Below are positions 1-64,000 of a DNA stretch of 64,000 nucleotides, piece by piece. The stretch spans positions 620,001-684,000 of the forward strand of contig NZ_FNPZ01000003.1 in assembly GCF_900107435.1 (NCBI RefSeq). The letters are read 5' to 3'. The notes under the pieces were generated by a model, which worked only from the letters and a program-made list of their open reading frames with translations, was not told where the DNA came from and searched no databases. Numbering within the stretch: position 1 is the stretch's first letter; each line of letters opens with the position of its first letter. The position numbers were made by a program, and so were the translations under genes. Source of the DNA: Herbiconiux ginsengi. Lineage in GTDB: Bacteria; Actinomycetota; Actinomycetes; Actinomycetales; Microbacteriaceae.

Positions 1-1599
1 CGCGAGCTGCTGAGGGCGGATGCCGAAGCGGCCGCCGCCGAGGCCGAGTTCGCCGACACCGACCTCGACGCCACGGATGCCGCCGCAGCGGAGGCGGCCG
101 ACGCCACGCCCGCCGCGGACCCGGCACCCGCCTTCGACGCGCAGGACACGGGCGCCGGTGCCGGACGCCCGCGCACACTCGCCGAGAAGGTGTGGGACGA
201 CCACCTCGTCGTGAAGGGCGAGAACGGCAGCCCCGACCTGCTCTACATCGACCTGCACCTGGTGCACGAGGTCACGAGCCCCCAGGCCTTCGACGGCCTG
301 CGCGCGGAGGGCCGCCCGGTGCGACGCCTCGACCTCACCATCGCGACCGAAGACCACAACACCCCCACCCTGGCCATCGACAAGCCGATCGCCGACCTCA
401 CCAGCCGCACCCAGATCGACACCCTCCGCGCCAACGCGAAGGAGTTCGGCGTGCGGCTGCACTCCCTGGGCGACCTGGAGCAGGGCATCGTGCACGTCGT
501 CGGCCCGCAGCTCGGCCTCACGATGCCCGGCATCACGGTGGTCTGCGGCGATTCGCACACCAGCACGCACGGCGCGTTCGGCGCCATGGCCTTCGGCATC
601 GGCACGAGCGAGGTCGAGCACGTGCTCGCCACCCAGACCCTGCCGCTCAAGCCCTTCAAGACCATGGCCATCACGGTCGAGGGCACCCTGCGCCCCGGAG
701 TCACCGCGAAAGACATCATCCTCGCCGTGATCGCCAAGATCGGCACCGGCGGCGGGCAGGGCTACGTGCTCGAATACCGCGGCAGCGCCATCCGTCAGCT
801 CTCCGTGGAGGGCCGGATGACCATCTGCAACATGTCGATCGAGGCCGGCGCCCGCGCGGGCATGGTGGCCCCCGACGACATCACGTTCGACTACCTGAAG
901 GGCCGCCCGCACGCGCCAGCCGGGCAGGACTGGGACGACGCGGTCGCCTACTGGCGCACCCTGCAGACCGACGACGACGCGGTGTTCGACGCCGAGGTCT
1001 TCCTCGACGCCGACACCCTGGAGCCCTTCGTCACCTGGGGCACCAACCCGGGGCAGGGCGTGTCGCTGAGCGAGAGCGTGCCCGATCCGTCGACCATCAT
1101 CGACCCCAACGAGCGCGCGAGCGCCGAGCGGGCCCTGGAGTACATGGACCTCGAGGCCGGCACGCCGCTCAAGGAGATCAAGGTCGACGCCGTCTTCATG
1201 GGCTCGTGCACGAACAGCCGCATCGAAGACCTGCGTGCCTTCGCGAGCGTCATCAAGGGTCAGAAGAAGGCCGACGGCGTGCGCGTCATGGTGGTGCCCG
1301 GCAGCGCACGCGTGCGCATCGAGGCCGAGGCCGAGGGCATCGACAAGATCGTCGAGGAGTTCGGCGCCGAATGGCGCTTCGCGGGCTGCTCGATGTGTCT
1401 CGGCATGAATCCCGACCAGCTCGCGCCGGGGGAGCGCTGCGCCAGCACCTCCAACCGCAACTTCGAGGGCCGTCAGGGCAAGGGCGGCCGCACCCACCTG
1501 GTGTCGCCGCTGGTGGCCGCAGCGACCGCCATCCGGGGCACGCTCTCGAGCGTCTCCGACCTCAACGAAGACGCCAAGCGCGAGACTGTAGGAGCCTGA
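1..1599 (+). CDS. leuC: 3-isopropylmalate dehydratase large subunit (5' end not in window)
   Basis: Aconitase-family [4Fe-4S] subunit that with LeuD isomerises 2-isopropylmalate to 3-isopropylmalate in leucine synthesis. Seen: the active-site segment [13 protein letters not shown] near base 544 and the cluster-binding segments MGSCTNSR (near 1198) and [12 protein letters not shown] (near 1384). The conserved family start ([13 protein letters not shown]) is encoded from about base 166, but the frame is open back to base 1 and bases 1-165 encode an Asp/Ala/Glu-rich stretch with no ATG or GTG. The protein therefore either has an acidic N-terminal extension starting outside the window, or starts at GTG 190 and loses conserved residues, which is less likely. 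leuD follows after 2 bases, indicating one transcript. Confidence 0.95.
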
Positions 1600-1601
1600 C
1601 C

Positions 1602-2198
1602 ATGGAGAAGATCAGCACTCTGACCGGCGTCGCCGTGCCGCTGAAGCGCGGGAACGTCGACACCGACCAGATCATCCCGGCCGTCTACCTCAAGCGCGTG
1701 ACGAAGACGGGCTTCGAAGACGCCCTGTTCGCCGCCTGGCGCGGCGACCCCGAGTTCGTGCTCAACCAGGAGCCGTACAAGAACGGAAAGGTGCTCATCG
1801 CCGGGCCCGATTTCGGCACCGGATCGAGCCGCGAGCACGCCGTCTGGGCGCTCCGCGACTACGGCTTCACGGCCGTACTGAGCGCGCGTTTCGGCGACAT
1901 CTTCCGGGGCAACTCGGGCAAGCAGGGTCTGCTCACGGGACAGGTCGACGAGGCCGACATCGAGAGGCTCTGGGCCGCCATCGAGGCGCAGCCGGGCATC
2001 GAGGCCACGGTCGACCTGATCGAGAAAACCGCCACGGTCGGCGACCTCACAGTCTCTTTCGCGATCGACGATTACACTCGGTGGAGGTTGCTCGAAGGTC
2101 TGGACGACATCGGGCTCACTCTCCGCGACGAGGCGGCCATCACGGAATTCGAGAGCCGACGAGCGAGTTGGAGACCTCGAACTCTTCCCGTCAAATAG
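1602..2198 (+). CDS. leuD: 3-isopropylmalate dehydratase small subunit
   Basis: Small 'swivel' subunit (198 aa) of isopropylmalate isomerase, partner of LeuC. The family hallmarks are visible: an N-terminal [16 protein letters not shown] segment and the substrate-binding [13 protein letters not shown] segment around residues 67-79. Length is normal for bacterial LeuD. ATG 1602 lies 2 bases after the leuC stop and is preceded by GTAGGAG, a good ribosome binding site overlapping the end of leuC, so translation is probably coupled. Confidence 0.96.
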
Positions 2199-2267
2199 CG
2201 AAGGGCGCCGACACGACCGGCACCCTGAGCGCGAAATATCGTCAAATCAGACAGTGCAGGTGATTCA

Positions 2268-3638
2268 GTGAACAGTCTCGTACAGGATGCGCGCAATGCC
2301 GCCGAGCGAGTCGGGCTCAAGTCCGACACGATCGTCATCAACGGCGGCCGGCCCCTTCGGGGAACCATCGACGTCCGGGGGGCCAAGAACCTCGTGACCA
2401 AAGCGATGGTGGCGTCGCTCCTCGGAGACACCACCTCGACCCTCCGCGATGTCCCCGACATCAGCGACGTGCACGTGGTGGCGAGCCTGCTCGAGATCCA
2501 CGGGGTGAAGATCACCGGCAGCGCCGCGACCGGCGTGCTGCAGCTCGACCCGGCGAACGTGGCCACGGCCACCAGCGCCGAGATCGACGCGCTCTCCGGC
2601 TCCAGCCGCATCCCGATCCTGTTCTGCGGCCCGCTGCTGCACCGCCTCGGTCACGCCTTCATCCCCGACCTCGGCGGCTGCCGCATCGGCGACCGTCCGA
2701 TCGACTTCCACCTCGATGCGCTCCGTGCCTTCGGCGCGATCGTCGACAAGCTGCCGAGCGGCATCAACATCACCGCTCCCAACGGCCTGCGCGGTGCGAA
2801 CATCGAGCTGCCCTACCCGAGCGTCGGCGCCACCGAGCAGGTTCTGCTCACGGGCGTGCGTGCGATGGGCACCACGGAGCTCAAGAACGCGGCCATCGAG
2901 CCCGAGATCATGGATCTCATCGCCGTGCTGCAGAAGATGGGCGCGATCATCTCGGTCGAGCCGAACCGCACCATCTTCATCGAGGGCGTCGAGAGCCTCA
3001 ACGGCTACAACCACCGCGCGCTCTTCGACCGCAACGAGGCCGCATCCTGGGCCTCCGCCGCGCTCGCGACCGGCGGCTCGATCTTCACCACGGGTGCCAA
3101 GCAGTCCGAGATGATGACCTTCCTCAACGTGTTCCGCAAGATCGGCGGCGCGTTCGACATCGAGGAGGAGGGCATCCGCTTCTACCACCCCGGTGGCGAG
3201 CTCAAGCCCGTCGTCATCGAGACGGATGTGCACCCCGGCTTCATGACCGACTGGCAGCAGCCGCTCATCATCGCCCTGACCCAGGCGCACGGCACCTCGA
3301 TCGTGCACGAGACGGTCTACGAGAACCGCTTCGGCTTCACGGATGCGCTCATCAAGATGGGCGCCAACATCGAGGTGCACAAAGACGGGCTGGCCGACCC
3401 GAACCGCCGCGTTCCGCGCCGCGCCCTCGAGCAGGCCGCCGTCATCACCGGCCCCACGCAGCTGCACGGCGCCGAGCTCGAAGTGCCCGACCTGCGCGGC
3501 GGCTTCAGCCACCTCATCGCGGCGCTCACCGCAAAGGGGCAGTCCTCCGTCAGCAACGTGGGCCTCATCGCCCGCGGCTACGGCGACTTCGTCGGCAAGC
3601 TGGAGAAGCTCGGAGCAGACTTCTACTTCGCGGAGTAG
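2268..3638 (+). CDS. murA: UDP-N-acetylglucosamine 1-carboxyvinyltransferase
   Basis: First committed step of peptidoglycan synthesis: transfers enolpyruvate from PEP to UDP-GlcNAc in the cytoplasm. The 456-residue protein shows the EPSP-synthase-type repeat architecture. RGAKNLVTKAM is the substrate-binding N-terminal motif, and the catalytic cysteine sits in GGCRIG (Cys138, codon at 2679), so it should be fosfomycin-sensitive in principle. Start is GTG 2268 with an AGGTG element a few bases upstream; no better in-frame start is present. leuD ends 69 bases upstream. The plsC-like gene starts 5 bases downstream, so murA-plsC-gpsA-ddl probably form one operon. Confidence 0.96.
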   Translation: MNSLVQDARNAAERVGLKSDTIVINGGRPLRGTIDVRGAKNLVTKAMVASLLGDTTSTLRDVPDISDVHVVASLLEIHGVKITGSAATGVLQLDPANVATATSAEIDALSGSSRIPILFCGPLLHRLGHAFIPDLGGCRIGDRPIDFHLDALRAFGAIVDKLPSGINITAPNGLRGANIELPYPSVGATEQVLLTGVRAMGTTELKNAAIEPEIMDLIAVLQKMGAIISVEPNRTIFIEGVESLNGYNHRALFDRNEAASWASAALATGGSIFTTGAKQSEMMTFLNVFRKIGGAFDIEEEGIRFYHPGGELKPVVIETDVHPGFMTDWQQPLIIALTQAHGTSIVHETVYENRFGFTDALIKMGANIEVHKDGLADPNRRVPRRALEQAAVITGPTQLHGAELEVPDLRGGFSHLIAALTAKGQSSVSNVGLIARGYGDFVGKLEKLGADFYFAE

Positions 3639-3643
3639 GGCCG

Positions 3644-4444
3644 ATGGCGAAACCGGGGGAGCAGACGGACGTCGACGTCCAGAAGCGGAAGAACACCGAG
3701 AAGACGGTGTCCTTCCGCGTGCTCGAGGCGCTCGCGATACCGTTCCTGAACGTCATCGCGAAGCTCGAGATGCACGACACGGCGAAGCTCCCGGTCAAGG
3801 GCGCCTTCATCCTGAGCCCGAACCACTACAGCAACATCGATCCGGTCATCATGGCCTGGGCGGTGTGGAAGCTGGGGCGGGCGCCCCGGTTCCTGGCGAA
3901 GGCGTCGTTGTTCCGCATCCCGGTGGCCGGCTTCCTCCTGCGCAAGAGCGGTCAGATCCCCGTCGACCGTGCGGGGGGCAACCGCACCAACGCCCCCATC
4001 TCGGCGGCGACCCAGCTGGTCGACCACCAGCAGGGGGTCATCGTGTATCCCGAGGGAACCCTCACCCGAGACCCGGACATGTGGCCGATGCGCGGCAAGA
4101 CCGGCGCGGCCCGGATCGCGCTGGAGCACGACATCCCGCTCATCCCCGCCGCGCACTGGGGCACGCAGGCGGTGCTGCCGCGCTACTCGAAGAAGCTCAG
4201 CGTCTTTCCGCGCAAGACCATTCGGATCGTCTTCGGCGACCCGGTCGATCTCGACGACCTGCGTGGCAGGCCGGTCGACCAGAAGTCGCTGGTGGAGGCG
4301 ACGGATCGGCTGATGAGCGCGATCACCGGCCTCCTCGAGGGCCTGCGCGGTGAGAAGGCCCCGGCCGAGCGCTGGAACCCGGCGGCGCACAACCAGACCG
4401 AGTTCGGGCGCATCGAGGCCCGCGACGGCGAGGCCGCCGAGTGA
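3644..4444 (+). CDS. 1-acyl-sn-glycerol-3-phosphate acyltransferase (PlsC family)
   Basis: Membrane-associated lysophospholipid acyltransferase, 266 aa. The catalytic HX4D box is NHYSNID (around residues 63-69), and the phosphate-binding EGT motif lies in YPEGTLTRD (around residue 137). It probably makes phosphatidic acid from lysophosphatidate, which fits its position directly before gpsA, the glycerol-3-phosphate producer. Which acyl step it performs cannot be told from sequence, because actinobacteria carry several paralogues. Its TGA overlaps the GTG of gpsA (GTGA), implying coupled translation. Confidence 0.88.
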   Translation: MAKPGEQTDVDVQKRKNTEKTVSFRVLEALAIPFLNVIAKLEMHDTAKLPVKGAFILSPNHYSNIDPVIMAWAVWKLGRAPRFLAKASLFRIPVAGFLLRKSGQIPVDRAGGNRTNAPISAATQLVDHQQGVIVYPEGTLTRDPDMWPMRGKTGAARIALEHDIPLIPAAHWGTQAVLPRYSKKLSVFPRKTIRIVFGDPVDLDDLRGRPVDQKSLVEATDRLMSAITGLLEGLRGEKAPAERWNPAAHNQTEFGRIEARDGEAAE

Positions 4445-5571
4445 GCCGCGCGTCCGCTCGCGTGCCGGTGCGGCCGCGGATCACCGTCCTGGGCGCCGGG
4501 AGCTGGGGGACCACGTTCTCGAAGGTGCTCGCCGACGGCGGCTCCGACGTCACCATCTGGGCCCGCCGGCCCGAGGTGGCCAAGGAGATCCGCGAGGCCA
4601 AGCGCAACAGCGACTACCTCCCCGGCGTCAACCTGCCGCTCGCCGTGACGGCGACATCGGATGTCGCGGCAGCGCTGAGAGACGCCCAGTTCGTCTTCGT
4701 CTCCGTGCCGAGCCAGTCGCTCCGGCAGAACCTCGAGCAGATCCGCGACCTCATCCCCGCCGAGGTGCCCGTGATCAGCCTGATGAAAGGCGTCGAGAAG
4801 GGCACCGGGCTCCGGATGAGCGAGGTGCTCGAGGAGGTGCTGCAGATCGACCGCGATCGCATCGCCGTCGCCTCCGGACCCAATCTCGCGCTCGAGATCG
4901 CCAAGGAGCAGCCGACCGCGGCCGTGGTCTCCTCGACCAGTCTCGAGACGGCGGAGGCGGTGGCCAAGGTCGCCACCAACCGCTACTTCCGTTCGTTCGT
5001 GAACACGGATGTGATCGGCACCGAGTTCGGCGGCGTGCTGAAGAACCTGATCGCGGTGGCGATCGGCATCGTCGACGGCGTCGGTTATGGCGAGAACACG
5101 AAGGCCTCGATCATCACGCGTGGACTCGTGGAGATGACCGATTTCGCGGTGGCCTACGGCGGGCATCCGGAGACCCTCGCGGGCCTCGCCGGCCTCGGCG
5201 ACCTCATCGCCACGAGCGGTTCGTCGCTCTCCCGCAACAACACGGCCGGCCGCCTGCTCGGGCAGGGGTACAGCTTCGCCGACGTCGTGAAGTCGATGCA
5301 GCAGACCGCCGAGGGGCTGGCATCCGTCGCCCCCGTTCTGGCGCTCGCGGCGGCCAAGGGCGTTGACATGCCCATCTGCCGTCAGGTGAGCGAGGTGCTG
5401 GCCGGTACGCTCGATCCGAAAGACATAGCCCCCCACCTGACGACCGACGACGATTCGGGACCGCAGGGCGAAAGGACTCTCGATGCCAGGCAAGACGACG
5501 GTGGTTCTGCTCTTCGGAGGTCGCTCAAGCGAGCATTCGATCAGCTGCGCCACCGCGGGCGGAGTTCTTGA
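4441..5571 (+). CDS. gpsA: NAD(P)H-dependent glycerol-3-phosphate dehydrogenase, with long overlap into ddl
   Basis: Reduces dihydroxyacetone phosphate to sn-glycerol-3-phosphate for phospholipid synthesis. N-terminal Rossmann motif GAGSWGTTFSKVLA (residues about 18-31), GVEKGTG in the centre, and the conserved catalytic-domain segment EFGGVLKNLIAVAIGI (about 198-213). GTG 4441 overlaps the previous stop. At 376 aa it is some 30-40 residues longer than usual. The family-like part ends near the start of ddl, and the last 29 codons run through the 5' end of ddl in another frame (5483-5571), suggesting the original stop was lost. The C-terminal residues are arginine-rich and resemble nothing known to me. 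Confidence 0.93.
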   Translation: MSRASARVPVRPRITVLGAGSWGTTFSKVLADGGSDVTIWARRPEVAKEIREAKRNSDYLPGVNLPLAVTATSDVAAALRDAQFVFVSVPSQSLRQNLEQIRDLIPAEVPVISLMKGVEKGTGLRMSEVLEEVLQIDRDRIAVASGPNLALEIAKEQPTAAVVSSTSLETAEAVAKVATNRYFRSFVNTDVIGTEFGGVLKNLIAVAIGIVDGVGYGENTKASIITRGLVEMTDFAVAYGGHPETLAGLAGLGDLIATSGSSLSRNNTAGRLLGQGYSFADVVKSMQQTAEGLASVAPVLALAAAKGVDMPICRQVSEVLAGTLDPKDIAPHLTTDDDSGPQGERTLDARQDDGGSALRRSLKRAFDQLRHRGRSS

Positions 5572-6571
5572 GGCGATCGATCGGTCGCGCTTCGACGTGA
5601 TCCCCGTGGGGATCACCCGCGAGGGCGCGTTCGTGCTCGAAGACGACGATCCGGCGAAATTCCGGCTCGACGTGACCGCTCTGCCGCAGGTGCTCGACAA
5701 CGGCTCGCGCATCCTCTGGCCGGATTCGATCGACACCCGGGAGCTCTCCGTGCGGTCGGCAGGCGGCTCAGTGCGCTCGCTCGGCGACGTGGATGTCGTG
5801 TTCCCGATCCTGCACGGGCCCTACGGCGAAGACGGCACGGTGCAGGGGCTGCTCGAGCTGATCGGTCTGCCGTATGTGGGCTCGGGCGTGCTCGCCTCGG
5901 CGCTCGGCATGGACAAGCACTACACGAAGACCGTGCTCGAGAAGGCGGGCATCGCGGTGGCGCCCTGGCGCACGCTGACGGCGCGCGAGTGGGCGGCGGC
6001 TCCGGATGCGATCACCGCGTCGGCGTCGACGCTCGGCCTGCCGTTGTTCGTGAAGCCCGCCCGGGCCGGTTCGTCGGTGGGGGTCAGCAAGGTCTCGTCG
6101 CTCGACCAGCTGCCGGCCGCCATCGAGGTGGCGCTACGGGAGGATTCGCGCGTGCTGATCGAGCGCGGCATCGCCGGCCGCGAGGTGGAGTGCGGTGTGC
6201 TCGGCGGGCGCGGCGGCGGCTCGCCGCGGGTATCGGTGGCCGGTGAGATCGTGATGACCACGCGCGAGTTCTACGATTTCGACGCGAAGTACCTGGATGC
6301 CCCGGGCGTCGAGCTGGTGTGCCCGGCGGTGCTGACGCCCGACGAGCTCGCCACCATGCAGTCGATCGCGGCGCGTGCGTTCACGGCGATCGACGGGGCC
6401 GGACTCGCGCGGGTCGACTTCTTCCTCACGCCGACGGGGTTCGTGGTGAACGAGATCAACACGATGCCCGGATTCACGCCGATCTCGATGTTCCCGAAGT
6501 GCTGGATCGCGTCGGGCATGAGCTACCCGCAGATCATCGACGAGCTGATCGCGCTGGCCCTGGAGGGCTGA
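5483..6571 (+). CDS. ddl: D-alanine--D-alanine ligase
   Basis: ATP-grasp ligase making D-Ala-D-Ala for the peptidoglycan stem peptide. Visible: FGGRSSEHSISCATA (N-terminal substrate loop), HGPYGEDGTVQGLLE, KPARAGSSVGVSKV (ATP-binding), and the metal-binding ending ARVDFFLTPTGFVVNEINTMPGFTPISMFPK, split here over residues about 303-333. Length 362 aa is typical. ATG 5483 has GAAAGGA upstream inside gpsA, and the two genes overlap by 89 bases in different frames. Last gene of the murA-plsC-gpsA-ddl operon; followed by a strong palindrome at 6581-6638. Confidence 0.95.
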   Translation: MPGKTTVVLLFGGRSSEHSISCATAGGVLEAIDRSRFDVIPVGITREGAFVLEDDDPAKFRLDVTALPQVLDNGSRILWPDSIDTRELSVRSAGGSVRSLGDVDVVFPILHGPYGEDGTVQGLLELIGLPYVGSGVLASALGMDKHYTKTVLEKAGIAVAPWRTLTAREWAAAPDAITASASTLGLPLFVKPARAGSSVGVSKVSSLDQLPAAIEVALREDSRVLIERGIAGREVECGVLGGRGGGSPRVSVAGEIVMTTREFYDFDAKYLDAPGVELVCPAVLTPDELATMQSIAARAFTAIDGAGLARVDFFLTPTGFVVNEINTMPGFTPISMFPKCWIASGMSYPQIIDELIALALEG

Positions 6572-6580
6572 ATCCTCTTG

Positions 6581-6638
6581 GCGACCCGTCGATTTTGGCC
6601 CTAAACGCGCCCTCTTAGGGCGAAAATCGACGGGTCGC
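6581..6638. repeat. Long intergenic palindrome between convergent ddl and DUF3515 gene
   Basis: Arms 6581-6604 and 6615-6638 pair over 24 bases with a single mismatch, around a 10-base loop. The outer arm reads GCGACCCGTCGATTTT. It lies between the 3' ends of two convergent genes, so a bidirectional terminator role is plausible, but there is no T-tract on either side. It resembles the palindrome at 8461-8519 in the outer arm (GCGACCCG). Confidence 0.85.
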
Positions 6639-6651
6639 GTCGAGGCGGGCG

Positions 6652-7209
6652 TCAGTCGGCGGGGATCGGGACGGGGGTGCCCGTGGACGTGCCCGTGCCG
6701 TCGTCGAGGCTCAGGCACTGCTGGGTCTGCGGGATCGACGAGATCGCGTTCGCGAGGTCGACCAGCGTCGACGAGCTCGACACCGCGTCGCTGTCGAGCA
6801 CGACCTCCACGGCGGGCGTGCGACCGAAGGTGGTGAAGCGGTACATCGGGGCGTCGCTGTCGTCGCGGATCCAGTCGACACCGTTCACGTTGTCGCAGGG
6901 CAGAGTGGTGGGCCCGTAGGGCTGCACGCCGCAGCGCAGCAGCACGGAGGCGGGGTCGCCCCACGCGCCGGTGGCCTGCGCATCCGTCTCCCGCTTCGCG
7001 AGGTCGGCGACCGTGTCCGGCAAGCGCACGATCACGTCGGCGCACGACGGGTTGGTCGCGTCGGCGGCGGGGTCGAGGGCGACCGCTCCCGCGCATCCGC
7101 TCAGCAGCGCGGCTGCCAGCAAGGCGAGCGACAGGATGCCGGCGGTGCGGCGACGGGCCGAGGGGGCCGAGAGGGAACGGGCCGAGGGGAGACGGGTACG
7201 AGCGGGCAT
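6652..7209 (-). CDS. DUF3515 family lipoprotein
   Basis: Secreted lipoprotein of unknown function, 185 aa. A positively charged N-terminus and hydrophobic segment end in the lipobox LLSGC (about residues 35-39), so the mature protein should be lipid-anchored outside the membrane. The rest matches the actinobacterial DUF3515 pattern (RCGVQPYGPTTLPCDNVNGV, with paired cysteines). These genes commonly sit between ddl and thiL in Micrococcales, as here. Divergent from thiL, with only 24 bases between the two start codons and overlapping -10 elements. Confidence 0.85.
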   Translation of the reverse strand: MPARTRLPSARSLSAPSARRRTAGILSLALLAAALLSGCAGAVALDPAADATNPSCADVIVRLPDTVADLAKRETDAQATGAWGDPASVLLRCGVQPYGPTTLPCDNVNGVDWIRDDSDAPMYRFTTFGRTPAVEVVLDSDAVSSSSTLVDLANAISSIPQTQQCLSLDDGTGTSTGTPVPIPAD

Positions 7210-7217
7210 CGCTGTTC

Positions 7218-7227
7218 AGGCTACCGT
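7218..7227. promoter_or_regulatory. Back-to-back -10 elements of thiL and the DUF3515 gene
   Basis: The decamer AGGCTACCGT contains TACCGT (7222-7227) reading right, ending 7 bases before the thiL GTG, and TAGCCT (7223-7218) reading left, ending 9 bases before the DUF3515 ATG. The two hexamers share the central TA. Both transcripts would be leaderless or nearly so. Confidence 0.6.
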
Positions 7228-7233
7228 TGAGAG

Positions 7234-8433
7234 GTGGCCCTCGACTTCGGTTTACCTGCGAACGCCCGCCCGGAGACCCTTGCGGAGGTCGGCGAGGTCG
7301 AGACGTTGCGACGCATCTTCCCGCGGTTGCCGCACGCGTCGGCGGAACTGCTCGGCCCGGGCGACGACGCCGCGGTGCTGGCGGCGCCCGACGGGCGCTA
7401 CGTCGTCACGACCGACATGATGATCCACGGTCCCGACTTCCGGGCCGCGTGGTCGACGGCTCATGACTTGGGCTGGAAGGCCGCCATGACGAACCTCGCC
7501 GACGTCGCCGCGATGGGCGCGCGGCCGACCGCGCTGGTGATGGCGATCGCGGCCCCGCTCGACACGCCCGTGGAGGTTCTGCTCGGCATCGCCGACGGTC
7601 TGCGGGATGCCTGTGCGGCCGCTGCTCCCGGATGCGGCGTGGCCGGGGGAGACCTGTCCGTCTCGGCGACGCTCACGCTCGCCGTCACCGCCTTCGGCGA
7701 TCTGGAAGGGCGGGCGCCGGTCACGCGCGCGGGGGCGCGGCCGGGCGACACGGTGGCGGTGGCGGGCGCGCTGGGGCGGGCGGGGGCCGGCATCTGGCTG
7801 CTCTTCCGCGACGGCGTGGTGCGGCACGGACCTGGTGTCGGCAGCGTGCGGGCTGACGGCGCGCGCGTCACGTCCGACGGGAGCAACGCGGGCGTCGGAT
7901 CGCACCCGCATGACGAACCCGGCGTGTTCGCCGAGTCCGGCGAGTCCCGCGCATCCGGTGAACCCGACGCCGTGCTCGGGGCCGTGCTGCGACGGGAGCA
8001 CCCCGACCTGCTCGAGGCGCAGCTCGCGCCCACCTCGCCCATCGCATCCGGGGTGGTGGCGGCTCTCGGAGGAGCGACCGCCATGCTCGACGTCTCCGAC
8101 GGTCTCGTGCTCGACGCGCGGCGCATCGCCCAGGCCAGCGGATGCGTCATCCGCCTCGACCCCGCCGCGATCGCTCGCGAGGCGCGTGCCCTGATCGACC
8201 TCGACGCGGTCGTCGGCGATCACGCCCCCGACTTCGTGCTCGCCGGCGGTGAGGACCACGCGCTGCTCGCGACGTTCCCGCTCGGCACGGCGCTGCCCGA
8301 CGGCTTCCGCCCGCTCGGCGAGGTCGCGGCGGTGCCCCCGGTCGCGAGCCCCGACGTGCTCCTCGGCGATCGCCCCTACGACGACCGCGCCGGCTGGGAC
8401 CCCTACGCCGACTGGGACGGCCACGCAGGCTGA
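7234..8433 (+). CDS. thiL: Thiamine-monophosphate kinase
   Basis: ATP-dependent phosphorylation of thiamine monophosphate to the cofactor thiamine diphosphate. N-terminal PurM-like domain with the magnesium/ATP motif GPGDDAAVL (about residues 41-49), TTDMMIHGPDF and the NLADVAAMGA helix; C-terminal half with MLDVSDGLVLDARRIA and GGEDHALLATF. At 399 aa it is about 70 residues longer than usual. The excess is a low-complexity Ser/Gly/Asp insert near residues 208-250, between the two domains. The GTG at 7234 sits 7 bases after a TACCGT -10 hexamer, so it is probably leaderless. Confidence 0.93.
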   Translation: MALDFGLPANARPETLAEVGEVETLRRIFPRLPHASAELLGPGDDAAVLAAPDGRYVVTTDMMIHGPDFRAAWSTAHDLGWKAAMTNLADVAAMGARPTALVMAIAAPLDTPVEVLLGIADGLRDACAAAAPGCGVAGGDLSVSATLTLAVTAFGDLEGRAPVTRAGARPGDTVAVAGALGRAGAGIWLLFRDGVVRHGPGVGSVRADGARVTSDGSNAGVGSHPHDEPGVFAESGESRASGEPDAVLGAVLRREHPDLLEAQLAPTSPIASGVVAALGGATAMLDVSDGLVLDARRIAQASGCVIRLDPAAIAREARALIDLDAVVGDHAPDFVLAGGEDHALLATFPLGTALPDGFRPLGEVAAVPPVASPDVLLGDRPYDDRAGWDPYADWDGHAG

Positions 8434-8460
8434 CACCCGTCCTCCTCCCTCCTCCTCTTC

Positions 8461-8519
8461 GCGACCCGCCAATATCCGCCCCAGAAATGGCCCGGAGAGG
8501 GCGGAAATTGGCGGGTCGC
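8461..8519. repeat. Long intergenic palindrome between convergent thiL and rsmD
   Basis: Arms 8461-8481 and 8499-8519 pair over 21 bases with one mismatch, loop 17 bases. The outer arm GCGACCCGCCAAT closely resembles the palindrome at 6581-6638. No T-tract follows, so intrinsic termination in the classical sense is not evident. Confidence 0.85.
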
Positions 8520-8536
8520 GTGGAGGGCGAAGGGGC

Positions 8537-9115
8537 TCAAGACGGGGAGGCCCACCAGAGCGTGGTCTCGCCATAGGTCTTGGTGCGGTCGTGGGCGAGG
8601 CCGGCCGGCCACGCGGGCTCGGGGGTGCGACTGCTGCGCTCGACGAGCACCGTGGCATCCGGCGCGAGCAGGGGCACGAGGGCGGTGAGCGTCTCGGTGA
8701 GTTCCGCCTCCGGCAGTTCGTAGGGCGGATCGATGAACACGACGTCGTATCCGGCGCCCACGACCACCGGCACCGCGCGGAGGTAGGGCAGCACGGCCTG
8801 AACGGGCACGTCGACCCGCGGGCGCGCATCCCGTGCCGCCGCCTTGGTCACCATCTCGGCGTTCTGCCGGGCGATGCGTGCCGCGGCCGCGTTCTTCTCC
8901 ACCAGCACGACGGATGCCGCGCCTCGGCTCGCCGCTTCGAGGCCGAGGGCGCCCGATCCGGCGTAGAGGTCGAGCACGCGCAGCCCCTCGAGACCGCCGC
9001 GGGCCTCGAGCGCGGAGAAGATCGCCTCCCGCACCCGGTCGCTCGTGGGCCGGGTGCCCGAGCGGGGCACGGCGAGGCTGAGCGATCCGGCGAATCCGGC
9101 GATGATGCGGGGCAC
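8537..9115 (-). CDS. rsmD: 16S rRNA (guanine(966)-N(2))-methyltransferase
   Basis: SAM-dependent methylation of G966 in helix 31 of 16S rRNA. N-terminal MPRIIAGFAGSLSLAVP and GTRPTSDRVREAIFSAL are the family's RNA-recognition signature. The SAM site is DLYAGSGALGLEA (about residues 48-60) and the catalytic motif IV is FIDPPYE (about 130-136). Length 192 aa is normal. Convergent with thiL; divergent from recG across a 159-base gap that contains a palindrome. Confidence 0.94.
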   Translation of the reverse strand: MPRIIAGFAGSLSLAVPRSGTRPTSDRVREAIFSALEARGGLEGLRVLDLYAGSGALGLEAASRGAASVVLVEKNAAAARIARQNAEMVTKAAARDARPRVDVPVQAVLPYLRAVPVVVGAGYDVVFIDPPYELPEAELTETLTALVPLLAPDATVLVERSSRTPEPAWPAGLAHDRTKTYGETTLWWASPS

Positions 9116-9162
9116 CCCAGCACCCTACCGCCCGCCGGCCGCTCCCTCGTCGTACCGAGGCC

Positions 9163-9223
9163 CGCGAGGTCACGCGAAGTGCGGGAAAGGGCGTCGCGAG
9201 GCGGCACTTTGCGCGACCTCGCG
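9163..9223. repeat. Palindrome in the divergent rsmD-recG spacer
   Basis: Arms 9163-9182 and 9204-9223 pair over 20 bases with two mismatches (left arm starts CGCGAGGTCACGCG). Both flanking genes point away from it, so it cannot act as a terminator for them. This argues that at least some members of the palindrome family here are not terminators. Confidence 0.75.
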
Positions 9224-9262
9224 AGTGACCGACCTCCCACGTGGCGTGTCGGCGGGGCGACA

Positions 9263-9268
9263 TAGGAT
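9263..9268 (+). promoter_or_regulatory. -10 element of recG
   Basis: TAGGAT ends 7 bases before ATG 9275, so transcription should start at or next to the A of the start codon, giving a leaderless mRNA. No clear -35 hexamer is visible. Confidence 0.55.
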
Positions 9269-9274
9269 TTACGC

Positions 9275-11530
9275 ATGAGCAACCCGGTTCGCGTGTCAGC
9301 CCCCGAGGCGAGCGCGAGCGGGCGCGCCGCGTTCGACGCGAAGCTGTCGGGCACGCTCGGCGGGCGCACGGCGTCGGCGTTCGAGAAGGCCTTCGGCATC
9401 CAGACCGTCGCCGACCTGCTGAGCCACTACCCCCGCCGTTACGCCCGGCGCGGCGAGCTCACGGCCATCGACATGCTCCCGATCGACGAGAACGTCACCA
9501 TCGTGGCGGAGGTGCGCACCGTCAGCGAGCGGCAGATGAAGGCGCGGCGCGGAAACATCCTCGAGGTCTCGATCTCCGACGGCCAGGGCTTCCTCACGCT
9601 CACCTTCTTCAACCAGGCCTGGCGGGCGCGGGAGTTGCGACCCGGAGTGCGCGCGATCTTCGCGGGCAAGGTCTCCAACTACAAGGGAGCCCTGCAGCTC
9701 GCGCATCCGAACTACCAGGTGCTCGACGACCTCGCGCTCGCGGCCGGCGCCGGCGAGGCGCTCGACGACGCCGAGGCCAAGCGCTGGGCCGAGATGCCGA
9801 TCCCGATCTATCCCGCCACGGCGTCGCTCGCCAGCTGGCAGATCGCGAAATCGGTCGAGCTCGTGCTCGACGGCCTGCGCGGCGCCATCCCCGATCCGGT
9901 GCCCGACGACGTTCGCGAGGAGCGCGGGCTGATGACGGCTCAGCGCGCCTACGAAGGCATCCATCGCCCGCAGAAAGACGCCGAGTGGATGCGCGCCCGC
10001 GACACCCTGCGCTTCCACGAGGCATTCGTGCTGCAGACCGCGCTGGTGAAGCAGCGCGCCGAGTCGCACGCCGTGCACACCGCCGCCCGCTCGCCGAAGC
10101 CGGGCGGCTACCTGGAGCGGTTCGACGCGGCCCTGCCGTTCCGGTTGACAGCAGATCAGGAGCTCGTGGGGTCGGAGATCGCCCGCGACCTCGCCGCCTC
10201 GACACCGATGATGCGACTGCTGCAAGGCGAGGTGGGCTCGGGCAAGACCCTCGTGGCCGTGCGCGCCATGCTCGCGGTGGCCGACTCGGGCGGGCAGTCG
10301 GCGCTGCTCGCTCCCACGGAGGTGCTCGCCTCGCAGCACCTGCGCTCGATCGTGAAGGTGCTCGGCCCCGACCTCGCCGCCGAACTCGTGCCGACGCTGC
10401 ACACCGGTCAGCTGCCGACCGCCGAGCGCAAGAAGGCGCTGCTCAGGATGGTGTCGGGTCAGGCGAAGCTCGTCGTCGGCACCCACGCGCTGCTCTCCGA
10501 CGTGGTGCAGTTCTACGACCTCGGACTCGTGGTGGTCGACGAGCAGCACCGCTTCGGCGTGGAGCAGCGCGACACCCTGCGGCAGAAGGGCGCCACGCCC
10601 CCGCACGTGCTGGTGATGACGGCCACGCCCATCCCGCGCACGGTGGCGATGACGGTCTTCGGCGACCTCGATGTCTCCACCATCAGCGAACTGCCGGCCG
10701 GCCGCAAAGGCATCGAGAGCTTCAGCGTTCCACTCGCCGACAAACCGGGTTGGGCGGGCCGCATCTGGCAACGCGTGGCCGAGGAGCTCACCGCCGGGCG
10801 GCAGGCCTTCGTGGTGTGCCCGGCGATCGATCCGGCCGACGACAAGGGCGACGGGCTCGACGACCCCGACGAAGGGAACGAGCAGGGCTCGAAGGATGCC
10901 GGGCCTCCGCCGCCCCCGAAAGCCAACGTGGTCGAGACCCTCCAGCAGCTGCGCGCGACCCCGCTGCTCGCCGGGCGGCGCATCGAGGCCTTGCACGGCC
11001 GGCTGCCGAGCGAGGAGAAGGAGGCGCTCATGCGTGCCTTCGCCGCCCGTGAGATCGACGTGCTGGTGGCCACGACCGTGATCGAGGTCGGAGTCGACGT
11101 GCCGAACGCCTCCACGATGGTGGTGCTCGACGCCGACCGGTTCGGTGTGAGCCAGCTGCATCAGTTGCGCGGCCGGGTGGGCCGGGGCGGGGTGCCGGGG
11201 CTGTGCCTGCTCGTGACGCATGCCGAGGCCGATTCGCTCGCCCGCGAGCGGGTCGACGCCGTGGCCTCCACCCTCGACGGCTTCGCTCTGGCCGAGATCG
11301 ACCTCGAGCTCCGGCGCGAAGGCGACGTTCTGGGCAGCGTGCAGTCCGGCGGCCGGTCGTCGTTGCGGCTGCTGCGGGTGGTGAAAGACGCCGACGTGAT
11401 CCAGGATGCGCGGGCCGTCGCCGCCGGTATCGTGAGCGACGATCCGGCCCTCGACGAGCATCCAGCCCTCCGCGACGCGCTCGAGCGGCGCTTGCGTGAG
11501 ACGGAGCGGAGCTTCCTGGCCAAGACCTGA
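9275..11530 (+). CDS. recG: ATP-dependent DNA helicase RecG
   Basis: Branch-migrating helicase that regresses stalled replication forks and processes recombination intermediates. Order of domains: N-terminal wedge/OB domain (about residues 45-150), helicase 1 with Walker A GEVGSGKT (about 318-325) and DEQH box (VVVDEQHRFG, about 418-427), then helicase 2 with TTVIEVGVDVPNA and QLRGRVGRG. At 751 aa it is slightly long because of an acidic then proline-rich insert (DDKGDGLDDPDEGNEQGSKD, then six prolines) near residues 527-553 in helicase 2. The start is probably leaderless, 7 bases after TAGGAT. Confidence 0.95.
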   Translation: MSNPVRVSAPEASASGRAAFDAKLSGTLGGRTASAFEKAFGIQTVADLLSHYPRRYARRGELTAIDMLPIDENVTIVAEVRTVSERQMKARRGNILEVSISDGQGFLTLTFFNQAWRARELRPGVRAIFAGKVSNYKGALQLAHPNYQVLDDLALAAGAGEALDDAEAKRWAEMPIPIYPATASLASWQIAKSVELVLDGLRGAIPDPVPDDVREERGLMTAQRAYEGIHRPQKDAEWMRARDTLRFHEAFVLQTALVKQRAESHAVHTAARSPKPGGYLERFDAALPFRLTADQELVGSEIARDLAASTPMMRLLQGEVGSGKTLVAVRAMLAVADSGGQSALLAPTEVLASQHLRSIVKVLGPDLAAELVPTLHTGQLPTAERKKALLRMVSGQAKLVVGTHALLSDVVQFYDLGLVVVDEQHRFGVEQRDTLRQKGATPPHVLVMTATPIPRTVAMTVFGDLDVSTISELPAGRKGIESFSVPLADKPGWAGRIWQRVAEELTAGRQAFVVCPAIDPADDKGDGLDDPDEGNEQGSKDAGPPPPPKANVVETLQQLRATPLLAGRRIEALHGRLPSEEKEALMRAFAAREIDVLVATTVIEVGVDVPNASTMVVLDADRFGVSQLHQLRGRVGRGGVPGLCLLVTHAEADSLARERVDAVASTLDGFALAEIDLELRREGDVLGSVQSGGRSSLRLLRVVKDADVIQDARAVAAGIVSDDPALDEHPALRDALERRLRETERSFLAKT

Positions 11531-11655
11531 CCCCCTCACGCGCGAGATCCGCAAGGGCAGGTCGAAGAACGCGCGGGATCCCGCATTTCCCGGCGCACCC
11601 ATTGAAATATCCTCCGCACGGGAGCACAGTGGAATCCAGTGGAGATGAGGTGGCT

Positions 11656-12420
11656 ATGAAGACCCTGAAGTCACGCCGGATGCCTGCAGCCTTGCAGCCC
11701 GACATCATGCCGGTGCTCTCCGCGGGGCGGCATCGTTCCCCGCGCTCGGGCGCTTGTTTCATGGAGTTCGCGTCGTTCTTGGCGGGTGAGCGCTGGAGCG
11801 ATCATCCGTCCTGCACGCATGCCGGGCTCGCTCACATGGCCCGCGCCGTCAACGACCTGACGTCGAACGAGGGGCGGAGTGCGCTCGCGCCCTTGATCCC
11901 CTCGGTGATCGGGCTGACGACCGACGACCCTCGGCTCGATCTCATCATCGCGGTCACGGCCGCGTCGGCGGCGATCCCGATCGCGTCGATCGATCGTCAG
12001 CACGCCCTCGCCGTCGGCGCCCTGGTGTGCCACGACGCCTTGGAGCGCGCGGGCGGCAGCGGGCCGATCGACGTCGACACGCCGCTCCGCGAAGCGCTCG
12101 ACGCCGCGCCCGAGGCCGAGGCCTGGGCCCGGCGCTTCCTCGACCGCAACGTGCGGTGGCGGCGGGCGGAGATCTCGGCCCGGCAGACGCACGTCACGAT
12201 CGCGATGTCGGTCGACGGAGTGCGCTCCGCCTGCGCCCCGTTCCCCGACGAGCGGCTCCACGCGCTGCTGGAGTCGACCATCGCGCTCTGCGCTGACTTC
12301 GTGGCCCGGGAGCAGGAGGAGGCGAGCGCTGCGGCGGCCGTGGCATCCGCATCCGCGCAACCGGCGGAGGAGGAGCCGGTGCCGACCGAAGCTCGGAGGG
12401 ACTTCACCCGTCATATGTGA
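11656..12420 (+). CDS. Conserved actinobacterial hypothetical protein
   Basis: 254 aa, function unknown. The segment after the N-terminus (GACFMEFASFLAGERWSDHP, about residues 32-51) looks strongly conserved in type: short, Cys/Trp-rich, followed by a mainly alpha-helical domain. No signal peptide. A hydrophobic alanine-rich stretch (LIIAVTAASAAIPIASI) may be a buried helix rather than a membrane span. ATG 11656 is preferred over an upstream ATG at 11602 because GAGATGAGG stands 6 bases upstream. The C-terminal 35 residues are low-complexity Ala/Glu/Pro. It lies between recG and coaD with an unremarkable 125-base spacer before it. Confidence 0.75.
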   Translation: MKTLKSRRMPAALQPDIMPVLSAGRHRSPRSGACFMEFASFLAGERWSDHPSCTHAGLAHMARAVNDLTSNEGRSALAPLIPSVIGLTTDDPRLDLIIAVTAASAAIPIASIDRQHALAVGALVCHDALERAGGSGPIDVDTPLREALDAAPEAEAWARRFLDRNVRWRRAEISARQTHVTIAMSVDGVRSACAPFPDERLHALLESTIALCADFVAREQEEASAAAAVASASAQPAEEEPVPTEARRDFTRHM

Positions 12421-12441
12421 CCGGAGGAATTCCCGCGTTGA

Positions 12442-12447
12442 TAGCCT
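12442..12447 (+). promoter_or_regulatory. -10 element of coaD
   Basis: TAGCCT ends 7 bases before ATG 12454, consistent with a leaderless coaD transcript. No Shine-Dalgarno precedes this ATG. Confidence 0.55.
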
Positions 12448-12453
12448 GGGACC

Positions 12454-12945
12454 ATGAGCAGTGTCGCCGTGGTCCCCGGCTCCTTCGACCCCATCACCCT
12501 CGGTCACATCGACGTGATCGAACGTGCCGCGAAACTGTTCGACGAGTTGCACGTCGTGGTGGTGCACAACCCCGACAAGCACGCCCTCATCCCGATCGCG
12601 CACCGGGTGGCACTGATCGAGAAGTCGCTCGAGGAGCGCGGGCTCGCGAACGGCAACATCATCATCAACTCGTGGAGCGTGGGGCTGCTGGTCGACTACT
12701 GCACCGACGTCGGAGCCTCGGCGATCGTGAAGGGCATCCGTTCGCAGGTGGATGTCGCCTACGAGACGCCCATGGCGATCGTGAACCGCAATCTCGCGGG
12801 AGTCGAGACGATCTTCCTGCTGCCCGATCCGGCGCACGCGCACGTCTCGAGCTCCCTGGTGCGGCAGGTATCGGCGCTCGGCGGTGACGTGGCGCCGTAC
12901 GTGCCCTCGGCGGTGGCGGAGTTCCTCAAGCACACGACCGACTGA
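12454..12945 (+). CDS. coaD: Phosphopantetheine adenylyltransferase
   Basis: Transfers AMP from ATP to 4'-phosphopantetheine, the penultimate step of CoA synthesis. Nucleotidyltransferase fold with the start [15 protein letters not shown] (T/HxGH motif) and the C-terminal VSSSLVRQV (SSSxVR, ATP binding). Length 163 aa is typical. The start codon is probably leaderless. In related genomes coaD is commonly followed by DUF177-rpmF-rnc; here those genes are 30 kb downstream, at 43.6 kb. Confidence 0.95.
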
Positions 12946-13002
12946 TCTCCCGACGTTCTCCACAGCTTCGGCCGGGGCGCGAACCGGTGCACGCCCGCGA
13001 CC

Positions 13003-13008
13003 TATAGT
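13003..13008 (+). promoter_or_regulatory. -10 element of the F420-type oxidoreductase gene
   Basis: TATAGT, a near-consensus -10, lies 28 bases upstream of ATG 13036, leaving a short leader that carries the ribosome binding site GGAAGG. This is a leadered promoter, unlike many neighbours. Confidence 0.5.
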
Positions 13009-13035
13009 CGAAGGAGAACAACCGGAAGGTCACCG

Positions 13036-14037
13036 ATGTCGAACATTCAGGTCGGCTACGCCGCGATGCTGGAGCAGTTCCATCCGAGCGAAGCCGTCGC
13101 CCTCTCGGCCTACGCCGAGGAGCACGGGTTCAGCGGGGTGATGGCGGCCGATCACTTCCAGCCCTGGGTTCCGCGCCAGGGTCAGTCGTCGTTCGTCTGG
13201 AACGTGCTCGCCGCGGTGGGGGAGCGCACGCGGGGCGATTTCGGGCCGGGCGTGACCTCGCCGAGCTTTCGCTGGCATCCAGCCATGGTGGCGCAGGCGT
13301 CGGCCACGCTCGGAGCGATGTATCCCGGTCGGCACTGGCTCGGGCTCGGGTCGGGCGAGGCGCTCAACGAGCACATCGTGGGCGGCTACTGGCCCGAGGC
13401 GCCGGAGCGCATCAACCGCATGTTCGAGGCCGTCGACGTCATCAACAAGCTGTTCACCGCGTCGCTGGCCGGCAAAGACGTGAAGCACTCGGGCACGTTC
13501 TTCAAGCTGGAGTCGACCCGGGTGTGGACGATGCCCGAACAGGCGCCCGAGATCCTGGTCGCCACGGCGGGTCCCGTCACCGCCCGGCGGGCCGGGCGCA
13601 CGGTCGACGGGCTGATCACCGTGGGCGCGCCGCTGGAGAAGATCTCCGGGCTGTTCACGAAGTTCGACGAGGGGGCGCGCGAAGCGGGCAAAGATCCGTC
13701 GACGATGCCTCGGGTGCTGCAGTTGCACCTGTCCTGGGCGCCCACCGACGAGGAGGCCATGGCCAACGCGCTGCGGGAGTGGCCGAACGGCGGCATGCGT
13801 TTTCCGAAGGCCGACATCCGGAGCCCCTTCGAATTCGAGCAGATGGCCAAGATGGTGCGGCCGGAGGACTTCGAGGGGCGTCTCGTGATCTCGAGCGACC
13901 CGGATGCGCATCGCGCCCACATCCAGCGGTTCGCCGATCTCGGGTTCGACAAGATCTACCTGCACAACGTCGGCCGCAATCAGCGCGAGTGGATCGACGT
14001 GTTCGGCCGCGACGTGCTCCCGAAGCTGCACCGATGA
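13036..14037 (+). CDS. F420-dependent LLM oxidoreductase (glucose-6-phosphate dehydrogenase-like)
   Basis: Luciferase-like TIM-barrel enzyme, 333 aa, of the subfamily that includes F420-dependent glucose-6-phosphate dehydrogenase. Visible: [19 protein letters not shown] (about residues 35-53), [14 protein letters not shown], and the cofactor-binding [12 protein letters not shown] (about 104-115). This subfamily uses F420 for hydride transfer. The substrate is not certain; glucose-6-phosphate is the best-known example. The ATG is preceded by GGAAGG, and its stop overlaps the ATG of cofE (ATGA), so an F420-using enzyme is co-translated with an F420-making one. Confidence 0.85.
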
Positions 14038-15143
14038 GCGGCGTCACGATCGTCGGCCTCGGCGGCCTCCCCGAGATCGAGGAGGGCGCCGATCTCGTGG
14101 CGCTGATCGGCGACGCGCTGGTGGCGGCGGAGCTGGGGCCGGCCGATGGCGACATCCTGGTGGTGACGAGCAAGATCCTGTCGAAGGCCGAGGGGCGTCG
14201 CATCGCGGCGGCCGACCGCGAAGACGCGATCACCGCCGAGACGGTGCGGGTGGTGGCCACGCGGGCCTATCCCGGTGGGGTGACCCGCATCGTCGAGAAC
14301 CGGCAGGGGATCGTGCAGGCCGCAGCCGGAGTCGACTCGAGCAACACGCCGTCGGGAACGGTGCTGCTGCTGCCGGTCGATCCGGATGCGTCGGCGCGTG
14401 CTCTTGCCGCCGGGCTGCGGTCGCGGTTCGGGGTGCGGCTCGGGGTCATCGTGTCCGACACGCTCGGCCGCGCCTGGCGCGAGGGCCAGGTCGACCTCGC
14501 GATCGGCGCCGCCGGAGTGAACGTGCTCGACGACCTCAGGGGCAGCCGAGACAGTTTCGGGCAGGAGCTGTTCGTGACGCAGGCGGCCGTCGGCGACGAA
14601 CTCGCCTCCGCCGCCGATCTGGTGAAGGGCAAGGCGAGCGGGATGCCGGTGGCTCTGGTGCGTGGCTACGGTCACGCCGTGGTCGACACCCTCGACACGC
14701 CCGCGCGTGCGCTCAGCCGCACGGGCGAGAAAGACATGTTCCGGCTCGGCACCGACGAGGCGATCGCCCTCGGCCGCGAAGAGGGTCGTGCGGAGGGTCG
14801 TGCGGCCGCGCTGGCGGAGGCGGCTGACGAGGCGCGGGCGCTTGCCGCGGCTCGTGAGGCTGAGCTCGCCGAGGCGCGTGCGGCCGCTCTCGCGGAGGTG
14901 CGGGCTGAGGCGTTGGCTGAGCTGCGTGGTGATGAGGCGCTGGCACGCGAGAACGAGACAGCCCTGGCAGCGGCCCAGGAAGCGGCGTTCACCGAGGGGC
15001 GGCGTGCCGGTCTGACCGAGGGGTGGGAAGCGGGCTATGCCGAGGGGCGCTCGGCCGGGCTCCTCGACGGTCGCGAATCGGGCTTCACCGAGGGCTACGA
15101 GCGGGGTCTCGCGGAGGGCTGGGCTCGCGGTCTCGACTGCTGA
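14034..15143 (+). CDS. cofE: Coenzyme F420:L-glutamate ligase with a Gly-X3 repeat tail
   Basis: Adds glutamates to F420-0. The first ~250 residues are a normal CofE domain ([59 protein letters not shown]). After that, instead of the FMN reductase domain found in mycobacterial FbiB, there is an Ala/Glu/Arg-rich helical segment (about residues 245-318), then twelve glycines spaced exactly four apart, Gly322 to Gly366 (for example [17 protein letters not shown]). Total 369 aa against roughly 250 for simple CofE. Cysteine is the last residue. ATG 14034 overlaps the stop of the LLM gene. Confidence 0.9.
14997..15131 (+). repeat. Coding repeat for the twelve-fold Gly-X3 tail of CofE
   Basis: In-frame 12-base periodicity placing a glycine codon every fourth position (14997 to 15131), with acidic, alanine and aromatic residues between. 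This is the same spacing as the 'deca-GX3' motif of eukaryotic Yae1/Lto1 proteins and the GxxxG-type helices of FliH-like proteins. Confidence 0.85.
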
Positions 15144-15264
15144 CCCCCGCCGACCGTCCGCGCTCGTTCGCGTCGGCCCCGACGCTCCGTTCGGAGCCCG
15201 CCCGCGGGGCCTCGTGTCCGGGAGGCCGAATGTGCCGACGCCCATCGTGAGTCCGAGGGTGTGA

Positions 15265-15307
15265 GTTCGTGCCTCGGGAGGCAGCAATAGCCTCCCGAGG
15301 CACGAAC
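15265..15307. repeat. Perfect 18-bp palindrome between convergent cofE and yidC-like gene
   Basis: Arms 15265-15282 and 15290-15307 are perfectly complementary (left arm GTTCGTGCCTCGGGAGGC), loop AGCAATA. The right-arm core CCTCCCGAGG is repeated once more just downstream (from 15310). It may terminate both convergent genes. The spacer 15144-15389 holds no gene that I can support. Confidence 0.85.
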
Positions 15308-15389
15308 GGCCTCCCGAGGAGCGTCGATGCGACGAGTGCGCGCGATGGCGGATTGCTCGGGTCGAGTCCGGTCGACCCGGCGGCGCCGG

Positions 15390-16229
15390 TCACACGATGA
15401 CGCGGCGCAGGATCTCGCGCTCGCCGAACGTCCAGGCCGTGGTCACCAGCAGGTAGAGGCTGGCCGCCAGCGGCACGAACGATGCGAACACCACCGTGAT
15501 GAGTGGCAGCCAGCTCAGGATGCGCGTGGCCGTCCCGCCCGGCGCGAACGCCGCCAGCGCACCGGCTCCGGCATCCCCGCCTCCGGCGAAGGCGGGAACA
15601 GGCGCACCGCTCCCGCCCGCGCCGCCGCGGCCGGCCGAACTGCCACCCGGCGCCCCCGGCGCGACCAGGAGCGCCGCGCGCAGCCCCTGGCGGCGCGACA
15701 GCAGGGCGATCCCCGCGATCACCGCCAGGATCACCGCACTCACCGCGACCCCGACCGGATCGCTCCCGCTCGTGACCGCCGTCGCGAAGCTCGTGCCGAG
15801 CGGCGCGCCGGCGAGCGTGTGCCCGAGCAACTCGTTCGGGTGCCCGTTGATGGCCGGCAGCAGGAACAGGCCGTAGATCAGCGACAGGACGGGCGCCTGG
15901 ATGAGCAGCGGCAGGCATCCGGCCAGCGGTGACGCGTTCTCCGAGGCGTAGAGCGCCATGGTCTCACGCTGCAGGCGTTCCGGGTTCGAGGCATGACGCC
16001 GCCGGAGTTCGGCGAGGCGCGGGGCGAGGCGTCGCCGCATCCGCTGAGCGCGGGCCTGCGAGAGCCCCACGGGGATGAGCGCGAGGCGCACGAGAATCGT
16101 GATGAGCACGACCGCCAGGGCTGCGGCATTCACCCCGGCGAACGGCACGAGCAGGTCGGACAAGAACAGGACGACGGAATACGCTCCGTCGAGCGCGGCC
16201 GCGACGGGGCCGAAGGCATAGATGTTCAC
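15390..16229 (-). CDS. YidC/Oxa1-family membrane insertase paralogue
   Basis: Membrane protein insertase family, 279 aa from a GTG at 16229 that has GGAG five bases upstream (preferred over 16268). Typical five-span layout: N-terminal span SVVLFLSDLLVPF, then a second with VVLITILVRLALIPV containing the conserved membrane arginine, a cytoplasmic helical hairpin rich in Arg (ARAQRMRRRLAPRLAELRRR), then spans near residues 115-140, 155-175 and 235-265. The loop between spans 4 and 5 is replaced by a 40-residue Gly/Ala/Pro-rich insert. The housekeeping yidC normally lies near rnpA at the origin, so this is probably a second copy with a special role. Confidence 0.85.
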   Translation of the reverse strand: MNIYAFGPVAAALDGAYSVVLFLSDLLVPFAGVNAAALAVVLITILVRLALIPVGLSQARAQRMRRRLAPRLAELRRRHASNPERLQRETMALYASENASPLAGCLPLLIQAPVLSLIYGLFLLPAINGHPNELLGHTLAGAPLGTSFATAVTSGSDPVGVAVSAVILAVIAGIALLSRRQGLRAALLVAPGAPGGSSAGRGGAGGSGAPVPAFAGGGDAGAGALAAFAPGGTATRILSWLPLITVVFASFVPLAASLYLLVTTAWTFGEREILRRVIV

Positions 16230-16382
16230 AGACACTCCAGACGAGCAGGAAAGCACGGATGAGGACACCGACGTGCGGTCGTCGAGGAGTGCGTTCGCGT
16301 GAACGCGGGCATCCGGATGCTCGGTCTCGGTCGTCCACGCCGGTCGACGGCGGGGAGGCGCGAGCGAAGCGCGGAGAGGCTC

Positions 16383-16772
16383 CTAGGCGGCCGCGAGCCG
16401 GCGGCCGGGAGCGCGCGGTTGCGGACGCCCGGGGGCGTCGGGTCGGCTCTGCGTGATCGTGGCGGGGAGATCGATGCGTTCGGCGGGTGCGCGCGCGACG
16501 GATGCGCCCGAGAGCGCCACGATGGTGGCGATCAGGATGCGCAGCGTGGCCGACAGCGCGACGACGGCGACCGTCGTGGCCGCGACGAGGGCCACGGCAG
16601 CGATCAGGCCGGCGCCCGCTCCGGCGCCGGCGCCTGGACCTGCGGTCGCGGATGCGCCGACACCGGCACCGACGATGTTCGCCGTCAGGAGCCACGCGAC
16701 TCCGAGGCCGAACGCGACGGCCAGAGCGCGCCACACGGCTGAGCCGCTGTCGCGCATCCGCTCCGCCGTCAT
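16383..16772 (-). CDS. Small membrane protein upstream of the YidC paralogue
   Basis: 129 aa. Two to three predicted membrane segments (RALAVAFGLGVAWLLTANIV, then LIAAVALVAATTVAVVALSA, then LRILIATIVALSG) separated by a Gly/Ala repeat loop (AGPGAGAGAGAGL), with a basic proline-rich cytoplasmic-like tail. The ATG at 16772 sits 7 bases after TATCCT, suggesting a leaderless transcript that continues into the yidC-like gene 153 bases downstream. Such small proteins beside a second YidC recur in Microbacteriaceae (I think annotated as DUF6412, not certain). Function unknown; a YidC client or accessory is only a guess. Confidence 0.65.
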   Translation of the reverse strand: MTAERMRDSGSAVWRALAVAFGLGVAWLLTANIVGAGVGASATAGPGAGAGAGAGLIAAVALVAATTVAVVALSATLRILIATIVALSGASVARAPAERIDLPATITQSRPDAPGRPQPRAPGRRLAAA

Positions 16773-16963
16773 GCTGCGAGGATACCCCGTCGAGCGCCCG
16801 GCGCGCAGTCAGCCTGCCCAGCCGGCACCGGGAGGTGCACCGGATGTCGCAGCTCGGAGGGCAGGGTGGGGCGCCTCGGCTGACGGGCCCGAGCGGTGCC
16901 CACCCGCCGTCGCGCAGCTCGGCGCGCGGTCGCCGAACGGCTCAGCGGCTTGGGCCGCGCCGG

Positions 16964-17638
16964 TCAGCGGTCGGGGTCAGGACCGGGGCCGGGGCCGGCG
17001 CCGCGCAACGGTGTCGCCAGGGCGCGGGTGAAGAGTGCCGGCTCGAAGCGGGTCGTGGCCGAGACCACCAGGGTGCGGCTGTTGATGCGCTCAGCGAAAA
17101 AGCCGGCGTACGGCAGCTGCACGATGTCCGTCAGGCCGGTCTGCCACGCCGCGATGAGCGCGGGCAGAGATCGCCGTTCAGGCGTCGCGTCGAGGCTCGT
17201 CGGATGGTGATCCGATTCGGTGAGCCGCTGTCGCCAGGCCCCGAGGGCTCCACGGTCGATACCCCGGCTCCAGAACTCGGAGGGCACTCCCGAGACCGCT
17301 TGCGCCAGCTGCGCGTCGTCGAGCGTCGCGAGCATCCGTGCGGTGCGGGCGTCGGGGCCGGTCGCCTCGGGGTTGGGCGGATCGAACTGCTCCCATGCGC
17401 GCGCCCAATCCCGCCGCCACAGCGAGGCCATCTCTCCCGAACCGAGCCGCGGTCCGGATGCCAGACGCGAACTCGCGCCGAGCGAGGGCACCGGGTCGAG
17501 CGGGGGCACCTCACGGATCTCGAACCGCCACAGCTCCCGCGCGAACAGCAGCTCGATCAGCCCGAACGGCGTTGGATCGATGCGGAGCATCATGTCGTGC
17601 GGCCACGGATTCCCCGGCAGTTCGTGCTCGGAACGCAT
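16964..17638 (-). CDS. Hypothetical protein, probably soluble
   Basis: 224 aa, not recognised. No signal peptide or membrane segment. Tryptophan- and acid-rich, with an internal stretch MASLWRRDWARAWEQFDPPNP (residues 69-89) and a C-terminal PGPGPDPDR repeat tail. The start is supported by a TAGCCT -10 hexamer ending 7 bases before the ATG (17645 to 17638), matching the leaderless pattern of its neighbours. It stands alone between the small membrane gene and the hexapeptide-repeat gene, on the same strand. Confidence 0.65.
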   Translation of the reverse strand: MRSEHELPGNPWPHDMMLRIDPTPFGLIELLFARELWRFEIREVPPLDPVPSLGASSRLASGPRLGSGEMASLWRRDWARAWEQFDPPNPEATGPDARTARMLATLDDAQLAQAVSGVPSEFWSRGIDRGALGAWRQRLTESDHHPTSLDATPERRSLPALIAAWQTGLTDIVQLPYAGFFAERINSRTLVVSATTRFEPALFTRALATPLRGAGPGPGPDPDR

Positions 17639-17732
17639 CGTCCGAGGCTAGCCGCCACCGGCCGATTTCAACAGGGGCGATGCCGGATGCGCCGTGGAGC
17701 GCATCCGGCATGCTCATCAGGATGCCGGCCGG

Positions 17733-18173
17733 TCAGGCAGCCTTGGCGTAATCGGACTCGGTCGAACCCGAAGACGACCCCGAGCCTGCGCCGACGCGGC
17801 CCACTCGGGCACCCGGCACGATCGTGGAATCGCTGTCGATCAGGGTCTCGTCGGCGATGATCGCGTTCGCGCCGATCTTGGTGTGGCTCCCGATCTTCGA
17901 GCGCCGGCCGATGCGCGCGTTCTCGCCCACGTGCACGTTGGCGCCGACGAAGACGCCGGCTCCGATCGCGGCACCGCTCTCGATCCAGGTGCCCGACCCG
18001 AGCCAGGCCTTCTGTCCGATGTGGACGCCGGTCTCGACGTAGGTCGTGGGGTCGACGTAGGCCGTCGCGTCCACTTCCGCTCCGACTGCGACGTATCCCT
18101 TGCCGTTGGGGTGGCGGCGATACCGCGAAACGACTCCGCGTTCGCCCTCGATCTCTAGGAATGTTCTGCTCAC
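17733..18173 (-). CDS. Left-handed beta-helix (hexapeptide repeat) protein
   Basis: 146 aa. After a ~40-residue N-terminus, residues ~40-130 form continuous hexapeptide repeats with I/V/A every sixth residue (TAYVDPTTYVETGVHIGQ, GAAIGAGVFVGANVHVGE, ARIGRRSKIGSHTKIGAN). This predicts a trimeric LbH fold as in acyltransferases and gamma-carbonic anhydrases. The metal-binding histidines of a carbonic anhydrase are not evident, so the activity is open. GTG 18173 is the best start; a double inverted repeat lies immediately upstream (18174-18202). A Ser/Gly-rich tail ends the protein. Confidence 0.75.
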   Translation of the reverse strand: MSRTFLEIEGERGVVSRYRRHPNGKGYVAVGAEVDATAYVDPTTYVETGVHIGQKAWLGSGTWIESGAAIGAGVFVGANVHVGENARIGRRSKIGSHTKIGANAIIADETLIDSDSTIVPGARVGRVGAGSGSSSGSTESDYAKAA

Positions 18174-18202
18174 GTTGTCTACAACAAACAATGCATGTGC
18201 AT
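18174..18202. promoter_or_regulatory. Two adjacent 5-2-5 inverted repeats upstream of the hexapeptide gene
   Basis: GTTGTctACAAC (18174-18185) directly abuts the GTG start, followed by ATGCAtgTGCAT (18191-18202). The centres are 17 bases apart, in a locally AT-rich patch. Likely operator sites for an unknown regulator. Confidence 0.45.
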
Positions 18203-18268
18203 CATTCCTGAGAATGGGCACAACGAACCGATCGTTCTGTCTCGTTCGGTCCGCCCCGAGTAGTGCGG

Positions 18269-18274
18269 GATAAT
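18269..18274 (+). promoter_or_regulatory. -10 element of cofC
   Basis: GATAAT ends 8 bases before GTG 18282, with TTCGGT (18245-18250) 18 bases further upstream as a possible -35. No Shine-Dalgarno is present, so a leaderless transcript is likely. Confidence 0.5.
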
Positions 18275-18281
18275 CGAACCG

Positions 18282-18968
18282 GTGAGCGACATCCGACAGA
18301 CCTGGACCGTGGTGGTTCCCGTGAAGGGAACCGCCGCCGGCAAGACCCGGATGGCGCCCGGCCTCGATCAGCGGCAACGGATGCTCCTCGTCGAGGCCTT
18401 CGCGCTCGACGCCGTCTCGGCGCTCTCCGCCTCGGCGCTGGTCGACCGGGTGATCGTGGTGACGGATGCCGCGGCCGAGCTCTCCGGCTCGTTGCGCGCT
18501 CTCGGGGCCGACATCGTCGCCGATCCGGGCGCGGGTCTCAACGCGGCCGTGGCGGCCGGGATCGAGGCGGCTCGCGCCACGCGCGCGGCTCGCGCCGAGG
18601 CTGTCGACGGGCGCGCCGCCGCCACATCTGGCGTCGACGCAGGCGTGGCCGTCGCCGCCCTGCTCGGCGACCTCCCGTGCCTCGTGACGGCCGACGTCGA
18701 TGACGCGCTCACCCGCGCCTCGGCGCATCCGCTCGCCGTGGTGCCCGATGCCGAGGGCGGCGGCACGACGCTCATCACCGCCCTGCCCGGCATCGCATTG
18801 GTGCCGCGCTTCGGCGTCGGGTCGGCCGCCCGGCACGCGGCGGCCGGCCATGTGGTGCTCGACGTCCCTCCCGCCTCGACGCTGCGACTCGACGTCGACA
18901 CCGAGGAGGATCTCGCGGCGGCCCTGTCTCGCGGCGTCGGACCGCACACGCGAGCCGTCTGGGCCTGA
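18282..18968 (+). CDS. cofC: 2-phospho-L-lactate/PEP guanylyltransferase (F420 synthesis)
   Basis: Activates the phospho-acid (phosphoenolpyruvate in actinobacteria, 2-phospholactate in archaea) with GTP, giving the donor used by CofD. MobA-like nucleotidyltransferase fold: WTVVVPVKGTAAGKTRM (about residues 8-24) is the CofC signature, LLGDLPCL the metal-binding loop, and PRFGVGSAARHAAAG the conserved C-terminal motif. 228 aa, normal length, with an Ala/Arg-rich insert near residues 95-115. Divergent from the hexapeptide-repeat gene; probably leaderless. Confidence 0.9.
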   Translation: MSDIRQTWTVVVPVKGTAAGKTRMAPGLDQRQRMLLVEAFALDAVSALSASALVDRVIVVTDAAAELSGSLRALGADIVADPGAGLNAAVAAGIEAARATRAARAEAVDGRAAATSGVDAGVAVAALLGDLPCLVTADVDDALTRASAHPLAVVPDAEGGGTTLITALPGIALVPRFGVGSAARHAAAGHVVLDVPPASTLRLDVDTEEDLAAALSRGVGPHTRAVWA

Positions 18969-19064
18969 GCGGCGGCTCGGGCCTGGCGAGGCGCGGAGCG
19001 ACCCACCGCGGTCCGGTCCGGCCCGGCCGCTGTCCAGCCCCCTCCGCCGGGTGCGCCCGCCCCC

Positions 19065-20030
19065 TTACGCCTCCAGCAGCGAGTGCGCGGTCGCCTCGTC
19101 GACGATCAGATCCGTCATCACGCCCGCCGCCAGGGCCCCACGGAGCGCGGGCAACTTCGACCGCCCCGACACCACGCACACGCGCCGCGATACCTTCGAC
19201 AGCAACGAGAGCGAGGGCCCGGAGGAGCGCGCGTTCATCGGGATGTCGTCACTCGACCCGTCGGCGCGGTAGAACACCGTGGCCACGTCGCCCACCACGT
19301 CGGAGTGCGTGAGCTGCTCGAAATCGGCATCGTCGAGATATCCGCCGACGTACACGTGCGACGGCACGTCGGCGAAGGCGGAGCCGAGCCCGAACAGCGC
19401 GATGTCCATGCGCTTCTGGATCTCGAGCACGCGCCGGATGCTGCGCTCGCGCCAGAGCACCTCCTTCGTGCGCGGGTCGTCGAAGAAGGCCGGAACCGGG
19501 AACTGCTGCACGTAGGCGCCGAAAGCCCGGCCGAACCGGCTCATGATCTCGCTGGCGTAGCCGATGCCGGTGGTCTGCGCGTTCGACGCCCCGTTCAGCT
19601 GCACGATCTGGGAATTGTGGGTGACCTTCTCCTGGAGGTGCCGGGAGACGGCCGAGAGGGTCGAGCCCCAGGCGATGCCCATCGTCATGTTGGAGTCGAA
19701 GAACGGGCCGAGAATCCGTGCAGCACTCATCGCCACGCGCTCCAGCCGATCGATCTCGTTGGTCGAATCCGGAACCGGCACGACGTGGGCGGTCACCGAA
19801 TACTGGTCGCGGATGCGCTCCTGCACCGAGGAGATCCGGTCGGCCGGCGAGTGCACCTGGATCTCGACCAGGCCGATCTCGCGTGCGAATCCGAGCAATC
19901 GCGACACCGAGGAGCGGGAGGTGCGCAGCTCGCTGGCGATCGCCTCCATGGTCAGATCCTGCATGTAGTACAGGTGGGCGGCGCGCAATGCGTCGCGCAC
20001 CTTGTCGCTGCCGAGACCCTCGTTCGCCAT
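19065..20030 (-). CDS. SorC/DeoR-family sugar-binding transcriptional regulator
   Basis: 321 aa. N-terminal helix-turn-helix (HLYYMQDLTMEAIASELR then TSRSSVSRLLGFARE, about residues 20-52) and a C-terminal SorC effector-binding domain (TMGIAWGSTLSAV, GIGYASEIMSRFG, DIALFGLGSA, DVVGDVATVFYRADG). Divergent from glpD-glpF-glpK across a spacer with two CATATGTG operator-like sites, so it most likely controls glycerol uptake and oxidation in response to a phosphorylated sugar or glycerol-3-phosphate. The start is uncertain between ATG 20030 and ATG 20042; a GGAGAGG lies just before 20042. Not related in sequence type to enteric GlpR. Confidence 0.85.
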   Translation of the reverse strand: MANEGLGSDKVRDALRAAHLYYMQDLTMEAIASELRTSRSSVSRLLGFAREIGLVEIQVHSPADRISSVQERIRDQYSVTAHVVPVPDSTNEIDRLERVAMSAARILGPFFDSNMTMGIAWGSTLSAVSRHLQEKVTHNSQIVQLNGASNAQTTGIGYASEIMSRFGRAFGAYVQQFPVPAFFDDPRTKEVLWRERSIRRVLEIQKRMDIALFGLGSAFADVPSHVYVGGYLDDADFEQLTHSDVVGDVATVFYRADGSSDDIPMNARSSGPSLSLLSKVSRRVCVVSGRSKLPALRGALAAGVMTDLIVDEATAHSLLEA

Positions 20031-20057
20031 GCTGCGTCGCATCCTCTCCGACCGATC

Positions 20058-20091
20058 TGCACATATGTGCAATGCGCTTGATCATATGTGA
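20058..20091. promoter_or_regulatory. Tandem operator sites between sorC-type regulator and glpD
   Basis: Site 1 is a perfect 14-base palindrome TGCACATATGTGCA (20058-20071). Site 2 is TCATATGTGA (20082-20091), an imperfect copy. Their CATATG cores start at 20062 and 20083, 21 bases apart, i.e. two helical turns on the same face of DNA. Confidence 0.7.
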
Positions 20092-20167
20092 AAAGAGTCG
20101 TACAACAGTAGCCGTCGCATGGATTGCCTCAACGCAACCCTCACGAGAGCACGAAGGCGAGTACACA

Positions 20168-21925
20168 GTGAGCACCCACGAATCCGACATCCGGCCCGAG
20201 GTCGCAGCCATCCGTTCGAACCCCAAGGCACAGGTTCTGATCATCGGCGGGGGCATCAACGGTATCGGCACGTTCCGCGACTTGGCGCTGCAGGGCGTCG
20301 ACGTCATCCTGGTCGAGCGCGGCGACTACGCCAGCGGCGCCTCCAGCGCGTCGAGCCACATGATCCACGGCGGCGTGCGCTACCTCGAGAACGGCGAGTT
20401 CCGGCTCGTGCGCGAGAGCGTGCAGGAGCGCAACCGCCTCCTCCGCCTCGCTCCGCACTACGTGAAGCCGCTGCCCACCACCATTCCGATCTTCTCGACC
20501 TTCTCGGGCATCCTCTCGGCCCCGCTGCGCTTCCTCACCCACAAGCAGGGCAAGCCGAAGGAGCGCGGCGCCCTGCTCATCAAGCTCGGCCTGCTGGGAT
20601 ACGACTCCTTCTCGCGCGACGGCGGCAGCGTGCCGCGCCACAAGTTCGTGGGCCACAAGAAGTCGCTGCAGAAGCTGCCGAAGCTGCGCCCCGATGTGAA
20701 GTACACCGCCACCTACTACGACGCGGCCGTCGAGAACCCCGAGCGTCTGGCGCTCGACCTGGTTCAGGATGCGCTGGCGACCGGCCCGCAGGCCCGCACC
20801 GCCAACTACGTCGAGGCGATCGGCGCGAACGGCGACGCCGTGGTGCTGCGCGACGTGCTGAGCGGCCAGACCTTCAAGGTCACCGCCGACGTCGTCGCGA
20901 ACACCTCCGGCCCCTGGACCGACCTCACCAACGCGGCGCTCGGCCAGGTCACGAAGTTCATGGGCGGCACCAAGGGCTCGCACATCGTGCTCGACAACCA
21001 GGAGCTGTTCGACGCCACGGCCGGCGGCGAGGTGTTCTTCGAGAACGACGACGGACGCATCGTGCTGATCTACCCGCTGAACGGGCGTGTGCTCGTGGGC
21101 ACCACCGACCTCGAAGCCGATCCGGCCGAGCCGAGCGTCACCACCGACGAGGAGATCGACTACTTCTTCGGACTCGTGAAGCACGTCTTCCCGACCATCC
21201 ACGTCGACCGCGATCAGATCGTCTACCGGTACTCCGGCATCCGCCCTCTGCCCGGTCACGGCGACACCGCTCCTGGATTCGTCTCGCGCGACTACCGCAT
21301 CGAGCACGGCTCCTTCGCGGGTTCGGCCACGGTGAAGCAGCTCAGTCTGGTGGGTGGCAAGTGGACCACGTTCCGCGCGCTCTCGGAGCACCTCGCCAAC
21401 GACACGCTCGCCCTCCTGGGCCGCCAGCGCACCGTCAGCACCACCGATCTCGCGATCGGCGGCGGCGTCGGCTTTCCGCAGACCCCGGCGGCGGAGGCGA
21501 ACTGGGTGAAGGCGCACGGTGCCGATCTCGGTGAAGCGCGCGCCCGCATCCTGCTGGGCCGCTACGGCACGAAGGCGGCGGCCGTGATCGACTTCATCGT
21601 CGCCCACACCGATACCTCCGGCGACACGGTCACCGACGCCCCGCTCGCGACCCTCCCGGGTTACAGCGTGGCCGAGATCGCCTACCTGATGACCGAGGAG
21701 CACGCCGTGCACCTCAGCGACCTGGTGCTGCGACGCAGCATCATCGCCTTCGTCGGAGCGCTCGACCAGGGCGTCTTCGACGAGCTGAGCGGCATCGCGG
21801 CGGAGGCGGCGGGCTGGTCGCCCGAGCGCCTGGCCGACGAGCGCGCCCAGGCGGCCGAGAATCTCCGCTTCTTCCACGGCATCGTGCTGGAAGCGGCGAA
21901 CACGACGGCAGCTGCCGTCAACTGA
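20168..21925 (+). CDS. glpD: Glycerol-3-phosphate dehydrogenase (FAD-dependent)
   Basis: Oxidises glycerol-3-phosphate to dihydroxyacetone phosphate, passing electrons to the respiratory quinone pool; peripheral membrane protein. FAD-binding GGGINGIGTFRDLALQG (about residues 27-43), followed by the family signature SSASSHMIHGGVRYLE (about 58-73); KGSHIVLDN and GGKWTTFRALSEH are further conserved segments. 585 aa. GTG 20168 is supported by AAGGCGAG upstream; longer starts would cross the regulatory spacer. First gene of glpD-glpF-glpK, with 39- and 61-base gaps. Confidence 0.94.
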   Translation: MSTHESDIRPEVAAIRSNPKAQVLIIGGGINGIGTFRDLALQGVDVILVERGDYASGASSASSHMIHGGVRYLENGEFRLVRESVQERNRLLRLAPHYVKPLPTTIPIFSTFSGILSAPLRFLTHKQGKPKERGALLIKLGLLGYDSFSRDGGSVPRHKFVGHKKSLQKLPKLRPDVKYTATYYDAAVENPERLALDLVQDALATGPQARTANYVEAIGANGDAVVLRDVLSGQTFKVTADVVANTSGPWTDLTNAALGQVTKFMGGTKGSHIVLDNQELFDATAGGEVFFENDDGRIVLIYPLNGRVLVGTTDLEADPAEPSVTTDEEIDYFFGLVKHVFPTIHVDRDQIVYRYSGIRPLPGHGDTAPGFVSRDYRIEHGSFAGSATVKQLSLVGGKWTTFRALSEHLANDTLALLGRQRTVSTTDLAIGGGVGFPQTPAAEANWVKAHGADLGEARARILLGRYGTKAAAVIDFIVAHTDTSGDTVTDAPLATLPGYSVAEIAYLMTEEHAVHLSDLVLRRSIIAFVGALDQGVFDELSGIAAEAAGWSPERLADERAQAAENLRFFHGIVLEAANTTAAAVN

Positions 21926-21964
21926 GTCGGGCGGCGTCGCTGCCGCCCCTGAAGGAAGGTCAAT

Positions 21965-22732
21965 GTGGACAATCTCGGTATCGACTTCGTGTCAGAACTG
22001 GTGGGCACCGCCCTGCTGGTGCTCCTCGGCTGCGGGGTGGTCGCCAACGTGGCGCTGGTTCGTACGAAGGGCTTCAACGGCGGATTCCTGATGGTGAACA
22101 TCGGCTGGGGCCTCGCGGTCTTCTCCGGCGTCATCGTCGCGTACGCCTCGGGGGCGCACCTCAACCCGGCCGTGACACTCGGACTGGTGGCGAACGGAGC
22201 GAAGACCTTCGGTTCCGAAGCGACCCTGGTCGACGTGAACTTCCTCACGGTGATCGCGTACATCGGAGCGCAGCTCATCGGTGCGATCATCGGCGCGGTG
22301 TTCGTCTGGCTCGCCTACAAGCAGCACTTCGACGCGGAACCGGATGCCGCGAACAAGCTCGGCGTGTTCTCCACCGGCCCTGCGCTCCGCAGCTACGGCT
22401 GGAACCTGGTGACCGAGATCATCGGCACCTTCGTGCTGGTGTTCGTCGTGATCGGCTTCGGCCGCAACGCCGACGGGGGCGGCCTCGCCGCGCTCGGCGC
22501 CCTCCCGGTCGCCCTCCTGGTGATCGCGATCGGCGCCTCGCTCGGTGGCCCGACCGGCTACGCCATCAACCCGGCCCGTGACCTCGGGCCGCGCCTGGCT
22601 CACGCCTTCCTCCCGATCAAGGGCAAGGGGAGCTCCGACTGGGCCTATTCCTGGGTTCCGGTGGTGGGTCCGATCATCGGCGGACTGATCGCCGGATGGG
22701 CCGCCATCCCGCTACTTCCGATCCTGACCTGA
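21965..22732 (+). CDS. glpF: Glycerol uptake facilitator (aquaporin/MIP family)
   Basis: Membrane channel for passive glycerol entry, 255 aa. The two NPA boxes are present as HLNPAVTLG (about residues 59-67) and [11 protein letters not shown] (about 200-210). The Asp after the second box (NPARD) is the hallmark of glycerol-conducting aquaglyceroporins. Six membrane segments can be traced. GTG 21965 is preceded by GAAGGAAGG. An overlapping ATG at 21963 is out of frame. Confidence 0.93.
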
Positions 22733-22793
22733 TCAAAGGCTGACAAGCGCCTCCGTTCTTGCAAGAATCCAATCAATAACAAAGGAGTTAGAC

Positions 22794-24314
22794 GTGTCCG
22801 AACAGAAATACGTCCTGGCCATCGATCAGGGCACAACCAGTTCACGAGCCATCATCTTCGACCACGCCGGCACCATCGTGTCGACGGGGCAGAAGGAGCA
22901 CGAGCAGATCTTCCCGAAGGCGGGCTGGGTCGAGCACGACCCGATCGAGATCTGGGACAACGTGCGCGAGGTCATCGGCCAGGCACTCTCGAAGGCCGAC
23001 CTGACCCGCCACGACATCGCCGCGGTCGGCATCACCAACCAGCGCGAGACCGCGGTGGTGTGGAACAAGAACACCGGCAAGCCCGTCTACAACGCCATCG
23101 TCTGGCAGGACACCCGCACGCAGGACATCGTCGACCGCCTCGCGGCCGACGGCGGCGTGGAGCGGTTCAAGCAGATCGTGGGCCTTCCGCTCGCCACCTA
23201 CTTCTCGGGCACGAAGATCGTCTGGATCCTCGAGAACGTCGACGGCGCCCGTGAGGCGGCGGAGGCGGGCGACCTGCTGTTCGGCACCACCGACAGCTGG
23301 GTGCTCTGGAACCTCACCGGAGGCACCGAGGGTGGCGTGCATGCCACCGACGTCACCAACGCCTCGCGCACCCTGTTCATGGATCTCGAGACGCTCCAGT
23401 GGCGCGACGACATCCTCGAGGCCTTCGGGGTTCCGAAGTCGATGCTGCCGGAGATCAAGTCGTCCTCCGAGGTCTACGGCACGGTCGAGCCGTCGAACCT
23501 GCTGCGCGAGGTGCCGGTGGCCGGCATCCTCGGCGACCAGCAGGCCGCCACCTTCGGCCAGGCGGCGTTCGACGCGGGCGAGTCGAAGAACACCTACGGC
23601 ACCGGCAACTTCCTCATCTTCAACACCGACACCGAGATCGTGCACTCCAAGAACGGACTGCTCACCACCCTCGGCTACAAGCTGGGCGACCAGCCGGCGC
23701 ACTACGCGCTCGAGGGATCGATCGCGGTGACCGGGTCGCTCATCCAGTGGCTGCGCGACAACCTCGGCATCATCTCTTCGGCCCCCGAGGTGGAGGAGCT
23801 GGCCAAGACGGTGGAGGACAACGGTGGCGCCTACTTCGTGCCGGCGTTCTCGGGCCTCTTCGCCCCGTACTGGCGGCCGGATGCTCGTGGTGCGCTCGTG
23901 GGCCTCACCCGCTACGTGAACAAGGGCCACATCGCGCGTGCCGCTCTCGAGGCGACCGCGTTCCAGACCCGCGAGGTGCTGGATGCGGTCAACGCCGACT
24001 CCGGCGTCGACCTCACGGAACTGAAGGTCGACGGCGGCATGATCGCCAACAACCTCCTCATGCAGTTCCAGGCCGACATCCTCGGCGTGCCCGTGGTGCG
24101 CCCCGTCGTCGCGGAGACCACGGCTCTGGGCGCCGCGTATGCGGCAGGCCTCGCGGTGGGCTTCTGGGCCAACCTCGACGAGCTGCGCGCCAACTGGCAG
24201 GAAGACTCGCGCTGGACGCCGCAGATGGACGACGCCGAGCGCGACCGTCAGCTCCGCAACTGGAAGAAGGCCGTCACGAAGACCTTCGACTGGGTCGACG
24301 CCGACGTGAACTAG
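22794..24314 (+). CDS. glpK: Glycerol kinase
   Basis: Phosphorylates glycerol to glycerol-3-phosphate, trapping it for GlpD. FGGY-family fold: [16 protein letters not shown] (N-terminal phosphate loop, about residues 9-24), [19 protein letters not shown], and the conserved [18 protein letters not shown] (about 415-432). 506 aa, standard. GTG 22794 has AAAGGAG seven bases upstream. Ends 12 bases before a strong intrinsic terminator, which closes the glp operon. Confidence 0.96.
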
Positions 24315-24326
24315 CCCCACAACGAC

Positions 24327-24388
24327 AAGGCCCGCAGCCCGCTGAACCGCCCAGAGACATCGGGACGAGACGGCGGGCTGCGGGCCTT
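24327..24388 (+). terminator. Terminator of the glp operon
   Basis: Arms 24327-24341 (AAGGCCCGCAGCCCG) and 24374-24388 are perfectly complementary over 15 bases, and the right arm runs into CCTTTCTC. The 32-base loop is long. Best-formed terminator in the window. The spacer from here to 24549 holds no supportable gene. Confidence 0.85.
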
Positions 24389-24549
24389 TCTCGACAACCC
24401 AGGGTGAGCGCGAGGCCGCGTCAGCGACCTCACGCGAACATGTCGCCTCGCGCCGCAGAAGCGGCGGCGCGAGCAGCGAGCGACGCGCGACCGCAGGCCG
24501 CGCATCGCGGGAAGCGGCGAATCGGCACCCGCCGGCCACGGACGTACGA

Positions 24550-25383
24550 CTACCGAGGCTCGTGAAACTCACTCAGCGTGAGGATCGCCCCCTGCGGGTC
24601 TTCGATCCGCGCCAGATCCGTCCACGGCGTATCCTCCGTGCTCAGCAGGGTCGCGCCCAGCCGTTTGGCCCGCCGCACGCTGTCGGTGCGGGAGGCGACG
24701 CTGATGACGACCTGCCAGTTCGGTTGCTCGGAGCCGGTGGTGGGCTGGATGGCGCCGATCACGTCGGCGAAGCCCTCGGGGGCGCCCGCCTGGCGCTCGT
24801 AGATCTCGGGGTCGACCGTGTCGGCCAGGTGGTGGCCGTAGCCCTCGACGGCGATCATCGACTCCACGCTCTCGCCGAGGTCGAGGTACTTCCAGCCGAA
24901 GAGCCGCTCGTGGAAGCTCTTCGCCGCCGGGATGTCGCCGGTGCGGAGGTTGCTGAAGTTCCAGGCGCCCGGGACGTTCACGACCTGAGCGCCCAGCCGA
25001 CGCCTGGCTTGCCAGAGGCGGAACTCCGCACCCTGCGAGTCCCGGCAGGTGGCGGTGCGGCCGCCGGGGCCGGCGTCTTCGGGGCCGGATGTCACGAGCC
25101 CACCCGCCCGCACGACCTCGGGCGCGACGGCATCCACGTCGTCGACGGCGAAGTAGGTGTTCCACGTGGCCACCGATCCGGGCACACCCGCCCCGATGGC
25201 GGCCACGTCGCTGCCGTCGAGCTGCGCGATGAGGTAGACGCCCGGCGCGTCGGGAGGCATGGCGTTCTCGAAGGTCCACCCGAACAGGCCGCCGTAGAAC
25301 GCGACCGCGGCATCCGGATCGCCCTGTTCCGTGTCGATCCAGCAGCTGACGCCCTGCGGGTAGGATCTCTGCGACTCGGCCAT
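24550..25383 (-). CDS. Two-domain VOC (glyoxalase-fold) protein
   Basis: 277 aa, two tandem vicinal-oxygen-chelate domains. Domain 1 starts GVSCWIDTEQGDPDAAVAFY with FGWTFENAMP; domain 2 starts NVPGAWNFSNLRTGDIPAAK with FGWKYLDLGE, each followed by the usual second beta-alpha-beta-beta-beta module. Related to hydroxylase-like VOC proteins in actinobacteria; substrate unknown. The ATG at 25383 is chosen because GGAGG lies 5-6 bases upstream; another ATG directly precedes it. Stands alone between the glp terminator and fbiC. Confidence 0.8.
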   Translation of the reverse strand: MAESQRSYPQGVSCWIDTEQGDPDAAVAFYGGLFGWTFENAMPPDAPGVYLIAQLDGSDVAAIGAGVPGSVATWNTYFAVDDVDAVAPEVVRAGGLVTSGPEDAGPGGRTATCRDSQGAEFRLWQARRRLGAQVVNVPGAWNFSNLRTGDIPAAKSFHERLFGWKYLDLGESVESMIAVEGYGHHLADTVDPEIYERQAGAPEGFADVIGAIQPTTGSEQPNWQVVISVASRTDSVRRAKRLGATLLSTEDTPWTDLARIEDPQGAILTLSEFHEPR

Positions 25384-25498
25384 CATGCCCTCCTCGCGCG
25401 CCACCTTACGCCGCACGCGGTGGCGCGCGCCGTCGAGTCGCCAGATTTTGTCGGAATCCGGCTCGTCGTTGCGGCGTGTCTTGGCGACTCGGTGGGCG

Positions 25499-28150
25499 CT
25501 ACGCCATGGGGAGGAGGCGCAGCGACTTGCCGGTGGCCGCGAATCCGCGCGACGCGAACTCGCGGGCGACCGCCACGCGCTCGGGGGTGGGACGCCCGTA
25601 GGTCGTGGTGCGCTGCACGGGGGTGCGCCCGATCTCGGCGATCATGCGCTCCAGCTCGTCGACCGTCTTCTCCGAGCCGTTGTCGGCGCCGGCCATGCGG
25701 CTGATCGTCTCCTCCATCAGGGTGCCGCCGAGGTCGTCGGCACCGCCCTGCAGCATCTGCTGGGTTCCGCCGTTGCCGAGCTTCACCCAGGAGGTCTGCA
25801 CGTGGTCGATCCGCCCGTGCAGCATGAGCCGCGACACCGCGTGGATGGCCCGGTTCTCCTGCACCGTCGGCCCCGGCCGCGCCACACCGGCGAGGTAGAC
25901 GGGGGAGTTCATGTGGATGAACGGCAGCAGCACGAACTCGGTGAACCCGCCCGTCTCGTCCTGGATGCGCGAGAGCGTGCGCAGGTGCCCCACCCAGTGC
26001 GTGGGGTTGTCGACGTGCCCGTACATCATGGTCGACGACGAACGCAGCCCCACCGAATGCGCGGTGGAGACGATCTCGATCCACTGCGCCGCGGGCAGTT
26101 TGCCCTTGGTGAGCACCCAGCGCACGTCGTCGTCGAGGATCTCGGCGGCCGTGCCCGGAATGGTGTCGAGCCCCGCCGCCTTCGCCTCGAGCAGGAAGTC
26201 CCGGAACGACAGCCCCGTACGGGCCGCCCCGTTCACGATCTCCATCGGGCTGAACGCGTGCAGGTGGATGTCGGGCTGCCGCTGCTTCACCGTGCGCGCC
26301 AGATCGAAGTAGGCGGTGCCCGGCAGGTCGGGGTGGATGCCGCCCTGCATGCAGATCTCGGTGGCCCCGATCGACCAGGCCTCGTCGACGCGGTCGCCGA
26401 CCTGCTCCATCGACAGGGTGTAGGCGTCCGCGTCGTTTCGGCGCTGTGCGAAGGCGCAGAACCGGCAGCCCGTGTAGCAGACGTTCGTGAAGTTGATGTT
26501 GCGGTTCACGACGTAGCCCACCTCGTCGCCGACGGTGGCGCGCCGCACCTCGTCGGCGAGGGCGGCGAGGGCTTCGAGGTCGGGGCCGTCGGCGCCGAGC
26601 AGCGTGAGGTACTCGGCATCCGTGAGTCCGGCGGGGTCGACGGATGCTCGCAGCAGCGCCGAACGCACCGCCGGGTCGCCGGATGCGCGGGTGGCGTTGG
26701 CGGCGTTGGCCCCGACGTGCTCGCGCAGCTCGGACCAGTCGCCGTAGACGTCGTCGAAGTCGCTGCGGCGGTCGCCCGTGCGCCCGATCGTGTCGATCTC
26801 GGTGTGGAGCTCCGTGCGACCGGAGCCCGACGAGCCCCACTCCGGTTCTTGCCACGGCAGGCCGACCGGGATGCGACTCTCGACGGCCAGCCCGTCTTCC
26901 GACGCGAGCGCCCGCACGTGCGGCAGCACCCGCGGGTCGATCCACGGCTCCTCGGCGCGCACGAAGTGCGGATGCGCGGTGAGCCGCTCGCGCAGGGTGA
27001 ACCCTGCCTCGGCGGTGAGCCGCGCCAGGTCGTCGATGTGCGGCCACGGCCGTTCGGGGTTCACGTGATCGGGCGTGAGCGGCGACACGCCGCCCCAGTC
27101 GTCGATGCCGGCGCGCACGAGCAGCGACAGCTCGCGCGCATCCGTGAGGTTCGGCGGAGCCTGGATGCGCGCCTTCGGCCCCAGCACCAGTCGCGCCACG
27201 GCAACCGCGGCCACGTACTCCTGCGTCTCCAGGTCGTCGGCGCCCATCATCGCGGTGGCCGGCTTCGCCCGGAAGTTCTGGACGATGACCTCCTGCACGT
27301 GCCCGTGCCGACGCGCGGCCGAACGGATGGCGAACATCCCGTCGACCCGCTCCTCGTAGTTCTCGCCGATACCGAGCAGCAGCCCCGTGGTGAAGGGTAC
27401 GTTCGAACGCCCCGCATCTTCGAGCACGCGCAGGCGCAGCGCCGGATCTTTGTCGGGCGAACCGAAGTGGGCGTTGCCCTTCTCGGTCCAGAGCCGGGTC
27501 GCGGTGGTCTCGAGCATCATGCCCATCGAGGGCGCCACCGGCTTCAGCCGCTGGATCTCCTCCCAGGTCATCACGCCGGGGTTGAGGTGGGGGAGGAGGC
27601 CGGTCTCCTCGAGCACCCGGATGGCCATGGCGCGGAGGTAGGCGATGGTGGAGTCGTAGCCGTGCGCATCCAGCCACTCGCGGGCGGCGGGCCAGCGGTC
27701 TTCGGGGCGGTCGCCGAGGGTGAAGAGCGCCTCCTTGCAGCCGAGCGCCGCGCCCTGGCGCGCGACTTCGAGCACCTCGTCGGGCGACATGAAGGGAGCC
27801 TTGCCCTGCTTGGCGAGGCCGCCCGGCGTCTGCACGAAGGTGCAGTAGTGGCAGCGGTCGCGGCAGAGGTGCGTGAGCGGGATGAACACCTTGCGCGAGT
27901 AGGTGATGACGCCCGGGCGACCGGCGATCTCGAGCCCCGCATCCCGCACCCGGGAAGCGGCCGTGAGCAGCCGGTCGAGGTCGTCGCCGCGCGCGTGCAG
28001 CAGCGTCTCCGCCTCCGTGGCGTTCAGCGAGACGCCCTCGTCGGCGCGTTTCAGCGCCCGGCGGATCGCGGAGGCGTTCGGCACGAAGGCCTGCACGATC
28101 GGCTGCGGTTCGGCCTTGCGACGGGTGGGGGTGGGCAGATCAGCAGGCAT
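25499..28150 (-). CDS. fbiC: F0 synthase, CofG-CofH fusion (7,8-didemethyl-8-hydroxy-5-deazariboflavin synthase)
   Basis: Builds the deazaflavin chromophore F0 of coenzyme F420 from tyrosine and 5-amino-6-ribitylamino-uracil. 883 aa with two radical-SAM halves: the CofG-type half carries [10 protein letters not shown] (about residues 81-90) and the CofH-type half [10 protein letters not shown] (about 560-569), each a CX3CX2C iron-sulfur site; [10 protein letters not shown] and [15 protein letters not shown] are further family segments. ATG 28150 is taken as start (CGAGG upstream); an in-frame start at 28300 would run through the divergent promoter region. Stands alone, divergent from guanine deaminase. 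Confidence 0.95.
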
Positions 28151-28305
28151 GGGCGACGACCTCGAAGTATCGAAAGAGATAAGAAGAGAGCAGGGCCCAA
28201 AGCCAGACCCAGAACCAGAATAGAACGAGCCTACCCCCTGTTCTGGAGCACGATCGAACCACCCGCCCCCGGGGTCGCTGTGGCACGATGGCCCCATCAC
28301 GACGA

Positions 28306-29712
28306 ATGGGGATCGACTTGGCTGAGACAGCTATCCGCGGCACTTTCCTGGACTTCATCGACGACCCGTGGAAGCACGTGGGCAACGAGGAAGCCGCGGT
28401 GCGCTTCCACGCCGACGGTCTGCTCGTCGTCGAGGCGGGCAAGATCGTCGACTTCGGTCCCTACGCCGAGGTCGCGCCGAAGCATCCCGGGGTCGCGATC
28501 ACCGAGATCCGCGACCGCATCATCCTCCCCGGATTCATCGACGGCCACATCCATCTGCCGCAGACCCGCGTGCTCGGTGCCTACGGCGAGCAATTGCTGC
28601 CATGGCTGCAGAAGTGGGTATTCCCGGAGGAGCACAAGTACGCCGACCGCGCCTACGCCGAAGAGGGCACCAAGCACTTCTTCGACAACCTGCTCGCCTC
28701 CGGCACCACGACCGCGCAGACCTTCACCACCGGCAACCTCACCTGCAACGAGGTCTTCTTCGAAGAGGCCACGAAGCGCAACATGCGGATGATCGGCGGC
28801 CTCACCGGCATCGACCGTCACGTTCCCGACTACTTCGCGAACACGCCCGAGCAGTTCTACGACGACTCGAAGACCCTGATCGAGAAGTTCCACGGGGTGG
28901 GCCGCAACCTCTACGCCATCACCCCCCGCTTCGGTTTCGGCGCCTCGAACGAGCTGCTCGCGGCCTGCCAGAAGCTCAAGGAAGAGCATCCGGATCTCTG
29001 GATCAACACCCACATCTCCGAGAACCCGGCCGAGATCCACGGCGTGCTGGCGCTGCACGACGACTGCCACGACTATCTCGGCGTCTACGAGAAATACGAC
29101 CTCGTCGGACCGAAGTTCACCGGCGGGCACGGCGTGTGGCTCTCGAACGACGAGTTCCGTCGCCTCTCCGACTCCGGCGCCGCCGTCTCGTTCTGTCCCT
29201 CGTCGAACCTCTACCTCGGCAGCGGATTGTTCCGTCTCGGCAAGGCGACCGATCCCGAGCACCGCGTGCTGCTCAACTTCGGCACCGACATGGGCGGCGG
29301 CAACCGCTTCAGCCTGCTGAACACGCTCGAAGACGCCTATAAGGTCGGGATGCTCAACAACACCATCCTCGACGGCTCCATCATCCCGAGCGATCAAGAC
29401 CTGGCGGAGTCGGAGCGCAACAAGCTCTCGCCGTTCCGTGCCTTCTACTCGCTCACCAGGGGCGGGGCCGAGTCGCTCTACATCGACGACCTGGTGGGCA
29501 CCTTCGACATCGGCAAGGAGGCCGACTTCGTGGCCCTCGACTGGACCGCGGGCCCGCCCGCCACCGCGTGGCACCAGAGCCTGCTGCACGACGGCGGCGA
29601 GCTCACGCTCGAGGCAGCCTCCGATCTCCTCTTCGGCATCATGATGGTGAGCGACGAGCGTGCGGTCGACGAGACCTGGGTGATGGGCGAGCGCGCCTAC
29701 AAGAAAGCCTGA
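28306..29712 (+). CDS. guaD: Guanine deaminase
   Basis: Zinc amidohydrolase converting guanine to xanthine, feeding purine catabolism. [15 protein letters not shown] (HxH metal site, about residues 80-94), [19 protein letters not shown] (His ligand), FTGGHGVWL, and [12 protein letters not shown] (catalytic Asp region). 468 aa, normal. Start uncertain: ATG 28306 or TTG 28318; neither has a strong ribosome binding site. Followed after 2 bases by the ABM-domain membrane gene. It is the only purine-ring enzyme in this part of the window; the remaining purine genes lie 18-33 kb downstream. Confidence 0.92.
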
Positions 29713-29714
29713 GC

Positions 29715-30653
29715 ATGACGGTCGCCTTGGTGGTGCACCGCCGACTGGCCGAGGACAGTTACGCCGAATACGCCGCCTGGCAGGAGAAGGTCGGGCGACG
29801 GATCGAGACGTGGCCGGGATTCCTCGATCGCCGCGTCATCCGGCCCGATCCGCCACTCCAGGTGGACTGGGTGATCGTGCAGCGCTTCCGCGACATCGAT
29901 TCGGCGCGCGGCTGGTTGCAGAGCGCCGACCGGCTGGCCCTGCTCGACGAGATCAAGGGCCACTTCGTCGGCAACGACGACGTGCACCTGTTCACCGAGG
30001 ACACCGAGAAGCCGGCCGAAGCGGCGTCGGTGCTCATCTCGAGCCGGGTGCCCGAAGCCGACGAGGGGGCCTTTCTCGACTGGCAGCGTCAGATCTCGGC
30101 CGCCGAGTCTCGATTCGACGGCTTTCTCGGCCACAAGATCGAGCGCCCGATCCCGGGCGTGCAGGAGGACTGGGTGGTGGCGCTCAGCTTCGACACCCCC
30201 GAGCACCTCGAGAAGTGGATCGAGTCGCCGGAGCGCAAAGCGCTGCTCGCCGCCGGCCGCGACTACAACGAGCAGCTCACCCTGACCCGCGCCAGCTACG
30301 GGTTCGGGTTCTGGTCGGGGCAGAAGGGCAAGGACCTGCCCGATCCGGTGTTCAAGAGCAACCTCCTCGTGCTGCTCATGCTCTACCCGATCGTGTTCCT
30401 CTGGGGCTACTTCATCGCCGATCCGCTGTTCGCCGATCACGGGGTGCCGTTCTGGCTGTCGCTGTTCATCGGCAACGTGGTGTCGACGCAGCTGCTCGGC
30501 TGGTTCTTCGTGCCGTGGGCCTTCAAGCTCTTCGGCTGGTGGGTGAAGCGCAACCAGCCGGCGCGCGTGCATGCGGCCGGTTACGCGATCATCATCGCCC
30601 TCTACATCGTGTCGATGGCGGTCTACGCCGGGTTGCTGGCGCTGCGGGGGTAG
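29715..30653 (+). CDS. Tandem ABM-domain membrane protein
   Basis: 312 aa. Two antibiotic-biosynthesis-monooxygenase-like ferredoxin-fold domains (about residues 1-95 and 98-190, each with a pattern of the WPGFLDRRVIRPDP / FDGFLGHKIERPIPG type) followed by three membrane spans (LLVLLMLYPIVFLWGYFI, WLSLFIGNVVSTQLLGWFFV, AAGYAIIIALYIVSMAVY). ABM domains often act as small heme- or flavin-free oxygenases or as dimerisation units; here tethered to the membrane. Translationally linked to guaD (2-base gap), but no obvious biochemical connection. Confidence 0.75.
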   Translation: MTVALVVHRRLAEDSYAEYAAWQEKVGRRIETWPGFLDRRVIRPDPPLQVDWVIVQRFRDIDSARGWLQSADRLALLDEIKGHFVGNDDVHLFTEDTEKPAEAASVLISSRVPEADEGAFLDWQRQISAAESRFDGFLGHKIERPIPGVQEDWVVALSFDTPEHLEKWIESPERKALLAAGRDYNEQLTLTRASYGFGFWSGQKGKDLPDPVFKSNLLVLLMLYPIVFLWGYFIADPLFADHGVPFWLSLFIGNVVSTQLLGWFFVPWAFKLFGWWVKRNQPARVHAAGYAIIIALYIVSMAVYAGLLALRG

Positions 30654-30671
30654 GCGCGCCACGATGGGGTG

Positions 30672-31109
30672 ATGACATCGACCGGATATCCCGCCTTCCG
30701 TCAGGTCGTGCTCGACACCGAGAACGCCCGCGAACTCGCCGAGTTCTACCATCACCTTCTCGGCCTCGCCTACGAGGCGGGCGACGAGCCGCCCGTCGAT
30801 GGATCGCCCGACACCGACGGGCAGGACTGGCTGGTCTTGCTCGGACCTGACGGCAAGCGTCTGCTCGCGTTTCAGCAGGTGGCGAGTCTGGCTCCTGCCA
30901 CCTGGCCCGAGGGGCCGCGCCCGCAGCAACTGCACCTCGACTTCTCGGTGCCCGACCTCGACGAGTTGACGCGGCATCGCGACCGGGCGCTCGAACTCGG
31001 GGCGACCATTCTGCGCGAAGAACTCGACGACCCCGACGAGCCGATCTCGATCCTCGCCGACCCCTCCGGCCACCCCTTCTGCATCTTCGTGATCGCGCAG
31101 AGCGGCTGA
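30672..31109 (+). CDS. VOC family protein
   Basis: 145-residue single VOC (glyoxalase-like) protein: FRQVVLDTENARELAEFYHH at the N-terminus, QLHLDFSVPDLDEL in the centre, and ILADPSGHPFCIFVI at the C-terminus, the typical end of hydroxylase-like VOC proteins. Substrate unknown. Start ATG 30672; a GTG directly precedes it. Convergent with cofD, separated by a palindrome. Confidence 0.8.
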   Translation: MTSTGYPAFRQVVLDTENARELAEFYHHLLGLAYEAGDEPPVDGSPDTDGQDWLVLLGPDGKRLLAFQQVASLAPATWPEGPRPQQLHLDFSVPDLDELTRHRDRALELGATILREELDDPDEPISILADPSGHPFCIFVIAQSG

Positions 31110-31116
31110 CGCGTCA

Positions 31117-31182
31117 TTTCGGGAGGAGCTGAGCGAAACCGAGGTCGAATACGGTGTCGGTTCGTCCCAGCTCCTCCCGAAA
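31117..31182. repeat. Palindrome between convergent VOC gene and cofD
   Basis: Outer 15 bases of the arms are perfectly complementary (31117-31131, TTTCGGGAGGAGCTG, with 31168-31182). Pairing continues imperfectly to 31142 and 31157. Placed between two 3' ends, so it may terminate both. Confidence 0.8.
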
Positions 31183-31192
31183 CGAACTCGGC

Positions 31193-32206
31193 TCAGTGAA
31201 GTGCGGCGGCGAGGGCGTCGGAGGCGAGCTGAGCACTGGTCGCGGGGTCGCGCATCCAGAGCGGAACGACGGAGGTGCGGATGCCGGCCGCCTCGAGAAC
31301 CGGGGCGCTCACCGCATCCGTCTCATCGACGAGCCACGCGTCGAGGAGGCCGTTGCTGGAGCGCTGGCGCGAGCCGTAATGCTTCGCCACGGCGGCGGCC
31401 GTGGTCTCCACGCCGATGGCGGTGAGGCACGCGTCGGCGTAGCCGCGCACGGCGGAGCCCGAGATGATCGGGGAGACGCCCACGATCGGGGCCCGGGCCG
31501 CTCGGAGAGCCGAGCGCACCCCGTTGACGCCGAGGATGGTGCCGATCGACACGACGGGGTTGGAGGGCGCCAACAGGATGACGTCGGCGTGCTCGATGGC
31601 GTGCAGCACCTGTGGCGTGGGCTTGGCGGCATCCACGCCGACCTGGATGAAGCGCTGCGCGGGCACGTTCGCGCGGTACTTCACCCACCACTCCTCGAAA
31701 TGCACGATCTTGCGCTGGCCGTCGACCTCGATGGCCACGTGGGTCTCCACGGGCTGGTCGCTCATCGGCAGCAGGCGCACCCCGGGGTTCCAGCGTTCCG
31801 CGAGGCGGGCGGTGGCTTCGGTGAGGGTGAGGCCGTCGCGGAGAAAGCTGGAGCGGGCGATGTGGGTGCCGAGATCGAGGTCGCCGAGCGTGAACCAAGG
31901 CCAGCCGACGCCGTAGGCGGTGAGTTCGGCGCTCACACGCTCGCTCTCGTCCTTCCGGCCCCAGCCGCGCTCGTCGTCGTTGGCGCCGCCGAGGGTGTAC
32001 ATGATCGAGTCGAGGTCGGGGCACACCCGGAGCCCGGTCAGCCACATGTCGTCGCCGGTGTTCACCACCGCGGTGATCTCGGCGGTCGAGCCGCCGTCGC
32101 CGTTCGGATACCGCGACCTCAGGTGCGTGCGCAGCCCCCGCAGGAACCGTGCCCCTCCGACGCCGCCCGCGAGAACCGTAACCTTCACGCCCCCATTCAA
32201 CCCCAT
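31193..32206 (-). CDS. cofD: 2-phospho-L-lactate (or enolpyruvyl) transferase, F420 synthesis
   Basis: Transfers the activated phospho-acid from the CofC product onto F0, giving (dehydro-)F420-0. Signature segments: VTVLAGGVGGARFLRGL (about residues 9-25), VVNTGDDMWLTGLRVCPDLD, LGDLDLGTHIARS, LLAPSNPVVSIGTIL (about 211-225) and VGVSPIISGSAVRG. 337 aa from ATG 32206; GTG 32188 with GGGGG upstream is an alternative that removes six residues. Called fbiA in mycobacteria. Unlike mycobacteria, it is not next to the ligase gene. Confidence 0.93.
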   Translation of the reverse strand: MGLNGGVKVTVLAGGVGGARFLRGLRTHLRSRYPNGDGGSTAEITAVVNTGDDMWLTGLRVCPDLDSIMYTLGGANDDERGWGRKDESERVSAELTAYGVGWPWFTLGDLDLGTHIARSSFLRDGLTLTEATARLAERWNPGVRLLPMSDQPVETHVAIEVDGQRKIVHFEEWWVKYRANVPAQRFIQVGVDAAKPTPQVLHAIEHADVILLAPSNPVVSIGTILGVNGVRSALRAARAPIVGVSPIISGSAVRGYADACLTAIGVETTAAAVAKHYGSRQRSSNGLLDAWLVDETDAVSAPVLEAAGIRTSVVPLWMRDPATSAQLASDALAAALH

Positions 32207-32241
32207 CGCCGCCCCCTTCCCGGACGGATGGCCGGCACCCC

Positions 32242-33603
32242 TCAGGTGGCGCGGGCGGCGCTCGCGAGGAGCGCGCCGACCTGGTCGAACTCGTCGCGCA
32301 CGCGGCCCGCGGTCACCCGCAGGAACTGGCCGGTGCCGTGGTCGGGGCCTGAGCCGGCCGGTGGCCCGCCCGCCGCGAACGTCGATCCGGCCGCCACCCG
32401 GATGCCCCCGGCCGCGAGGGTCACGATCGCCGCCTTCTCGTCGGCCACCGGGATCCAGGTGTTGATGCCATCGGACGGGGGGTGCGGCAGGCCGTGCGCC
32501 ACCAGCGCCTCGGCGAGCTGCCGCTGCCGTGCCTGATAGATCCGCCGCGCGTCGTGCACGGTCGAGACCGAGGAACTCGCGGTGAGCAGGTCGTGCAGGA
32601 TGGTCTGCAGCATCCGGGAGGTCCAGCCCGGTCCGAGCATCCGCCGGGCCACGATGCGGTCGATCAGGAGCTCGGGGCCGCCGATCGCCGCGATCCGGAG
32701 GTCTGGCCCGTGGGACTTCGCGTAGCTGCGCACGTGCAGGGTGCGTTGCGGCAGCCAGGTGCCGATGCTGAACGCGGGCGCGCTGGAGATCTCACCGGAG
32801 TGGTCGTCTTCGATCACCACCGGATCGCCGAGGTGCTCGTGCGCGCGCAGCACCCGGGCGAGCTCGCGCACCCGCTCCGCGGTGAACGACGCGCCCGTGG
32901 GATTGTGTGCCCGAGGCTGCAGGATGATCGCCACGGGGTTCAGCAGCAACGCCCGGGCGAGCTGGTCGGGCCGCAGGCCCTCCGCATCCACGTCGACCGG
33001 GATGCGCTCGACACCGAGGTGCTCCAGCAGGTCGAAGAAGGGCGGGAACCCCGGGTTCTCGACCACGACCCGGTCGCCGTAGCGCACCAGCGTCTCGAGG
33101 GCGCGGGAGATCGCATCCAGTGCGCCGTCGACGATGGTGAGCGCAGCGACCGGATAGGGCCACGACGCCCGCAGCTGCAGTTCGAGCTCGGGCAGCACCG
33201 GCGCGCTGAGGTAGCTGGCGGTGTCGGCGCGGGTGGGCACGCGGGTGAGGGCGGCCGTGAGGTCGGGGAGGAGCTCGCCGTCGGGCGTGCCCGTCGAGAG
33301 ATCGAGCCGCGCGCTGACGTGCGATCCGGCGAGCTCTCCGAAGTGCGGCGGCATCCAGGCCGTGGCCGCTTGCAGCACGTAGCTGCCGGCCCGGCCGCGC
33401 GACGTGATGAGCCCGACGCCCGAGAGCGCCTGCCAGGCGTTGCTCACCGTGGCCGGGCTCACCCCCAGGATGGCGGCGACGTCGCGCACGGTGGGCAGGC
33501 GGTCGCCCGCGCTCAGTGTGCCCGAGCGGATCAGCCGCGAGATGGCCGCGGCGATGCCTTCCGGTGTGCGGTATTCGACTGCGTCTACGATCTGATCGAG
33601 CAT
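32242..33603 (-). CDS. MocR-type regulator (GntR HTH fused to aminotransferase fold)
   Basis: 453 aa. Winged helix (residues ~12-75: GDRLPTVRDVAAILGVSPAT then VSNAWQALSGVGL) followed by a fold-type I aminotransferase domain with IILQPRAHNPTGASF and the PLP lysine context SYAKSHGPDLRIA (about residue 305). MocR proteins use bound PLP to sense an amine or amino acid and act on a neighbouring gene, often divergent. Here the divergent operon encodes reductive pyrimidine-type degradation, whose product would be beta-alanine or beta-aminoisobutyrate, a fitting effector. 35 bases upstream of the cofD start, on the same strand. Confidence 0.88.
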   Translation of the reverse strand: MLDQIVDAVEYRTPEGIAAAISRLIRSGTLSAGDRLPTVRDVAAILGVSPATVSNAWQALSGVGLITSRGRAGSYVLQAATAWMPPHFGELAGSHVSARLDLSTGTPDGELLPDLTAALTRVPTRADTASYLSAPVLPELELQLRASWPYPVAALTIVDGALDAISRALETLVRYGDRVVVENPGFPPFFDLLEHLGVERIPVDVDAEGLRPDQLARALLLNPVAIILQPRAHNPTGASFTAERVRELARVLRAHEHLGDPVVIEDDHSGEISSAPAFSIGTWLPQRTLHVRSYAKSHGPDLRIAAIGGPELLIDRIVARRMLGPGWTSRMLQTILHDLLTASSSVSTVHDARRIYQARQRQLAEALVAHGLPHPPSDGINTWIPVADEKAAIVTLAAGGIRVAAGSTFAAGGPPAGSGPDHGTGQFLRVTAGRVRDEFDQVGALLASAARAT

Positions 33604-33652
33604 CCGTGTCCGATTCTTCGAGGGGTATCAGTGGATGTCTTGCTCGGAACTC

Positions 33653-33748
33653 TTGACATATTTACGCTCGCGTCACACGCTGAAACACACGAGAAATGTT
33701 CAAACCGAATAATAACAAAACCGGGGTGTCGAGGACACTCCGGTCGTC
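33653..33748. promoter_or_regulatory. Control region between MocR-type gene and the pyrimidine-type operon
   Basis: TTGACA (33653-33658) is a perfect -35; the matching -10 (CACGCT, 33676-33681) is weak. An AT-rich block follows (33700-33720). CCGGGGTGTCgagGACACTCCGG (33721-33743) is a 10-3-10 imperfect palindrome with one mismatch, ending shortly before the ribosome binding site AAAGGAA of the ureidopropionase gene. Likely operator or leader hairpin. Confidence 0.5.
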
Positions 33749-33766
33749 GTTCGAAAGGAACTGCCG

Positions 33767-34615
33767 ATGACGACCGTACGCGCTGCGATCACCCAGACCA
33801 CCTGGACGGGCGACAAGGAGTCGATGCTCGACAAGCACGAGCAGTTCATGCGCGATGCCGCGGCGCAGGGCGCACAGGTGATCTGCTTCCAGGAGCTGTT
33901 CTACGGGCCGTACTTCGGCATCACGCAGGACAAGAAGTACTACCGCTACGCCGAGCCGGCCGACGGCCCGATCGTGCAGCGTTTCGCGGCGCTGGCGAAG
34001 GAGCTGCACATGGTGGCGATCCTCCCGATCTACGAGGAGGAGCAGACCGGCGTCTACTACAACACCGCGGTGATCGTGGATGCCGACGGCACCATCCTCG
34101 GCAAGTACCGCAAGCACCACATCCCGCACCTGGAGTCGTTCTACGAGAAGTTCTACTTCCGCCCCGGCAACCTGGGCTACCCCGTCTTCGACACCGCCGT
34201 CGGCAAGATCGGCGTTCACATCTGCTACGACCGTCATTTCCCCGAAGGATGGCGCGAGCTGGGCCTGAACGGCGCGCAGATGGTGTTCAACCCCAATGCC
34301 TCCAAGCCCGGCCTGTCGAACCGCCTGTGGGAGCTCGAGGGCCCGGCGGCCGCCGGCGCCAACCAGTACTTCGTGCTCGTGCCGAACCGCGTGGGCAAGG
34401 AGGACAACGAGTACGGCGACCTCGCCGTGAACTTCTACGGCACCTCCTACGTGGTCGACCCGCGCGGGAACTACGTCGGCGAGCTGGGGTCGAGCGAGCA
34501 CGAAGAGGTACTGATCCGCGATCTCGACCTCGACGCCATCCGGGACACCCGCGACGACTGGCAGTTCTACCGCGATCGCCGGCCCGACGCCTACGGCGAG
34601 ATCGTGGCACCGTAG
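33767..34615 (+). CDS. Beta-ureidopropionase / N-carbamoyl amidase (nitrilase superfamily)
   Basis: Hydrolyses an N-carbamoyl amine; beside dihydropyrimidinase the likely substrates are N-carbamoyl-beta-alanine or its methyl analogue, releasing CO2, ammonia and the beta-amino acid. The catalytic triad is visible: Glu43 (CFQELFYGP), Lys116 (KYRKHHIP), Cys153 (HICYDRHFPEGWRELG). 282 aa, within the family range. AAAGGAA lies upstream of ATG 33767. First gene of the operon; dihydropyrimidinase begins 14 bases later. Confidence 0.9.
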   Translation: MTTVRAAITQTTWTGDKESMLDKHEQFMRDAAAQGAQVICFQELFYGPYFGITQDKKYYRYAEPADGPIVQRFAALAKELHMVAILPIYEEEQTGVYYNTAVIVDADGTILGKYRKHHIPHLESFYEKFYFRPGNLGYPVFDTAVGKIGVHICYDRHFPEGWRELGLNGAQMVFNPNASKPGLSNRLWELEGPAAAGANQYFVLVPNRVGKEDNEYGDLAVNFYGTSYVVDPRGNYVGELGSSEHEEVLIRDLDLDAIRDTRDDWQFYRDRRPDAYGEIVAP

Positions 34616-34629
34616 GAGGGGGAGACGCC

Positions 34630-36063
34630 ATGAAGACCCTCATCACCGGCGGCACCGTCGTGAACGCGACGGGCACGGCTCAGGCGGACGTGCTCATCGA
34701 CGGCGACACGATCGCGGCGGTGCTCGCCCCGGGAAGCACCCTCCTGGGGTTCGACCTCGCGGGCAACGTCGACGAGGTCGTGGATGCGTCGGGCAAATAC
34801 GTCATCCCGGGCGGCATCGACGCGCACACCCACATGCAGATGCCGTTCGGCGGCACCGAGGCCAGCGACACCTTCGAGACAGGCACTCGGGCGGCGGCGC
34901 ACGGCGGCACCACGTCGATCATCGATTTCGTGGTGCAGTACGCGGGCGAGAACATCCTCGACCAATACAAGCTGTGGCACGAGAAGGCGGCGGGCAACTG
35001 CGCCATCGACTACGGGTTCCACCAGATCCTCTCCGACGTGCAGGATTCGTCGTTGACGGCGATGGATGAGCTGATCAACGAGGGCGTCACCTCGTTCAAG
35101 CTCTTCATGGCCTACAAAGGTGTGTTCCTCAGCGACGACGGCCAGATCGTGAAGGCGATGCAGCGGGCGAGCGACAACGGGTCGCTCATAATGATGCACG
35201 CCGAGAACGGCTCCGTCATCGACCTGCTGGTGAAGCAGCACCTCGAGCGCGGCGAGACCACCCCCTACTACCACGGTGTCTCGCGGCCGTGGCAGGCGGA
35301 GGAGGAGGCCACGCACCGGGCGATCATGCTCGCGAACCTCACCGGCGCACCGCTCTACATCGTGCACGTCAGCGCCAAGCAGGCCGTGGAGCAGATCGCG
35401 GCGGCCCGCGACAACGGGCAGAACGTGTTCGCGGAGACCTGTCCCCAATACCTGTACCTGAGCCTCGAAGACCAGCTCGGCGCATCCAGCCCCGAGTGGG
35501 GCGACTTCGAGGGCGCGAAGTGGGTGTGCTCCACTCCGTTGCGGTCGAAGCACGAGGGCCACCAGAACCACATGTGGCGCGGCCTCCGCACGAACGACCT
35601 GCAGGTGATCTCCACCGATCACTGCCCGTTCTGCATGAAGGGCCAGAAGGACATGGGCCTCGGCGACTTCTCGAAGATCCCGAACGGCATCGGCTCGGTG
35701 GAGCACCGGATGGACCTGATCTACCAGGGCGTGGTGATGGGCGAGATCAGCCTGCCGCGTTGGGTGGAGCTGACCTCCACGACGCCGGCGCGGATGTTCG
35801 GGGTCTACGGCAAGAAGGGCGTCATCCAGCCTGGCGCCGACGGCGACGTCGTGATCTACGACCCGAACGGTCACACCTCCATCGGGCTCGAGAAGACGCA
35901 TCACATGAACATGGACTACTCGGCCTGGGAGGGATTCGAGATCGACGGCCACGTCGACACCGTGTTCTCCCGCGGGCGCAAGATCGTCGACGAGAACCAG
36001 TACCTCGGCCGCAAGGGCGATGGCGCGTACTTCAAGCGCGGACTGAGCCAGTATTTGATCTGA
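34630..36063 (+). CDS. hydA: Dihydropyrimidinase (D-hydantoinase)
   Basis: Binuclear-metal amidohydrolase opening the ring of dihydrouracil or dihydrothymine to the N-carbamoyl-beta-amino acid. Metal ligands visible: GGIDAHTHMQMPF (HxH), the lysine to be carboxylated in TSFKLFMAYKG, His in MMHAENG and in IVHVSAKQA, Asp in ISTDHCPF. 477 aa, normal. GGAGGGGGAG upstream of ATG 34630. A hydantoin or other cyclic ureide substrate cannot be excluded from sequence. Confidence 0.92.
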   Translation: MKTLITGGTVVNATGTAQADVLIDGDTIAAVLAPGSTLLGFDLAGNVDEVVDASGKYVIPGGIDAHTHMQMPFGGTEASDTFETGTRAAAHGGTTSIIDFVVQYAGENILDQYKLWHEKAAGNCAIDYGFHQILSDVQDSSLTAMDELINEGVTSFKLFMAYKGVFLSDDGQIVKAMQRASDNGSLIMMHAENGSVIDLLVKQHLERGETTPYYHGVSRPWQAEEEATHRAIMLANLTGAPLYIVHVSAKQAVEQIAAARDNGQNVFAETCPQYLYLSLEDQLGASSPEWGDFEGAKWVCSTPLRSKHEGHQNHMWRGLRTNDLQVISTDHCPFCMKGQKDMGLGDFSKIPNGIGSVEHRMDLIYQGVVMGEISLPRWVELTSTTPARMFGVYGKKGVIQPGADGDVVIYDPNGHTSIGLEKTHHMNMDYSAWEGFEIDGHVDTVFSRGRKIVDENQYLGRKGDGAYFKRGLSQYLI

Positions 36064-36122
36064 GCCTGTTCTGCGATCCGGCAGGCGCATCCGCCCACTC
36101 GCCCGAAAGAGAGACACAGCAC

Positions 36123-37139
36123 ATGGAATTCGGCGCGGTCGTTCAGACCAATCCTCCGGCGGCCCGCACGGTCGGGCTCGCCAAGCTCAGCGAGCAGTAC
36201 GGCTTCGACTACTTCTGGACCTTCGATTCGCACCTGCTCTGGCAGGAGCCGTACGTCATCTACAGCCAGATCCTGGCCGAGACGCACAAGATCAAGGTCG
36301 GCCCGATGGTCACCAACCCGGCCACCCGTGACTGGACGGTCACGGCATCCGTCTACGCCACGCTCAACGAGATGTACGGCAACCGCACCATCTGCGGCAT
36401 CGGCCGCGGCGACTCCGCGGTGCGCGTCACCAACGGGGCGCCCACGACGCTGAAGACGCTGCGGGAGTCGATCCACGTCATCCGTGAGCTCGGAAACTCG
36501 CGCTCGGTGGAATACAACGGGGCGACGCTGCAGTTCCCCTGGAGCCACGGATCGCAGCTCGACGTGTGGGTGGCCGCCTACGGCCCGCTGGCCCTCAAGG
36601 TGGCCGGGGAGGTGGGCGACGGCTTCATCCTGCAGTGCGGCGACGTCGACATCGCGAAGTGGATGATCGCCTCGGTGCGCGCCGCCGCCGAGAACGTGGG
36701 GCGGAATCCCGACGACATCGCGTTCTGTGTGGCCGCTCCGATGTACATCGGCGACGACTGGGAGCACATGCGCGACCAGTGCCGCTGGTTCGGCGGCATG
36801 GTGGGCAACCACGTGGCCGACATCGTGGCCAAGTACGGCGAGCACAGCGAGGTTCCACAGGCGCTGACCGACTACATCAAAGACCGCGAGGGCTACGACT
36901 ACAACGAGCACGGCCGCGCGGGCAACACGCACACGAGCTTCGTGCCGGATGAGATCGTCGACCGGTTCTGCGTGCTCGGCACCGCCGAGCAGCACATCGA
37001 GAAGCTCAAGCAGCTGAAGGACATCGGGGTCACCCAGTTCGCCGGTTACCTGCAGCACGACTTCAAGGAGGAGACCCTCCGCGTGTACGGCGAGACCGTC
37101 ATGCCCGCTCTCCGCGACCACATCACGGCCAAGGCATGA
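36123..37139 (+). CDS. F420-type LLM oxidoreductase of the pyrimidine operon (TIGR03842-like)
   Basis: 338-residue luciferase-like barrel. Segments such as DYFWTFDSHLLWQEPYVIYS, VGPMVTNPATRDW, CGIGRGDSAVR and VAAYGPLALKVAGEVGDGF agree with the subfamily I know as TIGR03842 (CPS_4088 type), predicted to bind F420. It is the only redox enzyme in an operon that otherwise has the hydrolytic steps and transport for reductive pyrimidine degradation, so it may carry out the redox step on uracil/thymine or a modified pyrimidine. Stop overlaps the next gene's ATG (ATGA). Confidence 0.82.
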   Translation: MEFGAVVQTNPPAARTVGLAKLSEQYGFDYFWTFDSHLLWQEPYVIYSQILAETHKIKVGPMVTNPATRDWTVTASVYATLNEMYGNRTICGIGRGDSAVRVTNGAPTTLKTLRESIHVIRELGNSRSVEYNGATLQFPWSHGSQLDVWVAAYGPLALKVAGEVGDGFILQCGDVDIAKWMIASVRAAAENVGRNPDDIAFCVAAPMYIGDDWEHMRDQCRWFGGMVGNHVADIVAKYGEHSEVPQALTDYIKDREGYDYNEHGRAGNTHTSFVPDEIVDRFCVLGTAEQHIEKLKQLKDIGVTQFAGYLQHDFKEETLRVYGETVMPALRDHITAKA

Positions 37140-38047
37140 GCGAACGCTCCCGAGCGGGTTCGAGCGGCCCGCGCACCAACCAGACGGCGAAGCGGATCGC
37201 CTTCGGCGTCGGGGGTGTGGTGCTGCTCGTGGCGATCTGGGAGCTCTACAAGGCGCTCGGCCCGGCGACCGGGGTGGTGGTCGGCGACCTCACGATCCTT
37301 CCCCGCACCACCGATCTCGCCATGCCGCACGTCTGGGACATGATCGGCCGCCTGTTCGAACCCACCGGCGGCGGGCGCGACGCGATGCCGGTGTGGCTCG
37401 CGGTGGTGCAGGCCTCCGTGTTCAGTCTCGGCGTGGCGGCCGTGGGCTGGGTGGTGGGCGTGGTCGTGGGGCTGCTCCTGGCCATCCTGATGCAGCGTTT
37501 CCGCACCGCGGAGTCGGCCGTGCTGCCGTGGATCATCCTCAGCCAGACCGTGCCGCTCATCGCCATAGCACCACTCGTGCGGCGCTGGGGCTCGCAGCTC
37601 GAGTTCGGCGATTTCAGCTGGGAGAACTGGATGTCGGTGGCCGTCATCGCCTCCTACCTAGCCTTCTTCCCGGTGTCGATCGGCGCGCTCCGCGGGCTGA
37701 ACTCGCCCGACACCATCCACGTCGAACTGTTCCGCAGCTACGGCGTGGGCTGGTGGAAGACCCTGTTCGTGCTGCGCCTGCCGGCCAGCGTGCCCTATCT
37801 GCTGCCCGCCCTGCGGCTCGCCGCCGCCAACGCGGTGATCGGCACCGTGGTGGCCGAGGTCTCAATCGGCCTGCGCGGCGGCATCGGCCGCATGATCATC
37901 GAGTACGCCCAGCAGGCTTCGGGCGACCCGGCCAAGACCTGGGCGCCGATCTTCGGCGCCGTCGCGGTGGGCCTCGTGGCCGCCGGATTCATCGCCCTGC
38001 TCGGAGTGCTGCTCCGCCGTTACCGTCGAGGGGAAGTGCCCGCATGA
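37136..38047 (+). CDS. ABC transporter permease (NitT/TauT/THI5-type), first copy
   Basis: 303 aa, about six membrane spans. The EAA-type cytoplasmic loop is VELFRSYGVGWWKTLFVLRLPASVPYLLPAL (split: residues ~200-230). It has a long periplasmic/N-terminal segment before span 2. Together with the ATPase, the second permease and the lipoprotein it forms an importer whose binding protein resembles THI5/NMT1 pyrimidine-binding proteins. Overlaps the genes on either side by 4 bases (ATGA), so stoichiometric coupled translation is expected. Confidence 0.87.
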   Translation: MSERSRAGSSGPRTNQTAKRIAFGVGGVVLLVAIWELYKALGPATGVVVGDLTILPRTTDLAMPHVWDMIGRLFEPTGGGRDAMPVWLAVVQASVFSLGVAAVGWVVGVVVGLLLAILMQRFRTAESAVLPWIILSQTVPLIAIAPLVRRWGSQLEFGDFSWENWMSVAVIASYLAFFPVSIGALRGLNSPDTIHVELFRSYGVGWWKTLFVLRLPASVPYLLPALRLAAANAVIGTVVAEVSIGLRGGIGRMIIEYAQQASGDPAKTWAPIFGAVAVGLVAAGFIALLGVLLRRYRRGEVPA

Positions 38048-38901
38048 GCGACGCATCCGACATCACCACCGCACCCGCCACAGCGCCTGTCGTTCCGGAT
38101 GCCGCCGTGCAGGTCTCCGGGGTCGACAAGATCTTCACCGGCAAGAAGAAGGCCACGGTCACCGCCCTCGAGTCCATCGATCTCACGGTGGCGCCCGGCG
38201 AGTTCGTCTCGCTGATCGGGCCGTCGGGATGCGGCAAGTCGACGCTGCTGCGCCTGATCGCCGATCTCGACACGCCCTCCACGGGCACCGTCACCGTGTT
38301 CGGCAAGACGGCGCGTCAGGCCCGCATCGACCAGGAGTACGGCATCGCCTTCCAGCAGGCCGGCCTCCTGCCGTGGCGCACCGTCACCGGCAACATCGAG
38401 CTGCCGCTCGAACTGCACGGTGTCGGCGGCGCCGCCCGCAAGGCACGGGTGAGCGAGCTGCTCGCCCTGGTCGGGCTCTCCGACTTCGCCGAGAGCTACC
38501 CCGACCAGCTCTCCGGCGGCATGCAGCAGCGTGTGGCGATCGCCCGGGCCCTCGCCGAGAGCCCGCGCCTGCTGCTCATGGACGAGCCGTTCGGGGCGCT
38601 CGACGAGATGACCCGCGAACGGATGCAGACCGAGCTCGTGCGCATCACCGGCGAGACCGGGGCGGCCGTCGTGTTCGTGACCCACTCCATCCCCGAGGCC
38701 GTCTACCTCTCGAACCGGGTGGTCGTGATGTCGCCTCGGCCCGGACGCATCCGCGACGTGCTCACCGTCTCGCTCGGCACTGCGCAGGAGCGCACCGAGG
38801 AGCTGCGCGAGAACGAGGCCTTCTTCGAGAACGTCAGCAAGGTGCGCGAACTGCTGCACGGTGAGGCGCCGGTGGGCATCCGGGGGGTCGAGACCCGATG
38901 A
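38044..38901 (+). CDS. ABC transporter ATP-binding protein
   Basis: 285 aa. Walker A GPSGCGKSTLLRLI (about residues 59-72), Q-loop AFQQAGLLPWRTV, signature LSGGMQQRVAIARAL (about 156-170), Walker B LLLMDEPFGALDE, H-loop VTHSIPEA: the SsuB/TauB-type energiser for small-molecule import. ATG 38044 overlaps the preceding stop; the last codons overlap the start of permease 2. Confidence 0.94.
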   Translation: MSDASDITTAPATAPVVPDAAVQVSGVDKIFTGKKKATVTALESIDLTVAPGEFVSLIGPSGCGKSTLLRLIADLDTPSTGTVTVFGKTARQARIDQEYGIAFQQAGLLPWRTVTGNIELPLELHGVGGAARKARVSELLALVGLSDFAESYPDQLSGGMQQRVAIARALAESPRLLLMDEPFGALDEMTRERMQTELVRITGETGAAVVFVTHSIPEAVYLSNRVVVMSPRPGRIRDVLTVSLGTAQERTEELRENEAFFENVSKVRELLHGEAPVGIRGVETR

Positions 38902-39671
38902 GGAGCTCTGCCGGCATCTACCGCACCGTGCTCGCCCCGGTGCTGCTCGGCCTCGTCGCACTCGCGCTGTGGCAGCTGCTCGTCGTCGCCTTCGACATCA
39001 AGGCGTTCATCGTGCCGGGCCCAATCGCCATCGGCACCGAGTTCGGCGCCAACCTCTCAACGGTGCTGCAGGGCGCGCTCGTCACGGGCGGCAACGCGCT
39101 GGTGGGGCTTGTCATCGGCGGCGTCACCGGCATCCTGTTCGCCATCATCGCCGCCCTCGTGCGCGTGATCGACGAGTTGAGCGCCGCCGTGGTCGCCGCG
39201 ATCGCCGTGGTGCCGATCGTGGCCCTTGCGCCCGTGCTCTACACGATGTTCGGCGCGGCGGCCGAGACCGGGCGGCAACTGGTGGCCGCGATCGCCGTGT
39301 TCATCCCCGTCTACATCAACACCCTGCGGGGACTGCGGCAGGTGCGGCCCGTGCATCGCGACCTGATGCGCGTGTACGCGGCATCCGCGTGGCAGACGAC
39401 GCGCACCGTGACCGTGCCGGGCGCGTTGCCGTTCATCTTCACGGGGCTCCGGATCGCGTCGAGCCTCGCCGTGATCTCCGCCCTCATCGCCGAATACTTC
39501 GGCGGCCCCATCGGCGGTCTCGGCAAGTCGATCACCTCCGCTGCGAGCGGCTCGAACTACAGCCTCGCCTGGGCTTACGTGCTCGGCGCCATCATCGTCG
39601 GGCTCGTGTTCTACTGCGTCACCCTCGCCATCGAGAAGATCGCGACGCGGCACTACAGCCCGAACACCTAG
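38898..39671 (+). CDS. ABC transporter permease, second copy
   Basis: 257 aa, six spans. EAA loop LMRVYAASAWQTTRTVTVPG, then ALPFIFTGLRIASSLAVISA. Diverged from the first permease, so the transporter is probably a heterodimer. ATG 38898 overlaps the ATPase stop (ATGA). Confidence 0.9.
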   Translation: MRSSAGIYRTVLAPVLLGLVALALWQLLVVAFDIKAFIVPGPIAIGTEFGANLSTVLQGALVTGGNALVGLVIGGVTGILFAIIAALVRVIDELSAAVVAAIAVVPIVALAPVLYTMFGAAAETGRQLVAAIAVFIPVYINTLRGLRQVRPVHRDLMRVYAASAWQTTRTVTVPGALPFIFTGLRIASSLAVISALIAEYFGGPIGGLGKSITSAASGSNYSLAWAYVLGAIIVGLVFYCVTLAIEKIATRHYSPNT

Positions 39672-39709
39672 GTCTGCACCATCCGGCACCACCAAGAAGG
39701 AGGAGCAAC

Positions 39710-40858
39710 ATGAAACACAGCACCCGTCTCATCAGCGGCGTCGGCGCCCTCGCCGTCACCGCGCTCGCGCTCGCGGGCTGTTCGAGCGGCGGCTCGAGCG
39801 ATTCCACCGACTCGGCCGACTCCGGCGACCTCACCCCGGTCAGCCTGCAGCTGCAGTGGTACTCGCAGGCCCAGTTCGCCGGCTACTACGCGGCCCTCGA
39901 CCAGGGCTACTACGAGGATGAAGGCCTCGACGTCTCGATCCTCGAAGGCGCCGCCGACATCGTCCCGATCGACGTGCTCACCGGCGGCGACGCCGACTTC
40001 GCGATCTCCTGGGTTCCGAAGGTGCTCGGCTCGATCGAGCAGGGCGCCGCGGTCACCGACATCGCGCAGATCTTCGAGCGAAGCGGCACCACGCAGATCT
40101 CGATGAAGGATGCGAACATCACCTCGCCCGCCGACCTCAAGGGCAAGACGGTCGGCAGCTGGGGCTACGGCAACGAGTGGGAGCTCTTCGCCGGGATGCA
40201 GAAGGCCGGCGTGAACGTGGGCGACATCTCACTCGTGCAGCAGGCCTTCGACATGAACGGCTTCCTGGCCGGCGACATCCAGGCTGCTCAGGCGATGACC
40301 TACAACGAGTACGCTCAGGTGCTCGAGACGGTCAACCCCGCCACCGGCGAGCTGTACACGCCCGAGGAGCTGAACGTCATCAACTGGAACGACGAAGGCA
40401 CCGCGATGCTCCAGGACGCCATCTGGGCCGACTCCGACCGCCTCGCCAGCGACTCCGACTACGCCGACACGGCCGTGAAGTTCATCAAGGCCTCGATCAA
40501 GGGCTGGGCCTACGCCCGCGACAACCCCGAAGAGGCCGCGAAGATCGTGACCGCGTCGGGATCGCAGCTCGGCGAGAGCCACCAGCTCTGGATGACCAAC
40601 GAGGTCAACAAACTGATCTGGCCCTCCGAGAACGGCGTCGGCATGATCAACCAGGACGAATGGGACCAGACGGTCTCCATCGCCAAGGGCACCGAGAACG
40701 AGACGGGCGCGACCATCATCACGTCCGACCCGCCGGAGACCGCGTTCTCGAACGAGTACGTGGAGAAGGCGCTCTCGGAGCTGAAGGATGAAGGGGTGGA
40801 CGTGAACGGGGCGGACTTCAAGCCGATCACGGTCACTCTCAAGGAGGGTGGCCAGTAG
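39710..40858 (+). CDS. ABC transporter substrate-binding lipoprotein (NMT1/THI5-like)
   Basis: 382 aa. Signal peptide with lipobox LALAGC (Cys near residue 24), then a Ser/Asp linker and a type-II periplasmic binding fold: VSLQLQWYSQAQFAGYYAALDQGYYEDEGL (over residues ~42-71) is the typical NMT1/THI5 opening for proteins binding pyrimidine-like ligands. In this operon a pyrimidine, dihydropyrimidine or related ureide ligand is the simplest guess. AAGGAGG precedes ATG 39710. Followed by a very strong palindrome. Confidence 0.9.
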   Translation: MKHSTRLISGVGALAVTALALAGCSSGGSSDSTDSADSGDLTPVSLQLQWYSQAQFAGYYAALDQGYYEDEGLDVSILEGAADIVPIDVLTGGDADFAISWVPKVLGSIEQGAAVTDIAQIFERSGTTQISMKDANITSPADLKGKTVGSWGYGNEWELFAGMQKAGVNVGDISLVQQAFDMNGFLAGDIQAAQAMTYNEYAQVLETVNPATGELYTPEELNVINWNDEGTAMLQDAIWADSDRLASDSDYADTAVKFIKASIKGWAYARDNPEEAAKIVTASGSQLGESHQLWMTNEVNKLIWPSENGVGMINQDEWDQTVSIAKGTENETGATIITSDPPETAFSNEYVEKALSELKDEGVDVNGADFKPITVTLKEGGQ

Positions 40859-40867
40859 GTCACGCCC

Positions 40868-40954
40868 GTCGATTCCGGGGCGGTATTCACCCTCCGCCTA
40901 AGGGTTGAGCGGAGCTCAAAGGCGGCGGAGGGCGAACACCGCCCCGGAATCGAC
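40868..40954. repeat. 31-bp-arm palindrome after the ABC transporter genes
   Basis: Arms 40868-40898 and 40924-40954 are complementary over 31 bases with only two mismatches (left arm starts GTCGATTCCGGGGCGGT); loop 25 bases. It lies between two genes of the same direction, so it may partly terminate or stabilise the transporter mRNA. No T-tract follows. Confidence 0.88.
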
Positions 40955-40995
40955 TACCAAGAAACATCGAACGAGAGAGAGAAACAGGCAGCACC

Positions 40996-42333
40996 ATGAA
41001 TCTTGACCCGGCAGACCAGCAGCTTGCGCTCGAACTGGATCGTGCACATGTGTTCCACTCCTGGTCGGCTCAGGCGACTCTGAAGCCGATGGTGATCGCC
41101 GGGGGACTGGGGTCGACGGTGTGGGACTTCGAGGGGAACGAATTCCTCGACTTTTCTTCGCAGTTGGTGAACACGAACATCGGGCATCAGCATCCGGCTG
41201 TGGTGGCTGCGATCAAAGAGCAGGCGGATGTCCTCACCACTGTTGCTCCGGCTCATGCGAATCTGACTCGGGGGAAGGCTGCCCAGCGGATTTTGGCGCG
41301 GGCGGGGAACACGTTCAGCAAGGTGTTCTTCACCAACGGTGGGGCGGATGCCAATGAGAACGCGATCCGGATGGCGCGGCTGTACACGGGGCGCGACAAG
41401 GTGCTGTCGCACTATCGCTCCTATCACGGCAACACGGGGGCGGCCATCGTCGCCACGGGGGACTGGCGGCGGGTGCCGAACGAGTACGCGCGGGGGCACG
41501 TGCACTTCTTCGGGCCGTTCGCGTATCGGTCGGAGTTCTGGTCGGCCTCGGTCGAGGAGGAGTCGGCGCGGGCGCTGCACCACCTTCGGCGGGTCATCCA
41601 GGCCGAGGGGCCGACCTCGATCGCGGCGATCCTGATCGAGACGATCCCCGGCACCGCCGGCGTGCTGGTGCCCCCGCCCGGTTACCTCGCGGGTGTGCGA
41701 GCGTTGGCCGACGAGTACGGCATCGTGCTGATCTTCGACGAGGTGATGGCCGGATTCGGCCGCACCGGGTCGTGGTTCGCCTTCCAGGCCCTCGCCGAGC
41801 AGGAGGGCGGACTCGTCGAGCCCGACCTGATCAGCTTCGCGAAGGGCGTGAACTCGGGCTACGTGCCGGCCGGCGGCGTGATCATCTCGCCCGCCATCGC
41901 CGACATCTTCGACGACAACGTCTTCCCGGGCGGCCTGACCTACTCCGGGCATCCGCTCGCCATGGCGTCGATCGTCGGCACGCTCGACGCGATGGAAGAC
42001 GAAGGGATCGTCGACAACGCCGCCCACATCGGGCGCGACCTGCTCGAGCCGGGGCTCGCGGCTCTTGCGGCGAAGTACCCGATCATCGGCGAGGTGCGCG
42101 GGGTCGGCGTCTTCTGGGCACTCGACCTGGTGAGCGACCCGGAGACCCGGGCGCCGCTCTCGGCCGGGGGAGTCGGCGCCCTCAAAGCCGCTCTGCTCGC
42201 GCGTGGGCTGCTGCCCTTCACGGCCGACAACAGGCTGCACGTGGTGCCGCCCTGCGTCGTGACGGATGCCGAGGTCGAGCGGGCGCTGGCGATCTACGAC
42301 GAGGCGTTCGGCGCGGTCGGCGACGTCGACTGA
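40996..42333 (+). CDS. Class III aminotransferase (probable beta-amino acid transaminase)
   Basis: 445 aa, PLP fold-type I class III: FFTNGGADANENAIRMAR (cofactor phosphate), SHYRSYHGNTGAAI, LIFDEVMAGFGRTGSW (the Asp contacting PLP), and the PLP lysine in ISFAKGVNSGYVPAGGV (about residue 284). At the end of the pyrimidine-type operon the expected substrate is beta-alanine or beta-aminoisobutyrate, giving malonate semialdehyde or its methyl form; omega-amino acids cannot be excluded. ATG 40996 after GAGAGAGAAAC. Its last 40 bases overlap a small antisense-strand gene. Confidence 0.87.
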   Translation: MNLDPADQQLALELDRAHVFHSWSAQATLKPMVIAGGLGSTVWDFEGNEFLDFSSQLVNTNIGHQHPAVVAAIKEQADVLTTVAPAHANLTRGKAAQRILARAGNTFSKVFFTNGGADANENAIRMARLYTGRDKVLSHYRSYHGNTGAAIVATGDWRRVPNEYARGHVHFFGPFAYRSEFWSASVEEESARALHHLRRVIQAEGPTSIAAILIETIPGTAGVLVPPPGYLAGVRALADEYGIVLIFDEVMAGFGRTGSWFAFQALAEQEGGLVEPDLISFAKGVNSGYVPAGGVIISPAIADIFDDNVFPGGLTYSGHPLAMASIVGTLDAMEDEGIVDNAAHIGRDLLEPGLAALAAKYPIIGEVRGVGVFWALDLVSDPETRAPLSAGGVGALKAALLARGLLPFTADNRLHVVPPCVVTDAEVERALAIYDEAFGAVGDVD

Positions 42334-42449
42334 GCCCGGGCGGTGCCCCGCGTGGGGGCCGCCCGGTAGCCGTCGCGGGCGATCACGACCACGCTCGCCG
42401 CGATACCGCATGCCCCGAGGGCGCCGAACAGCAGGAGCGCGATGACCAT
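42294..42449 (-). CDS. Small membrane peptide (51 aa)
   Basis: Too short for routine gene finding but well supported: ATG 42449 with GAGGAGGAG ending 6 bases upstream, then MVIALLLFGALGACGIAASV followed by VVIARDGYRAAPTRG, i.e. one membrane span then a basic Arg/Tyr motif and a Ser/Thr/Pro tail. The codons keep the genome's G/C third-position bias. The 3' end overlaps the aminotransferase gene by 40 bases on the opposite strand. Divergent from lysR, so it may be its target. Function unknown. Confidence 0.7.
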   Translation of the reverse strand: MVIALLLFGALGACGIAASVVVIARDGYRAAPTRGTARAQSTSPTAPNASS

Positions 42450-42513
42450 GGTGAACTCCTCCTCGTGAACCCCGTCGGAGGGCTCAGAGCCACGATGGCA
42501 GCGCGAGAGCTGT

Positions 42514-42532
42514 AGAACAATCGCAGAGTTCT
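42514..42532. promoter_or_regulatory. LysR-type operator candidate
   Basis: Inverted repeat AGAAC-N9-GTTCT (42514-42518 and 42528-42532) in the 107-base spacer between the small membrane peptide gene and lysR; the dyad shape and position fit LysR-family autoregulatory sites. Confidence 0.45.
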
Positions 42533-42544
42533 TTGCTATTCCTG

Positions 42545-42550
42545 TAGAGT
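42545..42550 (+). promoter_or_regulatory. -10 element of the lysR-type gene
   Basis: TAGAGT ends 7 bases before ATG 42557; leaderless start predicted. CTGTAGA occurs here and again at 42510, possibly half-sites. Confidence 0.55.
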
Positions 42551-42556
42551 CCCTAC

Positions 42557-43495
42557 ATGGATCTGCGTCGCCTCGAATTGCTGCGTGAACTCGCCGAGCG
42601 GGGCAGCATCACCGAGGTCGCGCGCGCGACGCACCGCACGCCCTCCGCGGTCTCGCAGCAGTTGCGCATCCTGGAGCGGGAGGCGGGCCTGCCGCTGACC
42701 GAGAAGGCCGGCCGCGGCATCGTGCTGACCGATGCCGGCCGGGCGCTCGCCCGCAGCGCCACCGACGTGGCTGTGGCCATCGAGCAGGCGACGGCGCTCT
42801 GGGACGAGTTCCGCAACGACCCGACCGGCGAGGTGTCGCTCGCCACCTTCCCCACCGGCGGCCAGATGCTGCTGCCCGGCGTCGTGAACCGCCTCGACGC
42901 CGTCGGCGGCCTCACTCTGCACTGCTCCGACCGCGACCCTGAGAGCGACGACTTCCCGGCCCTCACGGCCGACTTCGATATCGTGCTCGCCCACACCGCG
43001 TCCTCCGCCGCCATGAATTGGCCCACCACCGACGTCACGGCCGTGAAGCTGATGACGGAGCCACTCGACATCGCTCTGCCGCCGGGGCATCCGCTGGCCG
43101 CGAAAGAGCTGCTCGACCCCGAAGACCTGATCGGGGAACGCTGGATCGGCGTGCCGTGGGGTTACCCCTTCGAGCGCACGATCCACGACATCTCGGCCGC
43201 CGCCGGCTCGCCGATGAACGTCGTGCAGCGCTTCGGCGACACGCGGGTGACCGAGGCCTTCGTGGCCGCGGGGCTCGGCATCGCCATCCTGCCCTGCTAC
43301 ACGGCGGGCGGCGCCTATCGCAGCGAGATCGTGCTGAAGAACCTGCGGGGAGTGGTGGCCGAACGTCACATCTTCGCCCTGATGCGACCCGACCGTGCCG
43401 AACGGTTGGCCGTGCGCACCGTCGTCGACGCGTTGCGCGCCGAAGCGGATGCGGTGGTCGCCGCGAACCTCCACCGCAACCCGCCCCGCCCCTAG
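42557..43495 (+). CDS. LysR family transcriptional regulator
   Basis: 312 aa. N-terminal winged helix (MDLRRLELLRELAERGSITE, VARATHRTPSAVSQQLRILE, residues 1-45), dimerisation helix, and a periplasmic-binding-like effector domain (TGEVSLATFPTGGQMLLPGV onward). Effector unknown. Separated from the pyrimidine-type operon by the small divergent gene; it could regulate that gene or the aminotransferase. Leaderless start predicted from TAGAGT. Confidence 0.9.
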   Translation: MDLRRLELLRELAERGSITEVARATHRTPSAVSQQLRILEREAGLPLTEKAGRGIVLTDAGRALARSATDVAVAIEQATALWDEFRNDPTGEVSLATFPTGGQMLLPGVVNRLDAVGGLTLHCSDRDPESDDFPALTADFDIVLAHTASSAAMNWPTTDVTAVKLMTEPLDIALPPGHPLAAKELLDPEDLIGERWIGVPWGYPFERTIHDISAAAGSPMNVVQRFGDTRVTEAFVAAGLGIAILPCYTAGGAYRSEIVLKNLRGVVAERHIFALMRPDRAERLAVRTVVDALRAEADAVVAANLHRNPPRP

Positions 43496-43566
43496 GCCGC
43501 CCCGCGCCGGGGCCCCATCGCCGACCCGCCCGGCTGGGCATCGGCTGAGTCCCGTCTGATCGACGG

Positions 43567-43572
43567 TAGAAT
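43567..43572 (+). promoter_or_regulatory. -10 element of the DUF177-rpmF operon
   Basis: TAGAAT ends 7 bases before GTG 43579, giving a leaderless transcript. Confidence 0.6.
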
Positions 43573-43578
43573 CTCTCG

Positions 43579-44139
43579 GTGAGCACATTCAAGAAGACCC
43601 CTTACACGGTCAACGTGCGCGATCTCATCCACAAGCCCGGCGAGATGAGAGAGCACACGCTCGACATCCCCGTCACCGAGAAGCTGGGCGAGGGCCTCGT
43701 GGCCGTCGAAACCGGCGAAACCCTGCACGTCGACCTCCGTCTGGAGTCGGTGCACGAAGGCATCCTGGTCAGTGCGGAGGTCACTTCAGAGGCTGCCGGG
43801 GAGTGCGGGCGCTGCCTCCGCGACATCCGCATTCCGCTTGAACTCGAATTCCAGGAGCTTTTCGCGTATTCTTCTGACGAAGCTTTTGATTACGAGGTTC
43901 ACGACGACCATGTCGATCTCGAACCTCTGATCAGGGACTCGGTGGTGCTGGCACTGCCGTTCCAGCCGGTTTGCACGCCGGATTGCCCAGGCCTCGACCC
44001 GGTGACGGGCGAGCGACTGGCCGATCATGCGGCGGCCCCAGCACCCGAGGTGATCGATCCGCGATGGTCGGCGCTCGCCGGTCTGCGTGGTTCAGATACA
44101 GTGGCAGCTTCCCGAGACACGGACACCGACGACAACTAG
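43579..44139 (+). CDS. DUF177 (YceD family) protein
   Basis: 186 aa, the conserved partner of ribosomal protein L32; YceD homologues are linked to 23S rRNA accumulation and ribosome assembly. It has the family cysteine pattern AAGECGRCLRDI (CxxC, about residues 73-84) and PVCTPDCPGLDP (CxxxC, about 132-143), suggesting a metal site. Start is GTG 43579, leaderless. rpmF follows after 68 bases, then rnc and mutM, the usual order. Confidence 0.9.
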   Translation: MSTFKKTPYTVNVRDLIHKPGEMREHTLDIPVTEKLGEGLVAVETGETLHVDLRLESVHEGILVSAEVTSEAAGECGRCLRDIRIPLELEFQELFAYSSDEAFDYEVHDDHVDLEPLIRDSVVLALPFQPVCTPDCPGLDPVTGERLADHAAAPAPEVIDPRWSALAGLRGSDTVAASRDTDTDDN

Positions 44140-44207
44140 TCACGGGGTCTTGACCGCCGGTCACGGTGTCATCAACACGGTGCCGACAGAGTAGAAGAGA
44201 GAAAACA

Positions 44208-44411
44208 ATGGCTGTTCCGAAGCGGAAGAAGTCACGTTCCAACACGCACGCGCGTCGTTCGCAGTGGAAGGCCGAGGTCCCCACGCTCGTCAAGACCGTC
44301 GAGAACGGCAAGACGACCTACAGCCTCCCGCACCGCGCGAAGGTTGTCGAAGACTCCGCCGGCACTCCGCTGTTCCTGGAGTACAAGGGCCGCAAGGTCG
44401 CCGACGTTTAG
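44208..44411 (+). CDS. rpmF: 50S ribosomal protein L32, cysteine-free form
   Basis: 67 aa, [20 protein letters not shown] is the L32 signature. The four zinc-binding cysteines of the zinc-dependent form are all absent, so this is the zinc-independent paralogue. ATG 44208 is preceded by AGAGAGAAAAC; the frame is open further upstream but the conserved start fixes it. Confidence 0.96.
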
Positions 44412-44434
44412 CAGTCAGCTGAAGGGTGCGATTC

Positions 44435-45154
44435 GTGTCTTCTGAAATCGAGGAGACCGGGTCGCACCTTTTGGCGACCCTGCAGATCGAGCTCGACCCC
44501 GCGTTGCTCGATCTGGCACTGACCCACCGCTCGTACTCCTACGAGCACGGTGGCATCCCCACGAACGAGCGCCTCGAGTTCCTCGGTGACTCGATCCTGG
44601 GGCAGGCCGTCACGGTCATGCTGTACACCACCTTCACCGACCTCGACGAGGGGGCGCTCGCGAAGCGGCGGGCCTCCCTGGTGAGCACGGTCGCCCTCGC
44701 CGAGATCGCCCGCGCCATCGGGCTGGGCGAGTACATCAAGCTCGGCCGGGGCGAAGAGCTCACCGGCGGGCGCGACAAGGCGTCGATCCTCGCCGACACG
44801 GTCGAGGCCATCATCGGGGCGACCTACCTCGACCAGGGTCCGGATGTCGCGACCGCGCTCGTGCTGCGCCTCGTCGCCCCCCTGGCCAACGATCCGTTGC
44901 GGTTCGGGGTGTCGATGGACCCGAAGACCTCGCTGCAGGAGCTCGCCAACCGACTCGGTCTGGAGGTGCCGGTGTACGTGCTCGAAGAGAGCGGTCCCGA
45001 CCACCAGAAGACCTTCGTGGCGACGGTGACCATCGCCGGCCCCACACCGGTCGTGGCGACCGGCACCGGGTCGAGCAAGAAGCAGGCCGAGTCGGGAGCC
45101 GCGGCCGCCGCGTTCGCGCTGCTCGGCGCATCCGCCGGTGCGGATCAGGCCTAG
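44435..45154 (+). CDS. rnc: Ribonuclease III
   Basis: Double-strand-specific endoribonuclease for rRNA and mRNA processing. Catalytic domain signature NERLEFLGDSILG (about residues 45-57), second acidic site DTVEAIIGATYLD, then a double-stranded-RNA-binding domain from SMDPKTSLQELANRLG to the end. 239 aa from GTG 44435, chosen because GAAGGG lies about 8 bases upstream; GTG 44426 would overlap that element. Confidence 0.95.
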   Translation: MSSEIEETGSHLLATLQIELDPALLDLALTHRSYSYEHGGIPTNERLEFLGDSILGQAVTVMLYTTFTDLDEGALAKRRASLVSTVALAEIARAIGLGEYIKLGRGEELTGGRDKASILADTVEAIIGATYLDQGPDVATALVLRLVAPLANDPLRFGVSMDPKTSLQELANRLGLEVPVYVLEESGPDHQKTFVATVTIAGPTPVVATGTGSSKKQAESGAAAAAFALLGASAGADQA

Positions 45155-45163
45155 GAGACACCC

Positions 45164-46129
45164 GTGCCCGAGCTGCCCGAGGTGGAAGTCGTTCGCGCGG
45201 GCCTCGAGCCGGCCGTCACCGGGGCCCTGATCACCGGGGTCGAGGTGTTCGACGAGCGCTCGCTCAAGCGGCACAGCCCGCTCGAGGGCCCCTTCGACGG
45301 GCTGCTCGAAGGGCGGCGGATGCTCGCCGCCGGACGGCGGGGCAAGTTCCTCTGGTTCCCGCTGTCGGATCGCGGCGGGGCGCCCGCGCAGGCACTCGTC
45401 ACCCACCTCGGCATGAGCGGGCAGGTGCTGCTGCGCACGCCCGGTGTCGAAGAAGACGGTCTGCTGCGCATCCGGCTGCACATCGAGCATCCGGAGCGCG
45501 GCGAGTTCTGGGTGAATTTCGTCGACCAGCGCATCTTCGGCTCGATGGCCGTCGACCGGCTCCTCCCCACGTCCGACGGCCATGACGGGGGCTACTTCGG
45601 CTTCGCCGCACAACTCGGGCTGGAACCACACGGAGAGGCCTGGCGCGCCTCCGTTCCCGCGCAGGTGGCCCACATCGCGCGCGATCCGCTCGACCCGGCC
45701 TTCGACGACAGTGCGTTCTTCGCGGCCCTCGCACGCAAGAAGACCGGCATCAAGCGCGCGCTGCTCGACCAGACGCTGATCAGCGGCGTCGGCAACATCT
45801 ACGCCGACGAGTCGCTCTGGGCGGCGCGCGTGCACTACGAGTACCCGAGCGACAAGCTCTCGCGGCCACGGGCCCGCGAGTTGCTCACCGAGGTGCGGAT
45901 CGTGCTCGAGAAGGCACTGGCCGAGGGCGGCACCAGCTTCGACGCGCAGTACGTCAACGTGAACGGCGTGTCCGGATACTTCGCCCACAGCCTGAACGCC
46001 TACGGGCGTGAGGGCCAGCCGTGCCCGCGCTGCGGCACGCCCATCACGCGCGAGCAGTTCATGAACCGCTCGTCGTACTTCTGCCCGCGCGACCAGCGCC
46101 CCTACCGCCCGCGTGCGCCCCGAACCTAG
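45164..46129 (+). CDS. mutM: Formamidopyrimidine-DNA glycosylase with altered zinc finger
   Basis: Excises 8-oxoguanine and formamidopyrimidines and nicks the abasic site. Catalytic Pro2-Glu3 in MPELPEVEVVR, the H2TH region DQTLISGVGNIYADESLW (about residues 204-221), and a C-terminal zinc finger. In that finger the first three cysteines are present (CPRCGTPI, then YFC), but the fourth is aspartate (CPRDQR instead of CxxCQ). 321 aa, slightly long. GTG 45164 follows rnc by 9 bases with TAGGAGA overlapping the rnc stop. Confidence 0.94.
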   Translation: MPELPEVEVVRAGLEPAVTGALITGVEVFDERSLKRHSPLEGPFDGLLEGRRMLAAGRRGKFLWFPLSDRGGAPAQALVTHLGMSGQVLLRTPGVEEDGLLRIRLHIEHPERGEFWVNFVDQRIFGSMAVDRLLPTSDGHDGGYFGFAAQLGLEPHGEAWRASVPAQVAHIARDPLDPAFDDSAFFAALARKKTGIKRALLDQTLISGVGNIYADESLWAARVHYEYPSDKLSRPRARELLTEVRIVLEKALAEGGTSFDAQYVNVNGVSGYFAHSLNAYGREGQPCPRCGTPITREQFMNRSSYFCPRDQRPYRPRAPRT

Positions 46130-46132
46130 GCT
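46127..46132 (+). promoter_or_regulatory. -10 element of the alkD remnant
   Basis: TAGGCT ends 7 bases before ATG 46139. Its TAG is also the stop codon of mutM. Confidence 0.45.
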
Positions 46133-46138
46133 GGGCGC

Positions 46139-46721
46139 ATGGAGCTCACCGCCGCGGCCTTCCTTTCGGAGCTCGACGCGCGTCGGTCGGATGCGGAGCT
46201 CGCCAAGTACGAGCGCTACTTCCCGCTGGCCGAACGCGGCGACGACGTGTTCATCGGCGTGCGGATGGGCGAGATCTTCGCGCTCGCCAAGGAGCGTACG
46301 GCCCTGCCGCTCGACGAGATCGAGGTGCTGCTCGAGAGCCCGGTGCACGAGGCCCGCGTCGCGGCCGTGAGCGTGATGGACTTCCAGGCACGGGCTCGCA
46401 GCACGACTCCGTCGCGGCGGCACGAGTTGTTCGAGCTGTATCTGCGCCGGCACGACCGCATCGACACCTGGGACCTCGTCGACCGCAGCGCCATCCATGT
46501 GCTGGGCGACTACCTGGTCGACCACCCGCGCGACGTTCTGGACGAGCTCGCGCGCTCGGCGCATCCGACTCATTCCGGCTGGCGCGGATGCTCGTCGACG
46601 ACCCCGCCGACGTGGTGCAGAAGGCGGTGGGCTGGGTGGTGCGCACGGCCGGAGGCCCGGGGCTGATCGAGTTCCTCAACGCGCCCACTACCTGTCCCTC
46701 GCGAAGTCCTCGCGCCACTGA
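46139..46721 (+). pseudogene. Decayed AlkD-like DNA alkylation repair gene
   Basis: HEAT-repeat DNA glycosylase of the AlkD family, broken. The first ~140 codons read normally (FPLAERGDDVFIGVRMGEIF, HEARVAAVSVMDFQ, WDLVDRSAIHVLGDYLVD, DVLDELARS). Near 46556-46566 the usual WERRTAIVA segment of about 20 residues is missing and the reading frame shifts; the next block, DSFRLARMLVDDPADVVQKA, reads in another frame. A second jump near 46678-46690 removes about 25 residues, after which HYLSLAKSSRH and a TGA (46719-46721) read in a third frame. At least two out-of-frame deletions; no functional product expected beyond a truncated N-terminal fragment. Confidence 0.8.
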
Positions 46722-46730
46722 GCCCGCGCT

Positions 46731-46784
46731 CACTCGTCCCTAATCGGCCCAAATCCGGAGTTTTTGCCCGCTTCGGGACGAGTG
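46731..46784. repeat. Palindrome between the alkD remnant and the convergent DUF1275 gene
   Basis: Perfect 10-base outer arms, CACTCGTCCC (46731-46740) and 46775-46784, with partial internal complementarity over a further 12 bases. Confidence 0.6.
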
Positions 46785-46811
46785 GGAGCGGCTTGGGGGC
46801 GCGGGGGAGTT

Positions 46812-47558
46812 CTACTTTGCGGGGGCGGGAGGCGTGTGCTTCGCGTGGGCGGCGAGGTGGCCGATCAGGGCCGCCACCAGGGTGACGAGGGCGGCGGCGG
46901 CGACACCCCAGCCGATGTGCAGGCTCAGCAGCAGGGCGCCCACACCGGCGCCGGCCGCGATGAGCACGATCGCGGCCGCGCGACGGAACCAGGGCTGGCC
47001 CTTGCCTCCGGCGAGGCGTGAGTCGGCGGCGAATCCGGTGATCGTGGATGTGACGACGACGGTCGTGACGTCTTTCACCGCGATGTGCCGCGCCGTGGCG
47101 GCCTGGAGCCCCATCGCCCCGGCAAGCAAGACGGTGACCAGCAGCTCCCACGGCTGCGGCGGCTTGCCGTTCAGGATGAACAGCGCGATCGCGAGCCCCG
47201 CCATGATGGCGCCGACCACGGCGAAGGTCGCGGTGGTGCGCGTCGTCCATCCGGCCTTGACCGGACGGAGCACGCGGCCGCCGACGACGGCGCCACCCAT
47301 GAATGCGAACAGTGCCAGCAACGGGCCGACCCAGGGGAGGTCATCGGCCCCCGCGAGTGCCATGCCCAGGATGACGACGTTGCCGGTCATGTTGCCGGCG
47401 AAGACCTTGTCGAGCCCGAGGTAGCCCACCGCGTCGACGATGCCGGTGGAGAAGGTGAGCGCGAGCATCAGCGCGAGGTGGAGGTTGTCGCGCTTGGCGC
47501 GGAGTCTCTGAAGCACGGTCGTCCTGTCGGTGAAGTGATTCGGGTGTTGATCGTGCAC
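46812..47558 (-). CDS. YoaK/DUF1275 family membrane protein
   Basis: 248 aa, six to seven membrane spans. Opening LALMLALTFSTGIVDAVGYL then GLDKVFAGNMTGNVVILGMA is diagnostic of the DUF1275/YoaK family, whose function is not established. N-terminal 20 residues are hydrophilic and His/Asp-rich. Divergent from the FmdA-type amidase gene across 96 bases. Confidence 0.88.
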   Translation of the reverse strand: MHDQHPNHFTDRTTVLQRLRAKRDNLHLALMLALTFSTGIVDAVGYLGLDKVFAGNMTGNVVILGMALAGADDLPWVGPLLALFAFMGGAVVGGRVLRPVKAGWTTRTTATFAVVGAIMAGLAIALFILNGKPPQPWELLVTVLLAGAMGLQAATARHIAVKDVTTVVVTSTITGFAADSRLAGGKGQPWFRRAAAIVLIAAGAGVGALLLSLHIGWGVAAAALVTLVAALIGHLAAHAKHTPPAPAK

Positions 47559-47654
47559 GTTTCGTGTGTGTGAACACCGGTTTCAGCCGTGCAAACAATG
47601 CCTTGAACGGTAGCCCGTGCATCCGTCGCGGTGCAAACGGGCGATACTGTCGGG

Positions 47655-48845
47655 ATGATCGCCGGTGAGTCGGATTCGCCTGGGCGCTCGGACGAGAACG
47701 GAAGCGACATGTCGATGCTGGCAGCCCTGCAACCCGGCGCGGGAGAGATCCGCGCCACGGAATACCTCGCGGCCAGCCGCCACAACGTGCTCTGGGGGCG
47801 CCTGCCCTGCGCCACCGACCGCCCGGTGCTGGAGATCGATCCGGGCACCGACGTGACGATCGACACCATCAGTCACGAGGGCGTTCTCGAAGACCAGGGA
47901 CGCGATCCGGTGGCCTTCTTCGGTTCGCACGGGGTCTCGCGCGATTTCGTGCTCGAAGACGCCATCGCGCTCGCCGCCTCCGACTACCCCCGCAGCTCGG
48001 CCGACGGGCCGCACGTCGTCACCGGACCGATCGCCGTGCGGGGTGCGCGGCCCGGCGACCTCCTCAAGATGACCGTTCTCGACACCACCCCTCGCGTGCC
48101 GTACGGCGTCATCTCGAACCGGCACGGCAAAGGCGCCCTGGTGGGCGAGATGCCGCTCGGGCCGGCCGACGTGAGCGTCTTCGCCGAGGTGCAGGATGCG
48201 CTGAGCGGCATCCGCTTCGGCACCCTTCCGCTCGTGCCCGGCGGGGAGCGGTCGGTGCGTTTTCCGCTGAACCCGTTCCTCGGCATCATGGGTGTGGCCG
48301 TCGCGGGCTCCGAGCGGCCCCATTCGGTGCCGCCGGGTCCGCACGGCGGCAACATCGACATCAACCTGCTCACGGTGGGGTCGTCGCTGTATCTGCCGGT
48401 GCAGGTACCGGGGGCGCTCGCCTATGTGGGCGATCCGCATTTCGCGCAAGGCGACGGCGAAGTGGCGCTCACCGCGATGGAGGCGTCGTTGCGGGTGACC
48501 GTGCGGTTCGACCTCGTCGACCGGTCGGATGCCCTCGCGAGCTTCGGCGACCTGGCCGGGCCGCTCGCCGAGACGAGCGAGTTCTTGGTGCCGACCGGCA
48601 TGGACCGCGACCTCGACGTGGCCGTGCAGAACTGCGTGCGCGCGGCGCTCGGTCTGCTGGAGGCACGGTGGGGGATGGATCGCACCCTCGCCTACGCGTA
48701 TCTCAGCGCGGCCACCGACTTCGACATCTCGCAGGTGGTCGACATCGTGAAGGGGGTGCACGCGCGCATCCGGGTGGCCGACTTCGCGGGCGTGGGCCAT
48801 GCGTCGGGAGGGCACGCGGGGTCGGGCGGGGTTGCTCGTGGCTGA
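47655..48845 (+). CDS. Acetamidase/formamidase family amidohydrolase
   Basis: 396 aa, FmdA/AmdA family: hydrolyses short aliphatic amides to acid plus ammonia. Visible: ISHEGVLEDQGRDP, HVVTGPIAVRGARPGDLLKM, and GPHGGNIDINLLTVGSSLYLPV (split at the metal-binding HGGN). Its place just before a candidate oxalurate amidase and the ureidoglycine aminotransferase makes oxamate (or formamide) a reasonable substrate, but this is inference. ATG 47655 follows a GATACT -10 element by 7 bases; an internal ATG at 47709 is the alternative. Overlaps the next gene's GTG. Confidence 0.85.
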   Translation: MIAGESDSPGRSDENGSDMSMLAALQPGAGEIRATEYLAASRHNVLWGRLPCATDRPVLEIDPGTDVTIDTISHEGVLEDQGRDPVAFFGSHGVSRDFVLEDAIALAASDYPRSSADGPHVVTGPIAVRGARPGDLLKMTVLDTTPRVPYGVISNRHGKGALVGEMPLGPADVSVFAEVQDALSGIRFGTLPLVPGGERSVRFPLNPFLGIMGVAVAGSERPHSVPPGPHGGNIDINLLTVGSSLYLPVQVPGALAYVGDPHFAQGDGEVALTAMEASLRVTVRFDLVDRSDALASFGDLAGPLAETSEFLVPTGMDRDLDVAVQNCVRAALGLLEARWGMDRTLAYAYLSAATDFDISQVVDIVKGVHARIRVADFAGVGHASGGHAGSGGVARG

Positions 48846-50646
48846 GCGCGGGCTGCCCGCCGAGGCCGGCGCGGGTGCCCCCGTCGAGGCGCTCCCGGCC
48901 GGCGTGACCTCGCTCGACGGGGCCGGCATCCTGTCGTCGGTGGCACTCGACGAGGTGCTCGCGGCGTTCCGCGGGTACGAAGCGGCACTCATGGCGAACG
49001 ATCTCGACGCGCTCGACCGGTGGTTCGCGCCCGGACCGGCGACCCTGCGGGGCGACGCCTCCGGGCTGCTCGTGGGTCACGACCGCATCAGCGCGTTCCG
49101 GAGCCTCCGCGGGGGCGTGCCGCCGCGCACGATCGTCGAGCTGCACCTGCGGGTGCTCGACCCGGCCTCGGTTCTCGTGGTCTCGGTCAGCGCCTTCGCG
49201 AAGGGCGGCACCGGGCTGCAGACCCAGCTCTGGCGGCGGAGTCCGGATGCCGCGGGCTGGACGATCGCGGCCGCCCACGTCACCGGCGCGGCGCCCGCCG
49301 TGAACGGCGCCGTCTGGCGCGTCGTGGGCGCGCCGCTCCTGCCGCCGCATCCCATGGGCACGAATGATGCCACTTCGGCGCACGAGCGACCATTCGTGTC
49401 CGCGCGATCGAGTGAGGGCGTGTTGGCTGGGCTGAGTGTGGCGGTGAAAGACCTGTACGAGGTGGCGGGGTTCGCCGTGGGGGCGGGCGTGCCCGCGTTC
49501 CTCGCCGAGGCGACGCTCGCGGCGGCCGACGCGGACGCCGTCGCGGCGCTGCGGGCGGCGGGCGCGTCGGTGCAGGGGATCGCGCAGACCGACGAGTTCG
49601 CCTACAGCATCGCCGGGCGCAACGTGCACTACGGAACCCCGCCGAACCCCGCCGTGCCGGGAGCGATTCCCGGTGGCTCGTCGAGCGGTCCGGCGGCGGC
49701 GGTCGCGCTCGGGCAGGCCGCCATCGGGTTGTCGACCGACACGGGCGGATCGATCCGGGTGCCGGCCTCGTATCAGGGGCTGTGGGGACTGCGCACGACG
49801 CACGGGTCGGTGAGCGCCCGCGGACTGCTGCCGCTCGCCCCCTCGTTCGACACGATCGGCTGGATCACGCGCTCGCCGCAGACCCTCCGCGCCGCCTCGG
49901 CGGCGACGTTCGCGGGCGCCCCCGGCCCGACGCCCGTCGGCGGGGGTGGGCCTGGTGACGGGGTGGCTGCCGACGTGGTGGGCGGAGGCGCGCAGGGCAG
50001 CACCGCCGACGGCGGGCAGCCGGGGGCGGGAGCGCCGAGCGCGCTCGAACCGCGATACGTCGTCTCGGCCGACCTGGTGTCGAGCTGCGACGACGACGTG
50101 CAGGCGGCGTTCGGAGCGCTGGTCGCGCATCCGGTGTTCGGGCAGGTCGAGAGCGTCGACCTGGGCGACCTCGACGACGTGTTCGCCGGCTTCCGGACGG
50201 TGCAGGGTGCTGAGGCCTGGCGGAGCCACGGGGAGTGGGTGGCGGCGCATCCGGGTGTGCTCGGAGCCGACATCGCCGAGCGGTTCGACATCGCCTCCCG
50301 CATCACGGCTGCCGAGGAGACGGATGCACGGGCGCGACTCGCGGAGGCCCGGGCCCGCTTCGACGCCGTGCTCGCCGGACGCATCCTGCTGCTTCCGTCG
50401 GCGTCGTCGCCGGCGCCGGCGCTCGACGCCCCGCCCGAGGTGATCGGCGCGGCCCGGGCGGCGACGTTGCGGATGACCGCCGTCGCGGGAACGGGCGGCT
50501 ATCCCGCCGTGTCGGCGCCGCTCATGCGCGTGCCGGCTCCGGGAGGGTCTGCGCCCGTGGGGCTCTGCTTCGTCGGCGCGCGGGGTGCTGACCTCGCGCT
50601 GCTCGACCTGGCCGCGGGAGTCGCCGAGGTGCTGGCAGGGGAGTGA
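48838..50646 (+). CDS. AtzH-like domain / amidase-signature fusion enzyme
   Basis: 602 aa. N-terminal ~135-residue SnoaL/DUF3225 (AtzH/HpxZ-like) domain: LAAFRGYEAALMANDLDALD, LRGDASGLLVGHDRISAFRS. Then an amidase-signature domain with the Ser-cisSer-Lys triad: Lys in LSVAVKDLYEVAGF (about residue 204), cis-Ser in PGGSSSGPAAAVA (about 281), nucleophile in STDTGGSIRVPASYQG (about 304). In AtzE/AtzH and HpxY/HpxZ systems these parts are separate proteins. Gly-rich insert near residues 365-400. GTG 48838 overlaps the FmdA stop. Likely hydrolyses oxalurate or a related ureide. Confidence 0.82.
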   Translation: MAERGLPAEAGAGAPVEALPAGVTSLDGAGILSSVALDEVLAAFRGYEAALMANDLDALDRWFAPGPATLRGDASGLLVGHDRISAFRSLRGGVPPRTIVELHLRVLDPASVLVVSVSAFAKGGTGLQTQLWRRSPDAAGWTIAAAHVTGAAPAVNGAVWRVVGAPLLPPHPMGTNDATSAHERPFVSARSSEGVLAGLSVAVKDLYEVAGFAVGAGVPAFLAEATLAAADADAVAALRAAGASVQGIAQTDEFAYSIAGRNVHYGTPPNPAVPGAIPGGSSSGPAAAVALGQAAIGLSTDTGGSIRVPASYQGLWGLRTTHGSVSARGLLPLAPSFDTIGWITRSPQTLRAASAATFAGAPGPTPVGGGGPGDGVAADVVGGGAQGSTADGGQPGAGAPSALEPRYVVSADLVSSCDDDVQAAFGALVAHPVFGQVESVDLGDLDDVFAGFRTVQGAEAWRSHGEWVAAHPGVLGADIAERFDIASRITAAEETDARARLAEARARFDAVLAGRILLLPSASSPAPALDAPPEVIGAARAATLRMTAVAGTGGYPAVSAPLMRVPAPGGSAPVGLCFVGARGADLALLDLAAGVAEVLAGE

Positions 50647-50674
50647 CCCGCGTCGATCTGCTTGCGACCCGTAA

Positions 50675-50702
50675 CACGGCTGAAACGTTCGTTTCGTAGA
50701 CT
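50675..50702 (+). promoter_or_regulatory. Operator and -10 element upstream of the ureidoglycine aminotransferase
   Basis: GAAACGttCGTTTC (50682-50695) is a perfect 6-2-6 inverted repeat directly upstream of TAGACT (50697-50702), a plausible -10. The 12-mer CACGGCTGAAAC (50675-50686) also occurs in reverse at 47580-47591, upstream of the FmdA-type gene. TGAAA/TTTCA half-sites are typical of RpiR-family operators, and an RpiR gene lies in this operon. Confidence 0.5.
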
Positions 50703-50747
50703 GGGATCTGAGAAACAGGTATTTCGCCGACGCCCCGAGGAGCAGCC

Positions 50748-51971
50748 ATTTCCAGCCAGCCGATCAACCCGCCGCCGCGACTGCTCATGGGCCCGGGGCC
50801 CATCAACGCCGATCCGCGGGTGTTGCGGGCGATGTCGGCGCAGCTGGTGGGCCAGTACGACCCGGCGATGACGGCCTACATGAACGAGACCATGGCGCTG
50901 TACCGCGCGGTGTTCCGCACCGCGAACGAGCAGACGCTGCTCATCGACGGCACGTCTCGCGCCGGCATCGAAGCGGCGATCGTGTCGCTCGTCGCGCCCG
51001 GCGACCGCGTGCTGGTGCCGATCTTCGGCCGTTTCGGGCACCTCCTGCGCGAGATCGCCGAGCGGGTGGGCGCCGAGGTGCACGTCATCGAGCGCGAGTG
51101 GGGCACGGTGTTCACCGAGGCCGAGATCGAGGCGGCCATCGTCGAGACCCGGCCGAAGCTCCTCGCCGTCGTGCACGGCGACACGAGCACCACGGTGGCG
51201 CAACCGCTCGAGGGACTCGGCGAGCTCTGCGAGAAGCACGGCGTCTTGTTCTACACCGACGTCACGGCCTCCCTCGGCGGCAACGCATTCGCGACGGATG
51301 CGCTGGGTCTGGACGCAGTGACCGCGGGCCTCCAGAAGTGCCTCGGTGGTCCTTCGGGATCGGCGCCCGCCACCTTCTCGGCGAAGGCGGTCGAGGTGAT
51401 CAACGGCCGCAAGAGCATCGAGGCGGGTATCGCCGGGAGCGACGCCGAGATCGCGCACACGCGCATCCGCTCGAACTACTTCGATCTCGCGATGATCTTC
51501 GACTACTGGGGCGAGAAGCGCCTCAACCATCACACCGAGGCCACCACGATGCTCTACGGGGCTCGGGAGTGCGCGCGACTGCTCGTCGAGGAAGGTCTCG
51601 ACGCGGCGGTCGAGCGCCACCGGCTGCACGGCGCCGCGATGCTCGCCGGGGTGCACGGTCTGGGGCTCCAGGTGTTCGGCGATCTCGCGGTGAAGATGAA
51701 CAACGTGGTGGCGGTGGTGATCCCGGATGCGGTGAACGGCGACGCCGTGCGCGGGGAGCTGCTGACGGACTTCGGCATCGAGATCGGCACCTCGTTCGGA
51801 CCGCTGCACGGCAAGGTCTGGCGCATCGGCACCATGGGCTACAACGCCCGCACGGATGCGGTGCTCACGACCCTCGCCGCCCTCGAGCAGGTGCTCCGCC
51901 GCCACGGCGCCCCCGTCGTCGGCGGTGGTGGCGTCGGTGCGGCCTACGACCTCTACGAGGACGCCAAATGA
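50748..51971 (+). CDS. pucG: (S)-ureidoglycine--glyoxylate aminotransferase, probable ATT start
   Basis: Class V aminotransferase using ureidoglycine and glyoxylate to give oxalurate and glycine at the end of allantoin breakdown. RLLMGPGPINADPRVLRAMS is the N-terminal signature; the PLP lysine is in TAGLQKCLGGPSGSAPA (about residue 205); C-terminal GTSFGPLHGKVWRIGTMGYN. From the only ATG (50787) the first conserved residues are lost and no ribosome binding site exists. ATT 50748 lies 5 bases after GAGGAG and gives 407 aa beginning with SSQPINPPPRLLMGPG; no ATG, GTG or TTG lies between there and the upstream stop at 50709. ATGA overlap with allC. Confidence 0.85.
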   Translation: MSSQPINPPPRLLMGPGPINADPRVLRAMSAQLVGQYDPAMTAYMNETMALYRAVFRTANEQTLLIDGTSRAGIEAAIVSLVAPGDRVLVPIFGRFGHLLREIAERVGAEVHVIEREWGTVFTEAEIEAAIVETRPKLLAVVHGDTSTTVAQPLEGLGELCEKHGVLFYTDVTASLGGNAFATDALGLDAVTAGLQKCLGGPSGSAPATFSAKAVEVINGRKSIEAGIAGSDAEIAHTRIRSNYFDLAMIFDYWGEKRLNHHTEATTMLYGARECARLLVEEGLDAAVERHRLHGAAMLAGVHGLGLQVFGDLAVKMNNVVAVVIPDAVNGDAVRGELLTDFGIEIGTSFGPLHGKVWRIGTMGYNARTDAVLTTLAALEQVLRRHGAPVVGGGGVGAAYDLYEDAK

Positions 51972-53248
51972 CAGACGCCTCCAGCATCCTCGCGCGCTGC
52001 GACGAGCTCGCCACACACTCCTCCCTCCCCGACGGCTTGATCGAACGGGTCTACCTCTCGAAGGAGCACGCCGAGGTCAACGCCCTCGCGGCCGAGTGGA
52101 TGACCGAGGCCGGCATGACCACCTGGCAGGACGCCGCGGGCAACCAGTGCGGCCGCCTCGAGGGTGTCGTGCCGGGGCTTCCGGCTCTGTTGCTCGGCAG
52201 CCACCTCGACACGGTGCCCTCGGCCGGACGGTACGACGGCATCCTCGGCGTCTTGACCGCCATCGCGGTCGTGCAGCGCATCCAGGCATCCGGCCGCCGC
52301 CTGCCCTTCGCGCTCGAGGTGGTGGCCTTCGCCGACGAGGAGGGCACGCGCTTCGGCCGCGCCCTGCTCGGCAGCCGTGCCCTCGCCGGCACCTGGGACG
52401 ACGCGTGGTGGGAGCTCCGGGGCGAAGACGGCGTCTCGCTGCGCGATGCCTTCACCGCGTGGGGCCTCGACCCTGCGCGCATCGGAGATGCTGCCCGCCG
52501 CCCCGACGAGCTCATCGGCTACCTCGAGGCCCACATCGAGCAGGGACCATACCTCGAAGACGAGAACAAGGCGCTCGGCATCGTCTCCTCGATCGCCGGC
52601 GCCCGTCGCTTCCTCGTGACCGTGATCGGCAGAGCCGGGCACTCCGGCACCCCCTACGAGCGGCGTCGCGACGCTCTCGCGGGAGCAGCGGATGCGATCA
52701 TCGCCATCGAGCGCATCGCCCGCTCGGCCCAGCTCATCGCCACCGTTGGGCACCTCGAGGTGTTTCCGGATGCCGTCAACGTCATCCCGGGCAAGGTCGA
52801 GTTCAGCCTCGACCTGCGCGGCGAGTACGACAGCGAACGCGATCGTATCTGGACCGTCATCCAGGACATGCTCTCCGACATCTGCCGTCAGCGCCGCCTT
52901 CGCTGGGAGAGTGTTGAGACCCACTCCGCGCCGGCCGCGGTCTGCAGCGCGCGGCTGCGCGGGGTGATCGCCGAGGGCATCCGTTCGACCGGCGACCACC
53001 GCCCGATGTCTCTGTTCTCGAAGGCCGGGCACGACGCGATGGCGGTGGCCGAGATCGCGGAGATCGGGATGCTCTTCGTGCGCTGCGAAGGCGGCGTGAG
53101 TCACAACCCGGCCGAGCACGTGACCGAAGACGACGTGGCGAAGACCATCGACGCGTTCGAGCGCGCGGTGCTCGCTCTGGCGGATGCGGAGGACGCCCTG
53201 ACGGCGGAGGCGACGCTCGCCCCGGCTGCGCCGCCGCACGGAGTCTGA
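51968..53248 (+). CDS. allC: Allantoate amidohydrolase (M20 family)
   Basis: Metal-dependent hydrolysis of allantoate to ureidoglycine, ammonia and CO2. M20/carbamoylase pattern: SHLDTVPSAGRYDGILGV (metal His and Asp, about residues 78-95), ADEEGTRFG (catalytic Glu pair), AHIEQGPYLED, and the dimerisation-domain motif GRAGHSGTPYERRRDAL. 426 aa. A carbamoyl-amino-acid or ureidoglycolate substrate is possible in this superfamily, but the neighbouring aminotransferase supports allantoate. ATG overlaps the preceding stop; rpiR follows after 3 bases. Confidence 0.9.
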   Translation: MTDASSILARCDELATHSSLPDGLIERVYLSKEHAEVNALAAEWMTEAGMTTWQDAAGNQCGRLEGVVPGLPALLLGSHLDTVPSAGRYDGILGVLTAIAVVQRIQASGRRLPFALEVVAFADEEGTRFGRALLGSRALAGTWDDAWWELRGEDGVSLRDAFTAWGLDPARIGDAARRPDELIGYLEAHIEQGPYLEDENKALGIVSSIAGARRFLVTVIGRAGHSGTPYERRRDALAGAADAIIAIERIARSAQLIATVGHLEVFPDAVNVIPGKVEFSLDLRGEYDSERDRIWTVIQDMLSDICRQRRLRWESVETHSAPAAVCSARLRGVIAEGIRSTGDHRPMSLFSKAGHDAMAVAEIAEIGMLFVRCEGGVSHNPAEHVTEDDVAKTIDAFERAVLALADAEDALTAEATLAPAAPPHGV

Positions 53249-53251
53249 GCC

Positions 53252-54091
53252 ATGACCACGGAGATCATGAACATCGGGCAGCGGATCGACCGCTCCTACG
53301 GCGAGCTGTCGCCGCAGGAGCAGCGGGCGGCCGACTTCATCCTCGATCACCTCAGCGATCTCGCGGTCTACTCCGGCACCGAACTCGCGCAGCGCAGCGG
53401 GGTCTCGAAGGCCACGGTGTCACGACTGTTCCGGCGGCTCGGCTTCGAGAACGCGCAGGAGGTGCGGGAGCACGCGCGGTCGTTGCGGTCGTCGGGCGTT
53501 CCGGTGGGCGGGATCGCACCCGGCGCATCCGCCGACCTGTCGGCCCACCTCGTGCGCGAGGTGGAGAACCTGCGGCGCTGTCTCGACGCTCTCGGGCCGG
53601 AGCGCCTCGAACAGACGACCTCGCTGCTCGTGCGCAGCCGCTCGGTGACCGTCGTGGGGTTGCGCAACAGCTACGCGCTCGCGCTGCACCTGCGTGAGCA
53701 GTTGGCGCAGTCGCGCGCCGGGGTGCACCTGGCACCGCAGCCCGGGCAGACGCTCGCCGAGGAATTCGCCGACCGGGATGCGCGAGACGCCGTCGTGTTG
53801 TTCGGATTCCGGCGGCGTCCGGCCGGCTTCGGCGCCCTCATCGCGGGGGTGGCGGCGCGAGGGGTGCCGGTGATCCTGATCGGCGACGCGTCGGCGCGGC
53901 GGTATGCGGAGTTCGCGGCCGTGTGGTTGGAGTGCCCGATCGACAGCGTGTCGGCGCTCGACAGCTACGCGAGCGCGATGAGCCTCGTCAACGTGCTCGC
54001 CAGCAACGCCCTGGCCGCCCGCACCCGCGAGAGCCGAACGCGCATCGCGGCGATCAACGGGTTGCTGGACGGGCTGGGGGAGCTGGAGTAG
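53252..54091 (+). CDS. RpiR family transcriptional regulator
   Basis: 279 aa. N-terminal helix-turn-helix GTELAQRSGVSKATVSRLFR (about residues 36-55) and a C-terminal SIS domain (RSRSVTVVGLRNSYALALHL; VVLFGFRRRPAGFGALIAGV) that usually binds a phosphosugar; in purine clusters such proteins respond to other ligands. Last gene of the aminotransferase-allC-rpiR operon; the GAAACG/CGTTTC site upstream of that operon is a candidate for autoregulation. Its stop directly abuts the stop of the convergent gene, without a spacer. Confidence 0.88.
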   Translation: MTTEIMNIGQRIDRSYGELSPQEQRAADFILDHLSDLAVYSGTELAQRSGVSKATVSRLFRRLGFENAQEVREHARSLRSSGVPVGGIAPGASADLSAHLVREVENLRRCLDALGPERLEQTTSLLVRSRSVTVVGLRNSYALALHLREQLAQSRAGVHLAPQPGQTLAEEFADRDARDAVVLFGFRRRPAGFGALIAGVAARGVPVILIGDASARRYAEFAAVWLECPIDSVSALDSYASAMSLVNVLASNALAARTRESRTRIAAINGLLDGLGELE

Positions 54092-54742
54092 CTATCGCGT
54101 GGCTTGCGCGAGCTTCTCGCGCGCCTCATCCGCGGTCATGCGGGTGACGTAGGCGGGCGTATCACGCTGGTAGCGCCAGCCCTCCGCGAGGGGACCGGCG
54201 TCGACGGCGTCGAAGCCGAACTCGTCGAGGAGGGCGGTCACGGTGGCTTTCGCCGCGTCGTCGTCGCCCGCGATCGGCAGGGCGCGGCGGCCGGGAGTGC
54301 CGGCGGGCGAGCCGTCGACGGTGAGGTCGGCGGCCATGATGTTGTTGAAGGCCTTGACCACTTTCGCGCCGGGCAGGTGTGCCTGGAGCAGCTCGGAGAC
54401 GGTCGTGGTCTGCTCCTCGAGCGGGGTGATGCGGCCGTCGCGTTCCCAGTAGTAGTTGTTCGTGTCGATCACGATCGTGCCGGCCAGGGGCGCGGCGGGC
54501 ACGTCGAGGTAGTTCTTGAAGGGCACGGTTACGACCACGAGATCACCCGCGGCGGCGGCTTGCTGCGAGGTCGCAGCGGTGGCCTGCGGACCGAGCTCCT
54601 CGACGAGCTCGGTGAGGGTCTCCGGTCCGCGCGAGTTGCTGAGCACGACCGAGTAGCCGTGTGCCACGGCGAGGCGGGCGAGCTGGCTGCCGATGTGGCC
54701 GGCGCCGATGAATCCGATGGTGGTGAGTCCGGTTGCTGTCAT
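54092..54742 (-). CDS. NADPH:F420 oxidoreductase-like Rossmann protein
   Basis: 216 aa, family PF03807. Dinucleotide-binding TIGFIGAGHIGSQLARLAVA (residues 7-26), SNSRGPETL (a serine/arginine motif typical for NADPH), VVVTVPFKNYLDVP, and GAKVVKAFNNIMAADL. Close in type to NADPH-dependent F420 reductases (Fno), which swap hydride between F420 and NADP; short-chain relatives with other roles exist, so F420 use is inferred, though it fits the F420 pathway in this window. ATG 54742. Convergent with rpiR. Confidence 0.75.
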   Translation of the reverse strand: MTATGLTTIGFIGAGHIGSQLARLAVAHGYSVVLSNSRGPETLTELVEELGPQATAATSQQAAAAGDLVVVTVPFKNYLDVPAAPLAGTIVIDTNNYYWERDGRITPLEEQTTTVSELLQAHLPGAKVVKAFNNIMAADLTVDGSPAGTPGRRALPIAGDDDAAKATVTALLDEFGFDAVDAGPLAEGWRYQRDTPAYVTRMTADEAREKLAQATR

Positions 54743-54806
54743 GTCGCAATTCAACGCCTGACGGCGGTTCGGACTTCCCGATTCCCGGGGAAGTCGCGGG
54801 GGAGCA

Positions 54807-55592
54807 TCAGCCCGCGCGGAGGGGCGGCGCATCCACGTCGTCTCCACCGCCGAGATCCGTGCAGTCGACGGCTTCGGCCCCGTTGGCCCGGAGGTAGGGG
54901 CGCGCACCGACGTCGCCGTGGAGCGTCGCGCGGAGGGCGTCCAGGTGGGCGGCGCCGATGACCACCGGATGTCCGGGGCGTCCCGCGTAGAACGCCTGTC
55001 GCAGGGAGGTCTCCGTGGCTCCGGTGGCCAGGCGGCGGATCGCCTCGGGGCGCAGCTCGGGCAGGTCGACGAGGGTGACGACCGCGAAGCGGGCGGCGGT
55101 GCTCGCTTCGCCGGCATTCCGGACGTCGGCGAGACCGGCGCGCAATGAGGCGCCGATGCCTTCGAGCCAATCCGCGACCTCGACGATGCGGATGTCGCCG
55201 GGCGGAGGGGACGAATCGGGTGGGTCGGATGCGGTGGGTGGGTCGGCCTGGTCGGGTGGGGTGGGTGCGGTGGGTGTGTCGGATGAGCTGGGTGCGTCGG
55301 CCGGGTTGCCGGAACGGGCATCCGTGCCGGTGCCGGCGCCGCTCGAGCGGCTGGGCGTCGAGGCCGCCAGCAGCGCCCGGGCGCGTGCCGCTTCGGCGCC
55401 GAGCACGACGACGACATCGGCGCATCCGCCCTCCCGCAGCACGCGCACGCCGCGCACCAGCCACGGTTCGCCGTCGTCGCCGACCACGAGAGCTTTGGGC
55501 CGCCCCATCCGCCGCCCGGCGCCGGCCGCGAGCAGCACACCCACCGCTCCGGGCAGCGCCGGCGAGCTCGGGGGATCGGCAGGGCTCGTCAC
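54807..55592 (-). CDS. MobA-like nucleotidyltransferase (molybdenum cofactor type)
   Basis: 261 aa. GVLLAAGAGRRMGRPKALVV (residues 17-36) is the NTP-binding motif of MobA/MocA/PucB-type proteins; VVTLVDLPELRPEAIRRL (the LxDxP metal motif) and GRPGHPVVIGAAHLDAL follow. In purine operons this family prepares the molybdenum cofactor for xanthine dehydrogenase, which is outside the window. A Ser/Thr/Pro/Asp-rich low-complexity insert (about residues 78-134) splits the domain. GTG 55592 sits 7 bases after TACGAT: leaderless, with the -10 shared with uraD. Confidence 0.82.
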   Translation of the reverse strand: MTSPADPPSSPALPGAVGVLLAAGAGRRMGRPKALVVGDDGEPWLVRGVRVLREGGCADVVVVLGAEAARARALLAASTPSRSSGAGTGTDARSGNPADAPSSSDTPTAPTPPDQADPPTASDPPDSSPPPGDIRIVEVADWLEGIGASLRAGLADVRNAGEASTAARFAVVTLVDLPELRPEAIRRLATGATETSLRQAFYAGRPGHPVVIGAAHLDALRATLHGDVGARPYLRANGAEAVDCTDLGGGDDVDAPPLRAG

Positions 55593-55598
55593 CTCCTC

Positions 55599-55608
55599 AT
55601 CGTAAGCT
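55599..55608. promoter_or_regulatory. Back-to-back -10 elements of uraD and the MobA-like gene
   Basis: Decamer ATCGTAAGCT: TAAGCT (55603-55608) reads right, 8 bases before the uraD ATG; TACGAT (55604-55599) reads left, 7 bases before the MobA-like GTG. The hexamers share one TA, exactly as at 7218-7227. Confidence 0.6.
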
Positions 55609-55615
55609 GGACGAC

Positions 55616-56113
55616 ATGGCCGACTCCTCCGCTGCCGTCATCGATTCCGCCGAGCTCCGCGAGGCCCTGCATTCGTGTCTCGGTGTCGAGCGGTTCGTCG
55701 CCGAGGTCGCCGGCGGGGCGCCGTACGCGACGCCGGCCGAGTTGCTGGCGACCGCGGATCGGGTGGCGGCGTCACTCACGCCCGACGAAGTCGATGCGGC
55801 CCTCGCGCACCATCCGCGGATCGGCGAACGCGCCCAGGGCGACGGGCGGTCGCAGCGGTTCAGCCGGGGCGAGCAGGCCGCGGCCGAGGCATCCGACGCC
55901 GACCTGGCCGATGCGATCGCCGCCGGCAACACGGCCTACGAGGAGCGGTTCGACCGGGTGTTCCTGATCCGGGCCGCCGGGCGGTCGCGGGCCGAGATCC
56001 TCGCCGAGCTCACGCGCCGTCTCGAACTCGACGACGCCACCGAGGCGGCGACCGTCGCCTCCGAATTGCACGACATCACGATGCTCCGGCTACGGTCGTT
56101 GTATCCGGTCTGA
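55616..56113 (+). CDS. uraD: OHCU decarboxylase
   Basis: 2-oxo-4-hydroxy-4-carboxy-5-ureidoimidazoline decarboxylase, giving (S)-allantoin, the step after UraH. 165 aa; helical family features: LGVERFVAEVAGGAPYATPAE, then the catalytic HPRIGERAQG (about residues 65-74), SRGEQAAA, and YEERFDRVFLIRAAGRSRAE (about 106-125). Probably leaderless. uraH follows after 128 bases containing proline/Arg-type low-complexity sequence and no gene. Confidence 0.92.
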   Translation: MADSSAAVIDSAELREALHSCLGVERFVAEVAGGAPYATPAELLATADRVAASLTPDEVDAALAHHPRIGERAQGDGRSQRFSRGEQAAAEASDADLADAIAAGNTAYEERFDRVFLIRAAGRSRAEILAELTRRLELDDATEAATVASELHDITMLRLRSLYPV

Positions 56114-56241
56114 CGCCCGCTCGGCTCTGCGTGGCAGTCCGCGCCGAGAGCTATGTCATCCGCTCTCTCCACCCTGTTCACCGACCTCCGCCTCGTTCCC
56201 ACCGACCTCCGCCTCTGCTCAACGACCTCGACAGGAGCACC

Positions 56242-56601
56242 ATGACCACCGCGAACGACACCGAACGCAGCCACGTCACCACCCATGTGCTCGACTCGAC
56301 CATCGGTCTCCCGGCCGCCGGGGTGCCGGTGATCCTCGAGCACGACGATGTCGGCAACTGGGTGATGATCGGATCGGCCGAGACGGACGCCGACGGCCGC
56401 GCCAGCCGGCTCGGCCCGGTCGCGCTGCCTGTCGGCCGCTATCGCGTGACGTTCGACACGGCCACCTACTTCGCCGAGCAGGAGGTGCGCGCCTTCTATC
56501 CGGAGGTGCAGATCGTCTTCGAGCTGTCCGACGCGGCGGCGCACTACCATGTGCCGTTGCTGCTGAGCCCGTTCGCGTACTCGACCTATCGGGGGAGTTG
56601 A
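56242..56601 (+). CDS. uraH: 5-hydroxyisourate hydrolase (transthyretin-like)
   Basis: 119 aa. Hydrolyses the unstable uricase product 5-hydroxyisourate to OHCU. Catalytic features: His in THVLDSTIGLPAAGVPV, Arg in the central sheet (GRYRVTFDTATYF), His in the HYHVPLLLSPFAYSTY segment, and the terminal tetrapeptide YRGS diagnostic of this family. AGGAGCACC precedes ATG 56242. Confidence 0.94.
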   Translation: MTTANDTERSHVTTHVLDSTIGLPAAGVPVILEHDDVGNWVMIGSAETDADGRASRLGPVALPVGRYRVTFDTATYFAEQEVRAFYPEVQIVFELSDAAAHYHVPLLLSPFAYSTYRGS

Positions 56602-56643
56602 CCCCGATTCGCGGGGTTGAAAGCAGGCCCGCCCGTGTGATTA

Positions 56644-56675
56644 GGCGAGCATTTCTCGCCTTGTCTTGGTAGAAT
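56644..56675 (+). promoter_or_regulatory. Promoter of the DUF222-HNH gene
   Basis: TAGAAT (56670-56675) ends 7 bases before ATG 56682; the inverted repeat GGCGAGcatttCTCGCC (56644-56660) covers the -35 region and may be an operator. It does not resemble the actinobacterial LexA box. Confidence 0.5.
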
Positions 56676-56681
56676 GAAGGC

Positions 56682-58199
56682 ATGCCAATCGCACCTCGAC
56701 TCGACTCGGTGTTCGCCGATCTCGGTGTCGATCTCGGTGCCGTTCTGAGTGCCGATCCGGGTGGTCTTTCGGATGCGGGTCTGCTCGCTGAGGTGGCGGG
56801 GTTGGAGCGGCTGGGTCGGCTGGTGGATGCGGCTCGGGTGCGGTTCGCGGGTGAAGTGGGGGCTCGGTCACGGCCGGAGTTGGGTGATGAGGGGTTGAGC
56901 CGGTCGCAGAACTTCACCAGCCCGGCGAAGCTCGTGTCGGCGGTGGCCGGGGTGTCGGTGGCCGAGAGCCAGAAGCGTCTCGCGCTCGGGCAGCGCCTGC
57001 GGGGCGCGCTGCAGCTCGGTGGCGTGCAGGGGCCGGAGCCGTTTCCTCGCGTGTCCGAGGGGTTGAATCGTGGGGTGCTCGCCGTCGAGGCCGCGGTGGT
57101 GATCACGAAGCAGTGCGCGCACCTGATCGGGCGGGGTCTGCCCGCTGACGCGGTCGCCGAGGCCGAGCAGAGTCTGGTCGAGGAGACCGTGACGTGGGGT
57201 CTGACACCGGATCAGACGGCGGCGCTCGCTGTCCGGTTGCGGGAGCTCCTCGACCCGGATGGTGCGGCGCCGCGTGATGAGGTGCTTCAGCAGCAGCGGT
57301 CGTTGACGTTCTCCCGGTCGGCGGATGGGATGGTTCGGGGCCGGTTCGCGCTCACCCCGGAGCAGGCCGGGGTGTGGTGCTCCAGCATCGAGGCGCTGCA
57401 GAGTCCGCGTATCACCCGCCCCGGTTCTTCTGGCACGTGCGCCTCCGGTTCCGATCCGGACCGGTCGGGTGCCGCAGGGTCGGGTGTCGCCACGCCGGAT
57501 GCTGTGGGGCCGGAGGGGGCGGATGCGCGTGTCACCGGTCCGCGGTTCGTGTCCGAAGACGAGTACGTCACGCAGACCATCACCGCCGATGACCGCACCC
57601 CGGCGCAGAAGAACGTCGACACCGTCACCGAACTCATCGCCCGCGCCGCGGCCGCGCCCGACATGCCCCACCTCAACGGCTCGACCACCACCGTGAACGT
57701 GCACGTCACCCTCGCCGACCTGGAAGCCGGGCGCGGGGTGGGCTGGATCGACGGCATCGAAGAGCCCGTTCCGGTGGCCGCCATCGAGCAGCTCCGCTGC
57801 CACGCCCCGGTCGTGACCACCGTGCTCGGCGACCGCGGCGAGGTCTTGCACCTCGGCAAGACCCGCCGATTGTTCAGCCCCGCCCAGAACCGGGCCCTCG
57901 CCGCCCGCGACGGCGGCTGCGTCTGGCACGGCTGCGACCGGCCGCCCGCCTGGTGCGAAACCCACCACGTCACCGAGTGGGCATCACCCGATCACCTACC
58001 GGGGCGCACCGACATCGACAACGGAGTGCTGCTGTGTCACTTCCACCACAGCCACCTCCACAAATCGGCCTGGAAGCTCATCATGCACGCCGGTGTTCCC
58101 CACCTCGTGCCACCCCGCTGGCGCGACCCCGAGCAAACCCCCATTCCCACGACCCGCCGCCGCACCACCCTGCCCCCACGACACCACACCGCCGCCTGA
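56682..58199 (+). CDS. DUF222/HNH endonuclease domain protein (13E12-repeat type)
   Basis: 505 aa. N-terminal DUF222 region (SADPGGLSDAGLLAEVAGLE to about residue 330) and C-terminal HNH: CVWHGCDRPPAWCETHHVTE then NGVLLCHFHHSHLHK (about residues 410-450), with Cys pairs that bind zinc. A Ser/Gly/Asp insert near residues 245-285. These genes occur in multiple dispersed copies in actinobacteria and are suspected selfish or mobile elements; biochemical role unknown. Stands alone between uraH and uricase, on the opposite strand from uricase. Leaderless start predicted. Confidence 0.88.
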   Translation: MPIAPRLDSVFADLGVDLGAVLSADPGGLSDAGLLAEVAGLERLGRLVDAARVRFAGEVGARSRPELGDEGLSRSQNFTSPAKLVSAVAGVSVAESQKRLALGQRLRGALQLGGVQGPEPFPRVSEGLNRGVLAVEAAVVITKQCAHLIGRGLPADAVAEAEQSLVEETVTWGLTPDQTAALAVRLRELLDPDGAAPRDEVLQQQRSLTFSRSADGMVRGRFALTPEQAGVWCSSIEALQSPRITRPGSSGTCASGSDPDRSGAAGSGVATPDAVGPEGADARVTGPRFVSEDEYVTQTITADDRTPAQKNVDTVTELIARAAAAPDMPHLNGSTTTVNVHVTLADLEAGRGVGWIDGIEEPVPVAAIEQLRCHAPVVTTVLGDRGEVLHLGKTRRLFSPAQNRALAARDGGCVWHGCDRPPAWCETHHVTEWASPDHLPGRTDIDNGVLLCHFHHSHLHKSAWKLIMHAGVPHLVPPRWRDPEQTPIPTTRRRTTLPPRHHTAA

Positions 58200-58675
58200 C
58201 CCACACCCACAACCCCGGCGGCATGCTCCCGCCCCGAGAGCGCGCACGCGCGAACCAGGCTCGCCGCCCGGAGACCATGCCGCCGCGCCTTCGATCTCGG
58301 CTTGACCGGCTGAGGATGGAGCGGTGGCAACCGCTGCCCGGGTGGTGAGCATGGCTCCACTGCACCGGCCACCGGTTGGGCGGGTGCGAGCCATCACGAT
58401 GCTGCGGCCGGCCTTGGGGCGGCAGGCTGTTCCGACACATCGGCCGGGCATGGGACAGATGCATGCCATCCCGCGACGTGGTGGGATGGGGTTCGGTCAG
58501 TGCGCGAGACTGGTCGGGATGGGCCGGGTGCGGCCATCCTGTGACACGGGCCGGGGTGGGCCGGTAGAGCGATCCTGCGGCGCTGACTCGGGGTAGGGCG
58601 GCCGGGTGTCGGCGATCGTGACGCGGTAGGACTCATCGGCGGACCCGCCGTGGGTCCGGGGACGGGTCGGCGGGC
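58200..58675. other. Gene-free 476-base spacer
   Basis: GC-rich, open in several frames on both strands, but none has a ribosome binding site, start context or recognisable protein pattern. It carries short G-rich repeats (GGTGGGATGGGG type). Possibly a decayed remnant linked to the neighbouring DUF222-HNH element. Confidence 0.5.
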
Positions 58676-59581
58676 TTAGGCGAAACCGCCGGCGATGGTC
58701 CAGGCGGGGCCCGCATCCGGAGCGTCGTCGCGGAGCACCGAAGCCTGGATGAGGCCGTAGGGGCGATCGTCGGCGTTGAAGACCTCGTTGTCGTTCGTGA
58801 GACCGAACGGAGCCAGGTCGTAGAGGAAATGGTGCTTGTTCGGCGCCGACATCCGAATCTCCGCGATGAACGGGTAGGCCTCCAGCACCGCCTTGCCCAT
58901 CTCGTAGAGCGTCTGCTGCAACGCCAGCGAGTGCACGGTGGCGAAGGTCGACACCATGATCTGCTTGATGCCGGCGTAGGTGGCCTCCCAGTCGACATCG
59001 GTCGTCGTGAAGCGCCATTGCGCCACCAATGAGGTGGCCATGATGCGGTCGGTCGTGGGCTGCAACAGCGTGTACTCGTCTTCGAGGAAACCGTGGAACT
59101 CCGACCCCGTGGTCTTCAGGATGACCAGGTCTTTGAACCCGCCGATCACCCATTCCCGTTGCGCGTCGCCCGAACCCTCGACCGTGATCGCGGCCGTGCG
59201 GATCTCCTGACCCTTGCGCACGAAGGTGAAGTCGTGCTCGGAGCCGTCGACCAGCACGCGCTCCCAGGCGAACTCCTCGATCTCGATCCGGGCACCCGAC
59301 ACCGGCTCCACGTCGTCGACGAAGTGGCGGGCCAGCTCGAGACCGTAGCTCTCGATCGAGAGGAGCCCCTTCTCCTTCGCGTAGGAGTAGGCGGTCTGCT
59401 TCTGCGTGTCGGTGGGGAGCACCGTGCCCTGGTCGCCCCGCAGGTGCGCCGCGTCGAAATCGCCCCGCAGCGCCGTGGAGACGTTCACGTCATGGATCTC
59501 GTGGCGCGGGGAATCACGGTAGATCCGCACGATGCGGTTCTCCGCTTTGCCGTACTGATGCGGACCGAGGATGATCGACAT
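58676..59581 (-). CDS. Urate oxidase (cofactor-free uricase)
   Basis: 301 aa tunnel-fold uricase, oxidising urate with O2 to 5-hydroxyisourate and H2O2. Features: MSIILGPHQYGKAENRIVRI start, the TVLPTDTQKQTAYSYAKE segment (catalytic Thr in PTDTQKQT, about residue 57), the central FVRKGQEIRTA and LVILKTTGSEFHGFL, and MSAPNKHHFLYDL near the C-terminus with the conserved asparagine-His pair. AGGGAG lies upstream of ATG 59581. An AT-rich patch (59690-59700) before it may hold its promoter. Same strand as allantoinase, 126 bases downstream of it. Confidence 0.95.
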   Translation of the reverse strand: MSIILGPHQYGKAENRIVRIYRDSPRHEIHDVNVSTALRGDFDAAHLRGDQGTVLPTDTQKQTAYSYAKEKGLLSIESYGLELARHFVDDVEPVSGARIEIEEFAWERVLVDGSEHDFTFVRKGQEIRTAAITVEGSGDAQREWVIGGFKDLVILKTTGSEFHGFLEDEYTLLQPTTDRIMATSLVAQWRFTTTDVDWEATYAGIKQIMVSTFATVHSLALQQTLYEMGKAVLEAYPFIAEIRMSAPNKHHFLYDLAPFGLTNDNEVFNADDRPYGLIQASVLRDDAPDAGPAWTIAGGFA

Positions 59582-59707
59582 GGTTCCTACTCCCTGCGCG
59601 GCGAGACATCGCAAGGCCACGCGCTTCCAGTCTGACGTGCGGTGCTGCGGGCCCGAGACGGATGCGCGCCTCGCCCGCAGGAATTAACGATCAATTTACG
59701 TGGCGAC

Positions 59708-61075
59708 TCAGGGCGTGGAACGCCGTTCGAGCAGGCGCCCCCGCGGCATCCGCTCACCGTCGGCCTCGCCGCGGAGGTACACCACTTCACCCGCCAACCA
59801 CGTGGTCTCGACGACCCCACGCAGGGTGCGGCCGTCGTAGGCCGAGACCGCGTTCTTGTGCTCGAGCTCCTCGGCGTGCACGGCGAACGATTCGTCGGGC
59901 GAGAACGCGACGAGATCGGCATCGGCGCCCACCGCGATGGCGCCCTTCACCTCGTCGAGACCGAGCAGGGCCGCCGTGTTCACCGCCATCCAGCCGAGCA
60001 CCCGCTCGAGCGGAATGCCACGCTCTCGTGCCGCCGTCCAGACCGCGGGGAAGCTCAGCTGCAGCCCGGAGATACCGCCCCAGGCCTCCTGGAAGTCACC
60101 GTCGCCAGCGAACTTCAGCTCGGCGGTGGAGGGGGAGTGGTCGGAGGCGATCAGGTCGATCGTGCCGTCGAGCAACGCCTCCCAGAGCAGGTCGCGGTTC
60201 GCCTCGTCGCGAATGGGCGGACAGCACTTGAACTGGGTGGCCCCGTCGGGGATGTGCTCGGCCGAGAAGCTGAGATAGTGCGGGCAGGTCTCGACCGTGA
60301 TCGGCAGCCCCTCGGCCTTCGCCGCGCGAATGGCACCGAGGGCCCGTGCGCTCGAGAGGTGCAGGATGTGGGCGCGTGCCCCCGTGGCGCGCACGCCGTC
60401 GATGACATGGGCGATCGCATCCTCCTCGGCCAGCTCGGGCCGTGACGCCACGAACGCGCCGTAGTCGGCGCCGCCGTGGTTGCCCGAACGATCGAGCACC
60501 TCGGGATCTTCGGCGTGCACGATGAGCAGCCCCCCGAACCCGGCGATCTCCGTGAGCGCCGAGCGCAGCTGGGCGGTCGAGAGATGCGGGAACTCGTCGA
60601 CCCCCGACGGAGAGAGGAACGCCTTGAACCCGAACACGCCGGCCGCCCAGAGCGGCTCGAGGGCGCCGAGGCTCGACGGGATGGCTCCGCCCCAGAACCC
60701 CACGTCGACGCTCGCCTGAGGAGCAGCCGCCGCGCGCTTGAGGTGAAGTGCCTCGACCGTCGTGGTGGGCGGGATGCTGTTCAGCGGCATGTCGACGATC
60801 GTGGTGACCCCTCCGGCCGCGGCCGCGCGCGTCGCCGTGGTGAAGCCCTCCCACTCCGTGCGACCCGGCTCGTTGACGTGCACGTGCGAGTCGACGATGC
60901 CGGGCACCAGAACCTGACCCTCGGGCAGGGTGACGACGGTGTGCGCCGGCACCTCCTCGTCGTGGTCGGCGATCGCCGCCACCACGCCGCCGCGCACGGC
61001 GATGGTGGCCGGCCGCCACCGCCCTTCGGTGAACACGGAAGAGGCGCGGATGGCGAGATCGTAGGGCTGAGACAT
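59708..61075 (-). CDS. allB: Allantoinase
   Basis: Binuclear-metal amidohydrolase opening allantoin to allantoate. DSHVHVNEPGRTEWEGF (HxH site, about residues 62-78), the lysine to be carboxylated in GVFGFKAFLSPSGVDEF, HAEDPEVL, HILHLSSARAL, and catalytic Asp in LIASDHSPS. 455 aa, standard. Together with uricase it forms a leftward pair; the other allantoin genes lie rightward upstream. Preceded by a 177-base spacer shared with the divergent MetF-like gene. Confidence 0.95.
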   Translation of the reverse strand: MSQPYDLAIRASSVFTEGRWRPATIAVRGGVVAAIADHDEEVPAHTVVTLPEGQVLVPGIVDSHVHVNEPGRTEWEGFTTATRAAAAGGVTTIVDMPLNSIPPTTTVEALHLKRAAAAPQASVDVGFWGGAIPSSLGALEPLWAAGVFGFKAFLSPSGVDEFPHLSTAQLRSALTEIAGFGGLLIVHAEDPEVLDRSGNHGGADYGAFVASRPELAEEDAIAHVIDGVRATGARAHILHLSSARALGAIRAAKAEGLPITVETCPHYLSFSAEHIPDGATQFKCCPPIRDEANRDLLWEALLDGTIDLIASDHSPSTAELKFAGDGDFQEAWGGISGLQLSFPAVWTAARERGIPLERVLGWMAVNTAALLGLDEVKGAIAVGADADLVAFSPDESFAVHAEELEHKNAVSAYDGRTLRGVVETTWLAGEVVYLRGEADGERMPRGRLLERRSTP

Positions 61076-61240
61076 CCGGGCTCCTGAGGGTGAGGCGGGT
61101 GGGGGCGAGAACGGGCTGACTGCTATTCCACACCATGTCGCTCACCCCGCGCACCCGACCGCCTCCAACGGGGGAGGGATTCGGGAGTCGTCGGCGATGT
61201 GGAGGAACGGACGCGAAACACAGCGGTCACAGGCCCCGGT

Positions 61241-61246
61241 TACCAT
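61241..61246 (+). promoter_or_regulatory. -10 element of the MetF-like gene
   Basis: TACCAT ends 7 bases before ATG 61253; leaderless start predicted. Confidence 0.5.
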
Positions 61247-61252
61247 GAGCGG

Positions 61253-62407
61253 ATGGTCGTCACCACCGAGCAGCGCCTCGCCTGCCCCAAGCACATGGAG
61301 TACGGTCCCTGCGGCGGCGTGGAGTTCGACGGCAGCTGCGAGGTCGGCGACTTCCGCTGCGTGTTCCTCGAGACGCCCACGGTGCGGTGGCACGGGATCG
61401 CGCCGAACCCGCTCTCGCCCACGGGCGTGGCGAACGCCGCCATCGAGGGTGCGGGCGCCGCCACCGGGCACGCGGTCGTGGCGGCCGGGCACGCTTCCGT
61501 CGACGTGCACCACCTCGCCGATGCCCACGAGTTCCCGGTCGCTCCTCAGCGGGGCGCGGCCGCGATGCGCGCCCTGCTGGCCGCTCGCCCCATCGTGGTC
61601 GCCGACTTCCCGGGCCGATCCGTCGACCGCGCCTCGCTCACCGACTGCGCGCAGGCCCTCGCCGGGCGGGTGGATGCGACGCTCGCCGGCGACTCCGGCC
61701 GGTCACGCGTGCAGTTCTCACCGAGCTACCGCGCCCAGCTGGTGCAGAACGAGGGGCTCGCCGTCTGGACGGGCCTGAATTGCCGTGACCGCAACCGCGT
61801 CGCCCTCGAGGGCGAGCTCGCCGGCCTCGCCGACGTGGGCGTGGCCGGCGTGCACTGCGTGACCGGCGATCACACGGCCACCGGCAACCGGCACGACGCC
61901 CTGCCCGTCTTCGACCTCGACTCCACCCAGCTCACCGCCCTCGCCCGCCAGGCCGGCCATCTCGTGTCGGTGGCCGAGGCGCCGCTCACTCCGCCCGTCG
62001 ACCGCCGCGCCGCCCGCCTGCACGAGAAGGTGCTCGCCGGCGCCGACGTCTGCTTCGTGAACCACTCGGGCGGCGTCGAACCCGTGCGCCGATTCATCGC
62101 CGAGAGCCACGGGCTGGGCATCGCGCCCGCCTTCATCCCGTGCGTGCCGATGGTGATCGACGCCGGGAGCGCGTCGCTGCTGAAGTCGTTCACGACACTG
62201 GTGCTGCCCGAGGGGTTCCTCGACGGCATCCTGCACGCCGCGCATCCGTACGACGCAGCACTGGATGCGATCACCCGGCTCTGCGAGGAGTTCCTGGCGG
62301 TCGATGGAGTGGCCGGCGTCAACCTCTCGGGCGGCCCTGCGGCGGGCGCCGAAGTGGCCTTCGCCGACGCGATGGGTGTGGTGGCCGAGCGACTCGGTCT
62401 CGGCTGA
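61253..62407 (+). CDS. Methylenetetrahydrofolate reductase-like protein with N-terminal Cys-rich (MetV-type) domain
   Basis: 384 aa. N-terminal Cys motif ACPKHMEYGPCGGVEFDGSC (residues 8-27) followed by EVGDFRCVF: the pattern of the 'MTHFR C-terminal'/MetV domain, thought to carry metal or iron-sulfur. The rest resembles a MetF-type TIM barrel (VVAGHASVDVHHLADAH; AGVHCVTGDHTATG; FIPCVPMVIDAGSA). The order is reversed relative to proteins where the Cys domain is C-terminal. Reaction unproven; a one-carbon folate role or a C1 role connected with glycine from ureidoglycine transamination is possible. Starts at ATG 61253, leaderless. Confidence 0.65.
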   Translation: MVVTTEQRLACPKHMEYGPCGGVEFDGSCEVGDFRCVFLETPTVRWHGIAPNPLSPTGVANAAIEGAGAATGHAVVAAGHASVDVHHLADAHEFPVAPQRGAAAMRALLAARPIVVADFPGRSVDRASLTDCAQALAGRVDATLAGDSGRSRVQFSPSYRAQLVQNEGLAVWTGLNCRDRNRVALEGELAGLADVGVAGVHCVTGDHTATGNRHDALPVFDLDSTQLTALARQAGHLVSVAEAPLTPPVDRRAARLHEKVLAGADVCFVNHSGGVEPVRRFIAESHGLGIAPAFIPCVPMVIDAGSASLLKSFTTLVLPEGFLDGILHAAHPYDAALDAITRLCEEFLAVDGVAGVNLSGGPAAGAEVAFADAMGVVAERLGLG

Positions 62408-62466
62408 CCGAACGCGTCCGCGGCACCGGATGCGCGGGGTCGCGCCGGATGAGAAGCTGTTCCTCA

Positions 62467-64000
62467 TGAGTGACCAGACACAATCCGGAACACCCGCCCC
62501 CCTGACCGTCACCGTCGGTCAGTACCTCGCCACCCGCCTCGTGCAGCTCGGCGCCCACCACGTCTTCGGCCTGCCGGGAGACTTCAACCTCAGCCTTCTC
62601 GATCAGATGGCGACGGTCGAAGGATTCCACTGGGTCGGTTCGACCAACGAGTTGAACGCCGCCTACGCGGCCGACGGCTACGCCCGCGTGCGCCGGGGCC
62701 TCGGCGCCCTCGTCACGACCTTCGGGGTGGGCGAGCTCTCGGCCATCAACGGGGTGGCGGGCAGCTACTCCGAAGACGTGCCCGTTGTGCAGATCACCGG
62801 GATGCCCACCACCGGCGCCCGCGCGGCCGGCACCCACCTCCACCACACCCTGATCGACGGCGACTACGACCACTTCTTGCGCGCCTATCGCGAGGTCACG
62901 GTCAGCGCGACCGTCGTCAAGGCGCAGACCGCCACACGCGACATCGACGCCGCGCTGATGACCGCGCTCCGTGAATCCAAGCCGGTGTACCTCGGCATCC
63001 CGAGCGACGTCGCCACCCTGCCGGTGCACGCCGCGAACCTGCGTACGCCTCTGGTGGCCGCGTCGAGCGACCGCAACGAGCTCGAGCGCTTCACGGCGAT
63101 GCTCGCCGAGACGGTGGCCCGCCACGACCAGGTGACCATGCTGGTCGGCTCGCAGGTGCACCGCTGCAGCCTCGAGGCGATCGTCCGCCAGATCGCCGAC
63201 CACGACGGCGTGTACATCGCTTCGCAGAACATGTCGAAAGCGGTGCTCGACGAGTCGCATCCGGCCAGCCTCGGCACCTACATGGGCGCCTTCACCCGGG
63301 TCGACGAGGCGCGCGCCGCCGTCGACGACGCGCCGCTCCTCGTTCTCGCGGGAACCGTGATGAGCGACTTCCTCACCGGCTTCTTCACGCAGCGCTTCGA
63401 CGAGGACGCCGCGATCGAGCTCGGCCTCACCACAGCCCGCATCGCCGACACCACCTTCTACGGCGTGCGGCTCGAAGACTCGCTGCGCGCCCTGCACGTC
63501 GTGTTGGGCCAGACCCCGCGGGCCGAGGTGCTGCCGGTGGGGCATCCGTCGGTCGCGGTCGCCGCCGCGCCCCTGGCGGGCGAACCGCTCGACCAGGAGT
63601 TCTTCTGGGCGGCCATCCAGGGCTGGCTGCGGCCCGGCACCACGGTGATCGCGGATGCCGGCACCTCGTTCTACGGCGCGCTCGATCTGGTGCTGCCCGA
63701 TGAATCCGACCTGCTCGGCCAAGCCGTCTGGTCGTCGATCGGCTACACGATCCCGGCGACGCTGGGCGCCTGCCTCGCGCAGCCGAAACGGCGGTCGGTG
63801 CTCTTCGTGGGCGACGGTGCGGCGCAGTTGACGGTGCAGGAGCTCGCCACGATCCTGCACCGCGGGTTCACTCCGGTGATCTTCCTGCTCAACAACGACG
63901 GCTACACCGTCGAGCGCAAGATCCAGAGTCCGTCGGCGGTCTACCAGGACATCACGCCGTGGGACTGGACGCTGATTCCCGCCGCGTTCGGCGCGGCCGA
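62467..64000 (+). CDS. Thiamine-diphosphate-dependent 2-oxoacid decarboxylase (3' end not in window)
   Basis: 511 complete codons are visible. TPP-enzyme of the pyruvate/indolepyruvate decarboxylase group: catalytic Glu in STNELNAAYAADGYAR (about residue 59), active-site histidine pair in THLHHTLIDGDYDHF, and the cofactor-binding GDGAAQLTVQELATIL then NNDGYTVERKIQ. These decarboxylate a 2-oxo acid to an aldehyde; indolepyruvate (auxin route) or branched-chain oxo acids are as likely as pyruvate. ATG 62467 has no strong ribosome binding site. Runs off the window end. Confidence 0.88.

Follow-up and report, generated by a model that had tools for sequence, protein, structure and literature searches.

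A putative glycine-zipper tail on the F420:glutamate ligase CofE of Herbiconiux and related actinobacteria

Introduction

Helices with glycine at every fourth position (GX3 or GxxxG repeats; x1, x2 and x3 denote the positions that follow each glycine) have been described in three systems that bear on the present work. The Yae1/Lto1 adaptors (PF09811) carry 10–12 consecutive GX3 units (PMC4523923) and, as stated in that paper's treatment of the motif, mutation of the deca-GX3 glycines of yeast Lto1 reduces complex formation with Yae1. In FliH, the x1 positions of the repeats are taken by Tyr or Phe in more than 45%, by Leu in 15% and by Arg or Lys in about 15%, and the x3 positions by Glu, Gln or Ala in about two thirds, according to the passages on composition in Trost and Moore 2009 (PMC2674601). 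The same paper regards GxxxG repeats that are both long and soluble as presumably quite uncommon in nature and, in its passages on these repeats, gives no mechanism for their evolution and reports no helix in the PDB in which more than three repeats directly follow one another. The YG box of SMN (the "YG zipper"; PDB 4GLI, 4RG5) is a soluble C-terminal helix with glycine at each fourth residue, in which, by the account in the structural part of PMC8287954, each Tyr rests against the main chain of the i+3 glycine in the opposite helix, with the glycines of the two helices facing each other. On the enzymatic side, the closest described system is FbiB, which combines the same ligase domain as CofE with an FMN nitroreductase; the relevant statements in PMC8498797 are that a cofE-fbiE fusion is found in Actinobacteria and that the C-terminal domain of FbiB is an intertwined dimer.

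Here we analyze a CofE encoded in a 64,000-nucleotide stretch of the Herbiconiux ginsengi genome (contig NZ_FNPZ01000003.1, positions 620,001–684,000; hereinafter, the window). Its C-terminal tail is a GX3/YG-zipper-like helix on a cofactor ligase, a new setting for a known type of helix, for which oligomerization is the most likely role. The original prediction, made from the window sequence, held that no CofE with such a module was known. This statement fits the open-licence PMC literature, where we found no paper joining F420, Microbacteriaceae and CofE, none on GxxxG with F420 that was related by title and, for a CofE "C-terminal extension" with F420, only a methanogen genome paper by title; among sequences, however, the module is common, being present in all 16 CofEs of the genus and in many of the order.

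Results

A CofE in an F420 gene neighborhood

The window protein scores 219.8 bits against the CofE model TIGR01916 (curated cut-off, 180.65), its ligase domain is also matched by PF01996, and a model of the whole protein retrieves the A. fulgidus CofE structures (2phn, E 2.5e-22, Foldseek; encapsulin entries in the same output, with E values of at least 1.3, were disregarded). By profile and fold, the protein is a CofE, with putative ligation of glutamate to F420-0. The start codon of cofE overlaps the stop codon of the upstream LLM gene (ATGA). The coordinates of cofE, of the parts of its product and of the associated genes are given in Table 1; the presence of cofC, fbiC and cofD in the window rules out a missing F420 pathway.

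Table 1 Features of the window considered in this work
Feature	Coordinates	Strand	Remarks
cofE, coenzyme F420-0:L-glutamate ligase with C-terminal tail	14034..15143	+	369 aa; TIGR01916; Foldseek 2phn
Catalytic CofE domain, residues 1-237	14034..14744	+	Same end point (...DLFR) in both archaeal CofEs read
Seed, residues 234-258	14733..14807	+	Small residue at each fourth position: G239, A243, G247, G251, G255
Variable Ala/Glu/Arg helical spacer (predicted), residues 259-317	14808..14984	+	
GX3 cassette, residues 318-369	14985..15140	+	Ala318, twelve Gly 322-366, terminal Cys369
LLM-class (F420/FMN) oxidoreductase	13036..14037	+	Adjoins cofE; without tail
cofC/fbiD-like guanylyltransferase	18306..18950	+	TIGR03552, 115.8 bits vs cut-off 105 (G000:C4:638306-638950)
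fbiC (CofGH), FO synthase	25499..28300	-	NF006687, 1474.3 bits
cofD/fbiA	31193..32206	-	TIGR01819, 346.9 bits vs 257.45

Although these F420 genes are present, no FbiB C-terminal domain or FbiE dehydro-F420 reductase was found in the whole genome. The best matches to the FbiB C-terminal model TIGR03553 score 24, 14.5 and 12.1 bits, against a cut-off of 249.55, and all three were rejected as the reductase.

The tail had been suggested as a possible oligomerization or adaptor surface that gathers F420 enzymes, for example the co-translated LLM oxidoreductase. An LLM gene adjoins cofE in 13 of the 16 loci examined, at tails of 3 to 16 glycines alike (it was not found next to cofE in L010 and in the two archaea). 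Because this conserved adjacency is independent of tail length, recruitment of the LLM enzyme by the tail is unsupported, and we discarded it.

Anatomy of the tail

Translation of nucleotides 14034-15143 of the plus strand yields, exactly as had been predicted, glycines at residues 322, 326, 330 and on to 366, that is, twelve in strict period 4, followed by Leu-Asp-Cys at the protein end (...GLDC). When the last 52 residues were shuffled 200,000 times, the longest period-4 glycine run was 8 and a run of 12 was never reached; the same number of shuffles of the last 125 residues gave at most 7. Across the six frames of the window (stop-free stretches of at least 60 codons), the next longest run holds six glycines and lies in a stop-free stretch of 180 codons that begins at about position 49416 on the plus strand.

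The tail consists of three parts: a seed (residues 234-258), an Ala/Glu/Arg helix (about 259-317) and the GX3 cassette (318-369). The seed, which the original prediction had not mentioned, is a second, shorter and conserved GX3 stretch (residues 247, 251 and 255) that adjoins the CofE domain. A small residue (Gly or Ala) at each fourth position also runs through the spacer. In the nearest relative, G001 (L018), the small residues keep to one phase from end to end of the tail, filling 4 or 5 positions in every 5. The spacer of the window protein is 3 residues longer (369 versus 366 aa in total), and its tail shifts phase once, near residues 294-300. In periodicity tests that covered five stretches, three residue classes and four periods, with 2000 shuffles and uncorrected p values, the period-4 signal of small residues lay beyond all 2000 shuffles in the window cassette and in the tail of G001; the end of the seed plus the spacer of the window protein (residues 245-317) gave no significant period 4 for small residues (p 0.58), and this stretch contains the change of phase.

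In an AlphaFold2 monomer model of the window CofE, built from 16 sequences, residues 241-368 are predicted to form a single unbroken helix of 128 residues; pLDDT is below 50 at the join (230-247), 84-92 by blocks over 261-300 and 55-69 over 321-369. A second model, of the same-genus CofE L003, similarly contains one helix (242-331), with pLDDT below 50 in part of the GX3 run. The x1 residues of the window cassette are, in order, Arg, Leu, Trp, Tyr, Arg, Leu, Arg, Phe, Tyr, Leu and Trp, so that 3 of 11 are Arg.

Selection on the tail

Comparison of the window genome (G000) with G001 shows that all 12 glycines are kept and that 10 of the 12 Gly codons have changed, all synonymously. If each Gly codon is counted as having one synonymous site and two replacement sites, the 10 synonymous and 0 replacement changes depart from neutrality with a binomial p of 1.7e-5; the Gly codons also differ from the rest of the cassette (Fisher p 0.005, on rounded counts). 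The dN/dS ratio for this pair is 0.096 in the domain (residues 5-233), 0.117 in the cassette, 0.29 in the spacer and 0.023 in the seed, the last at near-saturated dS. A 435-aa minus-strand frame overlaps cofE, but the changes in the tail are mostly at third positions of the cofE frame, and an antisense gene was rejected.

The CofE shared by G008 and strain B27 is 317 aa long; its spacer is mostly absent, with a difference in spacer length of about 50 residues. The 52-residue cassette aligns without gaps in the window, G001 and B27/G008 proteins. Relative to the window, B27/G008 keeps 9 of the 12 glycines, the other three being replaced by Ala, Val and Ala. For the window and G008, dN/dS is 0.21 in the cassette and 0.08 in the seed; for G001 and G008, the values are 0.37 and 0.28 (21 codons in the seed). 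Thus, constraint on the cassette is weaker in both pairs with G008 than between G000 and G001.

A random low-complexity extension had been expected to be absent from close relatives and free of purifying selection. The outcome is the opposite: all 16 same-genus CofEs carry a GX3 run, and the cassette dN/dS is 0.117. A random tail as the sole explanation is ruled out by constraint at the codon level. The terminal Cys is confined to 3 of the 122 CofEs compared, namely, those of the window, G001 and B27/G008, and is found additionally in L152, which lies outside that set.

Tails among relatives and their position rules

The search of the family gave a match in 221 of 398 genomes (a few of these being weak matches other than CofE), and we read the CofEs of 64 genomes outside the genus, one or few per genus plus the best matches, along with all 16 of the genus. 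In the order, 133 of 198 genomes gave a match and 43 genomes outside the family were read; in the class, 163 of 197 gave a match and 23 outside the order were read, and 15 named loci were added. The comparison set comprises 122 distinct CofEs from the genus, the family, the order and two archaea; duplicates were removed, and so were L129 and L141, in which the frame runs off the stretch or contig, L152-L180, and L121, which has no D[MLW]F anchor and is 32% identical. The named relatives are Herbiconiux, Subtercola and Agreia. The CofE tails of several genomes of the genus are the same as those in named Herbiconiux records, which places the window in Herbiconiux or a very close neighbor within the Microbacteriaceae.

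All 16 genomes of the genus encode CofE, and the number of consecutive GX3 glycines ranges from 3 to 16 among them. Among the 122 CofEs, runs of at least 4 glycines occur in 31 and runs of at least 6 in 16; many CofEs carry only 1-3 GX3 glycines. Because so many relatives have as few as 2-3, the long cassette is unnecessary for CofE function in general. Among the 102 D[ML]F-type CofEs, the seed glycine (the G247 position) is present in 97, an Ala four residues earlier in 94, and a second glycine four residues later in 85. The five without the seed glycine are the two archaeal proteins, which stop at DLFR, and three from the order, which stop just behind it. Most of the single-domain CofEs read from the order end in the short seed LGTxEAxxxGxxxG. 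In 27 of the 31 CofEs with at least 4 glycines, the run starts exactly at the seed glycine; in the three proteins of the window clade and in L012, it starts later, behind a spacer.

The repeats follow position rules. Of the 178 units in these 31 runs, 82 have an aromatic residue at x1 and none has one at x2 or x3; the corresponding counts for the three positions are 1, 30 and 78 for acidic residues and 0, 111 and 71 for Ala. The x1 residue is Tyr in 31%, Arg in 30%, Leu in 12% and Phe in 11%. The aromatic rule also holds, at 37, 0 and 0, in the 88 units of 11 lineages that we picked by hand as independent. Because duplication of the seed would carry these rules along without any selection, their recurrence among the tails counts only in part as independent evidence. 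In three CofEs of the genus (L003, L014 and L030), the GX3 run ends in a TIARLEAALLALR-like, Leu-rich amphipathic stretch. Its large hydrophobic residues fit a period of 3.5 (p 0.038 for L003 and 0.001 for L014, the two tested, uncorrected), and periods of 3.6 and 3.67 fit about equally well; judging from these fits, the end stretch of L003 and L014 is an amphipathic helix rather than a heptad repeat.

Relation to FbiB and repeated lengthening of the seed

Outside the order, 21 of the 23 class-level CofEs run past the seed into a further stretch, for a total length of 405-466 aa; of the two exceptions, L178 is cut by the end of the stretch and L179 stops at 245 aa. None of the 23 has a GX3 run above 2. 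Three of these proteins were scanned, and in all three the extra part proved to be the C-terminal nitroreductase domain of FbiB (TIGR03553, 254.5-321.6 bits; PF00881); counted from the D of the seed, the domain begins 12, 16 and 20 residues on. The full-length FbiB model NF009810 aligns with the window CofE over profile positions 12-264 of 449 only (302.6 bits against a cut-off of 304). Thus, the window CofE shares with FbiB the ligase domain and the seed LGTxEA, which in FbiB is the stretch just before the nitroreductase, but a Pfam scan finds no nitroreductase domain in the window protein, where the seed is lengthened instead. The seed that in FbiB leads into the nitroreductase here leads into the tail, which therefore sits at the site of the reductase domain. 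That domain may have been lost in the window clade or gained in the others.

On a tree of the ligase domain, runs of at least 6 glycines require 12 changes of state, at least 8 of which are forced by the starred branches, on what is a quick tree with 46 of 119 inner branches open and with a cut at 6 glycines of our own choice. Randomly placed labels require 15.3 changes on average, and 1 of 500 shuffles was as low; this clustering implies that the long runs are partly shared by descent. The seed seems to have been lengthened several times, including in two other families of the order, where L138 has 13 glycines in near-exact YTQGRAEG repeats and L122 has 8, in a Tyr-rich tail. Since L122 lies beside an entry from the window's family on the tree (support 92), transfer is possible in its case.

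Comparison with described GX3 helices

The likeness of spacing to Yae1/Lto1 and FliH that had been pointed out from the sequence is upheld by a profile match and by the position rules; membership in either family beyond the repeat itself is not. Yae1_N (PF09811) matches the window CofE with 33.1 bits, over the gathering score of 27.5; of three Yae1_N matches in its genome, two are in CofE and one is weak, with only CofE over the cut-off, and none exceeds it in 14 control genomes. The other CofE tails scanned remain below this cut-off (L003, 21.4; L122, 23.2; L138, 19.2 bits). Unlike Lto1, the C-terminal Trp of which is described in PMC4523923 as binding the CIA targeting complex, CofE ends in Asp-Cys. 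By sequence, then, the likeness of the CofE tails to Yae1/Lto1 is one of repeat type.

The NCBIfam models of FliH reach at best 41 bits on the window CofE (cut-off, 180), in the repeat part only. The FliH-type pattern AxxxG(xxxG)m, with aromatic, Leu or Arg at x1 and Glu or Ala at x3, is present as A318 plus the 12 glycines, and holds across the 178 units. The CofE tails resemble the FliH/YscL repeats in variable m, in Tyr, Phe, Leu or Arg at x1 and Glu, Ala or Gln at x3, in the predicted helix and in the weak FliH matches; they differ in being located at the C-terminus of a cofactor ligase and in the more common Arg at x1. With the YG box of SMN, the tail shares the location in a C-terminal helix, the period of glycine and the aromatic residue or Leu directly after G, and thus i+3 before the next G; the motif GxxxGxxxG with aromatic or Leu at i and Gly at i+3 is present, at the motif level only. 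SMN has only three glycines, no sequence match between the two was found, and a dimer of the CofE tail is putative. A PDB sequence look-up with the cassette returned one low-complexity match (E 0.41), and one with a GX3 profile returned no like chain.

Discussion

We think that the tail is probably, though by no means certainly, a soluble stalk, a glycine zipper by which CofE subunits are held together, and that it grew from the joining helix of FbiB. GX3 with an aromatic x1 is the SMN YG spacing, and mutations of the Lto1 glycines weaken the Yae1 complex; from this, we infer a homotypic zipper, with its packing, its oligomeric state and a benefit to the cell. Oligomerization of CofE via the tail is plausible. 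A long helix would leave the C-terminal edge of the CofE domain, starting with the conserved small-x3 seed, pass through the length-variable Ala/Glu part and end in the 52-residue cassette with Gly at each fourth position. The bare glycine stripe would allow the backbones of two or more helices to come into direct contact, the bulky residue at x1 (Tyr, Phe, Trp, Leu or Arg) being placed against the partner's glycine three residues on, as in the SMN zipper. The role of the cassette would be to link CofE dimers into larger assemblies or to stabilize the dimer. It would have arisen by lengthening of the helix that joins the ligase to the reductase domain in FbiB; the latter domain being itself an intertwined dimer, one dimerizing module may have replaced another. 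By our own reckoning, a stripe with a period of 4 residues turns round a straight helix by about 40 degrees with every repeat, so that a dimer of two helices along all 12 repeats should not be taken for granted; the units might form a single tightly right-handed pair or cross several times in succession.

Among the alternatives, we consider it unlikely that the tail is a tolerated product of slippage, in which GC-rich 12- or 24-base units expand harmlessly at the C-terminus, with near-neutral length and with helix-forming, soluble residues kept. Tail length does vary widely within one genus (3 to 16 glycines), low-complexity spacers and an AAEAER-type array (in L012) exist, constraint is weaker in the pairs with G008, and some arrays are still repetitive in DNA, with a mean identity of the 12-base units of 81% in L014, 71% in L003 and 65% in L138; by DNA, those of L014 and L003 are young. 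The units of the window, however, are only 46% alike, with GGG, GGT and GGC used four times each; the glycines have persisted through heavy synonymous change, 10 to 0; and, in the comparison with G001, constraint on the cassette is close to that on the enzyme. Young arrays elsewhere together with diverged, constrained units in the window point to slippage as the likely supplier of new GX3 units and to selection as their keeper.

That the GX3 helix is an adaptor which binds another protein, such as an F420 enzyme, the missing dehydro-F420 reductase or a scaffold, in the way Yae1 binds Lto1, appears quite improbable to us. The Yae1_N match over the cut-off speaks for it, as do cofC, fbiC and cofD within about 18 kb and the precedent of Yae1 and Lto1 themselves, which, in the account of their complex in PMC4523923, pair through unlike deca-GX3 helices that are needed for complex formation; but the genome encodes no second protein over the Yae1_N cut-off, the LLM neighbor has no tail and adjoins cofE at any tail length, and the Lto1-like C-terminal Trp is missing. 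Still lower is the probability we attach to a simple spacer or solubility tail, for example, one that keeps the ligase away from another surface or, through crowding at the active site, controls how long the glutamate chain becomes. The one long helix that is predicted, with its Ala/Glu middle part of freely varying length, would suit such a role; left unexplained are the strict glycine period, the restriction of aromatics to x1 and the gap-free cassette.

The zipper-stalk reading admits a bolder form, which we regard as doubtful: the joining-helix stub of CofEs without a reductase domain might have turned, several times and independently, into a tunable bacterial YG-zipper of 3-16 repeats that assembles higher-order oligomers or filaments, an F420-finishing metabolon, with repeat number setting the size of the assembly and perhaps the length of the glutamate chain. 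Close relatives with 2-3 to 16 glycines, on an enzyme whose fold is known, provide a natural gradation of tail lengths in which the packing of GX3 helices and their evolution can be tested. If the zipper-stalk reading is true, an enzyme without a fused partner domain can use its joining helix as an assembly module.

Other tails and related loci

A further CofE, L152 (G155:C3:56194-57042), which enters none of the counts above, has 8 GX3 glycines besides its terminal Cys; its genome contains a second cofE copy about 2 kb away (G155:C3:53293-54036), and several other genomes of the family also give two cofE matches. L002 (BADC01000623.1), from "Corynebacterium-like bacterium B27", shares its CofE with G008, a genome of the window's genus, and is 92% identical to the window in the CofE domain and 93% in the LLM protein; the name looks wrong.

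In the Subtercola CofE L012, the tail of which is also found in L047, a long AAEAER array lies between the seed and a second GX3 run, and the make-up of this spacer differs from that in the window protein. The DWF-type CofEs of the order, including L103 and L118 (20 of the 122; 341-410 aa), continue for roughly 100 residues after the seed; in the two named proteins, which were scanned, there is no other Pfam family over the cut-off and no nitroreductase. L035 (403 aa) and L053 (385 aa) have some 130 residues after the seed that look alike by eye, and L035 matches only F420_ligase in Pfam. Finally, L072 (G191:C14:65674-67503) is a CofE of 496 aa in which, by eye, a CofC/FbiD guanylyltransferase appears to be fused directly behind the short seed.
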